From positions 1-46,501 of the forward strand of contig JAQWBI010000014.1 in NCBI GenBank assembly GCA_028706475.1: DNA of 46,501 nucleotides, written 5' to 3'. The DNA comes from Candidatus Cloacimonadota bacterium (GTDB taxonomy: Bacteria; Cloacimonadota; Cloacimonadia; Cloacimonadales; Cloacimonadaceae). The notes under the pieces are model-generated. The model was not told where the DNA came from. It did not search any database and saw nothing but the letters and a program-made list of their open reading frames with translations. Shown here one piece after another: positions 1 through 46,501 of the stretch (the first letter of the stretch is position 1; each line of letters starts with the position of its first letter). A program made the position numbers and the translations under genes.

Positions 1-1
1 A

Positions 2-70
2 CTGCTTCTTGCTTCAGACCTTGCCGTTGCCAAGAGCGCCCTTGATCTCATGTTGACTTCCCGCTGGTGA
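2..70 (+). CDS. Possible 3' end of a truncated gene
   Basis: The second plus-strand frame is open from the window edge to a TGA at 68-70 and encodes 22 residues (starting LLLASDLAVAK, ending LTSRW). The composition looks protein-like, and a strong hairpin terminator lies about 50 bases downstream, which is what the end of a transcription unit would look like. The other two plus frames stop earlier. Too little is visible to name a family, and the frame could be open by chance. Confidence 0.3.
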   Translation: MLLASDLAVAKSALDLMLTSRW

Positions 71-122
71 GGTGTCAGGACTTCTTTCAGTCCATCGGCG
101 CAGAAAGCATTCTGGGCAAACT

Positions 123-154
123 AAAAAGCAAGAGCCTTACGGCTCTTGCTTTTT
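123..154. terminator. Bidirectional intrinsic terminator
   Basis: A perfect 14-bp inverted repeat (AAAAAGCAAGAGCC / GGCTCTTGCTTTTT) with a 4-base loop. It has a T-run on both strands, so it can end transcription of the minus-strand pilin-like gene and of any plus-strand gene entering from the left. Confidence 0.85.
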
Positions 155-206
155 ATCCATACGGATACTATTCTCTTGATAATGTTGAGTTAGATAATTA
201 TTCTAC

Positions 207-695
207 CTACTCATCTGAAGCCACGGCCTCATCTGAAGCCTCGGCTGTGATTTCACAAGCTGGGAATGTTATAGTAGTAACTATCTTAGGACTTTTGCCA
301 TCTCTTTCTTCTGTGCCTATGCCAGTTATTCCTACAGTCTCATCTGCACCTGCTGTTGCACTAGGAGTTACGGATGTAATAGTGTAGATTCCATTGTCAT
401 TTTTGATACCATATTCATCTGCATCCCAGTCTGCTCCTGCAGATCCCGCCATAAATCCAATGAAACCAGCCACATCCGCTGCATCAAGACCGGTCAGATC
501 GCCACCAGCACCACCTTGTGATTTTGGGGTTTTGTAAAATTGCACAATTTGTGAAGCAAAGCTTTGAGCATCTGCTGCAATAGCTGATTTGTTGGCACTG
601 TAGGCCTGGCTGTTGAACATCTGGATACCAACCGCGATGGCGGCACCAACGATGATTACACTAAGTACGATTAAAAGAATTTGTTGAGTTCCCAT
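207..695 (-). CDS. Pilin-like single-helix secreted or surface protein
   Basis: A 162-residue protein starting MGTQQILLIVLSVIIVG. One hydrophobic helix spans about residues 6-26, followed by a soluble domain. It resembles a poorly characterised group of pilin-like proteins in Cloacimonadota and related phyla that share the short MG-QQ-LLIVLGVIIVG N-terminus and a Tyr-x-x-Pro plus Gly-rich stretch, here FYKTPKSQGGAGG at about residues 53-65. Unlike classical type IV prepilins there is no basic leader and no Glu at mature position 5. If cleavage happens, it would follow Gly2. The last 12 residues (AEASDEAVASDE) are acidic and encoded by two near-identical 12-base units. An AGGAGA ribosome site sits 7 bases before the ATG, a sigma-54 promoter lies upstream and a terminator downstream, so it is a monocistronic unit. 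An assembly role in a filament is inference. Confidence 0.75.
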   Translation of the reverse strand: MGTQQILLIVLSVIIVGAAIAVGIQMFNSQAYSANKSAIAADAQSFASQIVQFYKTPKSQGGAGGDLTGLDAADVAGFIGFMAGSAGADWDADEYGIKNDNGIYTITSVTPSATAGADETVGITGIGTEERDGKSPKIVTTITFPACEITAEASDEAVASDE

Positions 696-1071
696 GTGTA
701 TTCTCCTTTTTTTGGGGGTTTACTCTTATATGTTTTGTGCCTAAGGCACAGCTATGTACAATGCAAGAGTCGTGCCAATTCTCTGATTTGGCTTCAATAC
801 TTACTCTCCTGTTGTGTATTTCATTGTATTATTATCACTTACGGCATGCGCTGGAGACTCGAAGGGGAGGATTTTGCATAGCTTTCATTGTGAGGATTGT
901 TTCTTTTACGATACACTCATTAATTGCCTTCTGTCTCCCATAGGGGACATTTTAATCAGATTACTTGTGTCACATGATATCGCTGAATTGATGAATTCAA
1001 TAACATCCATGAAATCCTTCGGAGTATGGAGTACATACCATAAGTAAATCACATCTATGCGGATACACAAA
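696..1071. other. Intergenic region between pilin-like gene and tRNA-Phe
   Basis: No convincing gene. It contains the pilin-like gene's leader and sigma-54 promoter (761-778). Short open frames here on both strands lack ribosome sites and family resemblance. The tRNA-proximal half shows a small hairpin (GGTATGTACTCCATACT on the minus strand) without a T-run. Confidence 0.6.
761..778 (-). promoter_or_regulatory. Sigma-54 (RpoN) promoter of the pilin-like gene
   Basis: On the minus strand the sequence is TTGGCACGACTCTTGCAT. It matches the sigma-54 consensus TGGCACG-N4-TTGCA at every conserved position, with exactly ten bases between the -24 GG and the -12 GC. The -12 element is 68 bases upstream of the start codon. 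By analogy with PilR-controlled pilA genes, an enhancer-binding activator would be needed. None is encoded in this window. Confidence 0.85.
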
Positions 1072-1147
1072 TGGTGGCGAGACCCAGAATTGAACTGGGG
1101 ACACAAGGCTTTTCAGGCCTCTGCTCTACCGGCTGAGCTATCTCGCC
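1072..1147 (-). tRNA. tRNA-Phe (anticodon GAA)
   Basis: The minus strand folds as a 76-base tRNA with an encoded 3' CCA. The acceptor stem GGCGAGA pairs with TCTCGCC, the D arm begins AGCTCAG, the anticodon loop is CTGAAAA (anticodon GAA) on a GAGGC/GCCTT stem, and the T loop TTCAATT is closed by CCCAG/CTGGG. It decodes UUC/UUU. Confidence 0.95.
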
Positions 1148-1161
1148 ACACAGTAGTGAGC

Positions 1162-1190
1162 ATCACAACTAGGGGGTCTTTTTTTGTCAA
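1162..1190 (-). promoter_or_regulatory. Sigma-70-type promoter of tRNA-Phe
   Basis: On the minus strand a perfect -35 TTGACA (1185-1190) is followed after 17 bases by TGTGAT (1162-1167) as -10, ending 14 bases before the tRNA 5' end. Confidence 0.65.
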
Positions 1191-1214
1191 GCACAAAGTT
1201 CGTTTTGATGGCTA

Positions 1215-1440
1215 GTTTTGACGTTTTCACGTTTTGTCGTTGTGACAAATCCAACAGCAGCACTGCAGCTTTCGTTTGGTCTCACGCAGATCACGCAGAT
1301 TTAAACAGAAAAAAGTACAGATTCGACAGAGATTTGTAGCGGTGCTCGCTTTGCGCCCTCAAACTGCAGAACCGCAGCACTTTAGAACTAATCAACAAAG
1401 AACTAAGAACTAATGAACTAAGAACAAAGAACTAAGAACT
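1215..1440. repeat. Left copy of a long inverted intergenic repeat
   Basis: This stretch matches the reverse complement of 5493-5706 at roughly 80-85% by eye, with a near-identical core: 52 bases at 1248-1300 differ by one base. Recognisable blocks in order are GTTTT-rich 'acgttttcacgtttt' runs, CAACAGCAGCACTGCAGC, the direct repeat CACGCAGATCACGCAGAT, GATTCGACAGAGATT, a GCTCGCTTTGCGCC block and GAACTAA tandem units (1384-1440). No coding frame runs through it. It looks like a non-coding dispersed element. Confidence 0.75.
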
Positions 1441-1556
1441 CCTTCTCCTCCAAGTCGTGCCGAAGTAGATATCATCGGTTAATTATCGGGTGTTCACTCG
1501 ATGATAACGGGATTATATCTGCTTTAGCACGGGACAACTCTCTGAAGAAGAGGAGG
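1441..1556. repeat. Palindromic intergenic repeat, copy A
   Basis: An imperfect palindrome of about 115 bases. The outer arms (GTGCCGAAGTAGATAT and ATATCTGCTTTAGCAC) pair at 13 of 16 positions. The centre is TTATCGGGTGTTCACTCGATGATAA. Related copies occur at 31723-31840 (best matched as reverse complement, although the element is nearly symmetric) and 41720-41820, and a half copy at 22651-22715. All four are intergenic. Confidence 0.7.
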
Positions 1557-1558
1557 CA

Positions 1559-1627
1559 ATGTGCAAAACTAAGCCCAGACCTATCTGCGACAATCAGGAT
1601 GTAGTAAAAGACGCCCACCACCTGTAA
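1559..1627 (+). CDS. Possible 22-residue leader peptide
   Basis: A short frame starting MCKTKPRPICDNQDV and ending in TAA. It is preceded by a strong ribosome site (GAGGAGG) at the edge of palindromic repeat A. It ends about 170 bases before the radical SAM gene. No family is recognised, and the ribosome-site-like purine tract may simply be the right arm of the repeat. Low confidence that it is expressed. Confidence 0.2.
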   Translation: MCKTKPRPICDNQDVVKDAHHL

Positions 1628-1794
1628 TGAAAAATCGCAACCAATCTACCTGATTCGATTGCCCGGTACATTCCACGATCAATAATTCTAAGGATCAAGG
1701 AAAATGATCTGCAGAAAAAGCCCCACAGAGAAAAGACTTGACCAAATCCATCTCTTATTCTAACCTTGAATCTATGAATAACTCAGGAAACAGC
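1628..1794. other. Leader region upstream of the radical SAM gene
   Basis: Together with repeats 1215-1556 this is the only sequence between the tRNA and the next gene. No clear -35/-10 pair, riboswitch or terminator is apparent. The reading frame of the next gene is open back to a TTG at 1738, but the family start is later. Confidence 0.4.
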
Positions 1795-4245
1795 ATGATC
1801 AACATCGAACACTTATTAGCTCTGGTAGAAAAGCCTTCCCGTTATATCGATCACGAGATCAATTCTTGCCGCAAAAGCTTTGCAGACCACTCTGTGCGCA
1901 TGCTTTTTGCATTTCCGGAACTCTATGAACTGGGTGTATCGCATCTGGGACTAAAAATTTTATACAGCATTGTTAACCGCTTACCTTATGCAATGGCAGA
2001 TCGGCTCTATCTGCCTCAACGCGATCTCTTGGCGCTTCTGAAGCAAGAGCAGCTCCCCCTGTTCGGTCTGGAAAGCCGCAGAGCCGCTCATGAATTTGAC
2101 CTGCTGGGTATCACACTGCAAAGTGAGCTAACCTTTAGTAACGTGCTGGAACTGATCGCTTCTTCACAAATCCCCATTTTTAATCTGGATCGCAGCCAGG
2201 AGCATCCGATTGTGATGGCGGGCGGGCCTTGCGCTACCAATCCCTTGCCCCTCGCACCCTTCATCGACGTGTTTTTTTTTGGTGAAGCTGAGGAAGGCAT
2301 CGTGGAGATAGCGGAAATCCTACGGGACAATGCTTCCCGCGCGGAGCGTTTACAGCACTTGGCCACTTTGAAAAGCTGCTGGGTTCCCCAATACAACAGT
2401 GATTCACCCTGGGACATCAGAATCCCCACGGAAGCCATCCCCAGCCGGAAGTATGCTGATTTCTCGAAGGGTAAGGATCTGCACAGCCCGCAATTACTCA
2501 GCTGGCAATTGGCCACACACAACCGTTATGTATCTGAGATCATGCGCGGCTGTTCCCGCGGTTGCCGCTTTTGTCATGCCGGATTCTTCTACCGTCCCGT
2601 ACGTGAGCGTGATCCCCGGCAAATTCTGGATGAATTGCTCAAAGAAGTTCATACTGACGGTTGGGATGAAGCGGGATTGATCTCGCTTTCCAGCAGCGAT
2701 TACACTTGCATCCGGGAATTGCTGTTTGCCCTGCTGAACGCCGTAAATACAGATAAGACGCATATAGCGTTGCCATCTTTGCGCGTAGATAGTTTGGATA
2801 CTCGTTTGGTTAGCCTGATGCAATCCTTGGGACGCGAAGGACTTACCATCGCCCCGGAAGCCGGTTCGCAACGCTTGCGCGATGTGATCAATAAAAACCT
2901 CAGCGAAGCAGAAATCCTGCAGGGGCTGGAGATCGCCAAAAGCTTGGGCTGGCAAAAGATAAAGCTGTATTTTATGATTGGTTTGCCCACCGAGACCGAT
3001 GAAGACATCCTGGCAATTGAAGAGCTTATCCACACAATTAACTTACGCGCAAACAAGCGCATGAACATCAGCGTGACTCTGTCCCCCTTTACACCAAAGC
3101 CTTTCACACCGTTCCAGTGGACAGCAATGACCCCCGGTGAGACACTGCTGAAGCGCGCTCAATATCTGAAAACCGCATTCAGTAAAAACCGCAATATCAA
3201 ATTGAAGTATCACACCATCGAAAATTCCGTGTTGGAAGCCTGCCTTACCCGCGGCGATCTGCGCATGGCAAAGGTATTATATAGCGCTTGGGAGAATGGC
3301 GCACTCTTTGACGGTTGGAACGAATCCTGGGATTGGCAGAGGTGGCAGAATGCCTTTGCCCAGCACGACTTGCGATCCGAAGATTTTACTGCGGCAAGGG
3401 ATCCGAATGCCCCCTTACCATGGGACTTTGTGGACATCGGAGTATGCAAGAAGTTTCTATACAACGAATACGAGAAAGCGCTAAAGGCAGAATTAAGCCC
3501 GGATTGCAGGGAATTCTGCGCTATGTGCGGGGTATGCAACGACGAAGTATGCACTCAGAAAGCCAGTGTATCAGAGAGCTTGGAGCTTCCATCAGCCACT
3601 CCCCCACGCCCTCAGTACAATCCCCAAATCCAATACCGCTATCGGGTCTTCTATCGCAAAACCGGACTCTTACGCTTTATCTCTCACTTGGATTGGATGC
3701 GGATGCTCTTTCGCCGCATCGCCGTATTGGAGCTTCCCACAGTATTTACCATGGGCTTTTCGCCACACCCGAAGGTAAGCCTGTCGCCACCTCTGCCCGT
3801 GGGCGTGGAAAGCGTGGCAGAGTACTTTGACATCTCCTTTTACTGCCCTTTCAGCCCGGAAGATATCCTAAGGGAATTCTGTCGCAGCCGTATTCCGGAG
3901 TTCATAGTTACCGGCTGTGAAGTCATAAGCGGTAAGGCCGCTCTGCCAAGCACCGAATATGTCCGCATCGAACTGGATGAGACTTTACTGAAGGAATTGA
4001 ATCCGCAATTGCAGAGCTTTGCCAAGGCAAGCAGCATGATTTTTACTAAAAGTAGTGAAACGCACAGCAAAACCTACGATCTAAAAAAGATTTTACACTC
4101 CCTGGAGTTGTGCCCGGAAGGCTTGAGAATCCATAAAAGCCTGCAAAGCCCGTCTTTGTACGATCTCCTTTCAGCAGTGTTGGGACTGGATAAAGCGCAG
4201 CTTTTCCGCTATCGAGTGGTGAGGGAAGCCTTTGGCTATCTATGA
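1795..4245 (+). CDS. B12-binding/radical SAM protein with DUF2344 C-terminal domain (TIGR03960-like)
   Basis: 816 residues from the chosen ATG. The frame is open from a TTG at 1738, but the ATG at 1795 has an AGGAAA ribosome site five bases upstream and gives the family-typical opening (MINIEHLLALVEKPSRY). Residues about 1-200 form a B12-binding-like domain. The radical SAM core follows, with the [4Fe-4S] motif C253-x3-C257-x2-C260 (RGCSRGCRFCHAGF). Residues about 612-800 are the TIGR03936/DUF2344 domain (FSPHPKVSLSPPLPVG). A second Cys cluster (C571, C575, C578, C581, C586) sits between them and may hold another Fe-S cluster. The family is widespread, and its reaction is not established to my knowledge. 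Its stop overlaps the next gene's ATG, so the two are translationally coupled. In many genomes this family sits by RNase G and L21/L27 genes, which is not the case here. Confidence 0.88.
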   Translation: MINIEHLLALVEKPSRYIDHEINSCRKSFADHSVRMLFAFPELYELGVSHLGLKILYSIVNRLPYAMADRLYLPQRDLLALLKQEQLPLFGLESRRAAHEFDLLGITLQSELTFSNVLELIASSQIPIFNLDRSQEHPIVMAGGPCATNPLPLAPFIDVFFFGEAEEGIVEIAEILRDNASRAERLQHLATLKSCWVPQYNSDSPWDIRIPTEAIPSRKYADFSKGKDLHSPQLLSWQLATHNRYVSEIMRGCSRGCRFCHAGFFYRPVRERDPRQILDELLKEVHTDGWDEAGLISLSSSDYTCIRELLFALLNAVNTDKTHIALPSLRVDSLDTRLVSLMQSLGREGLTIAPEAGSQRLRDVINKNLSEAEILQGLEIAKSLGWQKIKLYFMIGLPTETDEDILAIEELIHTINLRANKRMNISVTLSPFTPKPFTPFQWTAMTPGETLLKRAQYLKTAFSKNRNIKLKYHTIENSVLEACLTRGDLRMAKVLYSAWENGALFDGWNESWDWQRWQNAFAQHDLRSEDFTAARDPNAPLPWDFVDIGVCKKFLYNEYEKALKAELSPDCREFCAMCGVCNDEVCTQKASVSESLELPSATPPRPQYNPQIQYRYRVFYRKTGLLRFISHLDWMRMLFRRIAVLELPTVFTMGFSPHPKVSLSPPLPVGVESVAEYFDISFYCPFSPEDILREFCRSRIPEFIVTGCEVISGKAALPSTEYVRIELDETLLKELNPQLQSFAKASSMIFTKSSETHSKTYDLKKILHSLELCPEGLRIHKSLQSPSLYDLLSAVLGLDKAQLFRYRVVREAFGYL

Positions 4246-5402
4246 ACAAGCAGCTTGAGGCGGAGAGGGATGAAATGAGCGAGGAGATTCTGACTAATTT
4301 CAAGAGAGCACTTTCAAGCTTTTGCCGTTATCCCCGGCTTGCTGCTGCCATACGTGAGCGTTATCCCAATAAGCCTCCGCATATTCTGGCTATCGGTAAA
4401 GCCGCCTGGCAAATGGGGAAAGTAGCATGTTCCGCTCTGAAACCCAAAGTTCCACTCAGCTGCGTAGTTTTGTGCAAATATGGCTTTTATCCTACTGAAA
4501 GTGATAGAAATTATCAACCTCAGATATTGGAAGCTGCACATCCTGTTCCGGATGAAAATTCGATCCTTCACAGCCGTAGAATAATGGAATGGATCAAAAG
4601 CATCCCCAGCGATGAAGAGCTGTGCGTATTACTCTCTGGGGGCAGTTCCGCACTGTTTGAAATACCCGCTTCGGGCTATGATCTGGCTGCAATTCGTGCC
4701 CGGCATTCCCTGTTGCTCAAAAGCGGACTGGACATAGCGCAGATCAATGCCGGGCGAAAAGAGTGTTCCGCCGTCAAGGGAGGCAAAGCAGCGAAGTTCT
4801 TCAGCGGTAAAAGCTTGGAAGTGTATCTTTTGAGCGATGTACCAGAGAACGACCCCAGTATCATCGGCAGCGGACCTTTCTACCGGCCGGAGATATCCAA
4901 TCACCATATCATTGGCGACAATCAGGCTTTTCTAAAGCAATTGGCAAAGCATTTTCGCCGCGAAAGGCCGAATCTTCCCGTCAGAGTATCTCCGGTATTT
5001 ATTAAGGATGAAGTTGAGGTATTTGCCCGAGGATTGGCACGCTATTGTGAGCACGCCGCACCGGGAATCTACATTTTTGGGGGAGAATGCACTTTGAAGG
5101 TGAAAGGACTGGGTAAGGGAGGTAGATTGAGCCATTTGGCGCTAAGCTTCCTGCGGGATATGCCTGACTGTAGAAATGCCTGGCTCTGCGCTTTTGCAAC
5201 AGATGGCAATGATAATCTGGCAGACTCGGCCGGAGCTTTGGTAACTAATGAGATGCGGGATAGAATATGTTTTCCTGGTGGAATGGATACTGCTCTTAAA
5301 GATTTTGATTCCTTTTCTTGCCTGCAGAGTGTGGGAGGCATAATCCCTGCCTTTTATAGCGGATGCAATGTGAATGATGTGATGGTGTTGAGGAAGAGAT
5401 GA
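4242..5402 (+). CDS. Glycerate 2-kinase-like protein (DUF4147/MOFRL family)
   Basis: 386 residues related to GckA/TtuD-type glycerate kinases. An N-terminal DUF4147 domain carries LLSGGSSALFEIP and a GSGPFYRP loop. A C-terminal MOFRL domain carries GGECTLKVKGLGKGGR and the ATDGNDNLADSAGA motif, near positions 5085-5240. The expected reaction is ATP-dependent phosphorylation of D-glycerate to 2-phosphoglycerate, feeding glycolysis or serine catabolism. At 386 residues it is somewhat shorter than the usual 410-440. The ATG at 4242 overlaps the previous stop as ATGA. The in-frame ATG at 4275 has a better ribosome site (GGAGAGGGA) and matches the family N-terminus, so it is a real alternative. 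The substrate is inferred from the family only. Confidence 0.85.
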   Translation: MNKQLEAERDEMSEEILTNFKRALSSFCRYPRLAAAIRERYPNKPPHILAIGKAAWQMGKVACSALKPKVPLSCVVLCKYGFYPTESDRNYQPQILEAAHPVPDENSILHSRRIMEWIKSIPSDEELCVLLSGGSSALFEIPASGYDLAAIRARHSLLLKSGLDIAQINAGRKECSAVKGGKAAKFFSGKSLEVYLLSDVPENDPSIIGSGPFYRPEISNHHIIGDNQAFLKQLAKHFRRERPNLPVRVSPVFIKDEVEVFARGLARYCEHAAPGIYIFGGECTLKVKGLGKGGRLSHLALSFLRDMPDCRNAWLCAFATDGNDNLADSAGALVTNEMRDRICFPGGMDTALKDFDSFSCLQSVGGIIPAFYSGCNVNDVMVLRKR

Positions 5403-5492
5403 ACGGTGCTTCGTACCTGTTGAATGCTCGCTTTGCTCCCTGTTGCATGACCTTCGGTCTGTTGAAGGCTCGCCGCGCTCGCGGAGGAGTTT
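5403..5492. repeat. Short tandem-like repeats with GC-rich mini-hairpins
   Basis: Directly after the kinase stop, three imperfect units each start CTGTTG(A/C)A (about 5417, 5440 and 5459) and continue into a short self-complementary GC-rich segment (TGCTCGCTTTGCTCC, GACCTTCGGTC, GCTCGCCGCGCTCGCGG). They could form small hairpins, but there is no T-run to make them a terminator. No gene is present. Confidence 0.45.
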
Positions 5493-5706
5493 GTAGTTCA
5501 TTAGTTCTTAGTTAGTTAGTGCTGCAGTGCTGCGGATCTGCAATTGGCGGCGCTAAAGCGAGCTACGCTATTAATCTCTGTCGAATCTGCACTTTTTCTG
5601 CGTAAATCTGCGTGATCTGCGTGAAACCAAACGAAAGCTGCAGTGCTGCTGTTGGATTCGCCACAACGCTAAAACTCCACAACGCCAAAACCTCAAAAAC
5701 GCTAAA
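5493..5706. repeat. Right copy of the long inverted intergenic repeat
   Basis: The reverse complement aligns with 1215-1440: GTTCATTAGTTCTTAGTTAG, GCTGCAGTGCTGCGG, ATCTCTGTCGAATCTGCAC, ATCTGCGTGATCTGCGTG and AAGCTGCAGTGCTGCTGTTG appear in mirrored order. The pair brackets the radical SAM and glycerate-kinase-like genes. The remaining 5707-5815 holds the thiolase promoter and leader. Confidence 0.75.
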
Positions 5707-5750
5707 TTGCATAAGCATGAATATCCAGCTTACAAGGAATAACTTTGGCA

Positions 5751-5777
5751 TTGACTAAAATCCCCCCTTTGTATAAA
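5751..5777 (+). promoter_or_regulatory. Likely sigma-70-type promoter of the thiolase operon
   Basis: TTGACT (5751-5756) and TATAAA (5772-5777) are separated by 15 bases, slightly short, about 38 bases before the thiolase ATG. It is the only recognisable promoter ahead of the nine-gene run. Confidence 0.5.
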
Positions 5778-5815
5778 TGGCTTACAATGGAAAAAATAAA
5801 ACATCTGGAGGAAAG

Positions 5816-7015
5816 ATGAAAAAAGCCGTGGTAGTTAGCGCAAAACGCAGCGCTGTCGGAAATTTCGGTGGAGTGTTCAAGGATGTCTCCGCAGTAGAGT
5901 TGGGAGTTCACACTCTGAAAGCGATTTTAGCAGAAACCAAGCTACAACCCGAGATGATCGATGAAGTGATCGTAGGAAACGTCTGTGGTGCGGGTCTTGG
6001 TCAAAACGTTGCCAGACAGATCAGCATCCATGCAGGAATCCCGGATTATGTACCCGCTTATACTGTAAACAAAGTATGTGGCAGCGGAATGAAGGCAATC
6101 AGCCTGGCAGCATTGATGATCAGCGCTGGTGAAGCGGAGATTGTAATTGCCGGTGGCGCGGAAAACATGAGCCAGATTCCATACATCCTCAAGGATGCCC
6201 GTTGGGGTGCCCGCATGGGTGATAAGAGCATGGTGGACATGATGATCCGTGACGGTCTTTCCGATATTTTCAACGATTATCACATGGGCATGACTGCCGA
6301 GAATTTGGCAGAAAAATGGGGTTTGACCCGGGAAGAGCAGGACGAGTTTTCGACTATTTCCCAGAACAGAACTGAAGCCGCTCAGAAGAACGGCAGATTC
6401 AACGATGAGATTGTGCCCATCGCTATCCCTCAACGTAAAGGCGATCCCATCATCATCGACAAAGACGAAATGCCCCGTGCCGGAGTAACCAAAGAAAGCC
6501 TGGCAAAACTGCGCCCCGCCTTCAAGAAAGATGGTACCGTTACCGCAGCCAGCAGCAGCGGCATCAACGACGGCGCAGCTTTGGTCTTGATCATGAGTGA
6601 AGATAAAGCCAAGGAACTGGGCTTTACCCCCATGGCTTATTTCGTGGATAGCGCTTCTGCCGGAGTGGATCCCGCAATAATGGGATATGGACCTGTTCCC
6701 GCCATCAAGAAAGTGCTGCAGAAAACCGGCTGGTCTTTGGGAGACATCGAACTGGTAGAATTGAACGAAGCTTTTGCCGCACAATCCCTTTCCGTGATCA
6801 AAGGCCTGGAAAAAGAAGGTGTGGGCAAGGTCAATACCGATATTGTAAACGTGAATGGCGGTGCCATAGCCATCGGTCATCCAATTGGCTGCAGCGGTGC
6901 CCGCATCATTGTAACCTTACTGCACGAAATGAAGAAAAGACAGAACAAGAAAGGTCTCGCATCGCTTTGCATAGGCGGCGGGATGGGCATTGCAAGCCTG
7001 TGGGAGATGAAATAA
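5816..7015 (+). CDS. thlA: Acetyl-CoA C-acetyltransferase (thiolase)
   Basis: A 399-residue thiolase that interconverts two acetyl-CoA with acetoacetyl-CoA and CoA in the cytoplasm. The catalytic residues are all visible: nucleophile C88 (KVCGSG), H355 (GHPIGCSG) and C385 (CIGGGMG), with the LNEAFAAQ motif before them. The length is standard. The frame is open from an ATG at 5777, but the ATG at 5816 has a strong GGAGGAAAG ribosome site and gives the family start [11 protein letters not shown]. The next gene, a class III aminotransferase, begins one base after the stop. That pairing suggests the thiolytic direction in amino-acid fermentation, with the aminotransferase supplying acetoacetyl-CoA. 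The direction is inference. Gene symbols thlA, atoB and phaA are all used for this family. Confidence 0.92.
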
Positions 7016-7016
7016 C

Positions 7017-8261
7017 ATGGCAGATAAATTGAACTTAAGTAAAAGCATGGCAATGTATGAGGAAGCACAGACGCTGGTTCCGGGTGCTGTTGCCGGCATT
7101 CGCAGACCCTACAACTTTGTTCAGGGCGAGTATCCAATCTACTTTGACAGCGGAAACGGCGGCAGAGTAACGGACGTAGACGGAAATGAGTACATTGACT
7201 ATCTATGTGCCTATGGCCCCATCATCATCGGCTACCGTGAAGCGGAAATTGATCATGCCGTACAAAAACAAGTGAACGACAAAGGATTTTGCTTTTCGCT
7301 GACCCAACCTCAACAGAGCGAATTGGTACGCAAGCTGCAAAAGGTTATTCCATCTTGTGAGATGGCAGCATTGGTGAAGACCGGTAGTGACGCCACCACC
7401 ATCGCCATTCGCGTAGCCAGAGCCTACACCGGCAAAACCAAGATCGCCCGTTGTGGTTATCACGGTTGGCACGATTGGTGCGTGGAGGTAAAGGGCGGTA
7501 TCCCGGAAAAGCTATATGAAGACGTTTTGGAATTCCATTATAATGATCTTGATGGTCTGGAAGCTATCTTAAAAGCCAATAAAGACGACATGGCCGCCAT
7601 CATCGTAACCCCCGTGGGGCACCCGATGGCAGCTCCGGTTCAGATGCCCAAACCCGGTTATCTGGAAGGTGTTCGCGCTTTGGCGGATAAATATAATGCG
7701 CTCTTGATCTTCGACGAAATCCGCAGCGGCTTCAGAGTATCCCTGGGCGGAGCGCAGGAGTATTTTGGCGTAACTCCGGATCTCTCCACCTTTGGAAAAG
7801 CCATGGCAAACGGTTATGCCATAGCAGCCCTGGTGGGGAAACGCGACCCCATGATGGTGTTGGCAGACAAAGTGTTTCTGTCCTCCACTTTCTTCCCAAA
7901 TAGCGACAGCATCGTAGCTGCACTGAAGACCATCGAAATTTTGGAACGTGACAAAGTCTTGGACGTGATCAAAGCAAAAGGCGAAAAATTCGCTGCCGAA
8001 GTACAAAAAGTGATCGATGAATCCAGTATGCCGGTGGAATTCTCCGGAGCTCCGTGGATGCCCTTCATCACTTTCCCGAAAGACGAAAACGGCCTTTACA
8101 AAAAGCTGAGAACTGAATTCTATACTCAGTTGATACGGCGAAAAGTGTTCCTGCAACCATATCATCACGGTTACATCTGCTACCGTCATACGGAAGAAGA
8201 TCTGGCCTACACGGTTGCCTCCATCAAAGAATCTCTGCACGAACTGAAGAGAATGATCTAG
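7017..8261 (+). CDS. PLP-dependent class III aminotransferase, candidate 3-aminobutyryl-CoA transaminase
   Basis: 414 residues of the glutamate-1-semialdehyde aminomutase-like branch. The PLP lysine is K261 (TFGKAMANGY), the pyridine-nitrogen Asp is D233 (FDEIRSGFR), and the phosphate-binding KTGSDATT loop is near residue 120. No heme-pathway genes are nearby, and the partner gene is a thiolase. In Candidatus Cloacimonas a 3-aminobutyryl-CoA:2-oxoglutarate aminotransferase of this fold replaces the ammonia lyase in lysine fermentation and makes acetoacetyl-CoA. This gene may be that enzyme or a paralogue acting on another beta-amino thioester. The alternative is a true or generic GSA aminomutase. 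The ATG has GGAG upstream inside the end of the thiolase gene, so expression is coupled. The family is certain and the substrate is not. Confidence 0.85.
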   Translation: MADKLNLSKSMAMYEEAQTLVPGAVAGIRRPYNFVQGEYPIYFDSGNGGRVTDVDGNEYIDYLCAYGPIIIGYREAEIDHAVQKQVNDKGFCFSLTQPQQSELVRKLQKVIPSCEMAALVKTGSDATTIAIRVARAYTGKTKIARCGYHGWHDWCVEVKGGIPEKLYEDVLEFHYNDLDGLEAILKANKDDMAAIIVTPVGHPMAAPVQMPKPGYLEGVRALADKYNALLIFDEIRSGFRVSLGGAQEYFGVTPDLSTFGKAMANGYAIAALVGKRDPMMVLADKVFLSSTFFPNSDSIVAALKTIEILERDKVLDVIKAKGEKFAAEVQKVIDESSMPVEFSGAPWMPFITFPKDENGLYKKLRTEFYTQLIRRKVFLQPYHHGYICYRHTEEDLAYTVASIKESLHELKRMI

Positions 8262-8272
8262 GGGAGGTCTTT

Positions 8273-9865
8273 GTGGCAAAATACATCTTCGTAATGGGAG
8301 GAGTGCTATCATCCTTGGGCAAAGGTATAGCCACTGCATCCATCGGATTGCTGCTAAAATCTATGGGCTATAAAGTGGTGTTACAAAAATTTGACCCCTA
8401 CTTGAATGTTGACCCGGGTACTATGAGCCCCTTCCAGCATGGAGAAGTATTTGTGACCGACGACGGTGCCGAAACAGACCTTGATCTGGGACATTATGAA
8501 CGCTTTGTGGATGAGGCACTTAGCTCTGCAAGCAGTTGCAGTGCCGGACAGATATATGAAAGCGTGATAATGAACGAGCGCAAGGGCACTTATCTGGGAA
8601 AAACCGTACAGGTTATCCCTCATGTAACTAACGAAATCAAACGCCGGATAACACGTTTATCCGAAGATAAAGACATCGTGATCACCGAGATCGGAGGCAC
8701 AGTGGGCGACATCGAAAGCCTGCCTTTTTTGGAGGCTGTGCGTCAACTGCGCCTTGATCTCGGGGTTCATAATACCCTGAACATCCTGCTTACTTATGTG
8801 CCCTACATCAAGACTGCAGGAGAACTGAAAACCAAGCCTTCACAACATAGTGCTTACAAACTGCGTGAGATCGGTATCCAGCCGGATATCCTGCTTTGCC
8901 GTAGTGAAAAGACCTTTGACGATGAAATCTACTCCAAGATCGCACTCTTTACAAACGTTCCCAAAGAAAGTGTGATCAATGCTATCGACGTGAAATGCGT
9001 TTACGAGATACCGCTGATCTATCAGAAAGCGAACTTGCCGGCGATAATCTGCCGGCATTTCAATATGGAGAGCCCTGAAGTGGACTTAGAGGACTGGCAG
9101 CATTTCCTTACCAACCAGCAGAATAGCGAAGGTGAAGTAAACATAGCAGTTTGCGGAAAGTATGTGAAACACCACGATGCTTACAAAAGCGTTGTGGAAG
9201 CTCTGATGCATGCCGCGGCAAATCAGAGAAAGAAACTGAACATCAAATGGGTGGATTCCGAGCGGAACTTCAAGCCTACGGATTTGGATAATGAACTGAA
9301 GGATATTGACGGGATCCTGATTCCCGGTGGCTTTGGCATACGGGGTATCGAAGGAAAGATTAACATCGCCAATTTTGCCCGCACCCGAAACATCCCACTA
9401 TTGGGCATCTGCCTGGGCATGCAAGTGATGGCAATTGAGTATGCCCGCAATGTGTGCAAACTCAGCGATGCCAATAGTACTGAATTTGATGAAATGAATC
9501 CCCATCCGGTCATCCATTTGATGGAAGATCAGCGCTACATCGATCTCGTGGGCGGCTCCATGCGCTTGGGCGCTTATAAATGCAAGATCAGCCCGGACAG
9601 CCTTGCTCATAGGGCTTATGGCAGTTTACTGATCAGTGAACGCCACCGTCATCGCTATGAGTTTAATAATGATTATCGGGAGATATTGAGCAGTGCCGGA
9701 TTGAAGTTGAGCGGAGTATCCGAAGAGGATCTTTTGGTAGAAATTTTGGAGTATCCCGGCAATGATTTCTATCTCGGCGTACAGTTTCATCCGGAATTTA
9801 AAAGCCGCCCAAATCGCCCGCATCCTCTCTTCGTAGAACTGGTAAAAGCCTCAATAAAGGGATAA
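8273..9865 (+). CDS. pyrG: CTP synthase
   Basis: 530 residues, slightly below the usual 535-545. The enzyme makes CTP from UTP, ATP and glutamine. The N-terminal amidoligase domain starts KYIFVMGGVLSSLGKGI and carries KFDPYLNVDPGTMSPFQHGE. The C-terminal class I glutaminase has the triad C380 (GICLGMQ), H506 and E508 (QFHPEF). Translation starts at a GTG preceded by GGGGAGG. It lies 11 bases after the aminotransferase and its stop abuts the aspartate kinase ATG. CTP synthase is normally allosterically regulated by GTP and nucleotide levels. Its place in a fermentation/amino-acid operon is not a conserved theme that I recognise. Confidence 0.97.
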   Translation: MAKYIFVMGGVLSSLGKGIATASIGLLLKSMGYKVVLQKFDPYLNVDPGTMSPFQHGEVFVTDDGAETDLDLGHYERFVDEALSSASSCSAGQIYESVIMNERKGTYLGKTVQVIPHVTNEIKRRITRLSEDKDIVITEIGGTVGDIESLPFLEAVRQLRLDLGVHNTLNILLTYVPYIKTAGELKTKPSQHSAYKLREIGIQPDILLCRSEKTFDDEIYSKIALFTNVPKESVINAIDVKCVYEIPLIYQKANLPAIICRHFNMESPEVDLEDWQHFLTNQQNSEGEVNIAVCGKYVKHHDAYKSVVEALMHAAANQRKKLNIKWVDSERNFKPTDLDNELKDIDGILIPGGFGIRGIEGKINIANFARTRNIPLLGICLGMQVMAIEYARNVCKLSDANSTEFDEMNPHPVIHLMEDQRYIDLVGGSMRLGAYKCKISPDSLAHRAYGSLLISERHRHRYEFNNDYREILSSAGLKLSGVSEEDLLVEILEYPGNDFYLGVQFHPEFKSRPNRPHPLFVELVKASIKG

Positions 9866-11041
9866 ATGGCGATCATTGTTAAGAAATTTGGCGGCACCTC
9901 GGTGGGAAGTGTGGAACTGATCCGCTCTATTGCCAAAAAGCTGGCCAAATCTTATCATCGCGGCGATCAACTGGTGGTGGTGGTATCTGCCATGGCCAAA
10001 ACAACCGACAATCTGTTCAGCCTGGCTTATGAGATCAGTACACATCCCAGCCGACGGGAAATGGATATGCTTCTTACTGCCGGTGAGCGCATTAGCATGT
10101 CCCTGCTTTCACTCTCGTTGTATGAAGAAGGCATCCCCTCGATCTCTTTTACTGGTTCACAGAGCGGGATTATTACAGACGATCATCATGGTAATGCCAA
10201 GATATTGAAAGTAAATGCATTTCGCATCCATGAAGAACTTGCTAAGGATAAAGTGGTGATTGTAGCTGGTTTTCAGGGTGTGAGCACCACCAAAGAGATA
10301 ACTACTCTGGGAAGAGGCGGTTCCGATACCTCAGCGGTTGCTTTAGCCTGTTATTTGGGAGCGGATAAATGTGAGATATATACCGATGTGGCAGGAGTCT
10401 ATAGTGCGGATCCCAGGATCGTACCCCAAGCCCGCTTTATTCCTGAAATCGGCTATCTGGATATGCTGGCCCTCAGTTACAACGGCTCCAAGGTCTTGCA
10501 TCCTCGCGCGGTAGAATTTGCCTGCCGCTACAAAGTCCGTGTGGAAATAAAGAGTTCCTTCACTTTCGAGGCAGGAACCCTGATCAAACAAGAAGAAAAC
10601 CCAAAGGATTCACAAATGGAAGAACGCATAGTAACCGCTATAGCACATAAAGACAACATCTTGCGCTACCGGATAGCAACAGATTCCGGAGTCTTGCAAC
10701 TGCTGGAGAAATGGCACAACGAAATCTATAAGATCAATATGGTAGAGCAGGCTCTGGAATTGTATATCGAAGAGAAATACGAATCTGAAGTGGACTATAT
10801 CTTGCAGGAGTCGAAGATTTCGATAACAGACAAGAGTCGGGACATCGGCTTTGTGATCCTGGTGGGGTTGGGTTTGGCAGCTGATCCTGCGTTTATAGCC
10901 AGAGTGCTGAAGCTGTGTGCCAATTCTCATCTGACCCGCATCTCACACAGTGAACGGAGTGTGGAATTGATGCTGCCTGCTCCTCAGGTGGCAAAGACAG
11001 TAGCCAGTTTACATCAGGAATTCTTTGGGGATAAGGTATGA
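9866..11041 (+). CDS. lysC: Aspartate kinase
   Basis: 391 residues. The enzyme phosphorylates L-aspartate, the first step towards lysine, threonine, methionine and diaminopimelate. The N-terminal kinase domain shows KKFGGTSVGS at residues 6-15, VVVVSAMAKTTDNL and the FQGVSTTKEITTLGRGGSDT loop near residue 145. The C-terminal part (about 255-391) should hold paired ACT domains, but its sequence is divergent and short, so its feedback control cannot be predicted. It starts immediately after the pyrG stop and overlaps the MetRS start by four bases (ATGA). Confidence 0.92.
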   Translation: MAIIVKKFGGTSVGSVELIRSIAKKLAKSYHRGDQLVVVVSAMAKTTDNLFSLAYEISTHPSRREMDMLLTAGERISMSLLSLSLYEEGIPSISFTGSQSGIITDDHHGNAKILKVNAFRIHEELAKDKVVIVAGFQGVSTTKEITTLGRGGSDTSAVALACYLGADKCEIYTDVAGVYSADPRIVPQARFIPEIGYLDMLALSYNGSKVLHPRAVEFACRYKVRVEIKSSFTFEAGTLIKQEENPKDSQMEERIVTAIAHKDNILRYRIATDSGVLQLLEKWHNEIYKINMVEQALELYIEEKYESEVDYILQESKISITDKSRDIGFVILVGLGLAADPAFIARVLKLCANSHLTRISHSERSVELMLPAPQVAKTVASLHQEFFGDKV

Positions 11042-13047
11042 AATACATTGTAACCAGCGCTCTACCTTATGCTAATGGCAAGCTTCATGTGGGGCATGTA
11101 GCCGGAGCATATCTCCCGGCTGATATATTTGTGCGTTATCTACGCCTGCAAAAGGAAGACGTGATCTACATCTGCGGTACAGATGAACACGGTACTCCGA
11201 TCTCGATCTCGGCAGATAAAGAAGGTGTACCGGCCATTGACGTAGTCAAACGCTATCATGAAAGCATCAAAGAAGCTTTCGACGGCATCGGCATTGAGTT
11301 TGACAACTTCTCCGGAACAGCCCGTGAGGAGCATTATCAGTTATCACAGGAGTTCTTTAGCGATCTGTATAAAAAGGGACACATACAGCCAAAAACAACT
11401 TTGCAGTTTTACTGCGAACACGATAAACGCTATCTGCCCGATCGCTATGTAGAGGGAATCTGCCCGGTCTGTGGCGCTGAAGCCGCACGGGGTGACCAAT
11501 GTGACAAATGTGGACAGACCTATGAAACTACTTCGCTGAAGAGTCCACACTGCAAGATATGCGGAAATAAGCCGATAATCCGGGAAACCAAGCATTGGTT
11601 CTTTCATCTGGCACACTTTACAGATCAACTGAAAGAGTGGATATCCCACAAAAGCTACTGGAAAGAGAACGTACGCAACTTCATGCTGAACCTCTTGGAG
11701 CAAGGCTTGATCGAGCGTTCGATAACACGGGACCTCAGCTGGGGAGTACCTGTGCCACTGCCCGAAGCAGAAGGCAAAGTGCTGTATGTATGGTTCGATG
11801 CGCCAATTGGCTACATTTCCTCCACTGTGGAATGGGCAAAACGAATCGGCCAGCCGGAGCGCTGGAAAGACTATTGGTTGGACAAAGATACGCAGTTGAT
11901 CCACTTCATCGGCAAAGACAATATCATCTTCCATGCCTTGATCTGGCCTGCCATGCTGATGGGTCAGGATCTTCAGTATTGTCTCCCTCACGACATTCCC
12001 GCCAATGAATTTATGAATCTGGAGGGGGATAAGATCTCTACATCTCGCAACTGGGCGATCTGGGTGGATGAATTCGTGCACGATTTTAATGGCGAATATC
12101 TGCGTTACTATCTGGCTACAAACGCTCCCGAGCGGCAAGATACAGATTTTAGTTTCAAAGATTTCCAAATGAAGATAAACGGCGAATTGAACAATGTATT
12201 GGGAAATCTCGCCAATCGCGTGTTTGCCTTTGCACAAAAACATTTTGAGGGTATCATCTCTCCCATCGAAGGCGATGAAGAGTGTAGCGCGATCATCAGC
12301 GAAGCCGATAGAAACTTGGCAGATATCAGCGCTTCCTATCGGGATTATCAGGTAAAACGCAATACCAGGGCAATCATGGATATAGCGCGTATGGGCAATC
12401 GTTTCTTTGACGAACGCAAACCCTGGGTGGCAATCAAAGAAGACCACAAACACGTGCAACAAACGCTGTGGGTATGCGCTGAATTGTTGCACAAAATCAG
12501 CATCGCCCTTTCCCCCATTTTACCCAAGCATATGCTGAAGCTTCGGGAAATGATGTCTTTACCACCCATCCAAAACTGGGAAGATGCATTTGTATGCTCG
12601 CAGATTACTTTACGAGACGTCTCTCCCCTATTTATCAAGATCGAAGATGCCGCCATTGAAGCAGCATTAGCCAAATTACACAAGAGTACCATAGTATCCC
12701 CAAAAACAGAGTATCTTCCTGTGAAACCAGAGATCACCTACGATCAGTTCAGTGCCATGGACCTGCGTTTAGCCATAGTATTGGAAGCATCCCCCGTACC
12801 CAAGACCGATAAACTATTGAGACTAAAAGTGGATCTTGGGTTTGAAACCAGAGAGTTGGTTGCAGGTATCGCAGAATCTTACAAAGCAGAGGATATCCTT
12901 GGCAAAACCGTGGTAATGCTGGTGAATCTGCAAGCCCGCAAGATCAGGGGCATAGTATCCAACGGCATGATTCTTGCTGCTCACGATGAATCGGGCTTGC
13001 ACGTAGTCTTGCCGGATGGAGGATACCCCGGTTCCCCGGTACAATAA
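11038..13047 (+). CDS. metG: Methionyl-tRNA synthetase
   Basis: 669 residues. It charges tRNA-Met with methionine. The class I signatures are HVGH (H17-H20) and KISTS (K332-S336, the KMSKS variant). A zinc-knuckle insertion has C142/C145, C155/C158 and C172/C175. The C-terminal roughly 110 residues form an EMAP/OB-fold tRNA-binding domain (TYDQFSAMDLRLAIVLEA), which supports dimerisation in other bacteria. The ATG overlaps the end of the aspartate kinase gene, and the TAA overlaps the next ATG (TAATG). Confidence 0.97.
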   Translation: MKYIVTSALPYANGKLHVGHVAGAYLPADIFVRYLRLQKEDVIYICGTDEHGTPISISADKEGVPAIDVVKRYHESIKEAFDGIGIEFDNFSGTAREEHYQLSQEFFSDLYKKGHIQPKTTLQFYCEHDKRYLPDRYVEGICPVCGAEAARGDQCDKCGQTYETTSLKSPHCKICGNKPIIRETKHWFFHLAHFTDQLKEWISHKSYWKENVRNFMLNLLEQGLIERSITRDLSWGVPVPLPEAEGKVLYVWFDAPIGYISSTVEWAKRIGQPERWKDYWLDKDTQLIHFIGKDNIIFHALIWPAMLMGQDLQYCLPHDIPANEFMNLEGDKISTSRNWAIWVDEFVHDFNGEYLRYYLATNAPERQDTDFSFKDFQMKINGELNNVLGNLANRVFAFAQKHFEGIISPIEGDEECSAIISEADRNLADISASYRDYQVKRNTRAIMDIARMGNRFFDERKPWVAIKEDHKHVQQTLWVCAELLHKISIALSPILPKHMLKLREMMSLPPIQNWEDAFVCSQITLRDVSPLFIKIEDAAIEAALAKLHKSTIVSPKTEYLPVKPEITYDQFSAMDLRLAIVLEASPVPKTDKLLRLKVDLGFETRELVAGIAESYKAEDILGKTVVMLVNLQARKIRGIVSNGMILAAHDESGLHVVLPDGGYPGSPVQ

Positions 13048-14504
13048 TGCGCAAGTTTCCGGTCTTCCTGCTATTTGGTATTTCTCTGCTCTTCGGGGCT
13101 GAAATCCGGAATGGCATGTTGTATCTGGAAATCAATCTCGCCAGCGCACAGCACTTGCAACTGGATGCTGGCCATTTGGTGCTAAGCGATAAAGATCAAC
13201 TTTTTACGCAAGACTTTAGCGGGAAAATCCTGATAGATGTGGTTTCCCCTGAACAGGACAACCAATATGGGATCATCGAGCATGTAGGAACTGCTGCCGA
13301 TATCTACGATAATGATGCCGTTATAAACAGCTATTTTGTGTGGGAAGATGACCAATTGTTGTTAAAACATGAATACTGGTTTTTCTTACCCGATAGCTTC
13401 AAAGACCTGGAAGCCGCCCAATCCTACGCAGCCAGCATGAACTATCCACTCAGCCGGGTCCAGTCCATTCCGATTGTAAACTCCACATTGAGGATCGTAG
13501 GGCAAGACGGTAAAGAGTCTTATTTTGAAAGCCCGCTGAACATTCAGTCTTCAAAAGAAATGTGGCTTAACGGTCTCCCTTATGAAGGCGAGTTTGTACT
13601 AAAAATCAGAAGCGGCAAGCTGGTATTGAATCAGATCCTGCCCATAGAAGAATATATTGCTGGAGTAATCCCAAACGAGATAGGCTCCAATAGTCCTCTG
13701 GAAGCCCTGAAGGCTCAGGCTGTTGCAGCCCGTACTCACGCTGTAAGCTTGCTGCTCAATAACCGCCATTCAGCTGATGGTTACGATCTTTGCAATACTA
13801 CTCATTGTCAGGTTTACAAAGGCAAGCACCTCCGCAACGAGATAATAGAGGAAGCTGTAGTACAAAGCGCAGGAGAGATCATTGTATCCGATCAACATAT
13901 AGCCGATGCCACTTATCACAGTAGCTGCGGAGGGAAGACGGATTCTTCCCAGGATATCTGGAAAGGCGCCTACATCCCTCATTTAGGTGGATCGACCTGC
14001 ATTCCCGCAGCCGAAGAGCTCGATCTATCCCAAGAGCGTGACCTAACTGCATGGATAAGTAGCAAAGTAGACAGCTCCGGGATGAGCTCCTGGGAAGTAT
14101 CCTCTATGGTTTGGCAGCGCAGCATTAGCAAAGCAAAAGTGGCCGCAAACACTGGCTTGGACAGCATAAAGAGTATCGAAATACTCAATCGCGGGCACTC
14201 CGGCAGAATCTTGAAGCTGCGCATTACCGGAGATCGCAGTATAGTTCTGGACGGAGAGTACAAGATCAGGCAAGCCTTTGGTATGTTGCCATCTTCGATG
14301 TTTGTGTTCAAAGGAGCAGCAGGAAGTAAAGCTTATTACCCCGGAAACAGCATTACCATAATGGGTAGAGGTTCCGGACATGGAGTAGGTATGTGTCAAG
14401 TGGGCGCTCTGCGCAAAGCTCGCAAGGGAGAAGATTACACCAGTATCTTACAATGCTACTATCCCGGCACAGAAATCAAGAATATCCGGATGGAAGATGA
14501 CTGA
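13047..14504 (+). CDS. Exported SpoIID/LytB-domain protein
   Basis: 485 residues with a signal peptide (MRKFPVFLLFGISLLFGAEI), so it acts in the periplasm or at the surface. Residues from about 200 carry the SpoIID domain: IEEYIAGVIPNEIGSNSPLE, then LKAQAVAARTHAV, and a late GRGSGHGVGMCQVGA motif. SpoIID is a lytic transglycosylase acting on denuded peptidoglycan glycan strands. LytB enhances an amidase. In a non-sporulating diderm a cell-wall remodelling or septation role is the natural inference. The start overlaps the metG stop by one base, and the end overlaps the Hsp33 gene by eight. Confidence 0.87.
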   Translation: MRKFPVFLLFGISLLFGAEIRNGMLYLEINLASAQHLQLDAGHLVLSDKDQLFTQDFSGKILIDVVSPEQDNQYGIIEHVGTAADIYDNDAVINSYFVWEDDQLLLKHEYWFFLPDSFKDLEAAQSYAASMNYPLSRVQSIPIVNSTLRIVGQDGKESYFESPLNIQSSKEMWLNGLPYEGEFVLKIRSGKLVLNQILPIEEYIAGVIPNEIGSNSPLEALKAQAVAARTHAVSLLLNNRHSADGYDLCNTTHCQVYKGKHLRNEIIEEAVVQSAGEIIVSDQHIADATYHSSCGGKTDSSQDIWKGAYIPHLGGSTCIPAAEELDLSQERDLTAWISSKVDSSGMSSWEVSSMVWQRSISKAKVAANTGLDSIKSIEILNRGHSGRILKLRITGDRSIVLDGEYKIRQAFGMLPSSMFVFKGAAGSKAYYPGNSITIMGRGSGHGVGMCQVGALRKARKGEDYTSILQCYYPGTEIKNIRMEDD

Positions 14505-15390
14505 ACCTGAAGGCCGCTTACTATGCGGAAGCATTGCCGCCGACCAGTTTCGCTTGTTTGCTACCAATACTACATCCATCGTTCAAAAGGCACGGGATTT
14601 TCACGATTTGTATCCCCTGTCCGCTATCATGATGGGGCGCCTGATCACGGCAGTAGCGTTGATGAGCGGAGATTTGAAAGCTCCCAGCTCTGAGATCGCA
14701 TTGCGGATAGACGCAGAAGGCCCCTTGAAAGGAGCGATCGCACTTATCAACAAAGAAGGCGACATCAAAGCCTATGCTTTTGAACCGCATTTGTGGTTCC
14801 AGGAGTCCGAGGCCAACCTACAAGTGGGAAAACACTTGATACCCGGTACTTTGAGTGTGATCCGTCAGAGTGGGCTCAAAGCGCCTTATACCGGACAGGT
14901 ACGGTTGCTGGATGGTGAAATTGCCTCTGATGTAGCCGCTTATTATCAGCAAAGTGAACAGACCGCAACAGCGGTGAACTTGGGTGTGTTGATCGATCCC
15001 AGTGCTGCTATTCGCTCTGCGGGAGGAGTACTGATCCAGCAACTTCCCAATGCCGATCCAGCTCTGGCAGAACTCATCAGTTCAAACCTGCTACAAACAC
15101 CAAATTTGTCGGATTTGATGGACATGGGCTTATCGATAGAAGAAATCTTGGATAGGTTCATACTGAAAGGTTTGCCCTGGAAAATCAATAAAGAAATGAT
15201 GCTGAGATACCATTGCGATTGCAGCCGTGAAAGATTTGCCCGCGCTTTAATGCTCTTGGGCCAAAAGGAACTGATGAGCCTGCGTGACGGCATCGCTCCG
15301 GTTTGTCATTATTGTAACAAGACTTATGAATTTAGCGCCACAGACATTGATAACCTTATAAAAGCTTTGGATAAACATGATGAAACATAA
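14497..15390 (+). CDS. hslO: Hsp33 redox-regulated chaperone
   Basis: A 297-residue cytoplasmic holdase activated by oxidation. The zinc-binding redox switch is intact: C240-x-C242 (HCDCSRERF) and C270-x2-C273 (VCHYCNKTYEF). The N-terminal domain contains the family's MGRLITAVALMSGDLK stretch. The length is normal (about 290). The ATG lies inside the end of the SpoIID-like gene with GGA upstream, so expression depends on the operon. Confidence 0.93.
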   Translation: MTEPEGRLLCGSIAADQFRLFATNTTSIVQKARDFHDLYPLSAIMMGRLITAVALMSGDLKAPSSEIALRIDAEGPLKGAIALINKEGDIKAYAFEPHLWFQESEANLQVGKHLIPGTLSVIRQSGLKAPYTGQVRLLDGEIASDVAAYYQQSEQTATAVNLGVLIDPSAAIRSAGGVLIQQLPNADPALAELISSNLLQTPNLSDLMDMGLSIEEILDRFILKGLPWKINKEMMLRYHCDCSRERFARALMLLGQKELMSLRDGIAPVCHYCNKTYEFSATDIDNLIKALDKHDET

Positions 15391-18058
15391 TGGACTAATC
15401 TGCATACTCTGCATAGCATTACTTTTCAGCCCGCTCTGGGCGGGTGTGGATGGCGATGACCTGCGTTTCCTTTTGGATAAGGAACAATTTCAACTAATCC
15501 GCAAATATGAGGATGACTTTTTACAACTAAAGTATTCCCAAAACCGTGAAGACAGGCAAAACCTCCTGGAATATGCTCAACGGATTAAGAACCTGTCTCT
15601 TGCCTCTGAAATGCACTACCTTTTGGCACGGGATTTTGCTTCCCTGGAAGATGCTCTGCAATGGCTGCTACTGCAAAGCGTGGAACCGGACAGCAGCAGC
15701 ACCCTGATCCGTACAGTAGTATTGAGCAACAGCTTCACCAACCGGGCGGATTCCCTGGTCTTTGCCCATTATACCACGGAGAATCAAGACGATGACATTT
15801 TGGAGTTGATCAAAAGTTTACCGGAATACAACGGTATCATAGAAGCCAGCGCCAAGAGTGTGATGGATGAGTTATCGACCCAAGTGAGCAGTTACGATGC
15901 CCTGGAACTGATTGCATCCTTCAAAGAGAGCTATCCACATTCCATCTGGCACCAAGCCGCATATTATTACGAACTATATCATTTGGCTCAATTGAAGGAC
16001 TGGGATGCTATGTTAAAGTGCATGGACGATAATCGGTTCCGCTCTGCAGCTCATGCCTACATCAGCAGCCTCTACATCCTGGGGCCGTCCTTTCGCAGAG
16101 AAATGAAGGATAAAAAAGAAAACAAAGAACTCTTGCAATATGCCACGCAATGCCTGCATTATGCCCTCAACAGCGACAAAGCAAATATCCTCTTTGATGA
16201 ATACGATACCAAAGAATGGGAACACAGGGTAAAGCTGCAGATAGCTAAGGCAAACTACTACACACAGATATCTTCAAAAGGCTTTTACGGCGATGAAGAG
16301 GAGCTATGCGGCATCTTTCGGAAACCCTCAAGATTGCAGCGCCGAGAGCTGGATTTTCTGGATCACATCAGCTTTACCCACAACGACCGGGGTGAACTGG
16401 CAGAATTGCACTTCTGGCGCGGCAGATACCTCAGTTTATTCTCTGGTAGCAAGTATCCGCAAAAAGCCATGCGGGAATTTGGTAAATGTCTGATAATGGG
16501 CTCTCCCAGGAACCAATATGATGTAGAGGCAAGTGACGCTATCGCCAATATATTGGCGCGCAAAAAGATAAATAACGATCCCATCAGCTATCTGCGCGAT
16601 CTGTTCGGCTATAAAGGCATCGTCTTTGAAGATAGTCACGCCATGGATGCAAAACGCTATACCAGAGCAGCTCTGGCCGATTATGATAACGATGGTTTGA
16701 TCGATATTTTGTTCAATGGTAAGTATATCTATAGAAACCTGGGTGATTTCGCCTTCGAAGCCCACCCGGATAGCCTTGTGTATCAGAGTCTGAAAAGCAG
16801 CGGAGGTGTCTGGGCGGATTTTAACCTGGACGGCGCGCTGGACTTTGTAAGCATATCCCACTCCCTGGAAGGAGACGGCGATGCCCTGATGAAACAAAAT
16901 CCCGATAAAGACTTTATAAAGGTAAATGCCAAAGCCGGCGATATAGATGACAAGATGCCTTCCGAAGGAGCCGCTTTCGTAGACATTGATGGCAGCGGAT
17001 ATCCATCGCTATATGTGGCGAATTATGAGGTATGGCAAAGCCGTAGCGGTTATCCGGACTCCTTCTGGAGGAATAATAATGGCTATTTTGAAGATCACAG
17101 CAACAAAAGCGGTATCCTGCTTCCAGCTTATACCGACAATCCTGGACTTGCCGGCAGAGGAGTAGCACCAGCAGATTTTGATAACGATGGCCACCAGGAA
17201 ATCTATGTCTCAAACTACCGATTGAACCGCAATTTCCTTTTTGAACAGGCAGACACATTGTTCGTAGATGTAGCAGCGTTGTATGGTGTTTCTGGCAAAT
17301 ACAAAAACGGCTATTATGGACACAGCATCGGTGCGGATTGGGGCGATTTTGACAACGATGGTGATCTGGATCTCATCGTGGCAAATCTGGCGCATCCCAG
17401 ATTCATCAATATTTCAGATAAAACGATGCTGTATCGCAATGACGGCCTCTGTTCCCGAGCAATAGAAGCCGATACTTTATACTATTGGCAGTTCAGCGAT
17501 GTCACAGCCGAAAGCGGTATCAAATACGATGAACTGCATGCCGAACCCTTATTCTTCGATGCCGATAACGACGGTTATCTGGATATCTATATCACCTCCG
17601 TTTACGAAAACGACCGAAGCTACTTGTATCACAACAATCAAGACGGCACTTTCACTGACATCACATATTTAAGCGGGAGCAGAGTGTACAACGGCTGGTC
17701 TTGTGCAACCGCAGATATAAACCGTGACGGCCTTACGGATCTGGTGATCGGGAGCGGAAACGGCACCAAGATATTGAGCAATGTGACACTGAATAGCAAC
17801 AAAGCACTCTACCTGAAACCGGTTCATAAAGACGGCGGAATCGAATTGATCGAGGTGAATAAGGACACCCCCATCCATCCCAACAGCCCGGCATTTGGTT
17901 GTCGCGTTGTGCTTACATATCTGGATAAAAAGGGTAAAGAACATAGTTTAATCCGCGAATTGAGCTCGGCAAAAGGCTCCACCACTCAGAACAGCCCCGA
18001 GCTACATTTCGGTATCGGACAAAACAAAGTGAAGGCATACGAAATCTGGAGGCCTTAG
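15377..18058 (+). CDS. Exported FG-GAP/VCBS repeat protein with UnbV-like C-terminus (CRTAC1-like)
   Basis: 893 residues. A signal peptide (MMKHNGLICILCIALLFSPLWA) precedes an alpha-helical segment of about 400 residues with no recognised domain, possibly TPR-like. Residues about 430-770 carry at least seven FG-GAP/VCBS units with Ca-binding DxDxDG loops (ADYDNDGLIDIL, ADFNLDGALDFV, DFDNDGDLDLIVAN, DADNDGYLDIYI and others), predicting a beta-propeller. The last roughly 80 residues resemble the ASPIC/UnbV domain (ELHFGIGQNK). This suggests an extracytoplasmic binding protein of unknown ligand. There is no sorting tail. The start overlaps the hslO end by 14 bases, and no strong ribosome site is seen. 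Confidence 0.85.
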   Translation: MMKHNGLICILCIALLFSPLWAGVDGDDLRFLLDKEQFQLIRKYEDDFLQLKYSQNREDRQNLLEYAQRIKNLSLASEMHYLLARDFASLEDALQWLLLQSVEPDSSSTLIRTVVLSNSFTNRADSLVFAHYTTENQDDDILELIKSLPEYNGIIEASAKSVMDELSTQVSSYDALELIASFKESYPHSIWHQAAYYYELYHLAQLKDWDAMLKCMDDNRFRSAAHAYISSLYILGPSFRREMKDKKENKELLQYATQCLHYALNSDKANILFDEYDTKEWEHRVKLQIAKANYYTQISSKGFYGDEEELCGIFRKPSRLQRRELDFLDHISFTHNDRGELAELHFWRGRYLSLFSGSKYPQKAMREFGKCLIMGSPRNQYDVEASDAIANILARKKINNDPISYLRDLFGYKGIVFEDSHAMDAKRYTRAALADYDNDGLIDILFNGKYIYRNLGDFAFEAHPDSLVYQSLKSSGGVWADFNLDGALDFVSISHSLEGDGDALMKQNPDKDFIKVNAKAGDIDDKMPSEGAAFVDIDGSGYPSLYVANYEVWQSRSGYPDSFWRNNNGYFEDHSNKSGILLPAYTDNPGLAGRGVAPADFDNDGHQEIYVSNYRLNRNFLFEQADTLFVDVAALYGVSGKYKNGYYGHSIGADWGDFDNDGDLDLIVANLAHPRFINISDKTMLYRNDGLCSRAIEADTLYYWQFSDVTAESGIKYDELHAEPLFFDADNDGYLDIYITSVYENDRSYLYHNNQDGTFTDITYLSGSRVYNGWSCATADINRDGLTDLVIGSGNGTKILSNVTLNSNKALYLKPVHKDGGIELIEVNKDTPIHPNSPAFGCRVVLTYLDKKGKEHSLIRELSSAKGSTTQNSPELHFGIGQNKVKAYEIWRP

Positions 18059-18060
18059 CC

Positions 18061-19275
18061 ATGAGAAACATCCGCACAAACATCTTCAACCCTGTGTCGG
18101 CAGATATTGCCGACTTTCTACCGGATCATGTGATCAGTTTTGAAGATAGCATTATCTCGGCTGTAGTTCCATTCAATAAATTCAGTGGTTCCTGGGAAGA
18201 CAAGAGAGACCGCATCTGTCTGCCGGGATTGATTGATCTACATGTACATCTTTCACAGTATCGCATCAGGGGGCTCTACCACCCAGCTCTGCTGCCCTGG
18301 CTGGAGCAAAGCGTGTTTCCCGAAGAAGAGAGAAGCCGCAATCCGTTTTATGCGGAAACCTTGAGCAGGGATTTTTTTCATGCACTAATCAATGCTGGCA
18401 CCACTTACTCTATCATCTACACTGCCCCTTACCGTGAAAGCGCACAAATCGCTTTTGAGGTTGCGCAACAAATGGGTATCCGGGCAAAGATAGGTATGAC
18501 TATGATGAATATAAATGCCCCGGAAGCTCTGCTGCAAAGTACGGATTACGCTATCAAACACAGTATCGAACTCTTCGAGAAGTGGCATGACCAGAGCTTG
18601 CAATATATCTTCACTCCCAGATTTGCCCCCACCTGTAGCGCAACGCTGATGCATGAAATAGGAAAGTTTGCCCATGATAACGATGCATTCATCCAAACCC
18701 ATTTGTCCGAAAATCCGGAAGAGATTGCTTGGGTAAAGAAGATATTCGGCAGAAATTCCTACACTGAAATATATGCCAAACATGGCATTCTGGGCAAGAA
18801 GACCATATTGGGGCATGCAATTCATCTGGCAGATGCAGAACTGGATATACTAAAAGAAAGCGGTTCATCCATAGCCCACTGTCCGGATTCCAATTTTTAC
18901 CTGAAGAGTGGCGAGTATCCCTTACGACGCATCGACAATCATCATATACCCTTTGGTTTGGGCAGTGATGTAGGCGCAGGGACATCACTGAATATGCTCT
19001 ATCATGCCAAAATGATGAATTACCGCCAAACATCTGATCCCATTATCCCGGAGGAAATGCTCTACCGCATCACCCTGGGAAGTGCAAAAATAGCGGGAAT
19101 GGACAATGCAATCGGCTCTCTGGAGCAGGGTAAGGACGCTGACATGGTGTTTTATAGAGTACCTTCCGGTTTCGATATCTCAGAGCAAAGCTTGGGTCAA
19201 TTGTGCTTTTCTCCTGATTCCTTTGCGATCTCCGAAGTGCTGGTCTTGGGTAAAGATATGCTGAGTAGTTCATAG
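18061..19275 (+). CDS. guaD: Guanine deaminase or related amidohydrolase
   Basis: 404 residues of the metal-dependent amidohydrolase superfamily. The order of motifs is that of guanine deaminase: H61-x-H63 (DLHVHLSQ), TPRFAPTCS, H214 (QTHLSE), GHAIHL (H252, H255), HCPDSNFYLKSG and the catalytic/metal D303 (GSDVGAG). The reaction is guanine to xanthine plus ammonia, in purine salvage or degradation. A GGAGG ribosome site sits eight bases before the ATG, within the end of the previous gene. It is the last gene of the plus-strand run. A strictly different substrate within the ATZ/TRZ group cannot be excluded, but the RFAPTCS motif argues for guanine. Confidence 0.85.
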   Translation: MRNIRTNIFNPVSADIADFLPDHVISFEDSIISAVVPFNKFSGSWEDKRDRICLPGLIDLHVHLSQYRIRGLYHPALLPWLEQSVFPEEERSRNPFYAETLSRDFFHALINAGTTYSIIYTAPYRESAQIAFEVAQQMGIRAKIGMTMMNINAPEALLQSTDYAIKHSIELFEKWHDQSLQYIFTPRFAPTCSATLMHEIGKFAHDNDAFIQTHLSENPEEIAWVKKIFGRNSYTEIYAKHGILGKKTILGHAIHLADAELDILKESGSSIAHCPDSNFYLKSGEYPLRRIDNHHIPFGLGSDVGAGTSLNMLYHAKMMNYRQTSDPIIPEEMLYRITLGSAKIAGMDNAIGSLEQGKDADMVFYRVPSGFDISEQSLGQLCFSPDSFAISEVLVLGKDMLSSS

Positions 19276-19405
19276 CCTGTTTGGTTCTGTAACTCTCACC
19301 AGTTTGAGAATCTAGCTTCCTCTGGTCTACTCAATGAAGGATCGTTCAATGCTACATCCTGACTGTTTTGCCAAGATGTTGATGTCAATCAATATAACAA
19401 TGCAA

Positions 19406-19423
19406 TTGGAATCCTTCTTGCAT
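19406..19423 (+). promoter_or_regulatory. Possible sigma-54-like promoter of the large repeat protein
   Basis: TTGGAATCCTTCTTGCAT has the GG-N10-GC spacing and a perfect TTGCA -12 block, but lacks the CAC of the -24 block. It lies about 85 bases before the GTG. A TATAAT hexamer at 19476-19481 with no good -35 is the competing promoter. Confidence 0.4.
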
Positions 19424-19508
19424 TAGTGTTGTTTACAGCGTTTTGCTTTAGTGATAGGGCAAAACAGAATTGTTATATAATAAGTGATATATGAGATAAG
19501 GAGATGTT

Positions 19509-22500
19509 GTGAAACAGATAACACTGATAACGCTACTAATGTGTTCATTTGCCATTCTTTCAGCAGCTTTACTGTGGGAAGATGCGGTAGCCATCCGCCA
19601 GGGTGTGAACATCGAGTGGTTCCGCACAGGTACCGCCACCAATGACGGTGGCGCCATATATGTGTGGAGCGACACCAAGAATGGAGAGCGCGATCTATGG
19701 GCTCAGAAAGTGGATGCCAATGGAAATATGACCTGGAATGAGCCGATATTGATAGACGGTAAACCGGATCGTCAGGAAGACCCTGTAATTACTGCCACAA
19801 GTGACGGGAACTACATAATCGCCTGGATCGATTTTTCTGACGATTTAGACGGCAATGTGTATGCTCAGAAGATCAACAATCAAGGGCAATTGTTGTGGGC
19901 AGCCGGCGGTAAACCTGTTTGCGTAACTCCCAATGAACAATTGGGTTTGAATATGGAAGCAGACAATAATGGTGGAGCATTCATTGTGTGGGGAGACAGC
20001 CGAAATACCAGTAAAGACCTTTATGCTCAAAGACTGTCTTCCAGTGGCGATCCCCTTTGGACATTAAATGGAATCTCTGTGGCAAACGGAATGGGTGATG
20101 AAATCCAAAACACGATGCTCCCTGACGGACAGGGCGGCATGATGTTGGGCTATACTCACACTTACGCCAGCGATTCCGATATCTATGCCAAACGTTTCGA
20201 TGCCAATGGCACTATGACTTGGTCACAGGAACTTGCCCTGGCGGTGGTTCCTGGCAATCAAACCGGTGTGCGTATGGCGGGAATTGGGAATGGGGAATTT
20301 GTCTTCACATGGTCTGATCAACGCAATGCGGATACAGACATCTACGGACAAAAAGTGAACATCTCGGGACAGAAATTGTGGTCTGAACCCTTCATCGTGT
20401 TTTCCGATCAAACTTCATCGTCTCCTGCTGCTCAAACCAATCCCCGTATCCAAAGCACTTCAGACGGCGGAGCAGTGATAGTATGGGAAGATTATCGACT
20501 GGATTCGCAGAACTGCGAACTGTTTGCTCAGAAACTTAACGCTGCCGGAACCAAATTGTGGGGAGAAGCGGCTATAGCTATTACTAATGCCGATTTTGCT
20601 CAGACAGGTCAACGTATGGCCGCAGACAACAGTGGCGGAGTGTACATTGTATGGGATGATCTTCGCAACGGAAACACCCCTAATGATGACATTTATGCCC
20701 AGCATCTTTCAGCTTCTGGAGAAGCTCTCTGGACTGCTGGAGGAAAAGTAATCTGCAACGCTGCTTACATGCAAAACGGGAGCTTGGTGAAGGTCTCCGG
20801 TGACAACATATTCATCAATTGGATGGACGCCAGAAACGGCAGCATCGGCATCTATTATCAAGTATTGAACGCCTCCGGAGTGTCACAACTCGCAGAAAAC
20901 GGAGTGGAAGTGTTTTGGGGCCTCAGTGGCGATACTCCCATCAATCAGTATCAGATCTTGCCTCGCAGTAACGACACTGTGATAATATGGCAAGACACTC
21001 GTTATGCTTCCGAAGGTTACCGCTTGTTCTACCAAATCCTGAATGAAGATGGTCAGACTCTGTTGGAAACCAATGGCAGACCCATTACTCTGCAAGGTTT
21101 AGGACACCAAAAAGACGCTCATTCCACAGTTACCGAAGATGGTCACATCGCGATAGTGTGGAGAGATGAACGCTCCGGAACCTCTACTATATACGCTCAA
21201 CTGATCTCACCTACCGGAGAGAGACTCTGGGGAGACAACGGCATGAAGATGACTGAGGCTGACCCCTTGAGCCATAAAGACCCCAGAATCAGTTATTTCA
21301 ACAACTCCTTCTACATCGGATGGTCTGAGATGGAAGCCATCGGTATGAGCTTCAGCTACCATGTCTATGGACAACGAATCGTTGATGGCAACAAGATGTG
21401 GGGACCAAATGGAAAGCTGGTATCTGTACTTACAGGAAGCTCCAGGGTTCACGAGACCACGATCACAGACATCATAGAAGACATGTATGTGTGGCATAAA
21501 ATCATTACTGCCACAGACACTCAGACCATTTGGGCAAAGCGTTTGGGGGATGATGGCAATGCTTATCCGGGTTGGCCAGAAGCAGGTGTGCAAACTACCA
21601 CTCTGGGTGATGGCATAGTACAGTTGACCCCCATGGCTGCTCGCACAAATCAAGGCACTTATATCACTTGGCGAGACAATCGAAATGGCCCCATGAAGTA
21701 TTTCGCTCAAATGATCTCTCCCAATGGGGAACGGCTTTGGGGAGAGGATGGAATCGTTCTTTCAGATAGTGGCAACGAACAGGAATTTGCCGAAATCGCT
21801 GTTGTACACAATGGCATTGTAACTACTTGGTGCGAAAACATCAATGGGATGCATGACATCAAAGCAAAGAAACTCTTCTTCGACGGAAGCGATCTCTGGA
21901 ACGAAATGGGCTACTTCGTGGTTCAAAAAGACTCCTCTCAAACCAAACCTACCATTGTAGGCTTTGATGGCGCCGGCATGATGGTGGCTTGGGTGGAGTA
22001 TTTCACCGAAGATAGCGACATCTATTACAACTATATGAATGCCAATGGTGATTTGGTGCCAAACAGCAATGGTGTAACTCTCTCCGGAGCGGCAAAATCC
22101 CAATATGGCCCGAGGGGAGTAGAGCTGAATGATACCGCAGTAGTGGTCTGGGCAGATGGACGCAGCAGCGGTAAAACGGAGATTCTTGGCTTGTATGCCA
22201 TGAGGGTAAGCAACGAAACTGTATCCTTAAATGACCCAGTTGCTCCTTCAGTGACGAGACCCACTTTGAGGCAAAACTATCCCAATCCATTTAATCCTCA
22301 TACTTCAATTGCTCTTACTATGCCTACAAGCGGTAAGATACAACTGAAGATATACAATGCCAAAGGACAGATGGTGAAGACCCTGTTTGACGGAGCCCTG
22401 GAGAAAGGCGAGCACAGTTTCACTTGGGACGGCAAGGATAGCAATGGCAATTCCGTATCCAGCGGTGTTTATTTCTACTCCGCTCAAAACGCCAGCGGGA

Positions 22501-22532
22501 CTCAGAGCCGCAAGATGTTGTTAATGAAATAA
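19509..22532 (+). CDS. Large exported repeat protein with YPNPFNP-type C-terminal sorting domain
   Basis: 1007 residues. It has a signal peptide (MKQITLITLLMCSFAILSAA), then about 16 repeats of roughly 45-60 residues, each with the core [hydrophobic]xWxDxRxG...DIYAQ+[hydrophobic]xxxGxxLW. Good examples are IVWGDSRNTSKDLYAQRL and ITWRDNRNGPMKYFAQMI. The pattern predicts beta-propeller blades. The last roughly 85 residues (RQNYPNPFNPHTSI to the terminal RKMLLMK) match the FlgD-Ig/Por-secretion-type C-terminal domain, used elsewhere for type IX secretion to the surface. Translation starts at GTG with AAGGAGA upstream. The unit is bounded by its own promoter region and a terminator, so it is probably monocistronic. 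The ligand is unknown. Confidence 0.85.
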   Translation: MKQITLITLLMCSFAILSAALLWEDAVAIRQGVNIEWFRTGTATNDGGAIYVWSDTKNGERDLWAQKVDANGNMTWNEPILIDGKPDRQEDPVITATSDGNYIIAWIDFSDDLDGNVYAQKINNQGQLLWAAGGKPVCVTPNEQLGLNMEADNNGGAFIVWGDSRNTSKDLYAQRLSSSGDPLWTLNGISVANGMGDEIQNTMLPDGQGGMMLGYTHTYASDSDIYAKRFDANGTMTWSQELALAVVPGNQTGVRMAGIGNGEFVFTWSDQRNADTDIYGQKVNISGQKLWSEPFIVFSDQTSSSPAAQTNPRIQSTSDGGAVIVWEDYRLDSQNCELFAQKLNAAGTKLWGEAAIAITNADFAQTGQRMAADNSGGVYIVWDDLRNGNTPNDDIYAQHLSASGEALWTAGGKVICNAAYMQNGSLVKVSGDNIFINWMDARNGSIGIYYQVLNASGVSQLAENGVEVFWGLSGDTPINQYQILPRSNDTVIIWQDTRYASEGYRLFYQILNEDGQTLLETNGRPITLQGLGHQKDAHSTVTEDGHIAIVWRDERSGTSTIYAQLISPTGERLWGDNGMKMTEADPLSHKDPRISYFNNSFYIGWSEMEAIGMSFSYHVYGQRIVDGNKMWGPNGKLVSVLTGSSRVHETTITDIIEDMYVWHKIITATDTQTIWAKRLGDDGNAYPGWPEAGVQTTTLGDGIVQLTPMAARTNQGTYITWRDNRNGPMKYFAQMISPNGERLWGEDGIVLSDSGNEQEFAEIAVVHNGIVTTWCENINGMHDIKAKKLFFDGSDLWNEMGYFVVQKDSSQTKPTIVGFDGAGMMVAWVEYFTEDSDIYYNYMNANGDLVPNSNGVTLSGAAKSQYGPRGVELNDTAVVVWADGRSSGKTEILGLYAMRVSNETVSLNDPVAPSVTRPTLRQNYPNPFNPHTSIALTMPTSGKIQLKIYNAKGQMVKTLFDGALEKGEHSFTWDGKDSNGNSVSSGVYFYSAQNASGTQSRKMLLMK

Positions 22533-22554
22533 ACTGTAATTCAGCATACAATAT

Positions 22555-22586
22555 ACCCCGGATCAAGTGGTCTGGGGTTTTTCTTT
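22555..22586 (+). terminator. Intrinsic terminator after the large repeat protein
   Basis: ACCCCGGA and TCTGGGGT form a stem around a short loop, followed by TTTTCTTTT, 23 bases after the stop codon. Confidence 0.75.
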
Positions 22587-22889
22587 TCCCTAGTATTGCT
22601 TTCAATGATATTGATTTATGGATGGGTAAAAGCGTCAAGACGGAACGACAAGATGCTTCCCCTGTACTCCATCACGTGCCGAAGCAGATTAATCATCGAA
22701 TGAGCACAAACAATCCCAGGGGTCCTGCGAACGGATCGATTCGTGAGAATCGGGGCGGTAGCAGGTTTTATTATAACGGCCTCTGCCAGATTACTTCCCG
22801 AGACGGTTACCATCCTTACGACATCAGCAATCCGAATGCTCCTTGCAACAGCATTGGCTTTCAGCTCTGCAGGACAGCTCCATAAGGTA
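22587..22889. other. Convergent intergenic region with a half-copy repeat
   Basis: It lies between the repeat-protein terminator and the xdhC stop. It holds the half copy of the palindromic repeat (22651-22715) and a GC-rich segment with AACGGATCGATTCGTGAG. A minus-strand open frame through 22616-22880 has protein-like stretches (ELKANAVARSIRIADVVRM) but no start or ribosome site that fits. It could be a decayed gene, and I do not call it. Confidence 0.4.
22651..22715. repeat. Palindromic intergenic repeat, half copy B
   Basis: CACGTGCCGAAGCAGATTAA followed by TCATCG matches the left arm of copy A at 1456-1480 (CGTGCCGAAGTAGAT...TCATCG). The matching right arm is not recognisable, so this is a truncated or decayed copy. 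Confidence 0.45.
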
Positions 22890-23672
22890 TTAGGTTCCTA
22901 AGCGCAATTCCCTGATGAGCTCCGCTGTGATGCTAACAGCAATCTCGTAAGGGTTTTGACTGCCGATACTCAAGCCGATGGGAGCATGGATATGTGTCAA
23001 ATCTTCCTGAGTGTATCCCTGCTTCAAAAGTGAATCGAAGCATTGCATAACCTTGCTTTTACTACCGATCATCCCCAGATAACGATACTCATGCCCCAAG
23101 CATTGCCGTAAGACATCTGTGTCGTGGCTGTGGCCATGTGTCATGATCACTATCAGGGCGTTTGGGCCAAACTCCACCGCTTCAGCGATGCTTACATAAT
23201 CGTTAAGCTGCGAAACATGTCTGCATTCTTTTGGGCAGGCTTGAAGAACATCTTCGCGATCGTCGATCAGTTTCACCCAAAATCCGGCAAGCTTGGCCAG
23301 ATGCCCCAAAGCTTTGCCGCAATGTCCTGCACCAATTATGAACAAGCGATAAGGGATAAAAAGGGATTCAATGAACACTGTGGCACTACCTCTGCAGATC
23401 ATGTCTGTAGGGACAGATTCGTTCGCTTCGCCACTACCCAGATCAAAATTGATTTGCAAAGCTTTGGCGGGTTGAGCACTGCGAATGTAAGCTATTATGG
23501 AGCGTTCCATCTCTCCCCCGCCCAGATTGCCATGAATGCTATCGGGAGTAACAAGCATCTTCATCCCGGGTTTGGCAGGACTGGAACCAGTGGTGTGGAT
23601 TATCGTTGCCTGCCACAAGGGGTCATTGGTTTCTCTAAGTTCCAGCAATCTTTGGTAATAATTAATCTCCAC
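22890..23672 (-). CDS. xdhC: XdhC/CoxI family molybdenum-hydroxylase maturation protein
   Basis: 260 residues from the GTG at 23672. That start is chosen because GGAGG lies five bases upstream, whereas the in-frame TTG at 23684 has no ribosome site. The N-terminal XdhC_CoxI domain (IHTTGSSPAKPGMKML, GNLGGGEME) is followed by a C-terminal Rossmann-type domain with GAGHCGKALGHLAKLAG. Family members bind molybdenum cofactor, promote its sulfuration and insert it into xanthine dehydrogenase-type enzymes. No such enzyme is encoded in this window. The gene begins inside the end of the SpoU methyltransferase gene, with which it is probably co-transcribed. Guanine deaminase 3.6 kb away would supply xanthine. 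Confidence 0.85.
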   Translation of the reverse strand: MEINYYQRLLELRETNDPLWQATIIHTTGSSPAKPGMKMLVTPDSIHGNLGGGEMERSIIAYIRSAQPAKALQINFDLGSGEANESVPTDMICRGSATVFIESLFIPYRLFIIGAGHCGKALGHLAKLAGFWVKLIDDREDVLQACPKECRHVSQLNDYVSIAEAVEFGPNALIVIMTHGHSHDTDVLRQCLGHEYRYLGMIGSKSKVMQCFDSLLKQGYTQEDLTHIHAPIGLSIGSQNPYEIAVSITAELIRELRLGT

Positions 23673-24468
23673 TCTTGCCTCCAAAGATGATTTGATACAG
23701 GGTTATTGATGTAGCTACACCAACATTGAGGGAGTTTTTCCATCCTAACACTGGTAGATATACAATCCTGTCACAGATGCGTAATACTGCAGGATCTATG
23801 CCCAAAGCTTCATTGCCCACCACCAAGGCCAGAGGAATACAGAAATCTGCTTCAAATACAGAGTCCGATGGTTCAGCCGTTTCCAGCCCATAAATGCTAT
23901 ATCCTTTTGACTTTAGCTCCCTAATAGCTTCAGCAGTATTATCCCGCTTTGACCATTTTACCTTGGAAGTTGTCCCCAATGCCGTCTTTGCCATGTTGGG
24001 ATGCCCCGGATCGGGACTGATGCCGCATAGAATCAATTCTCCCACACCCAAACAGTCACATACACGGAACAGGGATCCCACATTGTAGACACTGCGAAGA
24101 TTATCTGCTACTACCTTTACCTGTGCCGCAAAAGCTGCTTTACCAGGATCTACCCAAGTGGAGCCGTCAGATGTGCGGATGATGATCTGATCATCCTTCA
24201 CCAAGGCATCGTCATGATATAGAGCAAGTACTCTTAACAGGCGATGTGGATCCTCGGGAAGGTGTGCGATAAGCTCTTGCATCCTTGAGGGCAGTTCCTC
24301 ACGCACTAATGGAGCCAGATACCTTATCTGAGCAAGCAGATGATTGCGGCTTTCAGCATCTGGTAGATGTATCTCTAATTCTTTCAGTAGCTTTGTCAGA
24401 GTCTTTATCTGAGCGTCGAAGCTGAAATTTTGGAACTTCTCTTTGCTAAAACTGGCGATGTACTTCAC
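23662..24468 (-). CDS. SpoU/TrmH-family RNA 2'-O-methyltransferase
   Basis: 268 residues. A helical N-terminal segment of about 130 residues precedes the SPOUT domain, whose knot motifs are VYNVGSLFRVCDCLG, PLALVVGNEALGI and YLPVLGWKNSLNVGVA (SAM-binding trefoil knot). It should transfer a methyl group from SAM to a ribose in tRNA or rRNA. The exact target is not predictable. It starts at a GTG overlapping the stop of the GmhB-like gene (GTGA) and its end contains the ribosome site of xdhC, so all four genes from lptD to xdhC are overlapping. Confidence 0.85.
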   Translation of the reverse strand: MKYIASFSKEKFQNFSFDAQIKTLTKLLKELEIHLPDAESRNHLLAQIRYLAPLVREELPSRMQELIAHLPEDPHRLLRVLALYHDDALVKDDQIIIRTSDGSTWVDPGKAAFAAQVKVVADNLRSVYNVGSLFRVCDCLGVGELILCGISPDPGHPNMAKTALGTTSKVKWSKRDNTAEAIRELKSKGYSIYGLETAEPSDSVFEADFCIPLALVVGNEALGIDPAVLRICDRIVYLPVLGWKNSLNVGVATSITLYQIIFGGKSGD

Positions 24469-25058
24469 GAGTAGAAACGCTGGATCATCTCTGAGGCACA
24501 GAGTATGTTTTCACAGATGAAATCTGGACAAAGCTTGCTACAGCTATCCAACATACTTTCAAACTCATCCTGCCCATTCCCGGTAAGCAGGAGGATGCTT
24601 TTCATAACTGCGTTTTTGGCGAAACCGATGTCTGAGGAGCGGTCGCCGATCATGAATGACTGGGAAGGATCAAATGGATGTTCACTTCGTGCCTGGCGAA
24701 ACATCCCGATTCCCGGTTTGCGGTCTTCATGATGAACGTTATAGGGTTCTACAATACCTTCTTTGTAGTAGGGAGAAAAGTATATCCCATCGGGCTTCAC
24801 TCCGCCTTCTGCCAGAAGATCCAGCATCTTCTGATGCACAGCCGCCAGTTGGTTCAGATTCAGGTATCCCCGGGCAATCCCACTTTGATTTGTTACTATA
24901 AAGATGAGAAAACCCATATCTTGCAGTATCTTCAACGCCTTTGTAGTATCAGGGTAAAGGTGATAAGCCGCGGGGTCTTTGATGTAACCGAACTTATCTG
25001 GGCTGATGGTGCCATCTCTATCCAAGAAAACGGCGCGTTTAATATCTCTTGCTATCAC
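24465..25058 (-). CDS. gmhB: HAD-IIIA phosphatase, GmhB-like heptose bisphosphatase
   Basis: 197 residues with HAD motifs FLDRDGT (nucleophile and acid Asp), TNQSGIARG and MIGDRSSDIGFAKNA. It matches D-glycero-manno-heptose 1,7-bisphosphate 7-phosphatase and histidinol-phosphatase-type proteins. Overlap with lptD argues for a role in LPS core heptose synthesis. The zinc site is lost: the position equivalent to the CPH...CDCRKP motif reads FSPYYKEG...HHEDRKP with no cysteine. It starts at a GTG 20 bases inside the lptD end with no clear ribosome site, so translational coupling is likely. The family is good, but the precise substrate is less certain. Confidence 0.78.
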   Translation of the reverse strand: MIARDIKRAVFLDRDGTISPDKFGYIKDPAAYHLYPDTTKALKILQDMGFLIFIVTNQSGIARGYLNLNQLAAVHQKMLDLLAEGGVKPDGIYFSPYYKEGIVEPYNVHHEDRKPGIGMFRQARSEHPFDPSQSFMIGDRSSDIGFAKNAVMKSILLLTGNGQDEFESMLDSCSKLCPDFICENILCASEMIQRFYS

Positions 25059-27450
25059 GGGTTTGAAACTTCAAGGCATCCGGGAATTGCGTGTTGAAGA
25101 ACACGATCCGGTAATCCCAATATTCGTTGCGTTTTGTAAAGGACAAATCCAGCTTCCAGCAGTGTAAATCCCTGGTAAGACGGATGCTTTGCGAGATAAG
25201 CTTGTTCTCTTTAACATTAAAGTAGTTCGAGTAATTCAGATTGTAGTTTTTGGTAAGATAAAGGCCGGCATTCATCCGCAGATTCTGGTTTCTGCTGTCA
25301 AACAAGCTCTTGTCCGCACTAAGGTCGTGGCTAATGTCCAGACTCCAGCTTTCAGACTTCACTGTGGCAGTGGGGTCTTCCTGTGTTTCACCGAAAGATT
25401 CGAAGCTGCGGTTTTTGAGCGCAGGAAAGTAGTCTGCATACATTGCAGTTCCGCTCAATGAGATGCCTTGGGAAAAGTACTGATTTCGTAGAGCAAGCCC
25501 GCTTTTACCGATCTCATAAGTTTTCTGCGTCATACTCAAGCGACTGTTGTAACCTATCCGAATATCGCCCAGACTAAAGCGGTCACTGGTGATGGATCCC
25601 AGATTGAAGGAACCGGGTTTGAACGCAAAGCTATGGCTGATGTCACCAAACTTATTGTCGTCTTTATATAGATTGGCAGCAATTCTGGAATCCCATGTAA
25701 ACAGGTCATTTACCTTTTTCTCCAGTTTTCCGCTGCCAAATTTGAACTGCCATTTTTGCCCCAGCGAGAAGCTAAGACTTGCTTGTTTCTTGCTCCGTCT
25801 TAGCGAAATACCGCCAAAGCCATAATAGATGTCGTTTCTGGAGTGATCCGGGATGAAGCTGAGTCCGACCGATGGAGTCATCACGTGCCTGATGGCAGAC
25901 ACGGGCAGATTCTGAAAGGTGCGCAGGCCGTAGATATTGAAATTGCCATTCAAAGAGGCTGAGTAGTCATTTCCGCGCGCTGGTTTCTTGTCGTTTTTAT
26001 CCCTGTCAAACCAGGCTTCGGCATAATCCACACTCTGCCGTAGATTTAGCCAACCCCGGTAATTGTAGCTGTTGGAAAGCCCCAGAGCGTGTTTCATGCC
26101 CATGTGATGCTCCACCAAATACCTGTCCGCATTCTCCGGATCGATAGTGTTTGCCCAGATGTAATCCTGCAGATCGGGATCGGGATCCAAAATCTGTCCG
26201 GTGTGATCCATCCGGAAATTGTAGTAGTATGAAAGATTGGAGTACCATGCATTGCTGTCCAAATGCAACAATTCATACAGAGGACGGCTGGATACGCTCC
26301 AGGTAACCGAAGGCAGGCTAAGGCTGGCGGTGTCGTTTATGAGGTCTTGACTGTAGAGGGCACCGGCATTGAAATAAGTGGATCCAATCGGCTTACGATA
26401 AGCAATGCTGGAAGAAAGCCTTTGCGCAAGGGATTCATCCACGGAGTTGCTGCTCTCCCATATCCTTTTGTTGCTTATAAAGTCCAAGGATACATCCAGA
26501 GAGGATTTTTCAGGAAGATCGTGATGATGTCCGGCTCGTACCGCCCAATCGTTTTGGATCACAGTTCCGTATGTGTTTCTCTGAAAGTCCGCGCGCAGGG
26601 ATCCGTTGTACTCGTATCGTTTCTGGTAAATAGTGGAAAAATAGCTTTTCCAGCCGGTCTTCTCCATCAAGTCCAAGCCCACAATGAAATCCGCATAATC
26701 TTTGTAAGGGTAGTAGTAAGCAAGATCGCGAATGTATTTTCCATCCACGTTATTGTAGCCAGGTTCGGGAATCAGGAAGCCCGGATGACGGCCCCGACGG
26801 ATACTCATTGTTACAAAAGGGAAGTAGAAGATAGGAAGATGGTTTACATAAGCCAGTACATGCTTCCCTACTACTTTATCCTTTTGATAGATCCGCATTT
26901 TATGGGCCCAGAACCAATAGCTGGGCTCTTCCAGATCACAGGTGGTGAAACTGCCTCCGTCGATGTCGTATATATTTGAACCGATCTTACGAATCTCATC
27001 CCCCCAGTAATAGCCATTTTCAATGTAGCTGCGACCGTAGCTTAGCATACCGGTCTGACCTCCAACATCATAGTGCACATTCTCTCCGATCAGAAGCTGG
27101 TCGCCATCCTGCATCCGGGTTCTGCCCAGAGATATTGCCCTTTCCTTCTTCAGGTCCAGGAAAAGGGAATCAGCCATGATGTGGGAAGTTCCATAATCTA
27201 TGGATGTATTGCCATACAACCAAATCTGTTCTTGCTCATAATAAGCCCGAATGCTGTCTGCAGCATAAAACAGAGAATCGATCTCGCTTGCGGGTTCCAG
27301 AGATACATCCAGACTATCTGGAGAAAAGAGTGTTCCCCGGATGTCTGAAGCAGCAGTAGCTTCGGACACGACCTCCTCTCTGCCGTTTTGAGCGGCAAGC
27401 GGGACAAATCCCAGTAACAGGCACAGTGTAAGGACTTTTGATAATATCAT
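25039..27450 (-). CDS. lptD: LptD-like outer-membrane LPS assembly protein
   Basis: 803 residues with a signal peptide (MILSKVLTLCLLLGFVPLAA). An OstA/LptA-like periplasmic beta-jellyroll spans about residues 60-200 (WLYGNTSIDYG, ADSLFLDLKK, GENVHYDV), followed by a long beta-barrel region rich in aromatic residues. The FYFPFVTMSIRRGRHPGFLIPE stretch (split here: FYFPFVTM then GRHPGFLIPEPGYNN) is typical of LptD. It would insert LPS into the outer leaflet with LptE. Cysteines are few, so the disulfide pattern of E. coli LptD is not conserved. A TTGACA at 27484-27489 (minus strand) may be the -35. The ATG has no obvious ribosome site. Confidence 0.87.
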   Translation of the reverse strand: MILSKVLTLCLLLGFVPLAAQNGREEVVSEATAASDIRGTLFSPDSLDVSLEPASEIDSLFYAADSIRAYYEQEQIWLYGNTSIDYGTSHIMADSLFLDLKKERAISLGRTRMQDGDQLLIGENVHYDVGGQTGMLSYGRSYIENGYYWGDEIRKIGSNIYDIDGGSFTTCDLEEPSYWFWAHKMRIYQKDKVVGKHVLAYVNHLPIFYFPFVTMSIRRGRHPGFLIPEPGYNNVDGKYIRDLAYYYPYKDYADFIVGLDLMEKTGWKSYFSTIYQKRYEYNGSLRADFQRNTYGTVIQNDWAVRAGHHHDLPEKSSLDVSLDFISNKRIWESSNSVDESLAQRLSSSIAYRKPIGSTYFNAGALYSQDLINDTASLSLPSVTWSVSSRPLYELLHLDSNAWYSNLSYYYNFRMDHTGQILDPDPDLQDYIWANTIDPENADRYLVEHHMGMKHALGLSNSYNYRGWLNLRQSVDYAEAWFDRDKNDKKPARGNDYSASLNGNFNIYGLRTFQNLPVSAIRHVMTPSVGLSFIPDHSRNDIYYGFGGISLRRSKKQASLSFSLGQKWQFKFGSGKLEKKVNDLFTWDSRIAANLYKDDNKFGDISHSFAFKPGSFNLGSITSDRFSLGDIRIGYNSRLSMTQKTYEIGKSGLALRNQYFSQGISLSGTAMYADYFPALKNRSFESFGETQEDPTATVKSESWSLDISHDLSADKSLFDSRNQNLRMNAGLYLTKNYNLNYSNYFNVKENKLISQSIRLTRDLHCWKLDLSFTKRNEYWDYRIVFFNTQFPDALKFQTRDSKRY

Positions 27451-27533
27451 CTATCGTAACTTAAGAAATTACTCCACCATTCATGTCAAGAAATTCCAAG
27501 TATTTGTGCATGGTCTCCACTCAACTCACGGGT

Positions 27534-28781
27534 TTATTTCCGGTACGACTCTCGCCAATGCAATTCCGGTTTTTGCAATCTGCTGTTGTACATATACTTT
27601 TCAATCTTATCCCGCAAGCTATCGTCAATCTCCTTGTTCACAGGATAGATCTTTGCGTTCAATATGCGGGAGAGCAGAGTAATCCCCGCATTCGCCACCA
27701 CATCTATACCTTCCTGAGTGCAGTGTTTTGCCTGGTCGTCTTCGCTATGGATGTAGAATAGTGCCTTCCCGCCCAATCTGGCAATGTTGATCGAGGGTAT
27801 CTCATACACGGCAAAGGGCATGCAATCGCTACTGTAAATATTCAGTATTTCCTGAAAATAGATGCCCTCTTCCCTGAGAGTACCACTCGCATAACCCATT
27901 ATCTCTTTTGTGCCCAATACCATCAGCACATTTCTACCGATAGGATCTCCAGCCAGATCGATATTGATAACCAACCGCAAGCGCTTCTGCAGTTCATCCT
28001 TATGCGCTTCCATATATGCTGTGCTGCCCAAGAGCCCCATCTCCTCTCCGGAGAACCAAATGATGCGTAGATCGCGTTTCGGTTTATGTACGGAAAAGTA
28101 CTCCGCAGCCTGCAGCAGACAGACAGAACCCGCTGCGTTATCACACGATCCATGACTTCTGGCTACGCTGTCGTAGTGCCCCACCAAAAGCGTAAGATTC
28201 TGATCTTGTCCGCTTCCCGGAATATCCAGCACAATATTGTGGGCACTGCGTTCTTCTTGATTCTGGTTGATACGAAACTCAATTTCCTGGCCATCATAAG
28301 CCTTCAGTTCTTCAGCTTGAGAATAGCTTATCATAACATGCGGCACATTATCCGTGGCATTTTGCCGATGAGCACGCACGGAAGCACTCTTGTGAGGAGC
28401 AGATATGCCGATAAGTGCCTTCACTCCGGAGCCTTCCAATAGTTCAGAGATCAATTTGCTATTGTGATAGTACATTACAATCTTGCCCTCATAAGCCCCA
28501 AGACTGTGTGGCAGGATATCCAAGTTCTCCAAGTATACCAATGCACTCTTGAGCACTACATCACTACATAGCCCAAAGGGGATAGCATCCCATCGCTTGT
28601 TTCCGGTTACGATCTCAGCCCTGCCTGCATCAAAGCTCTTTAAAGCAAATTCTTCTACGTTCGGGTGAAGATTCAGGGCTGCCAAGTAACCAGATATTAC
28701 TTCAATAGCCCTCATTTCTCCTGCACTGCCTGCTAGTCGCTCAAAATCCAACTCTTTGAGTGTGTTGTAAGATTGCATCAT
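27534..28781 (-). CDS. M28 family metallopeptidase
   Basis: 415 residues from the ATG at 28781, chosen because GGGAGG lies six bases upstream. The frame is open to 28844, across the preceding terminator. The co-catalytic two-zinc site is visible: H202-x-D204 (GHYDS), bridging D214 (SCDNAAG), E246/E247 (SGEEMGLLGS), D275 (NIDLAGD) and a late His (YIHSEDD). An insert between about residues 95 and 190 resembles a PA-like lid domain. No signal peptide is seen, so a cytoplasmic aminopeptidase is likely, which fits a peptide-fermenting lifestyle. It lies between secDF and lptD, with its own ribosome site and a terminator in front. Confidence 0.85.
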   Translation of the reverse strand: MMQSYNTLKELDFERLAGSAGEMRAIEVISGYLAALNLHPNVEEFALKSFDAGRAEIVTGNKRWDAIPFGLCSDVVLKSALVYLENLDILPHSLGAYEGKIVMYYHNSKLISELLEGSGVKALIGISAPHKSASVRAHRQNATDNVPHVMISYSQAEELKAYDGQEIEFRINQNQEERSAHNIVLDIPGSGQDQNLTLLVGHYDSVARSHGSCDNAAGSVCLLQAAEYFSVHKPKRDLRIIWFSGEEMGLLGSTAYMEAHKDELQKRLRLVINIDLAGDPIGRNVLMVLGTKEIMGYASGTLREEGIYFQEILNIYSSDCMPFAVYEIPSINIARLGGKALFYIHSEDDQAKHCTQEGIDVVANAGITLLSRILNAKIYPVNKEIDDSLRDKIEKYMYNSRLQKPELHWRESYRK

Positions 28782-28842
28782 CTTGTTCCTCCCTGATCCT
28801 GAATAACATATCACAAAGCCTGGCATGCATATTCTGTCAATC

Positions 28843-28870
28843 AAAAAACCCGGGACATGCCCGGGTTCTT
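28843..28870 (-). terminator. Intrinsic terminator of secDF
   Basis: On the minus strand AACCCGGG, a short loop and CCCGGGTTTTTT form a GC-rich stem with a T-run, 25 bases after the secF stop. It separates secDF from the M28 peptidase gene. Confidence 0.85.
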
Positions 28871-28894
28871 ACGTATATCTCGCGTATATTATTG

Positions 28895-29875
28895 TTATTT
28901 TCTTTTGCTTAGCTTCTGAGCAGCTTTCTTTTCTTTGTGAGCTAGTTTTGTGAAATCCACGATCAAACTGCTTGCAACAAAGATTGTGGAATAAGTACCG
29001 ACTACCACGCCAATGCACATCGCAAGAGCGAAATCATGCAAGACCTGTCCACCAAAGAGGTACAGCGACAAGGTAGCAATGAAGGTCGTTAATGCGGTGA
29101 TGATGGTACGGGATAAAGTCTCATTAATAGCATCGTTGATAATGACTTCCAAGGGATCTTTGCGACGTATCTTGAGATCCTCCCGGACTCGGTCAAAGAT
29201 CACGATTGTATCGTTGATGCTATAACCCACGATAGTAAGCAGTGCGGCTATGATCTGGACAGATATCTCTTTGCCAGTGAGGGCAAACACACCGATTACG
29301 ATCAACACATCATGCGCCAAGGCAACGATCGCCATTATTCCAAAGATCAGTTCAAAACGGAACCAAATGAAGATGATCATAAAAATCAATGATATTCCGA
29401 TCGCCATCAAAGCATTGGTACGTAATTCACCGCCAACCTTGGGGCCCACTTCGTAGATCTCAGCGATAACGTCACGATTGAGATCTCTGCCTACCACATG
29501 TTCAGGGAAATTTTCGTTGATCAGATCGATAATCTCGGTCTTGGTATCTGTAGCTGCACCATCCTCGCTTTGGCGACTCTTGATCTTGATCATGAATGTG
29601 GCATCTTCCACTGAGCCAACATGCTGAATCTCAGCTTCGGGATATCCATTGATTTTCAAAACATTACGTAAATCGTCGATTTGTACGGGTTCCACAGAAG
29701 CGCTGGCAGCCTTCAGATTTACTTTTGCTGCCACACCGCTGGAAAATTCGATGCTCCAATTCAAGCCACGCACAAATAAACCAATGAGCGAAGCAAGGAT
29801 GACAATGATGGAAATCGTATAAGCGATCTTCCTCATTCTGATGAAGGGGATGTTGGTTTTTGTAAGAAATCTCAT
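28895..29875 (-). CDS. secF: Protein translocase subunit SecF
   Basis: 326 residues. It is an RND-type partner of SecD that uses the proton or sodium gradient to pull exported proteins through SecYEG. A first membrane helix (about 16-36) is followed by a periplasmic loop and five more helices with the signatures EVGPKVGGELR, ALAHDVLIVIG and GYSINDTIVIFDRVRE. A basic tail (KLAHKEKKAAQKLSKRK) ends it. TAAGGAGAG precedes the ATG, ten bases after the secD gene. Confidence 0.95.
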   Translation of the reverse strand: MRFLTKTNIPFIRMRKIAYTISIIVILASLIGLFVRGLNWSIEFSSGVAAKVNLKAASASVEPVQIDDLRNVLKINGYPEAEIQHVGSVEDATFMIKIKSRQSEDGAATDTKTEIIDLINENFPEHVVGRDLNRDVIAEIYEVGPKVGGELRTNALMAIGISLIFMIIFIWFRFELIFGIMAIVALAHDVLIVIGVFALTGKEISVQIIAALLTIVGYSINDTIVIFDRVREDLKIRRKDPLEVIINDAINETLSRTIITALTTFIATLSLYLFGGQVLHDFALAMCIGVVVGTYSTIFVASSLIVDFTKLAHKEKKAAQKLSKRK

Positions 29876-29885
29876 CGTTCTCTCC

Positions 29886-31472
29886 TTAGATGCTCAGTTT
29901 CTTTGTGGAACCGGTCAACACGAAGGTATCAAACAATGACCGTAAAAAGACCAACGCACAGAACATGGAACCGACGATACCTATGGCAAGGGTTACCGCA
30001 AAGCCGCGAACAGGACCTGTACCAAATTGGAAAAGCACCGCAGCTGCAATCAATGTGGTGAGATTCGAATCCCACACAGTAATGGCTGCCCGGTTGTAGC
30101 CAGCGTCAACCGCAGAACGAGGGGTTTTACCTGTATCTAATTCTTCACGAACACGTTCAAATATAAGTACGTTTGCGTCCACTGCCATACCGATGGTGAG
30201 GATCATTCCGGCAATTCCGGGAAGAGTAAGGGTGCCACCAAATGCGATTAGCATAGCCAAGATGAAGCCCATGTTGAACACAAGGGTAAAGTCTGTCATT
30301 AGACCGCCAACCTTGTAATATACCAGCATAAACAGCATAACTATGCCTAAACCAATGAGGCCTGCCATGGATCCGCTTTTTATGCTGTCTGAACCCAATG
30401 TTGCACCAATAATAGAGGTGGATACGGGAGAAATGGGAGCTATCAGGTTTCCGGTATTGAGCACAATAGCCAGTTCGGTTGCTTCAGCAGAAGAGAATCT
30501 TCCTGTGATCTGAGCTCTGCCGCCGGCAATTCGTTCCTGGATGTTGGGAGCAGAATAAACTACGTTGTCCAAAACGATAGCAAGGCGTTTCCCGATGTTG
30601 TCCGCTGTTACGCGTTCAAACTTTCTGGCACCTTCACGCTTCAACTCAATGGAGACATAGGGCTTGTTCGCAACCCGCGGATCTGTGGATGTGGAAGAGC
30701 CATATTCAACCTTCGCTCTGGACAGATCATTTCCAGAAAGCTCTACCGCACTGGAAAGCACATGCAGTACTCTATCCGCTCTGGGATTCGCTGAATCAGC
30801 GCGTTCAAGAGATATCTGCCAGCCGGCGGGAACCATTTGTTGAAAGAGTGAATCCGCCACTAGATCTTGCATCAGGCGAATACTGTCGTACTGCACTTCG
30901 TAATCCATCTCACCTAGGCGTATCAGGCTGCTGAAAACACCGCTTGAAGGTGATGAAATACCTAAAGTATCGCTGTCTGCCATTATATCTTTATCAAGCT
31001 TATCAAGTTCTGCCAGAGCAGGGAATTTATCCAAGTTTGCGCTGATGTTGCTGTCTATAATATCCAAAACGCGTTTGGCTTCATCCGATTGAGCTACAAC
31101 TTTGAATTCCAACATTGCAGTTTGTTGAATTAGGTTCTCTGCTGCTTCAAAGTCGCTTACTCCGGGAAGTTGGACCATAATCCGGTTATCACCAAGCTTT
31201 TGAATAGACGGCTCAGCAACTCCAAATTGATCAATACGTTCACGGATGATCTTGATGTTTTGATCTACCGCACCACGTGCATCAGCAGCGGAAAGAGCGG
31301 AAGTATCCACTTCCAGCAGGATCTGCATGCCACCTCTGAGATCCAGCCCGAGTTTCAGCTTGTGCTTTGCCCACCACTCCGGCAGATTCGGAATCGCCAT
31401 AGGAGCCAGATAAAATGCTGTTATGCATATGAATATGATTATTGAAAGACCGCGCCAGGAAAACTTCTTCAT
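29886..31472 (-). CDS. secD: Protein translocase subunit SecD
   Basis: 528 residues. The N-terminal helix is followed by the family motif GLDLRGGMQILLEVD (about residue 41), a periplasmic P1 domain of about 300 residues, and a C-terminal six-helix bundle region with GTLTLPGIAGMILTIGMAVD and NVLIFERVREEL. It works with SecF in inner-membrane protein export. It is the first gene of the secDF unit, with GGGAG before its ATG. The upstream region contains an AAATCGTC/GACGATTT hairpin (31581-31603) and a TTGACG hexamer that may be part of the promoter. Confidence 0.95.
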   Translation of the reverse strand: MKKFSWRGLSIIIFICITAFYLAPMAIPNLPEWWAKHKLKLGLDLRGGMQILLEVDTSALSAADARGAVDQNIKIIRERIDQFGVAEPSIQKLGDNRIMVQLPGVSDFEAAENLIQQTAMLEFKVVAQSDEAKRVLDIIDSNISANLDKFPALAELDKLDKDIMADSDTLGISSPSSGVFSSLIRLGEMDYEVQYDSIRLMQDLVADSLFQQMVPAGWQISLERADSANPRADRVLHVLSSAVELSGNDLSRAKVEYGSSTSTDPRVANKPYVSIELKREGARKFERVTADNIGKRLAIVLDNVVYSAPNIQERIAGGRAQITGRFSSAEATELAIVLNTGNLIAPISPVSTSIIGATLGSDSIKSGSMAGLIGLGIVMLFMLVYYKVGGLMTDFTLVFNMGFILAMLIAFGGTLTLPGIAGMILTIGMAVDANVLIFERVREELDTGKTPRSAVDAGYNRAAITVWDSNLTTLIAAAVLFQFGTGPVRGFAVTLAIGIVGSMFCALVFLRSLFDTFVLTGSTKKLSI

Positions 31473-31869
31473 TGGCTTTTGCTCCCTTATTTAGTTATTT
31501 TCTATCTTTAAAAACGTTATTTGATCCAAAAGTCTGATTGGTCTCTATCCGTCAAGTGCTTTTTTCTCGGCAACTCTATGAAATCGTCATAGCTTGACGA
31601 TTTACAGGATATGCTAAACTCATAACATAAATCTAATAACTCGTCAAGGTACGATTATCGTTTTGCTGCTGGGCTGCCAAACTCCAATTTGCCTGATAAT
31701 CTACCAAACGGTTCAAGAGCTTTATTCCTCCTCTGGATTATCTATACTTGAACCTGATATCATCGGGTTATCATCGAGTGAACACAGGATGATAACACCT
31801 TGATATCAGCTTCAACACTGGATCGAACAAAGGGGAAGATAAAAATGACTCAAAAGCTCCCTTCGGTCG
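31473..31869. other. Intergenic region upstream of secD
   Basis: No gene. It contains a perfect 8-bp hairpin (31581-31603) and palindromic repeat C. The secD promoter must lie at the left end. No convincing -10 element could be assigned. Confidence 0.5.
31723..31840. repeat. Palindromic intergenic repeat, copy C
   Basis: The reverse complement aligns along its length with copy A: GAAGCTGATATCAAGG, GTGTTCACTCGATGATAA and CCGATGATATCAGGTTC correspond to A's left arm, centre and right arm. The element itself is an imperfect palindrome (CTGATATCATCGGGTTATCAT / GGATGATAACACCTTGATATCAG). Confidence 0.7.
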
Positions 31870-32043
31870 CTATGGCATTTCGTAGGTTACCACACCAAGC
31901 TTGACTCTAGTATCAACATCCTTTCCCATGAGCATATTGTAGACATTGGCATACTGCTCAGGAATACCGATATCACAAGGATAACATAGACTGGATGGCC
32001 GAGTGGAACTTGCCTCAATTATCGTTTTAGATTTAGATCGGGA
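31870..32043 (-). pseudogene. C-terminal remnant of an unrecognised gene
   Basis: The minus strand is open for 57 codons to a TAG at 31870-31872, with protein-like sequence (CDIGIPEQYANVYNMLMGKD, then VDTRVKLGVVTYEMP). There is no start codon with a ribosome site, and the frame is closed upstream by a TAA at 32044-32046, 23 bases below the DUF3467 stop. The best reading is the tail of a gene whose front was deleted. The parent family was not recognised. It could also be an open frame by chance. Confidence 0.35.
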
Positions 32044-32068
32044 TTAGCTTCACACAAAGCATTATGGA

Positions 32069-32374
32069 TCAAGTGGTTTTGAAGCCTACGGCTTTATTCT
32101 CTCCCTGGCCTTGCACCTTGATCTCGCCAAATTGATTCTCAAAGCTGTTGATGTTCTTTTCCAAAAGCTGTAGCAGTTGCTTGGCATGCATTGGGGTCAT
32201 TACCACTCTGGAATAGATGCGGGCATCCGGCAATCCCGGCAGGATTCTTCCGCAGTCCATAATGAATTCTGAGGGGGAGTTTGTGATCATAAAGAAATTT
32301 GCATAGGTACCTTCACCTACTTTTTCGTCCAGCTTGATGTTAAGTTGTTTTTGAGGGGGATTTGGATTTGACAT
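32069..32374 (-). CDS. DUF3467 domain protein
   Basis: 101 residues covering a whole DUF3467 domain: the opening KLDEKVGEGTYANFFMIT, then EFIMDCGRILPGLPDA and SRVVMTPMHAKQLLQLLEKN. The function of the family is unknown to me. It is small, cytoplasmic and common in Bacteroidota-like genomes. A CAAGGAG ribosome site precedes the ATG, and it starts three bases after the helicase stop, so it is the last gene of the ftsY-helicase-DUF3467 unit. Confidence 0.85.
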   Translation of the reverse strand: MSNPNPPQKQLNIKLDEKVGEGTYANFFMITNSPSEFIMDCGRILPGLPDARIYSRVVMTPMHAKQLLQLLEKNINSFENQFGEIKVQGQGENKAVGFKTT

Positions 32375-32377
32375 GTC

Positions 32378-35300
32378 TTACTCCTTGTCTAGAAAGTCGT
32401 GAATACTCAGTATCCTGCCATTTTGGCGGATGTTATCATACAATTTTGTAAAATGAACCGACGCCTTACACAGTGAACTGTTTGCGATCACTATCAGGCG
32501 GTTCCTGGCACGGGACAGGGCAACATTTAGCTTGCGATCCACTCTGCCGTCAGAGCTCAGAGATTGAAGGCTCCGCAGTCCCATGGTGTTTCGAATGGGA
32601 AAACACAGGATGATGCTGTCTCGCTCCGAGCCCTGATATCGCTCAACCGTGTCTATGCTGATATCTTTGATTTCCTGCCGCAAAGCGTGGATCATCAATC
32701 TGTAGGGTGCTACAATGCCCAGATCTTTCTGGAGATCATTTACCAGGCCGGCTTTGCGGTACAGATCCACCAACTTCACTATAGCTTTGGTTTGCAGAGG
32801 ATCATAATAGTCATGAGGAGAGGGTGGGCATTCCAACCACAACAATCTGGTATCGATCTCCTCGGGTAGCAAACCGGTCTCCAATACCGCGCTTTGCTCT
32901 TTTAGGGACGCCCGCAAGCGGTTTTCGTAGTAGTGAGATACCAAAGCAGCGATCTCATTATGCATACGGTAGTGTCCGGTCAGCATTTCCAGATGCTTTT
33001 GCCAAGCCTTTTTATGGTAGAGCCTGAAGAGACGTTCCATCAAAGATTGATTGATATTATTATACTCCAACTCCTGTATAACTTCAGACTCAAAATGAAA
33101 ACTGAGAGATTCCTGCATGGAGATGGCCGGAAGCTGGTTTTGGTCTCCGATCAGGATGGTCTTCGGAGCCATTGTTACTAATCCCAGGATCGAGCTTTCC
33201 AATATCTGAGATGCTTCATCCACAATGATCTCATCAAGCCCGGTCAAGCGCGTGAGATCCCGAATCCAGGCATTGGCACTTTGCACTGTAGCTACAAAAA
33301 TCCGATTTTGTCTCAAAAGATGGTCAATCTCCTGATACCGTTTGTCGTGAATCAGGTTTTCGAGGAGTTCATCTTCGATATTCTGGGAGTTTCCGGTGCG
33401 TATGAAAGGTACATTCCGGGCCTTGAGGCACATGCATATCTCGTCCACGGCACGATTGGTAAAGCTGAGCACCATCAGCGTCTTCTTCGTATTCTTGAAG
33501 AATCGCTCAGTATAATTGCCGATCAAACCCGAGGTTTTACCCGTTCCGGGAGGACCTTGAACGATAAAGAGTTCACGAGCAGCCTGCATTCGAGCTAATA
33601 TGGATTCTCTTTCATCTTTGGGGCAGTCCACATCGATGGCTGCAGGCTCACGAATGCCTAAAAACAGGTCCCTGGTGCTGATCTCGCTCTCCAGGAAAGT
33701 GGTTAGTGCTGAGAGCGGACCATAGAGATAGGACTCCAGCATATCGTGTTCCAGAGACCATGAGCTCTGGGGATTGAAGCGTCGTTTGATACCTCCGCGA
33801 ATTCTTAAACACAGATTGTCCTTATCCATACGGGTGATCACACCGCGAATGATTTCCTGTTTATCCACTCTTTTGTGTTCTTCGTAAAACACCACTATGT
33901 CGCCCTGGCGAAAATCCGATATCCCGGGGTCTTCGCTGTAGCTCAATTTGATTTCGCGCTGATTGGAATCCTCAATATGCAGACCCTTGATTATCTTGCC
34001 TTGCTTTTCCACCGGAGACAATCTCCACAGGGCATTGTGCCCGTATTGAGCTTCGCTATTCGCAGCGCCAGTCTTCACATACCAAATCTCCCGTATCACG
34101 CGCTTCACTTGTTCGCAAAACCATTCATACTCAAAATCTCTGATACTATTCTTCAGCCGTTTGAAACGTTGCAGAGCTTCTGCGCTGAAGACACTGTAGG
34201 TCTTTTCATCCTGCTTTGCCAGCCAGTCAAAGAAGATGCGAGGATTTTCACTGAGAAGATGCATTATTCCCACTATTCTATTGCGACAATGCATCAAATT
34301 CTGTTCCAAAAGAGGTATATTGGCTACATTCCGCAAAGGTTTGTCCATGCTGGCAGAATAGAAGATTGAGCTGGATCCCAAGTTGCCTGCGCCATAAGCG
34401 CAACGGATAATCATATTGTAGGCCACAACCTGATATAACTGATTAGGCCAAACATCATTGGGATGAGCTTTGCCGCTCTTTAGCTCTACAATATTGTATT
34501 TTCCTTTGTTTTTGTAGAGCAGATCCAATCTTCCCTGTAGTCCGTATGCGGGACATAAGAAAGACGGTTCCAATAGCAGGTCATCTTCGGGAACATCGGC
34601 ACAGAAAGCTCTTACCGTTTGCAGATGGCCGATTTCGATCTCACGATAGATTTCCATAGCGCAGTTTTGTCCCAAAGCCACCATTGGTATTGGCATCTGA
34701 GACAATCCACACTTAAAGAGGTCAAGATAATCCAGATCAGGTTGATGGATCAGTTCGTCGAAGATACTGTTTACCATCCGGCCTAGAAGCATGCTTTCGG
34801 AGCTTGCTTCTCCAAACAGGCGATTCAATACATAAAGCTCTGGCGCAGATTTGTCTTTATCCATACATTCAGCAATGGAAGAGGCATCGATCAAGAAGTC
34901 CGGTTCCAATACCACGATGCTGCGAGGATTATCTACATAGAAATTGGCTTTTCCCGCTACTTCACTCAGTTCCAGACAATGCAAGTTTGCATAAGGCCAT
35001 AAGCTGGGCATCAAGGAACTGAATTTGGCTTTCTCCGGATGCTTGCTGTCATCCCGCAGAAGGATGCTTACCTCTTCGTTATCTTCGTTGATGGCTTGTA
35101 TTTCCAGCCCGGCAATACTAGCCCCGGACATATAGAATTGATGGCTTTTCAATATGCAGTGGAAACTGTGTTTCTTACTATGGCTATGTCTGGGAAGTTC
35201 CGGAGCGTCTTTTACCACATCTTCAAGGAGAGGATAGCTAAGCTCTGGACACACAAACTTCAATAGCTCATAGATGCTTTTGGCGCCTGCAATTACTGCA

Positions 35301-35584
35301 CCAGCAGGTATCTCGGCAATTTCTTCATGAGCTGCTCTATTGGCCAATATCCGAAGTGTGTTCAGCCGTCTTACCAACTCCGCTGGGACGTCGTTGTTAT
35401 CGTGAAAGTATTGCATGCGGGCAAAGAGCCCGTTGAATACCAAAGGTACGTTCATAAGCAGTTCTTTATATATGTGTTCCAGTAGTTTGCGCTGAAACAC
35501 CAGTAAGGCACCTTCACCGCCCTCAGGACTGAGGATATTATGCAGTCTTTCAGCCAGTTCCAGGGCTTTTTCTTTGTCTATCAT
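32378..35584 (-). CDS. Dna2-like nuclease-helicase fusion (superfamily 1) with DUF4145-like N-terminus
   Basis: 1068 residues. Residues 1-120 are helical and end in LRILANRAAHEEI, resembling the RNxAAHE motif of DUF4145/HEPN-like domains. Residues about 330-400 hold a PD-(D/E)xK nuclease of the Dna2/Cas4 type: D354 (GRLDLLY) and E367-x-K369 (IVELKSGK). The C-terminal half is an SF1 helicase of the Dna2/NAM7/UPF1 group: Walker A GPPGTGKT at 677-684, Walker B VDEASQ with D789/E790, GDQNQLPAIS, the TVERYQGSERDSIILCF motif and ALSRARNRLIVI near the end. It should unwind and cleave DNA (or RNA) ends. A repair, replication or defence role cannot be decided from sequence. Its ATG overlaps the ftsY stop (ATGA). 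Confidence 0.85.
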   Translation of the reverse strand: MIDKEKALELAERLHNILSPEGGEGALLVFQRKLLEHIYKELLMNVPLVFNGLFARMQYFHDNNDVPAELVRRLNTLRILANRAAHEEIAEIPAGAVIAGAKSIYELLKFVCPELSYPLLEDVVKDAPELPRHSHSKKHSFHCILKSHQFYMSGASIAGLEIQAINEDNEEVSILLRDDSKHPEKAKFSSLMPSLWPYANLHCLELSEVAGKANFYVDNPRSIVVLEPDFLIDASSIAECMDKDKSAPELYVLNRLFGEASSESMLLGRMVNSIFDELIHQPDLDYLDLFKCGLSQMPIPMVALGQNCAMEIYREIEIGHLQTVRAFCADVPEDDLLLEPSFLCPAYGLQGRLDLLYKNKGKYNIVELKSGKAHPNDVWPNQLYQVVAYNMIIRCAYGAGNLGSSSIFYSASMDKPLRNVANIPLLEQNLMHCRNRIVGIMHLLSENPRIFFDWLAKQDEKTYSVFSAEALQRFKRLKNSIRDFEYEWFCEQVKRVIREIWYVKTGAANSEAQYGHNALWRLSPVEKQGKIIKGLHIEDSNQREIKLSYSEDPGISDFRQGDIVVFYEEHKRVDKQEIIRGVITRMDKDNLCLRIRGGIKRRFNPQSSWSLEHDMLESYLYGPLSALTTFLESEISTRDLFLGIREPAAIDVDCPKDERESILARMQAARELFIVQGPPGTGKTSGLIGNYTERFFKNTKKTLMVLSFTNRAVDEICMCLKARNVPFIRTGNSQNIEDELLENLIHDKRYQEIDHLLRQNRIFVATVQSANAWIRDLTRLTGLDEIIVDEASQILESSILGLVTMAPKTILIGDQNQLPAISMQESLSFHFESEVIQELEYNNINQSLMERLFRLYHKKAWQKHLEMLTGHYRMHNEIAALVSHYYENRLRASLKEQSAVLETGLLPEEIDTRLLWLECPPSPHDYYDPLQTKAIVKLVDLYRKAGLVNDLQKDLGIVAPYRLMIHALRQEIKDISIDTVERYQGSERDSIILCFPIRNTMGLRSLQSLSSDGRVDRKLNVALSRARNRLIVIANSSLCKASVHFTKLYDNIRQNGRILSIHDFLDKE

Positions 35585-36531
35585 TCAGCTTCGGGCTCGG
35601 CTTCCTTTGAAAAAAAGGCTTTTACAAAACGCACGGCATGGAAATTCTCGATGTCGTCGATCTGTTCACCTACTCCCAGTAAACGCACAGGAATCTCCAG
35701 GTTTTCTTTGATGTTGAAGATGATCCCACCTTTTGCGGTACCATCGAACTTTGTGAGGGCAATACCGGTAAGCTTGATGGACTCGTTGAAGTGTTTTGCT
35801 TGCGAGATTGCGTTTTGCCCGGTAGTGCTATCTACCACCAGAATGGTCTCATGAGGGGCATCCGGACAAGCTTTCTTGATGACCCGATCAATCTTTTGCA
35901 GCTCTTTCATCAGGCGGTCTTTGGTGTGTTGCCGGCCTGCAGTATCGATCAGCACGATGTCAAACTTCTTTGCCACTGCTGATGCTACACCGTCGTATAT
36001 CACAGAAGCGGGATCCCGTTCCGGTTCCGAGCGCATAATTTCTACACCAGCGCGCTCTGCCCAGATGGCCACCTGCTCTATAGCTGCTGCGCGGAAGGTA
36101 TCTCCGGCAATTATCAAAACCTTCTTTCCGGCTTTTGCAAAAAGATTCGCTACCTTGCCTATAGTGGTGGTCTTCCCTGTCCCGTTAACTCCCACAAATG
36201 CTATCACATAGGGTTGTAGGGCAGGAGTATTAAAGAAGTCTCTCTCCTCCTCAATGTCTTTGAACAAGATATTCTGCATGATATCCACCAGGTAGATTTG
36301 TACTACTTCAGGATCAGTTATCTTGTCTTCCTTCACTTCTTTCCGCAGACTCGAAATGATCTTTTCCGCCATCATAGTGCCTGTATCGTTTTTGATTAGT
36401 ATCTCTTCCAGTTCGTCATATAGTTCGTCGTCTATAACACCGCGAACACGCACGGTCTCCGCGATTTTATCGATAAAGCCGGATTTGGATTTTGTGAGTT
36501 TGTCCCTTAGGCTTTTTAGTTTACTGAGCAT
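35581..36531 (-). CDS. ftsY: Signal recognition particle receptor FtsY
   Basis: A 316-residue SRP-type GTPase that receives Ffh-ribosome complexes at the membrane. The NG domain shows GVNGTGKTTTIGKVA (G1), DTFRAAAIEQV, DTAGRQHTKDRLM (G3), LTKFDGTAKGG (G4) and GVGEQIDDI. The acidic A domain of E. coli is missing, as in many bacteria, so membrane contact would rely on the short N-terminal helix. GGAGA lies six bases before the ATG. It is the first gene of the minus-strand unit and is divergent from the membrane protein at 36679. Confidence 0.96.
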   Translation of the reverse strand: MLSKLKSLRDKLTKSKSGFIDKIAETVRVRGVIDDELYDELEEILIKNDTGTMMAEKIISSLRKEVKEDKITDPEVVQIYLVDIMQNILFKDIEEERDFFNTPALQPYVIAFVGVNGTGKTTTIGKVANLFAKAGKKVLIIAGDTFRAAAIEQVAIWAERAGVEIMRSEPERDPASVIYDGVASAVAKKFDIVLIDTAGRQHTKDRLMKELQKIDRVIKKACPDAPHETILVVDSTTGQNAISQAKHFNESIKLTGIALTKFDGTAKGGIIFNIKENLEIPVRLLGVGEQIDDIENFHAVRFVKAFFSKEAEPEAE

Positions 36532-36678
36532 CAGATTTCTCCATTTTCTGCGTGATTATCATTGACATAATGATCATGTGAGATAAGTTTGCAATACTGG
36601 CTGGGACGTCAATGAAAATTGTTTATGCTGTATTCATAGCACACAGCCACACAGAATTTGATTAACAATGAGGAATAC

Positions 36679-37263
36679 ATGAACAGATTTAGAATGCAAT
36701 ACTTGCTAGTCATCTTGTTCCCAGTATTGGGAGCCTTGCTGGGCAGTTTACTTTACAAAGAACAGATCAGCACAAAGGGTCTTAGTTTGGTACATATCGC
36801 TGTTGCTGCTGCTTTTTTGACCGGAGTAATAGCTTTTTTCCAATACTATTTAAAAAGCATCTTGCAATGGGGAGCAGCTATTCTTTTGTCCATACTTTAC
36901 GCAGCAGGCACGCTGGCGATGGTGGATGCTCCACTGAGCATTCTAGCTCTGATCTTGCCCAATCTACTTTTTGCGCTTGTTAGCATCGTGATCGTAAGAT
37001 ACGTGTTCTTCAACAAGTCCATCATCCGCTTGCGCACACTGTTTATGGGTGTGTGCGGCGGTATCATGCTCAGTTTGTATCTTGCTTCGATGTATCTCAT
37101 TTTGAGTATCGAACTCATAGAAGGATTTTGGCAAACTGCCTTTGTTTATGGACTTATTGTCTATGTGTTTTCAGCTTTCGGGATGTCGGTTGCAGATCTG
37201 ATCATCTTGCAATCTGAAGTTCGACAATTGCGTAAAGAGGAAGAAAGCGACGATGCTCAGTGA
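36679..37263 (+). CDS. Six-helix integral membrane protein, unknown function
   Basis: 194 residues from the ATG at 36679, which has GAGG five bases upstream. The frame is open to a TTG at 36658 without a ribosome site. About six hydrophobic helices are evident (for example LLVILFPVLGALLGSLL, VHIAVAAAFLTGVIAFF and LLFALVSIVIVRYVFF), ending in a charged cytoplasmic tail (VRQLRKEEESDDAQ). No family is recognised. Its end overlaps trmB by 11 bases, so it shares that operon. A TTGACA at 36562-36567 may be its -35. The -10 is not clear. Confidence 0.75.
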   Translation: MNRFRMQYLLVILFPVLGALLGSLLYKEQISTKGLSLVHIAVAAAFLTGVIAFFQYYLKSILQWGAAILLSILYAAGTLAMVDAPLSILALILPNLLFALVSIVIVRYVFFNKSIIRLRTLFMGVCGGIMLSLYLASMYLILSIELIEGFWQTAFVYGLIVYVFSAFGMSVADLIILQSEVRQLRKEEESDDAQ

Positions 37264-37858
37264 CCGGGATTTCTTCGTAACAGAGCCTGCCGAAGGGGAC
37301 TTGCTAAACTCTCTGTTTGAAGACGATCATCCCCTATACATAGAGATAGGATCCGGAAAAGGGGAGTTTATTTCCCGCTACCCCATCAGCCACCCTGAAT
37401 GGAACTTCATCGGTATGGAGATGAGCGAAAAACGCATCCGCAATTGTTTGAAAAAGCTCTCCGTGCAGGCAAATCCTAATGTTCGCCTGGTACGCAAGTT
37501 TGTAGATGCCAGCCTTACTCAGCTTTTTAAAGCCTCCAGCATTAGCGGCATCTTTATCCAGCATCCTGATCCCTGGCCCAAACGCAGACATCACCGGCGA
37601 CGCCTGATCCAGCAAGACCTACTGAACGCCATGGCTCATATATTGATCCCCGGAGCGCAGGTACAGATATCAACTGACCACAGTGAATATGCATCCTGGA
37701 TTGTGGAGGAGTTCTTGCAAAATCCTCACTACACCTCTTTGCAGGACGATCCCATCCAATTGCATCCCAATCTGGACGAGCATATTGTTACCTGGTTTGA
37801 AGAAGAACAGCGTAAGCATGGGTACCACCCCTATTTTATGCTTTTCGAACGCATTTGA
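37253..37858 (+). CDS. trmB: tRNA (guanine-N7)-methyltransferase
   Basis: 201 residues. It methylates G46 of tRNA with SAM. The Rossmann motifs are IEIGSGKGEFI and FIGMEMSEKRI. The family signature is IQHPDPWPKRRHHRRR (PDPWPKxRHxKRR type), and STDHSEYASWI follows. The length is typical of the short bacterial form. The ATG lies within the end of the preceding membrane-protein gene, and seven bases separate its stop from the next gene. Confidence 0.94.
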   Translation: MLSDRDFFVTEPAEGDLLNSLFEDDHPLYIEIGSGKGEFISRYPISHPEWNFIGMEMSEKRIRNCLKKLSVQANPNVRLVRKFVDASLTQLFKASSISGIFIQHPDPWPKRRHHRRRLIQQDLLNAMAHILIPGAQVQISTDHSEYASWIVEEFLQNPHYTSLQDDPIQLHPNLDEHIVTWFEEEQRKHGYHPYFMLFERI

Positions 37859-37865
37859 GGTAGAT

Positions 37866-39548
37866 ATGGATTACACATTCAGTTCAAATAAACAAGTAAA
37901 CAAGACTCTGAATCTGGTAGTACAAATAATCACAGACATGGCTGAAGACCAGATCAGGCACATTCAGCAGCTCACGCGAATTGGCCAGTCTCTTTCCAGC
38001 GAGACCGATCTGGACAAGATCTTTGAGATGATTCTGGATGAAGGTATTGCCTTTACCAGAGCGGACGCTGCCACCATCTACAAGGTAAGCGAAGACGCGC
38101 GCTTTTTGGAGTTTGAGCTGGTGTATAATGCAACGCTGAATATGCGTCAAGGAGGCTCAAACGATCCCATTCGCTGGAATCCGGTTCCCCTTTATGACGC
38201 CGATGGCAACAAAGTGATTTCTCACATAGTTTCAGCAGTATATCACAATAAACATAGCCTTTGTTTCGATGATGTGTATCAGGCAACGGAATACGACATC
38301 AGCGGAACCTTGATGAGCGATAAAAGGAACAATTACCGCTGCAAAGCTATGCTTACCATTCCGTTGAAAGACCATGAAGACACCGTGCTCGGAGTAATTC
38401 AATTCATTAACCCCCTGGATGACGAGAATGAGATCATCAGCTTCAGCCCAGAACACAAGACCATGCTCTCCTCCCTATCGTCCCAGGCAGCTATTGCGCT
38501 TTCCAATCGCAAACTAATCGCCAGTTTGGAAGACCTCTTGATGCAATTTATGCGCTCTATCGCAGGAGCTATTGAGAAGAAGAGTAAGTACAGCTCCGAT
38601 CACATCACTCGCGTTGCCTTACTCACAGACATGATTGCCGAAAAGATAAATATCGCAGACAGCGGTCCTTTTGCCCAAATCCATTTCAGCGAAGACCAAC
38701 TGAAAGAGATCTCGATGGCAGGCTGGATGCACGACATCGGCAAGATCATCACCCCAGAATTTGTGATGGATAAGAGTTGCAAGCTGGAACGGATTATGGA
38801 TGGCTTTGCCTTGGTTCAAGCTCGTGCCTTCCATCTCAGAACTCTTATCAAATACCTCGAACTGAAGCTTAGCAAGCAAGACTTTGCCTGCTTTGTGCAA
38901 GATAAACTGGGCTGCGTGGAGCAAGATCCCATTAGTTACATCGATGAGGCAATCGAGTTTATCCGCAAGCTGAATATCGGGGGCGAGTTTGTGCCCGATC
39001 CTGTAATAGCACGCATGGAAGCCCTTGCTGAAATCAACTTTGAATACGAAGGTGAACATTATTATCTCCTGGATGAAACCGATAAGAAAAACCTCAGCAT
39101 CCGCCGCGGTACTCTGAATTCCGAAGAAATCCAGATCATGCGTGCACATGTATCAGTTACCTGGGATATGTTGTCCCAACTAAGCTTCCCAAAGAAGTAT
39201 AGCAATGTTGCATACTATGCGGCTACTCACCATGAAGCTTTGAACGGAAAAGGCTATCCCCAAGGCCTGGAGGCTTTGAAACTGCCCCTACAATCTCGTA
39301 TGATTGCCATTGCAGATATCTTTGAAGCGCTCACTTCTGCAGACAGACCCTACAAAAAAGCCAAAACCCTTTCCGAATCCCTCACCATCATGGCCTTCAT
39401 GGTGAAGGACGGCCATTTGGATGCTGACCTGGTGGATTTCTTTTTGGATAGCGGGCTATATCTGGAATTTGCCAAGGACAGGATGCACTCTTCCCAGATA
39501 GATGACGTAAACATTGCAGCCATCAAGAGCAAATACCATCTTGGCTGA
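37866..39548 (+). CDS. GAF and HD-GYP domain protein, probable cyclic-di-GMP phosphodiesterase
   Basis: 560 residues from the ATG at 37866 with GAGGT five bases upstream. A GAF domain spans about residues 30-215 (LDKIFEMILDEGIAFTRAD...VLGVIQFINP), so activity is likely ligand-controlled. The HD-GYP domain follows, with HITRVALLTDMIAE, H289-D290 (MHDIGKI) and HHEALNGKGYPQG (H455, H456, E457, G463-P465), then IADIFEALTSADRPYK. It should hydrolyse c-di-GMP with a two- or three-metal centre. Two oddities are a roughly 100-residue insertion between the HD and HHE motifs and Asn in place of the Asp of HHExxDGxGYP. It overlaps the dus start. The metal-binding HD pair is intact. Confidence 0.87.
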   Translation: MDYTFSSNKQVNKTLNLVVQIITDMAEDQIRHIQQLTRIGQSLSSETDLDKIFEMILDEGIAFTRADAATIYKVSEDARFLEFELVYNATLNMRQGGSNDPIRWNPVPLYDADGNKVISHIVSAVYHNKHSLCFDDVYQATEYDISGTLMSDKRNNYRCKAMLTIPLKDHEDTVLGVIQFINPLDDENEIISFSPEHKTMLSSLSSQAAIALSNRKLIASLEDLLMQFMRSIAGAIEKKSKYSSDHITRVALLTDMIAEKINIADSGPFAQIHFSEDQLKEISMAGWMHDIGKIITPEFVMDKSCKLERIMDGFALVQARAFHLRTLIKYLELKLSKQDFACFVQDKLGCVEQDPISYIDEAIEFIRKLNIGGEFVPDPVIARMEALAEINFEYEGEHYYLLDETDKKNLSIRRGTLNSEEIQIMRAHVSVTWDMLSQLSFPKKYSNVAYYAATHHEALNGKGYPQGLEALKLPLQSRMIAIADIFEALTSADRPYKKAKTLSESLTIMAFMVKDGHLDADLVDFFLDSGLYLEFAKDRMHSSQIDDVNIAAIKSKYHLG

Positions 39549-40485
39549 CACTCCCCTATATCTGGCTCCCCTAGCAGGCTACACAGACCGTGCCTTTCGC
39601 GAGCTCTGTAAAGACTGGCAGGCTGACTATCTGCTTAGCGAGATGGTGAGTGCAGACGGTTTGATTCGCGACCAGAAGAGAACCCTTGCTTTTGTGCTGT
39701 TTTCAGATAAAGAACGCCCTTACGGTGTACAGATATTTGGCTCGAATCCTTTGGTGATGGCACGAGCAGCCGAAGCCTTACTGCCCTATAAGCCGGATTT
39801 CATCGATATAAATATGGGCTGCCCGGTAAAGAAAGTAGTAAAGAGAGGAGCGGGTTCGGCTCTGATGCAAGCCCCCACTCAGGCATCAGAGATTGTGAAA
39901 GCTGTTAAGTCCGTCACTCAGGGACAGCTCCCCCTTAGCGTCAAGTTTCGTAGCGGATGGGATTCCAGCAACATCAATTACATGGATTTTGGTCTTTTAA
40001 TGCAGGAAAGCGGAGCCGATATCCTCTGCCTTCACCCGCGTACAAGCAAACAGATGTTTTCCGGTCTGAGTAACTGGGAACATATCAAAAATTTAAAACA
40101 AGCCCTTAGCATTCCGCTAATCGGGAATGGCGACATAGACAGCCCTGAGAGTGCCAAACAGATGATAGAGGATACCCATTGCGATGCCATCATGATCGGC
40201 CGCGGTGCTTTGGGACGCCCATGGCTCTTTGCTCAGATCAAGGAATACCTGCGCTACGGCGAGTATAGTCCCATCACAAAGGACAAGCTACTGGATACTG
40301 CCCTGCGCCATATTGACAATGCCCTTGCTTACAAGGAAGAACACCTGGTGGTTCGCGAAATGCGCTCGCAATTGTGTCACTATATCAAAGCCGCACCCGG
40401 AAGCAAGGAGATAAGAGAAAGAATCAACCATGCTCAAAGCGTTTTAGAGCTAAAAGAGCATTTAAGCAGGTGGCTGCGGATTTAG
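39541..40485 (+). CDS. dus: tRNA-dihydrouridine synthase
   Basis: 314 residues from a TTG at 39541 that overlaps the previous stop and gives the family opening (MADTPLYLAPLAGYTDRAF). An upstream TTG at 39514 is possible, and neither has a clear ribosome site. It is an FMN-dependent TIM barrel that reduces uridine in tRNA D-loops. Seen motifs are INMGCPVKKVVKRGAGSALM with active-site C94, SVKFRSGWD, LHPRTSKQMFSG, IGNGDI and MIGRGALGRPW. The start is within the HD-GYP gene, so the two are probably coupled. The stop abuts the dinB stop on the other strand, with no terminator between. Confidence 0.93.
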   Translation: MADTPLYLAPLAGYTDRAFRELCKDWQADYLLSEMVSADGLIRDQKRTLAFVLFSDKERPYGVQIFGSNPLVMARAAEALLPYKPDFIDINMGCPVKKVVKRGAGSALMQAPTQASEIVKAVKSVTQGQLPLSVKFRSGWDSSNINYMDFGLLMQESGADILCLHPRTSKQMFSGLSNWEHIKNLKQALSIPLIGNGDIDSPESAKQMIEDTHCDAIMIGRGALGRPWLFAQIKEYLRYGEYSPITKDKLLDTALRHIDNALAYKEEHLVVREMRSQLCHYIKAAPGSKEIRERINHAQSVLELKEHLSRWLRI

Positions 40486-41577
40486 TTAATCGCCATTTTG
40501 TCCTGCCTTGGAACCAGATAAATCCAGTTCCAATTGATCGTAATCATTTTCACAATCCAGCTTGCCCACTCCCAAGCCTAATAGCCGTACTTTTCGGGAA
40601 GCGTCCCAATTTGCTATCAGTAACTGTTCTGCAAAGCTATAGATTATCTCCTTATCGTTGCTCGGTTCCGGCAAAGTGCTGCTCCGGGTTATCAGTTCGA
40701 AATTTGCATACTTAATCTTTAAGGTAAGACTAGTGCCCTGGATATTCTTATAGCACATTCTGCTGGAGAGTTTATCTGCCAGAGCCCGGATTTTGATGAG
40801 CAGTTCATCCAAATTGCCGATATCTTCATAATAGGTGTTCTCACAACTGATGGACTTTGGTTCCCAATAGGTTACTACATCGCGGTCATCGATGCCCCTC
40901 ACCACATTGTAGTAGAAATGACCGGCCTTACCAAAGTGTTTGACAAGATCCCTAAGACTGCGATCATACAGGTCTTTTCCAGTATTGATCCCCATTTTCC
41001 GCATACGGGCAGCCGTCACTTTCCCGATCCCATGGAATTTGCCGATGGGTAACGCAAATAGGATATCCTGGGCATTTTCTGGGGTGATGATCGCCAATCC
41101 ATCGGGCTTGTTCAGATCCGAGCCGATCTTGGCTAAAAACTTGTTGAAAGAAACTCCAGCACTGCAACTGAGACGGGTTTGCTTCTTCACTTCATCCTTG
41201 ATCATGCGCGCAATCTTTACCGGATCAGCTTCGCCCATTTTATTCTGAGTAACATCCAGATAAGCTTCATCTAGGCTCATCGGCTCCACCATGTCCGTCC
41301 AGGAATGGAATACCTCGCGAATCTGTTTTGAAATCTCGCCATAAAGCTTGAAATGGCTATGCACAAACACTGCCTGAGGACACAGTTTCCAGGCCTGAAA
41401 CGAAGACATCCCGCTATGAACATCATATTTCCGCGCTTCGTAGGAACAAGTGGACACAACTCCCCTGCTGTGAGGCGAACCGCCCACAATCACGCATTTA
41501 CCTTTCAGAGATGGATTTTCACGTATCTCTATGGCGGCAAAATAGGCATCCATATCGATGTGAATGATCTTTTTCAC
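40486..41577 (-). CDS. dinB: DNA polymerase IV (Y-family)
   Basis: A 363-residue error-prone translesion polymerase. Catalytic acids are D8 (HIDMDAYFAAIE), D103 and E104 (MSLDEAYLD), with the aromatic steric gate at Y12/F13. The helix-hairpin-helix (GIGKVTAARMRKMGI) and little-finger domain follow. YDQLELDL near the C-terminus is a plausible beta-clamp-binding motif. Translation starts at GTG without a visible ribosome site. TTGACT about 30 bases upstream may be the -35. No operator was recognised that would prove SOS control. Confidence 0.95.
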   Translation of the reverse strand: MKKIIHIDMDAYFAAIEIRENPSLKGKCVIVGGSPHSRGVVSTCSYEARKYDVHSGMSSFQAWKLCPQAVFVHSHFKLYGEISKQIREVFHSWTDMVEPMSLDEAYLDVTQNKMGEADPVKIARMIKDEVKKQTRLSCSAGVSFNKFLAKIGSDLNKPDGLAIITPENAQDILFALPIGKFHGIGKVTAARMRKMGINTGKDLYDRSLRDLVKHFGKAGHFYYNVVRGIDDRDVVTYWEPKSISCENTYYEDIGNLDELLIKIRALADKLSSRMCYKNIQGTSLTLKIKYANFELITRSSTLPEPSNDKEIIYSFAEQLLIANWDASRKVRLLGLGVGKLDCENDYDQLELDLSGSKAGQNGD

Positions 41578-41719
41578 GAGAACAAATGAGCGTTGACCAC
41601 GAAAAAAGTCAAGTATAAAGGGATTCCCGGATTGTTACGTGGCACAATTCTGACAACTGCCAACAAGGCAATACTGCATTCACTTCGGACTGCTCTTGCG
41701 AACCATACCCTGAATCTCA

Positions 41720-41820
41720 TTGAGTGCCGAAGTAGATATAAAGGCGTTATAAAGCTGTCGTCACTCGATGATCACTCGATTATATGTACTTCAAAACCGG
41801 ATGGAGCACAGAGAGAAGAT
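41720..41820. repeat. Palindromic intergenic repeat, copy D
   Basis: GAGTGCCGAAGTAGATATAA, the central TCACTCGATGATCACTCGA, and TTATATGTACTTCAAAACCG follow the same order and spacing as copy A (GTGCCGAAGTAGATAT, TCACTCGATGAT, TTATATCTGCTTTAGCACG). Confidence 0.7.
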
Positions 41821-41901
41821 AGTTACTGTACACGCAGCTCTTCAAAATATCATTTATATCGGTTAACCTACTGAATTCCTTTTTTTTTACGCATATTCTA
41901 T

Positions 41902-41929
41902 TTGACATCTGTGTAGTACATTGTATCTT
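41902..41929 (+). promoter_or_regulatory. Possible promoter of the lipoprotein gene
   Basis: TTGACA (41902-41907) and TATCTT (41924-41929) are 16 bases apart. A perfect TATAAT at 41936-41941 follows but is 28 bases from that -35, so which -10 is used is uncertain. Confidence 0.5.
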
Positions 41930-41998
41930 ATGTTGTATAATATGCAGAGATATTGATATCAGATGTATCAAAAACCCAAAAAAAAGGAAAAACAAGTG

Positions 41999-43696
41999 AT
42001 GAGCAGAAGAATGACGTTGCTTCGACTCCTGTTTTCATTAATTATTGTATTTATGCTCTTTGTCTCTGCCTGCGACAAAGACAACAAGAAAAAACCCACA
42101 ATCCCAAGCATGGATTTCGGTGTTGTGGCAGGTACCGTTTACTCCCCCGGTAGAGCTGTGCTGGAGGGTGCGACGGTTTCTGTGGGAGATATTTCCGACA
42201 CTACCGATAGTAATGGTAGATTCACTCTCAGTGGTATCGATGCATCAGATAAGGTGTTGGTCAATTTCGCGATGGAGGGCAGAGCTTCCACTCAGAAAGT
42301 GGTGGACATAAGTGAAGGAAGGACCAGCTATGTGTCTGCCACACTGTTTCAGGTTTACGAAGGCACATATTCCGGTACCGATGAGATCAATATCGATGCT
42401 ACAATTGCCCTAAACATCCCGGCAGCTGCATTTATGACAACAGATGGCCAGGCCTATACGGGAACAGTAAGGGCAGATGTCCGCTACTTTGATCCCACCG
42501 ATCCAGAATGCTTGGACACGTTTCCGGGCAATTTTTCGGGGATTCAGACCGATGGTAGCACCACGATGTTCGAATCCTACGGCTTTGTCTCTGCGTCCTT
42601 CAGAAATGCCAGTGACCCTAGCCAGGAATTGCAATTGGCAGAAGGTAAAGAAGCAGAGTTGATCGCACCAATTCCATATTCTCTACTGGAAAATGCTCCT
42701 GACACAATGCCTCTTTGGTATTATGATGAAGAGACCGGGAACTGGATGGAAGAAGGTTTAGCCTCCAAAGTGGGTAGTTACTACGTGGGTAACGTGAGCC
42801 ACTTCTCCTATTGGAATTTCGACCATCCCGTGGTTGTCGACGATCAAGCGACACTCACGGGTAAGGTAACTGCGGCAGACAGAGATGACCCTATAGCTGG
42901 AGCCCAGGTAGTTGCGACAGGTGTAGTTTATGCAGGATACACAAATACTTACACTGACGAAAACGGTGATTTCAGCATAGTAGTAAAGGCAAATTCCACT
43001 GTGAAGCTTCAAGCTTTTTCTGGAACATCTGCCAGCTCCATGACGGGAGAAATAGCAACTCCTGATGGAGGCCAAAGCGCTGCTGTGGATGACCTTGTGA
43101 TTCAAGACCGCAGCTTTATGATAATGGGTAAAATGGTGGATTCCGAAGGCGAGCCTGTTTCTGGCTGGGGACAAGTATTTCAATTGAATATCCCCCATGG
43201 AGACATGGGATTCAGCGCTTGGCTGACTATTGAAGAAGATGGAAGTTTTAGTGTAAATGCTTCGCATTATGATAATACTACCAGCTTCGACATAATATTC
43301 AGTTTGAGTATGAGAGGATATTTGTATTCGGCAGCAATTCCCTTTGTAGTTCCCCAACCCGGTAATGTGTGGGATTTTGGTGAGATAACCATGGTTCCTG
43401 GAGGAATACTGACTGGACGGATACAGAGCGACGATGGCGAATATCTGGGGGATAAATGGGTGTATTTCAATACTGTAGATGAAACTGGAGGCGAAGGCGG
43501 ACACTTCAGCGCAGAAACCGACGCCGATGGATACTTCAGCATTGTAGGCCCGCCAAACACGACCTTAACCCGGATGAAAGCAAGCATATGGGAAAATGAA
43601 GCTAATTATGTGTCGGATGTCCTATCCCTGAACTTCCCCGCTTCGGGTGGAACCAGCAGCATAGGTATCATCACAGTATATTATATTGGTGAATAA
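41999..43696 (+). CDS. Lipoprotein with carboxypeptidase-regulatory-like (CnaB-type) domains
   Basis: 565 residues from the ATG at 41999 (AAGGAAA about 11 bases upstream; an in-frame ATG at 41963 lacks a ribosome site). The chosen start gives a short basic N-region, a hydrophobic helix and the lipobox VSAC with C25, so it should be a lipid-anchored envelope protein. Several beta-sandwich units are visible: GVVAGTVYSPGRAVLEGATV with TDSNGRFTLSGI, TLTGKVTAADRDDPIAGAQV with TDENGDFSIVV, MIMGKMVDSEGEPVSG, and GILTGRIQSDDGEYLGDKWV with TDADGYFSIVG. These are the carboxypeptidase-D regulatory-like fold. No enzymatic motif is seen. It is monocistronic, with its own terminator. Confidence 0.82.
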   Translation: MSRRMTLLRLLFSLIIVFMLFVSACDKDNKKKPTIPSMDFGVVAGTVYSPGRAVLEGATVSVGDISDTTDSNGRFTLSGIDASDKVLVNFAMEGRASTQKVVDISEGRTSYVSATLFQVYEGTYSGTDEINIDATIALNIPAAAFMTTDGQAYTGTVRADVRYFDPTDPECLDTFPGNFSGIQTDGSTTMFESYGFVSASFRNASDPSQELQLAEGKEAELIAPIPYSLLENAPDTMPLWYYDEETGNWMEEGLASKVGSYYVGNVSHFSYWNFDHPVVVDDQATLTGKVTAADRDDPIAGAQVVATGVVYAGYTNTYTDENGDFSIVVKANSTVKLQAFSGTSASSMTGEIATPDGGQSAAVDDLVIQDRSFMIMGKMVDSEGEPVSGWGQVFQLNIPHGDMGFSAWLTIEEDGSFSVNASHYDNTTSFDIIFSLSMRGYLYSAAIPFVVPQPGNVWDFGEITMVPGGILTGRIQSDDGEYLGDKWVYFNTVDETGGEGGHFSAETDADGYFSIVGPPNTTLTRMKASIWENEANYVSDVLSLNFPASGGTSSIGIITVYYIGE

Positions 43697-43714
43697 CACT
43701 ATATACGAATTACT

Positions 43715-43744
43715 CGCCGTCCCAATCTCAGGGCGGCGTTTTTT
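43715..43744 (+). terminator. Intrinsic terminator after the lipoprotein gene
   Basis: CGCCGTCCC and GGGCGGCG pair around AATCTCA, with one bulged base, and are followed by TTTTTT, 19 bases after the stop. Confidence 0.85.
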
Positions 43745-43770
43745 ATCTCCATTTTTGAGCAGATATTCAA

Positions 43771-43799
43771 TTGACATGATTATGCCAGCGAAATAAATT
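43771..43799 (+). promoter_or_regulatory. Sigma-70-type promoter of the decarboxylase-dehydrogenase pair
   Basis: A perfect TTGACA (43771-43776), a 17-base spacer and TAAATT (43794-43799) lie 32 bases before the ATG at 43831. Confidence 0.7.
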
Positions 43800-43830
43800 G
43801 ATCTAATTATTGTGTGCTGAGGACTATGCC

Positions 43831-45018
43831 ATGTATAAAGAGCCTTATCAGTTCGATGTAGAACGATTCATTGACCCTGGGAGATTTGCGAAAATCCGGA
43901 ATTTTTCCCAAAAGCTGCCCACTCCTACTCTGATCGTAGATTTGGACATCGTTGCCCAAAGATACGATGAACTTCACAAGAATTTCCCCATCGCAGACAT
44001 CTACTTTGCGGTGAAAGCTAATCCCATGATAGAGATATTACAACTCCTGAAAGATCGGCATTCATGCTTTGACATTGCCTCTCGCTATGAATTGGATATG
44101 ATGCTGAATATGGGAGTGTCTCCGGACAAACTAAGCTACGGCAATACCATCAAGAAAAAAACCGATTTGGCGTATTTCTACGAAAAAGGTGTGCGGCTCT
44201 TTGCCACAGATAGCGAATCTGATTTGATCAATATTGCAGAAGTAGCACCTGATGCCAGAGTGTTTTTCAGGATTTTGACCGAGGGCACCGGAGCGGACTG
44301 GCCGCTCTCCCGTAAATTCGGTGCACATGCCGACATCTTGTATAACCTTATCCTGCAGGCTGATGAACTGGGATTGAAGCCCTATGGCCTCTCTTTTCAT
44401 GTAGGTTCTCAACAGCGCGATATTGGTCAGTGGGACGACGCCATAGCTCGCTGTAAATATTTGTTTGACGCCGTAGCGGAACATGGGGTGGAATTGGAAA
44501 TGATCAATTTGGGCGGTGGATTTCCAGCCAGTTATGTGGATCCTGCTTTTACTCTTGCAGATTACACAGAGGAAATCATGCGTTTCCTCACAGAAGATTT
44601 TGGTGAGAATATGCCCAGGATCATTTTGGAACCTGGACGTTCCCTGGTAGCCGATGCGGGCATCATCACCTCTGAAGTGATCAACATCACCCGAAAGTCC
44701 AAAAACAACATGTATCAATGGGTGTATCTGGATATCGGAAAGTTTGGTGGCTTGATTGAAACCATCGATGAATCCATCAAATTCCCCATCTATTTTGAAC
44801 GTGAGGGTATGGCGGATGAGATCATTCTGGCCGGACCTACTTGCGATAGCATGGATATTTTGTATGAGAACTACAAATATCACATGCCGGATACTACTCA
44901 AGCCGGAGACAGAGTGTATATCTTTACTACCGGAGCATACACAAGAAGTTATTCTGCTATCTGTTTCAACGGCTTTCCACCTCTAAACGCTGTAGCAATT
45001 AAAACAGGAGAATTATAA
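43831..45018 (+). CDS. PLP-dependent ornithine/lysine decarboxylase (alanine-racemase fold)
   Basis: 395 residues from the ATG at 43831, which has GAGGA seven bases upstream (the frame is open to a TTG at 43810). It belongs to the group IV ornithine/diaminopimelate decarboxylases. The PLP lysine is K62 (YFAVKANP), with FHVGSQ, a GGGFP glycine loop, EPGRSLVADAG and the cross-subunit C338-D339 (PTCDSMD). The CDSMD motif is that of ornithine/lysine decarboxylases rather than LysA. The likely product is putrescine (or cadaverine), for polyamine synthesis or amino-acid catabolism. The stop overlaps the next ATG by one base, so it forms a two-gene unit with the dehydrogenase. Confidence 0.87.
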   Translation: MYKEPYQFDVERFIDPGRFAKIRNFSQKLPTPTLIVDLDIVAQRYDELHKNFPIADIYFAVKANPMIEILQLLKDRHSCFDIASRYELDMMLNMGVSPDKLSYGNTIKKKTDLAYFYEKGVRLFATDSESDLINIAEVAPDARVFFRILTEGTGADWPLSRKFGAHADILYNLILQADELGLKPYGLSFHVGSQQRDIGQWDDAIARCKYLFDAVAEHGVELEMINLGGGFPASYVDPAFTLADYTEEIMRFLTEDFGENMPRIILEPGRSLVADAGIITSEVINITRKSKNNMYQWVYLDIGKFGGLIETIDESIKFPIYFEREGMADEIILAGPTCDSMDILYENYKYHMPDTTQAGDRVYIFTTGAYTRSYSAICFNGFPPLNAVAIKTGEL

Positions 45019-46106
45019 TGATGTATTTATCTGTAGAAACTATGCACGACTTTATAGTTCAAGTTTTCACCAAGATCGGAGTACCTACCACAGACGCCCG
45101 TATATGTGCCGATGTGTTGATCGCTAGCGACCTGCGGGGTATTGAATCTCACGGAATCGGACGGTTTAAGATGTATTATGACCGCATTAAGCAAGGCATC
45201 CAAAACCCTGTTACTCAAATCGAGGTGATCCGGGATAAATACGCCACAGCAGTATGGGATGGTAATCATGGAATGGGGCATGTAATAGCACATAGAGCTA
45301 TGCAGAAAGCCATTGAAAAAGCACAACTCTATGGGATTGGAAGCGTAGCAGTACGCAACAGTACCCATTACGGAATCTGCGGATACTATGCTGATATGGC
45401 CACAAAGCAAGACATGATCGGCCTTACCTTTACAAATGCCCGGCCTTCCATTTGCCCCACTCACGGGGTTCAACCACTGTTGGGAACAAATCCGATCTGT
45501 TTCGGAGCCCCTACAAATCTGCCTTATCCCTTCATCTACGACGCCGCTACATCGATTTCACAGCGGGGGAAAATCGAACAATATGCCCGCGAAGAAAGAG
45601 ATACTCCACCCTATTGGGCGATTAACCTTCAAGGAGAGCCCCAAACTGATACTAAAAAGCTCTTACTAGACCTGGTGGAACAGACTGCATGCATGCTTCC
45701 CTTAGGCGGAACTGAAGAAGTAACCGGAAGTCACAAGGGCTACGGTCTGGGCACGATGGTGGAAATATTATGTGCTGCACTGCAAAACGGAAGCTACTTA
45801 AATGGATTATGGGGCAGAGACGCAGAAGGAAAGGCAGTTCCCTATCGGTTGGGACATTTCTTTATGGCCATCAATATCGATTTCTTCACTGAAGTGGAAG
45901 ATTTCAAACAGATCTGCAGCGATATCTGCGTACAGCTACAAGAATCACGCAAACTCCCAGGACATGATCGCATCTGGGTTGCAGGTGAAAAAGAGTATGA
46001 GAAAGAGCTGGAAGTAAGGGAAAAGGGAATCCCCATTATACCAAATCTTGCAGCCAATATTCGAAGCATTCAGGAAGAACTGAAGACAAAGATAATCGAT
46101 ATATAA
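45018..46106 (+). CDS. Malate/L-lactate/ureidoglycolate dehydrogenase family oxidoreductase
   Basis: 362 residues of the Ldh_2 family (PF02615), NAD(P)-dependent 2-hydroxyacid or imine-type dehydrogenases unrelated to classical LDH. Family landmarks are the ESHG loop (H45), the HGMGHVIAHRAM stretch, NSTHYGICGYY with catalytic-type H117, LLGTNPICFGAP and GSHKGYGLGTMVEILCA. The length is typical. Substrates in the family include malate, lactate, ureidoglycolate, 2,3-diketogulonate and Delta1-piperideine-2-carboxylate. Coupling to a decarboxylase of basic amino acids makes an amino-acid-derived substrate attractive, but this is inference. GGAG lies before the ATG. No terminator was found after it before the insertion sequence. 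Confidence 0.85.
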   Translation: MMYLSVETMHDFIVQVFTKIGVPTTDARICADVLIASDLRGIESHGIGRFKMYYDRIKQGIQNPVTQIEVIRDKYATAVWDGNHGMGHVIAHRAMQKAIEKAQLYGIGSVAVRNSTHYGICGYYADMATKQDMIGLTFTNARPSICPTHGVQPLLGTNPICFGAPTNLPYPFIYDAATSISQRGKIEQYAREERDTPPYWAINLQGEPQTDTKKLLLDLVEQTACMLPLGGTEEVTGSHKGYGLGTMVEILCAALQNGSYLNGLWGRDAEGKAVPYRLGHFFMAINIDFFTEVEDFKQICSDICVQLQESRKLPGHDRIWVAGEKEYEKELEVREKGIPIIPNLAANIRSIQEELKTKIIDI

Positions 46107-46109
46107 GCC

Positions 46110-46501
46110 TTGATCTGGCATTCCCCCATTTTTTTAATTGAGCCTAATTTTGATTTGCCATTGGTCTCGTCGTTCTTCAATACTGGGTCTTCGTTTATAT
46201 TGGATGATTTGATTGATGCAGATATTCAAGACATCGGTTATGCGATAATAGATGAACTCTTTGGGCTTAGTCCAGTCTTTCTTTACATATTTCAATAGTT
46301 TAGGGAAGCCGATAGCCAGGATGTGGACATAGTCTTTGCATTTGTATATGAAGTACAAGGCCAGAGCCATAAAGGCATTGAGATTTTTCATGCCTTGATA
46401 GCTGCCTAAACGCATGCTTTCCCATCTCATGCTCTGCTTCATTTGGCGATGCACTTCTTCAATAGCCCAGCGTTTTTTATATATATATCGATAATCTGAT
46501 C
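46110..46501 (-). mobile_element. Insertion sequence of IS4 type, 3' part only
   Basis: The right edge of the window cuts an insertion sequence identified by its transposase. The exact left end and terminal inverted repeat could not be set. The AT-rich stretch just after the Ldh-family stop is the likely boundary. Confidence 0.6.
46134..46501 (-). CDS. IS4-family transposase, C-terminal fragment (runs off the window)
   Basis: The frame is open from the window edge to a TAA at 46134-46136, about 121 codons. It carries YKKRWAIEEVHRQMK, an exact Y-(2)-R-(3)-E-(6)-K motif, which holds the last catalytic Glu of IS4-type DDE transposases. Downstream comes SMRLGSYQGMKNLNAFMALA and a basic tail. The front of the protein lies outside the window, so intactness is unknown. 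Confidence 0.8.
   Translation of the reverse strand, partial: SDYRYIYKKRWAIEEVHRQMKQSMRWESMRLGSYQGMKNLNAFMALALYFIYKCKDYVHILAIGFPKLLKYVKKDWTKPKEFIYYRITDVLNICINQIIQYKRRPSIEERRDQWQIKIRLN

Follow-up and report, generated by a model that had tools for sequence, protein, structure and literature searches.

A conserved, probably RpoN-dependent promoter ahead of a leaderless pilin-like gene in a Cloacimonadota bacterium

Background

In Geobacter sulfurreducens the pilin gene pilA lies directly downstream of pilR and has an RpoN promoter, in which TTGGCACGGTTTTTGCT represents the Geobacter form of the published sigma-54 consensus mrNrYTGGCACG-N4-TTGCWNNw (PMC2725144). In Pseudomonas and Acinetobacter, too, the pilin gene pilA is subject to sigma-54-dependent regulation by a two-component system, PilSR (PMC8088505). 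Cloacimonadota are a large uncultured phylum which is important in anaerobic digestion. According to excerpts of one study, most Cloacimonadota from digesters possess type IV pilus genes, pilus-related genes are expressed, and the type IV pili of the phylum are invoked for electron transfer to methanogens in a passage which does not name the pilin (PMC13082233).

Here we analyse a stretch of 46,501 nucleotides from a Candidatus Cloacimonadota bacterium (contig JAQWBI010000014.1 of assembly GCA_028706475.1), referred to as the window. As judged from sequence comparisons, an element in this window very probably serves as a sigma-54 promoter for a gene that encodes a type IV pilin-like subunit, and would be driven by an activator which acts from an upstream activating site (UAS). 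The features are collected in Table 1.

Table 1. Features of the pilin-like locus in the window
Feature	Position	Strand	Remarks
Sigma-54 -24/-12 promoter	761..778	minus	TTGGCACGACTCTTGCAT; GG 776-775, GC 764-763; conserved in homologues
Probable enhancer (UAS), palindrome TGTCCCCTATGGGAGACA	932..949		171 bases upstream of the -24 element
Leaderless pilin-like gene (MGTQQ family)	207..695	minus	ORF; 162 aa, MGTQQILLIVLSVIIVG...
Shine-Dalgarno AAGGAGA	702..708	minus	direct read; 6-7 bases before ATG
Intrinsic terminator	123..154	minus	14-bp stem, loop GTAA, U-run; fold -23.7 kcal/mol

Comparing this locus with Geobacter pilR-pilA reveals the same promoter element, a type IV pilin-like subunit and, in Cloacimonadota relatives, an activator gene adjoining the pilin gene. 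In contrast, the Geobacter protein is a classical prepilin with a leader and Glu5, both of which are missing from the MGTQQ protein, and in the host genome the activator gene is unlinked. The PilSR-pilA systems share the two-component mode of control but differ in that the cognate activator of the MGTQQ gene is deduced from gene neighbourhood. By analogy, the regulation scheme is the known one of RpoN/PilR-controlled pilA systems, and the MGTQQ subunit is predicted from sequence and model to function as type IV pilins do, with its gene under control of the RpoN/PilR-like kind.

Results and Discussion

A pilin-like protein without a leader

Homologues of the window gene are found in 83 of 118 Cloacimonadota genomes, and 84 homologous genes were gathered from 60 stretches of DNA of this phylum. 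Scans of the 162-aa protein against Pfam and NCBIfam gave no match; in particular, it does not match PF07963 (N_methyl) and has Gln5 in place of Glu5. The AlphaFold (AF2) model (pLDDT 92) consists of an N-terminal helix of 54 residues (2-55) and a beta sheet, that is, the long helix and beta-sheet head of type IV pilins. Among solved structures VIA ranks pilins first, with full-length PAK pilin as the best match (Z 7.5 over 119 residues, rmsd 3.2), a score under the Z 8 caution line of the tool. Foldseek found nothing significant in the PDB, with pilins appearing only at E 0.85 or worse, and geopilins lead the sequence-profile matches to PDB entries (E 0.011-0.12). Profile-profile comparison of the MGTQQ family with the classical pilins of the phylum yielded no meaningful alignment. 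Although fold and profile matches are each modest alone, they agree with the gene linkage described below in pointing to a pilin-like subunit. An e-pilin was also considered and dropped due to the low content of aromatic residues (F6 W1 Y4 in 162 aa).

Classical pilins of the phylum start with about ten leader residues rich in basic ones, followed by GFTLIE. The host's own N_methyl pilin on contig C8 (G000:C8, L027:1016-1453) is of this kind, having the ten-residue leader MLRNLKNQKG and then FTLIE. MGTQQ proteins differ from this: instead of a class III leader ending in Gly, Met-Gly alone stands directly before the hydrophobic stretch. Because two defining features, the leader and Glu5, fail, we do not file the MGTQQ protein as a canonical pilin.

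Three pilin-like proteins encoded in the pilB operon of the pilus cluster (see below) are likewise leaderless. One of them, pl141, starts with MNMMEMVLALFAVVFF or similar in most orthologues (MNMMEMV, in which Glu is residue 5 before any processing, just the position it has in mature pilins), and in five genes a stop codon directly precedes its ATG. The pl141 family could not be aligned with the MGTQQ family by profile-profile comparison. The model of pl141 matches best the GspI minor pseudopilins of type II secretion (VIA Z 8-9); this likeness in predicted fold concerns pl141 and not the window gene, and pl141 differs from GspI in being made without a leader. Both models, of MGTQQ and of pl141, deviate from the ideal structural register by about three residues, so the position that corresponds exactly to mature residue 1 is uncertain.

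One could argue that the promoter is real and its product nevertheless a canonical pilin, with a leader of just two residues cut off between MG and TQQ by the single prepilin peptidase of the host genome. Gly2 is nearly invariant in the family, and Gly precedes the cut in classical prepilins. The peptidase is present, and other relatives, several f12 genomes among them, have kept a peptidase while an N_methyl pilin was not detected in them. However, a leader of this sort would have no basic residues and would be far from the length usual in the phylum. A longer one is hard to accommodate, as an alternative in-frame start codon is lacking in 77 of the 84 genes, and 77 of 84 have a well-placed Shine-Dalgarno sequence. 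The start of the neighbouring pl141 with its unprocessed Glu5 also speaks against a two-residue leader, as do three relatives (91-95% complete) which carry the MGTQQ gene and in which neither a peptidase nor a listed classical pilin could be detected. We therefore consider the two-residue leader doubtful, though it deserves to be taken seriously.

The host peptidase may have the classical pilins on C8 as its substrates, and a bypass of prepilin peptidase by the MGTQQ protein is possible. The absence of the enzyme from three genomes is no proof of such a bypass, because the genomes are incomplete and because the peptidase persists in relatives where no classical pilin was detected. We tentatively propose, and give slightly less than even weight to, a type IV-like filament built from pilins that are translated in their mature form (MGTQQ as major subunit together with three minor families), in which the peptidase would be bypassed and RpoN, together with a PilR-like activator, would act as the switch of the major subunit. 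If leader cleavage is indeed unneeded here, a step held universal in the type IV filament superfamily would be dispensable. A literature search on leaderless pilins, MGTQQ and RpoN in Cloacimonadota returned nothing relevant.

Linkage to the pilus machine

The gene pilC (T2SSF) follows within 1.5 kb downstream and on the same strand for 47 of the 84 members, 37 of which also have the sigma-54 site described in the next section. Counted by locus, pilC comes after a member in 40 of 60 loci, usually adjoined by pilB. In the host genome this linkage to PilB and PilC is found for a paralogue on contig C19 only. This paralogue adjoins, in divergent orientation, pilC, pilB, genes for three proteins with hydrophobic N-termini and a response regulator gene; the cluster also encodes a second T2SSE ATPase, PilN/PilO-like proteins and a secretin. 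Among its products (L099:1655-17120) are a hybrid CHASE4/PAS histidine kinase and a response regulator carrying a cyclic-nucleotide-binding domain. The suggestion of the sequence-only reading that the family is a regulated extracellular filament or surface component gains support from the linkage to pilC and pilB, from the minor-pilin, secretin and ATPase genes of the C19 cluster and from the predicted pilin fold.

The same machinery might instead build a type II secretion pseudopilus, i.e. a piston in the cell envelope and not a surface pilus. This would be in line with the GspI-like prediction for pl141 and with the secretin, but GspI-like minor pilins occur in type IV pili as well. The second T2SSE ATPase is smaller and PilT-like, the subunit itself matches PAK pilin best, and up to 15 copies per genome fit a variable surface subunit better. 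A pseudopilus is thus unlikely in our view, and a type IV pilin-like subunit is the reading we follow.

As a separate observation, the 15 MGTQQ copies of one genome (L120, G115:C134:8000-23000) are in many cases arranged in tandem arrays. Several of them carry a sigma-54 site together with the TGTC-N10-GACA palindrome, and variation of the subunit is possible.

The promoter and its conservation

The sequence-only reading had described a minus-strand site that fits the RpoN consensus with GG-N10-GC spacing, located 68 bases ahead of the start of a pilin-like gene bounded by a terminator. Direct inspection bears out all of this; the palindrome further upstream and the missing leader were not part of that reading. 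The minus-strand letters are T778 T777 G776 G775 C774 A773 C772 G771, then ACTC, then T766 T765 G764 C763 A762 T761, and the spacing from GG to GC is exactly 10 bases, as in the form TTGGCACR-N4-TTGCW. From the C of GC to the A of the ATG (695) there are 68 bases, and the hairpin with its U-run closes the gene. The pattern TGGCACG-N4-TTGCW has a single exact match in the window. The 17-base pattern TTGGCAYR-N4-TTGCW has two exact matches in the 2.06-Mb genome, the window site being one of them, versus 0 for the reversed pattern. The other (L002:1501-1517, G000:C5:39872) probably precedes a gene for a secreted protein (MKKLFMLTLLVLLTALPLLAQ...) for which the long ORF places the start too far upstream. 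With two mismatches allowed, 241 matches are found genome-wide as against 121 for the reversed pattern; since such matches are common, agreement with the consensus is by itself weak evidence.

We therefore scored the 200 bases before each start of the 84 homologues with a hand-weighted sigma-54 matrix, taking a score of at least 10 as a site. Such a site is found on the coding strand upstream of 55 of the 84 genes, compared with 1 of 84 on the opposite strand and a rate of 1.4% in shuffles. Genes that bear the promoter occur in 24 of the 28 genera, although these counts are not independent because the homologues share descent. Among the matched sites the two Gs at -24 and the G at -12 never vary, while most flanking columns stay below 0.5 bit; this invariance is in part a product of the score-based selection, an effect from which the strand and shuffle controls are free. 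The promoter is missing in 29 of 84 members, including the pilC-linked copy of the host's own genome. A chance match, with transcription of the gene coming from an undetected sigma-70 promoter or from the tRNA-Phe gene (1147-1072) that runs in the same direction, is very improbable, as no sigma-70-like site lies on the gene's strand within 1-1200 and the site is conserved in spacing and strand across the genera while its flanks are not. All these comparisons argue for a genuine RpoN (sigma-54) promoter that has been conserved in evolution.

The same promoter was found ahead of a paralogue in the host genome on contig C84, as would be expected from the earlier reading. Allowing at most one mismatch, there are 22 sites in the genome, most of them inside long ORFs. 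The clear intergenic sites with a gene start behind them include those of the window gene, the C84 paralogue and the classical pilin on C8. As such sites lie mainly before pilin genes, pilins seem to be a main target of RpoN in this organism. The classical pilin on C8 (L027:1016-1517) has its strong sigma-54 site 47 bases before the ATG and a PilT-like gene behind it, which points to a further, canonical type IV system that RpoN apparently controls as well.

The copy on C19 has no promoter; the window and C84 copies have one and are not seen beside pilC. From this distribution the promoter appears to drive pilin, pilC and pilB together in most relatives, and stand-alone subunits in the species of the window.

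RpoN, the candidate activator and its site

The host genome encodes RpoN (G000:C1:17762-19180, E 5e-103), as do 112 of the 118 sampled Cloacimonadota genomes. PilR-type activators, whose presence would be expected under the proposed control, were found as well, and five proteins of the host contain a full sigma-54 interaction domain. At many loci from other families of the phylum the end of an NtrC/PilR-type gene (Response_reg and Sigma54_activat) lies some 0.3-0.7 kb ahead of a pilin gene with the same orientation (e.g. L105, L106, L110, L111, L115, L119, L126, L130, L131). Three of four neighbouring activators checked against Pfam have the Fis-type HTH_8, so that receiver, AAA+ domain, Fis-type HTH and pilin-adjacent position come together in these families. 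The orthologue in the host genome sits on another contig: compared with host proteins other than the activator L013, the neighbouring activators were every time closest to L014 (G000:C7:32328-32828), with 42-56% identity. This makes the L014 orthologue our best candidate for the activator of the window promoter. Its contact loop reads GAFTDA and not the canonical GAFTGA. Within the presumed pilin activator clade the loop varies (GAFTDA, GSFTDA, GSFTSA, GAFTGA), and the sigma-54 contact of this clade is therefore not the textbook one.

The activator would probably bind the palindrome at 932-949. Its form TGTCYCCNNNNGGRGACA has a single exact copy in the genome, and the C84 paralogue has TGTTTTCTAAAGGGGACA at equal distance. 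Words resembling TGTCA and TGACA are over-represented upstream of the -24 element. Of 51 promoter regions left after deduplication, 27 contain the 18-bp pattern TGTC-N10-GACA with no more than one mismatch, compared with a shuffle mean of 4.1 (max 9), while other half-site spacings are found in 4 to 14 regions and promoter-less genes have the pattern in 4 of 29 cases. A leave-one-out motif model recovers the palindrome in 36 of the 51 regions, in most cases 106 to 187 bases upstream of -24; roughly one promoter in four has a weak UAS or none at all. Scanning the whole genome at three mismatches gave no enrichment (172 vs 164), hence the palindrome is informative only together with the promoter. 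The case for an upstream activator site is a statistical one, and on this basis we consider the palindrome a probable enhancer, to which L014 may bind.

Taken together, RNA polymerase with RpoN would rest as a closed complex at -24/-12. A phosphorylated NtrC/PilR-type activator, for which the L014 orthologue is the candidate, would bind TGTC-N10-GACA about 170 bases upstream, loop over and open the promoter with ATP. Transcription would then run from near 751 to the hairpin, and the product would be exported and inserted via its N-terminal hydrophobic helix, and finally polymerised into a filament by the PilC/PilB/PilMNO/PilT/secretin machine of C19. An unannotated family present in about 70% of the sampled genomes would thereby gain a name and a regulon, as well as a regulator that can be tested.
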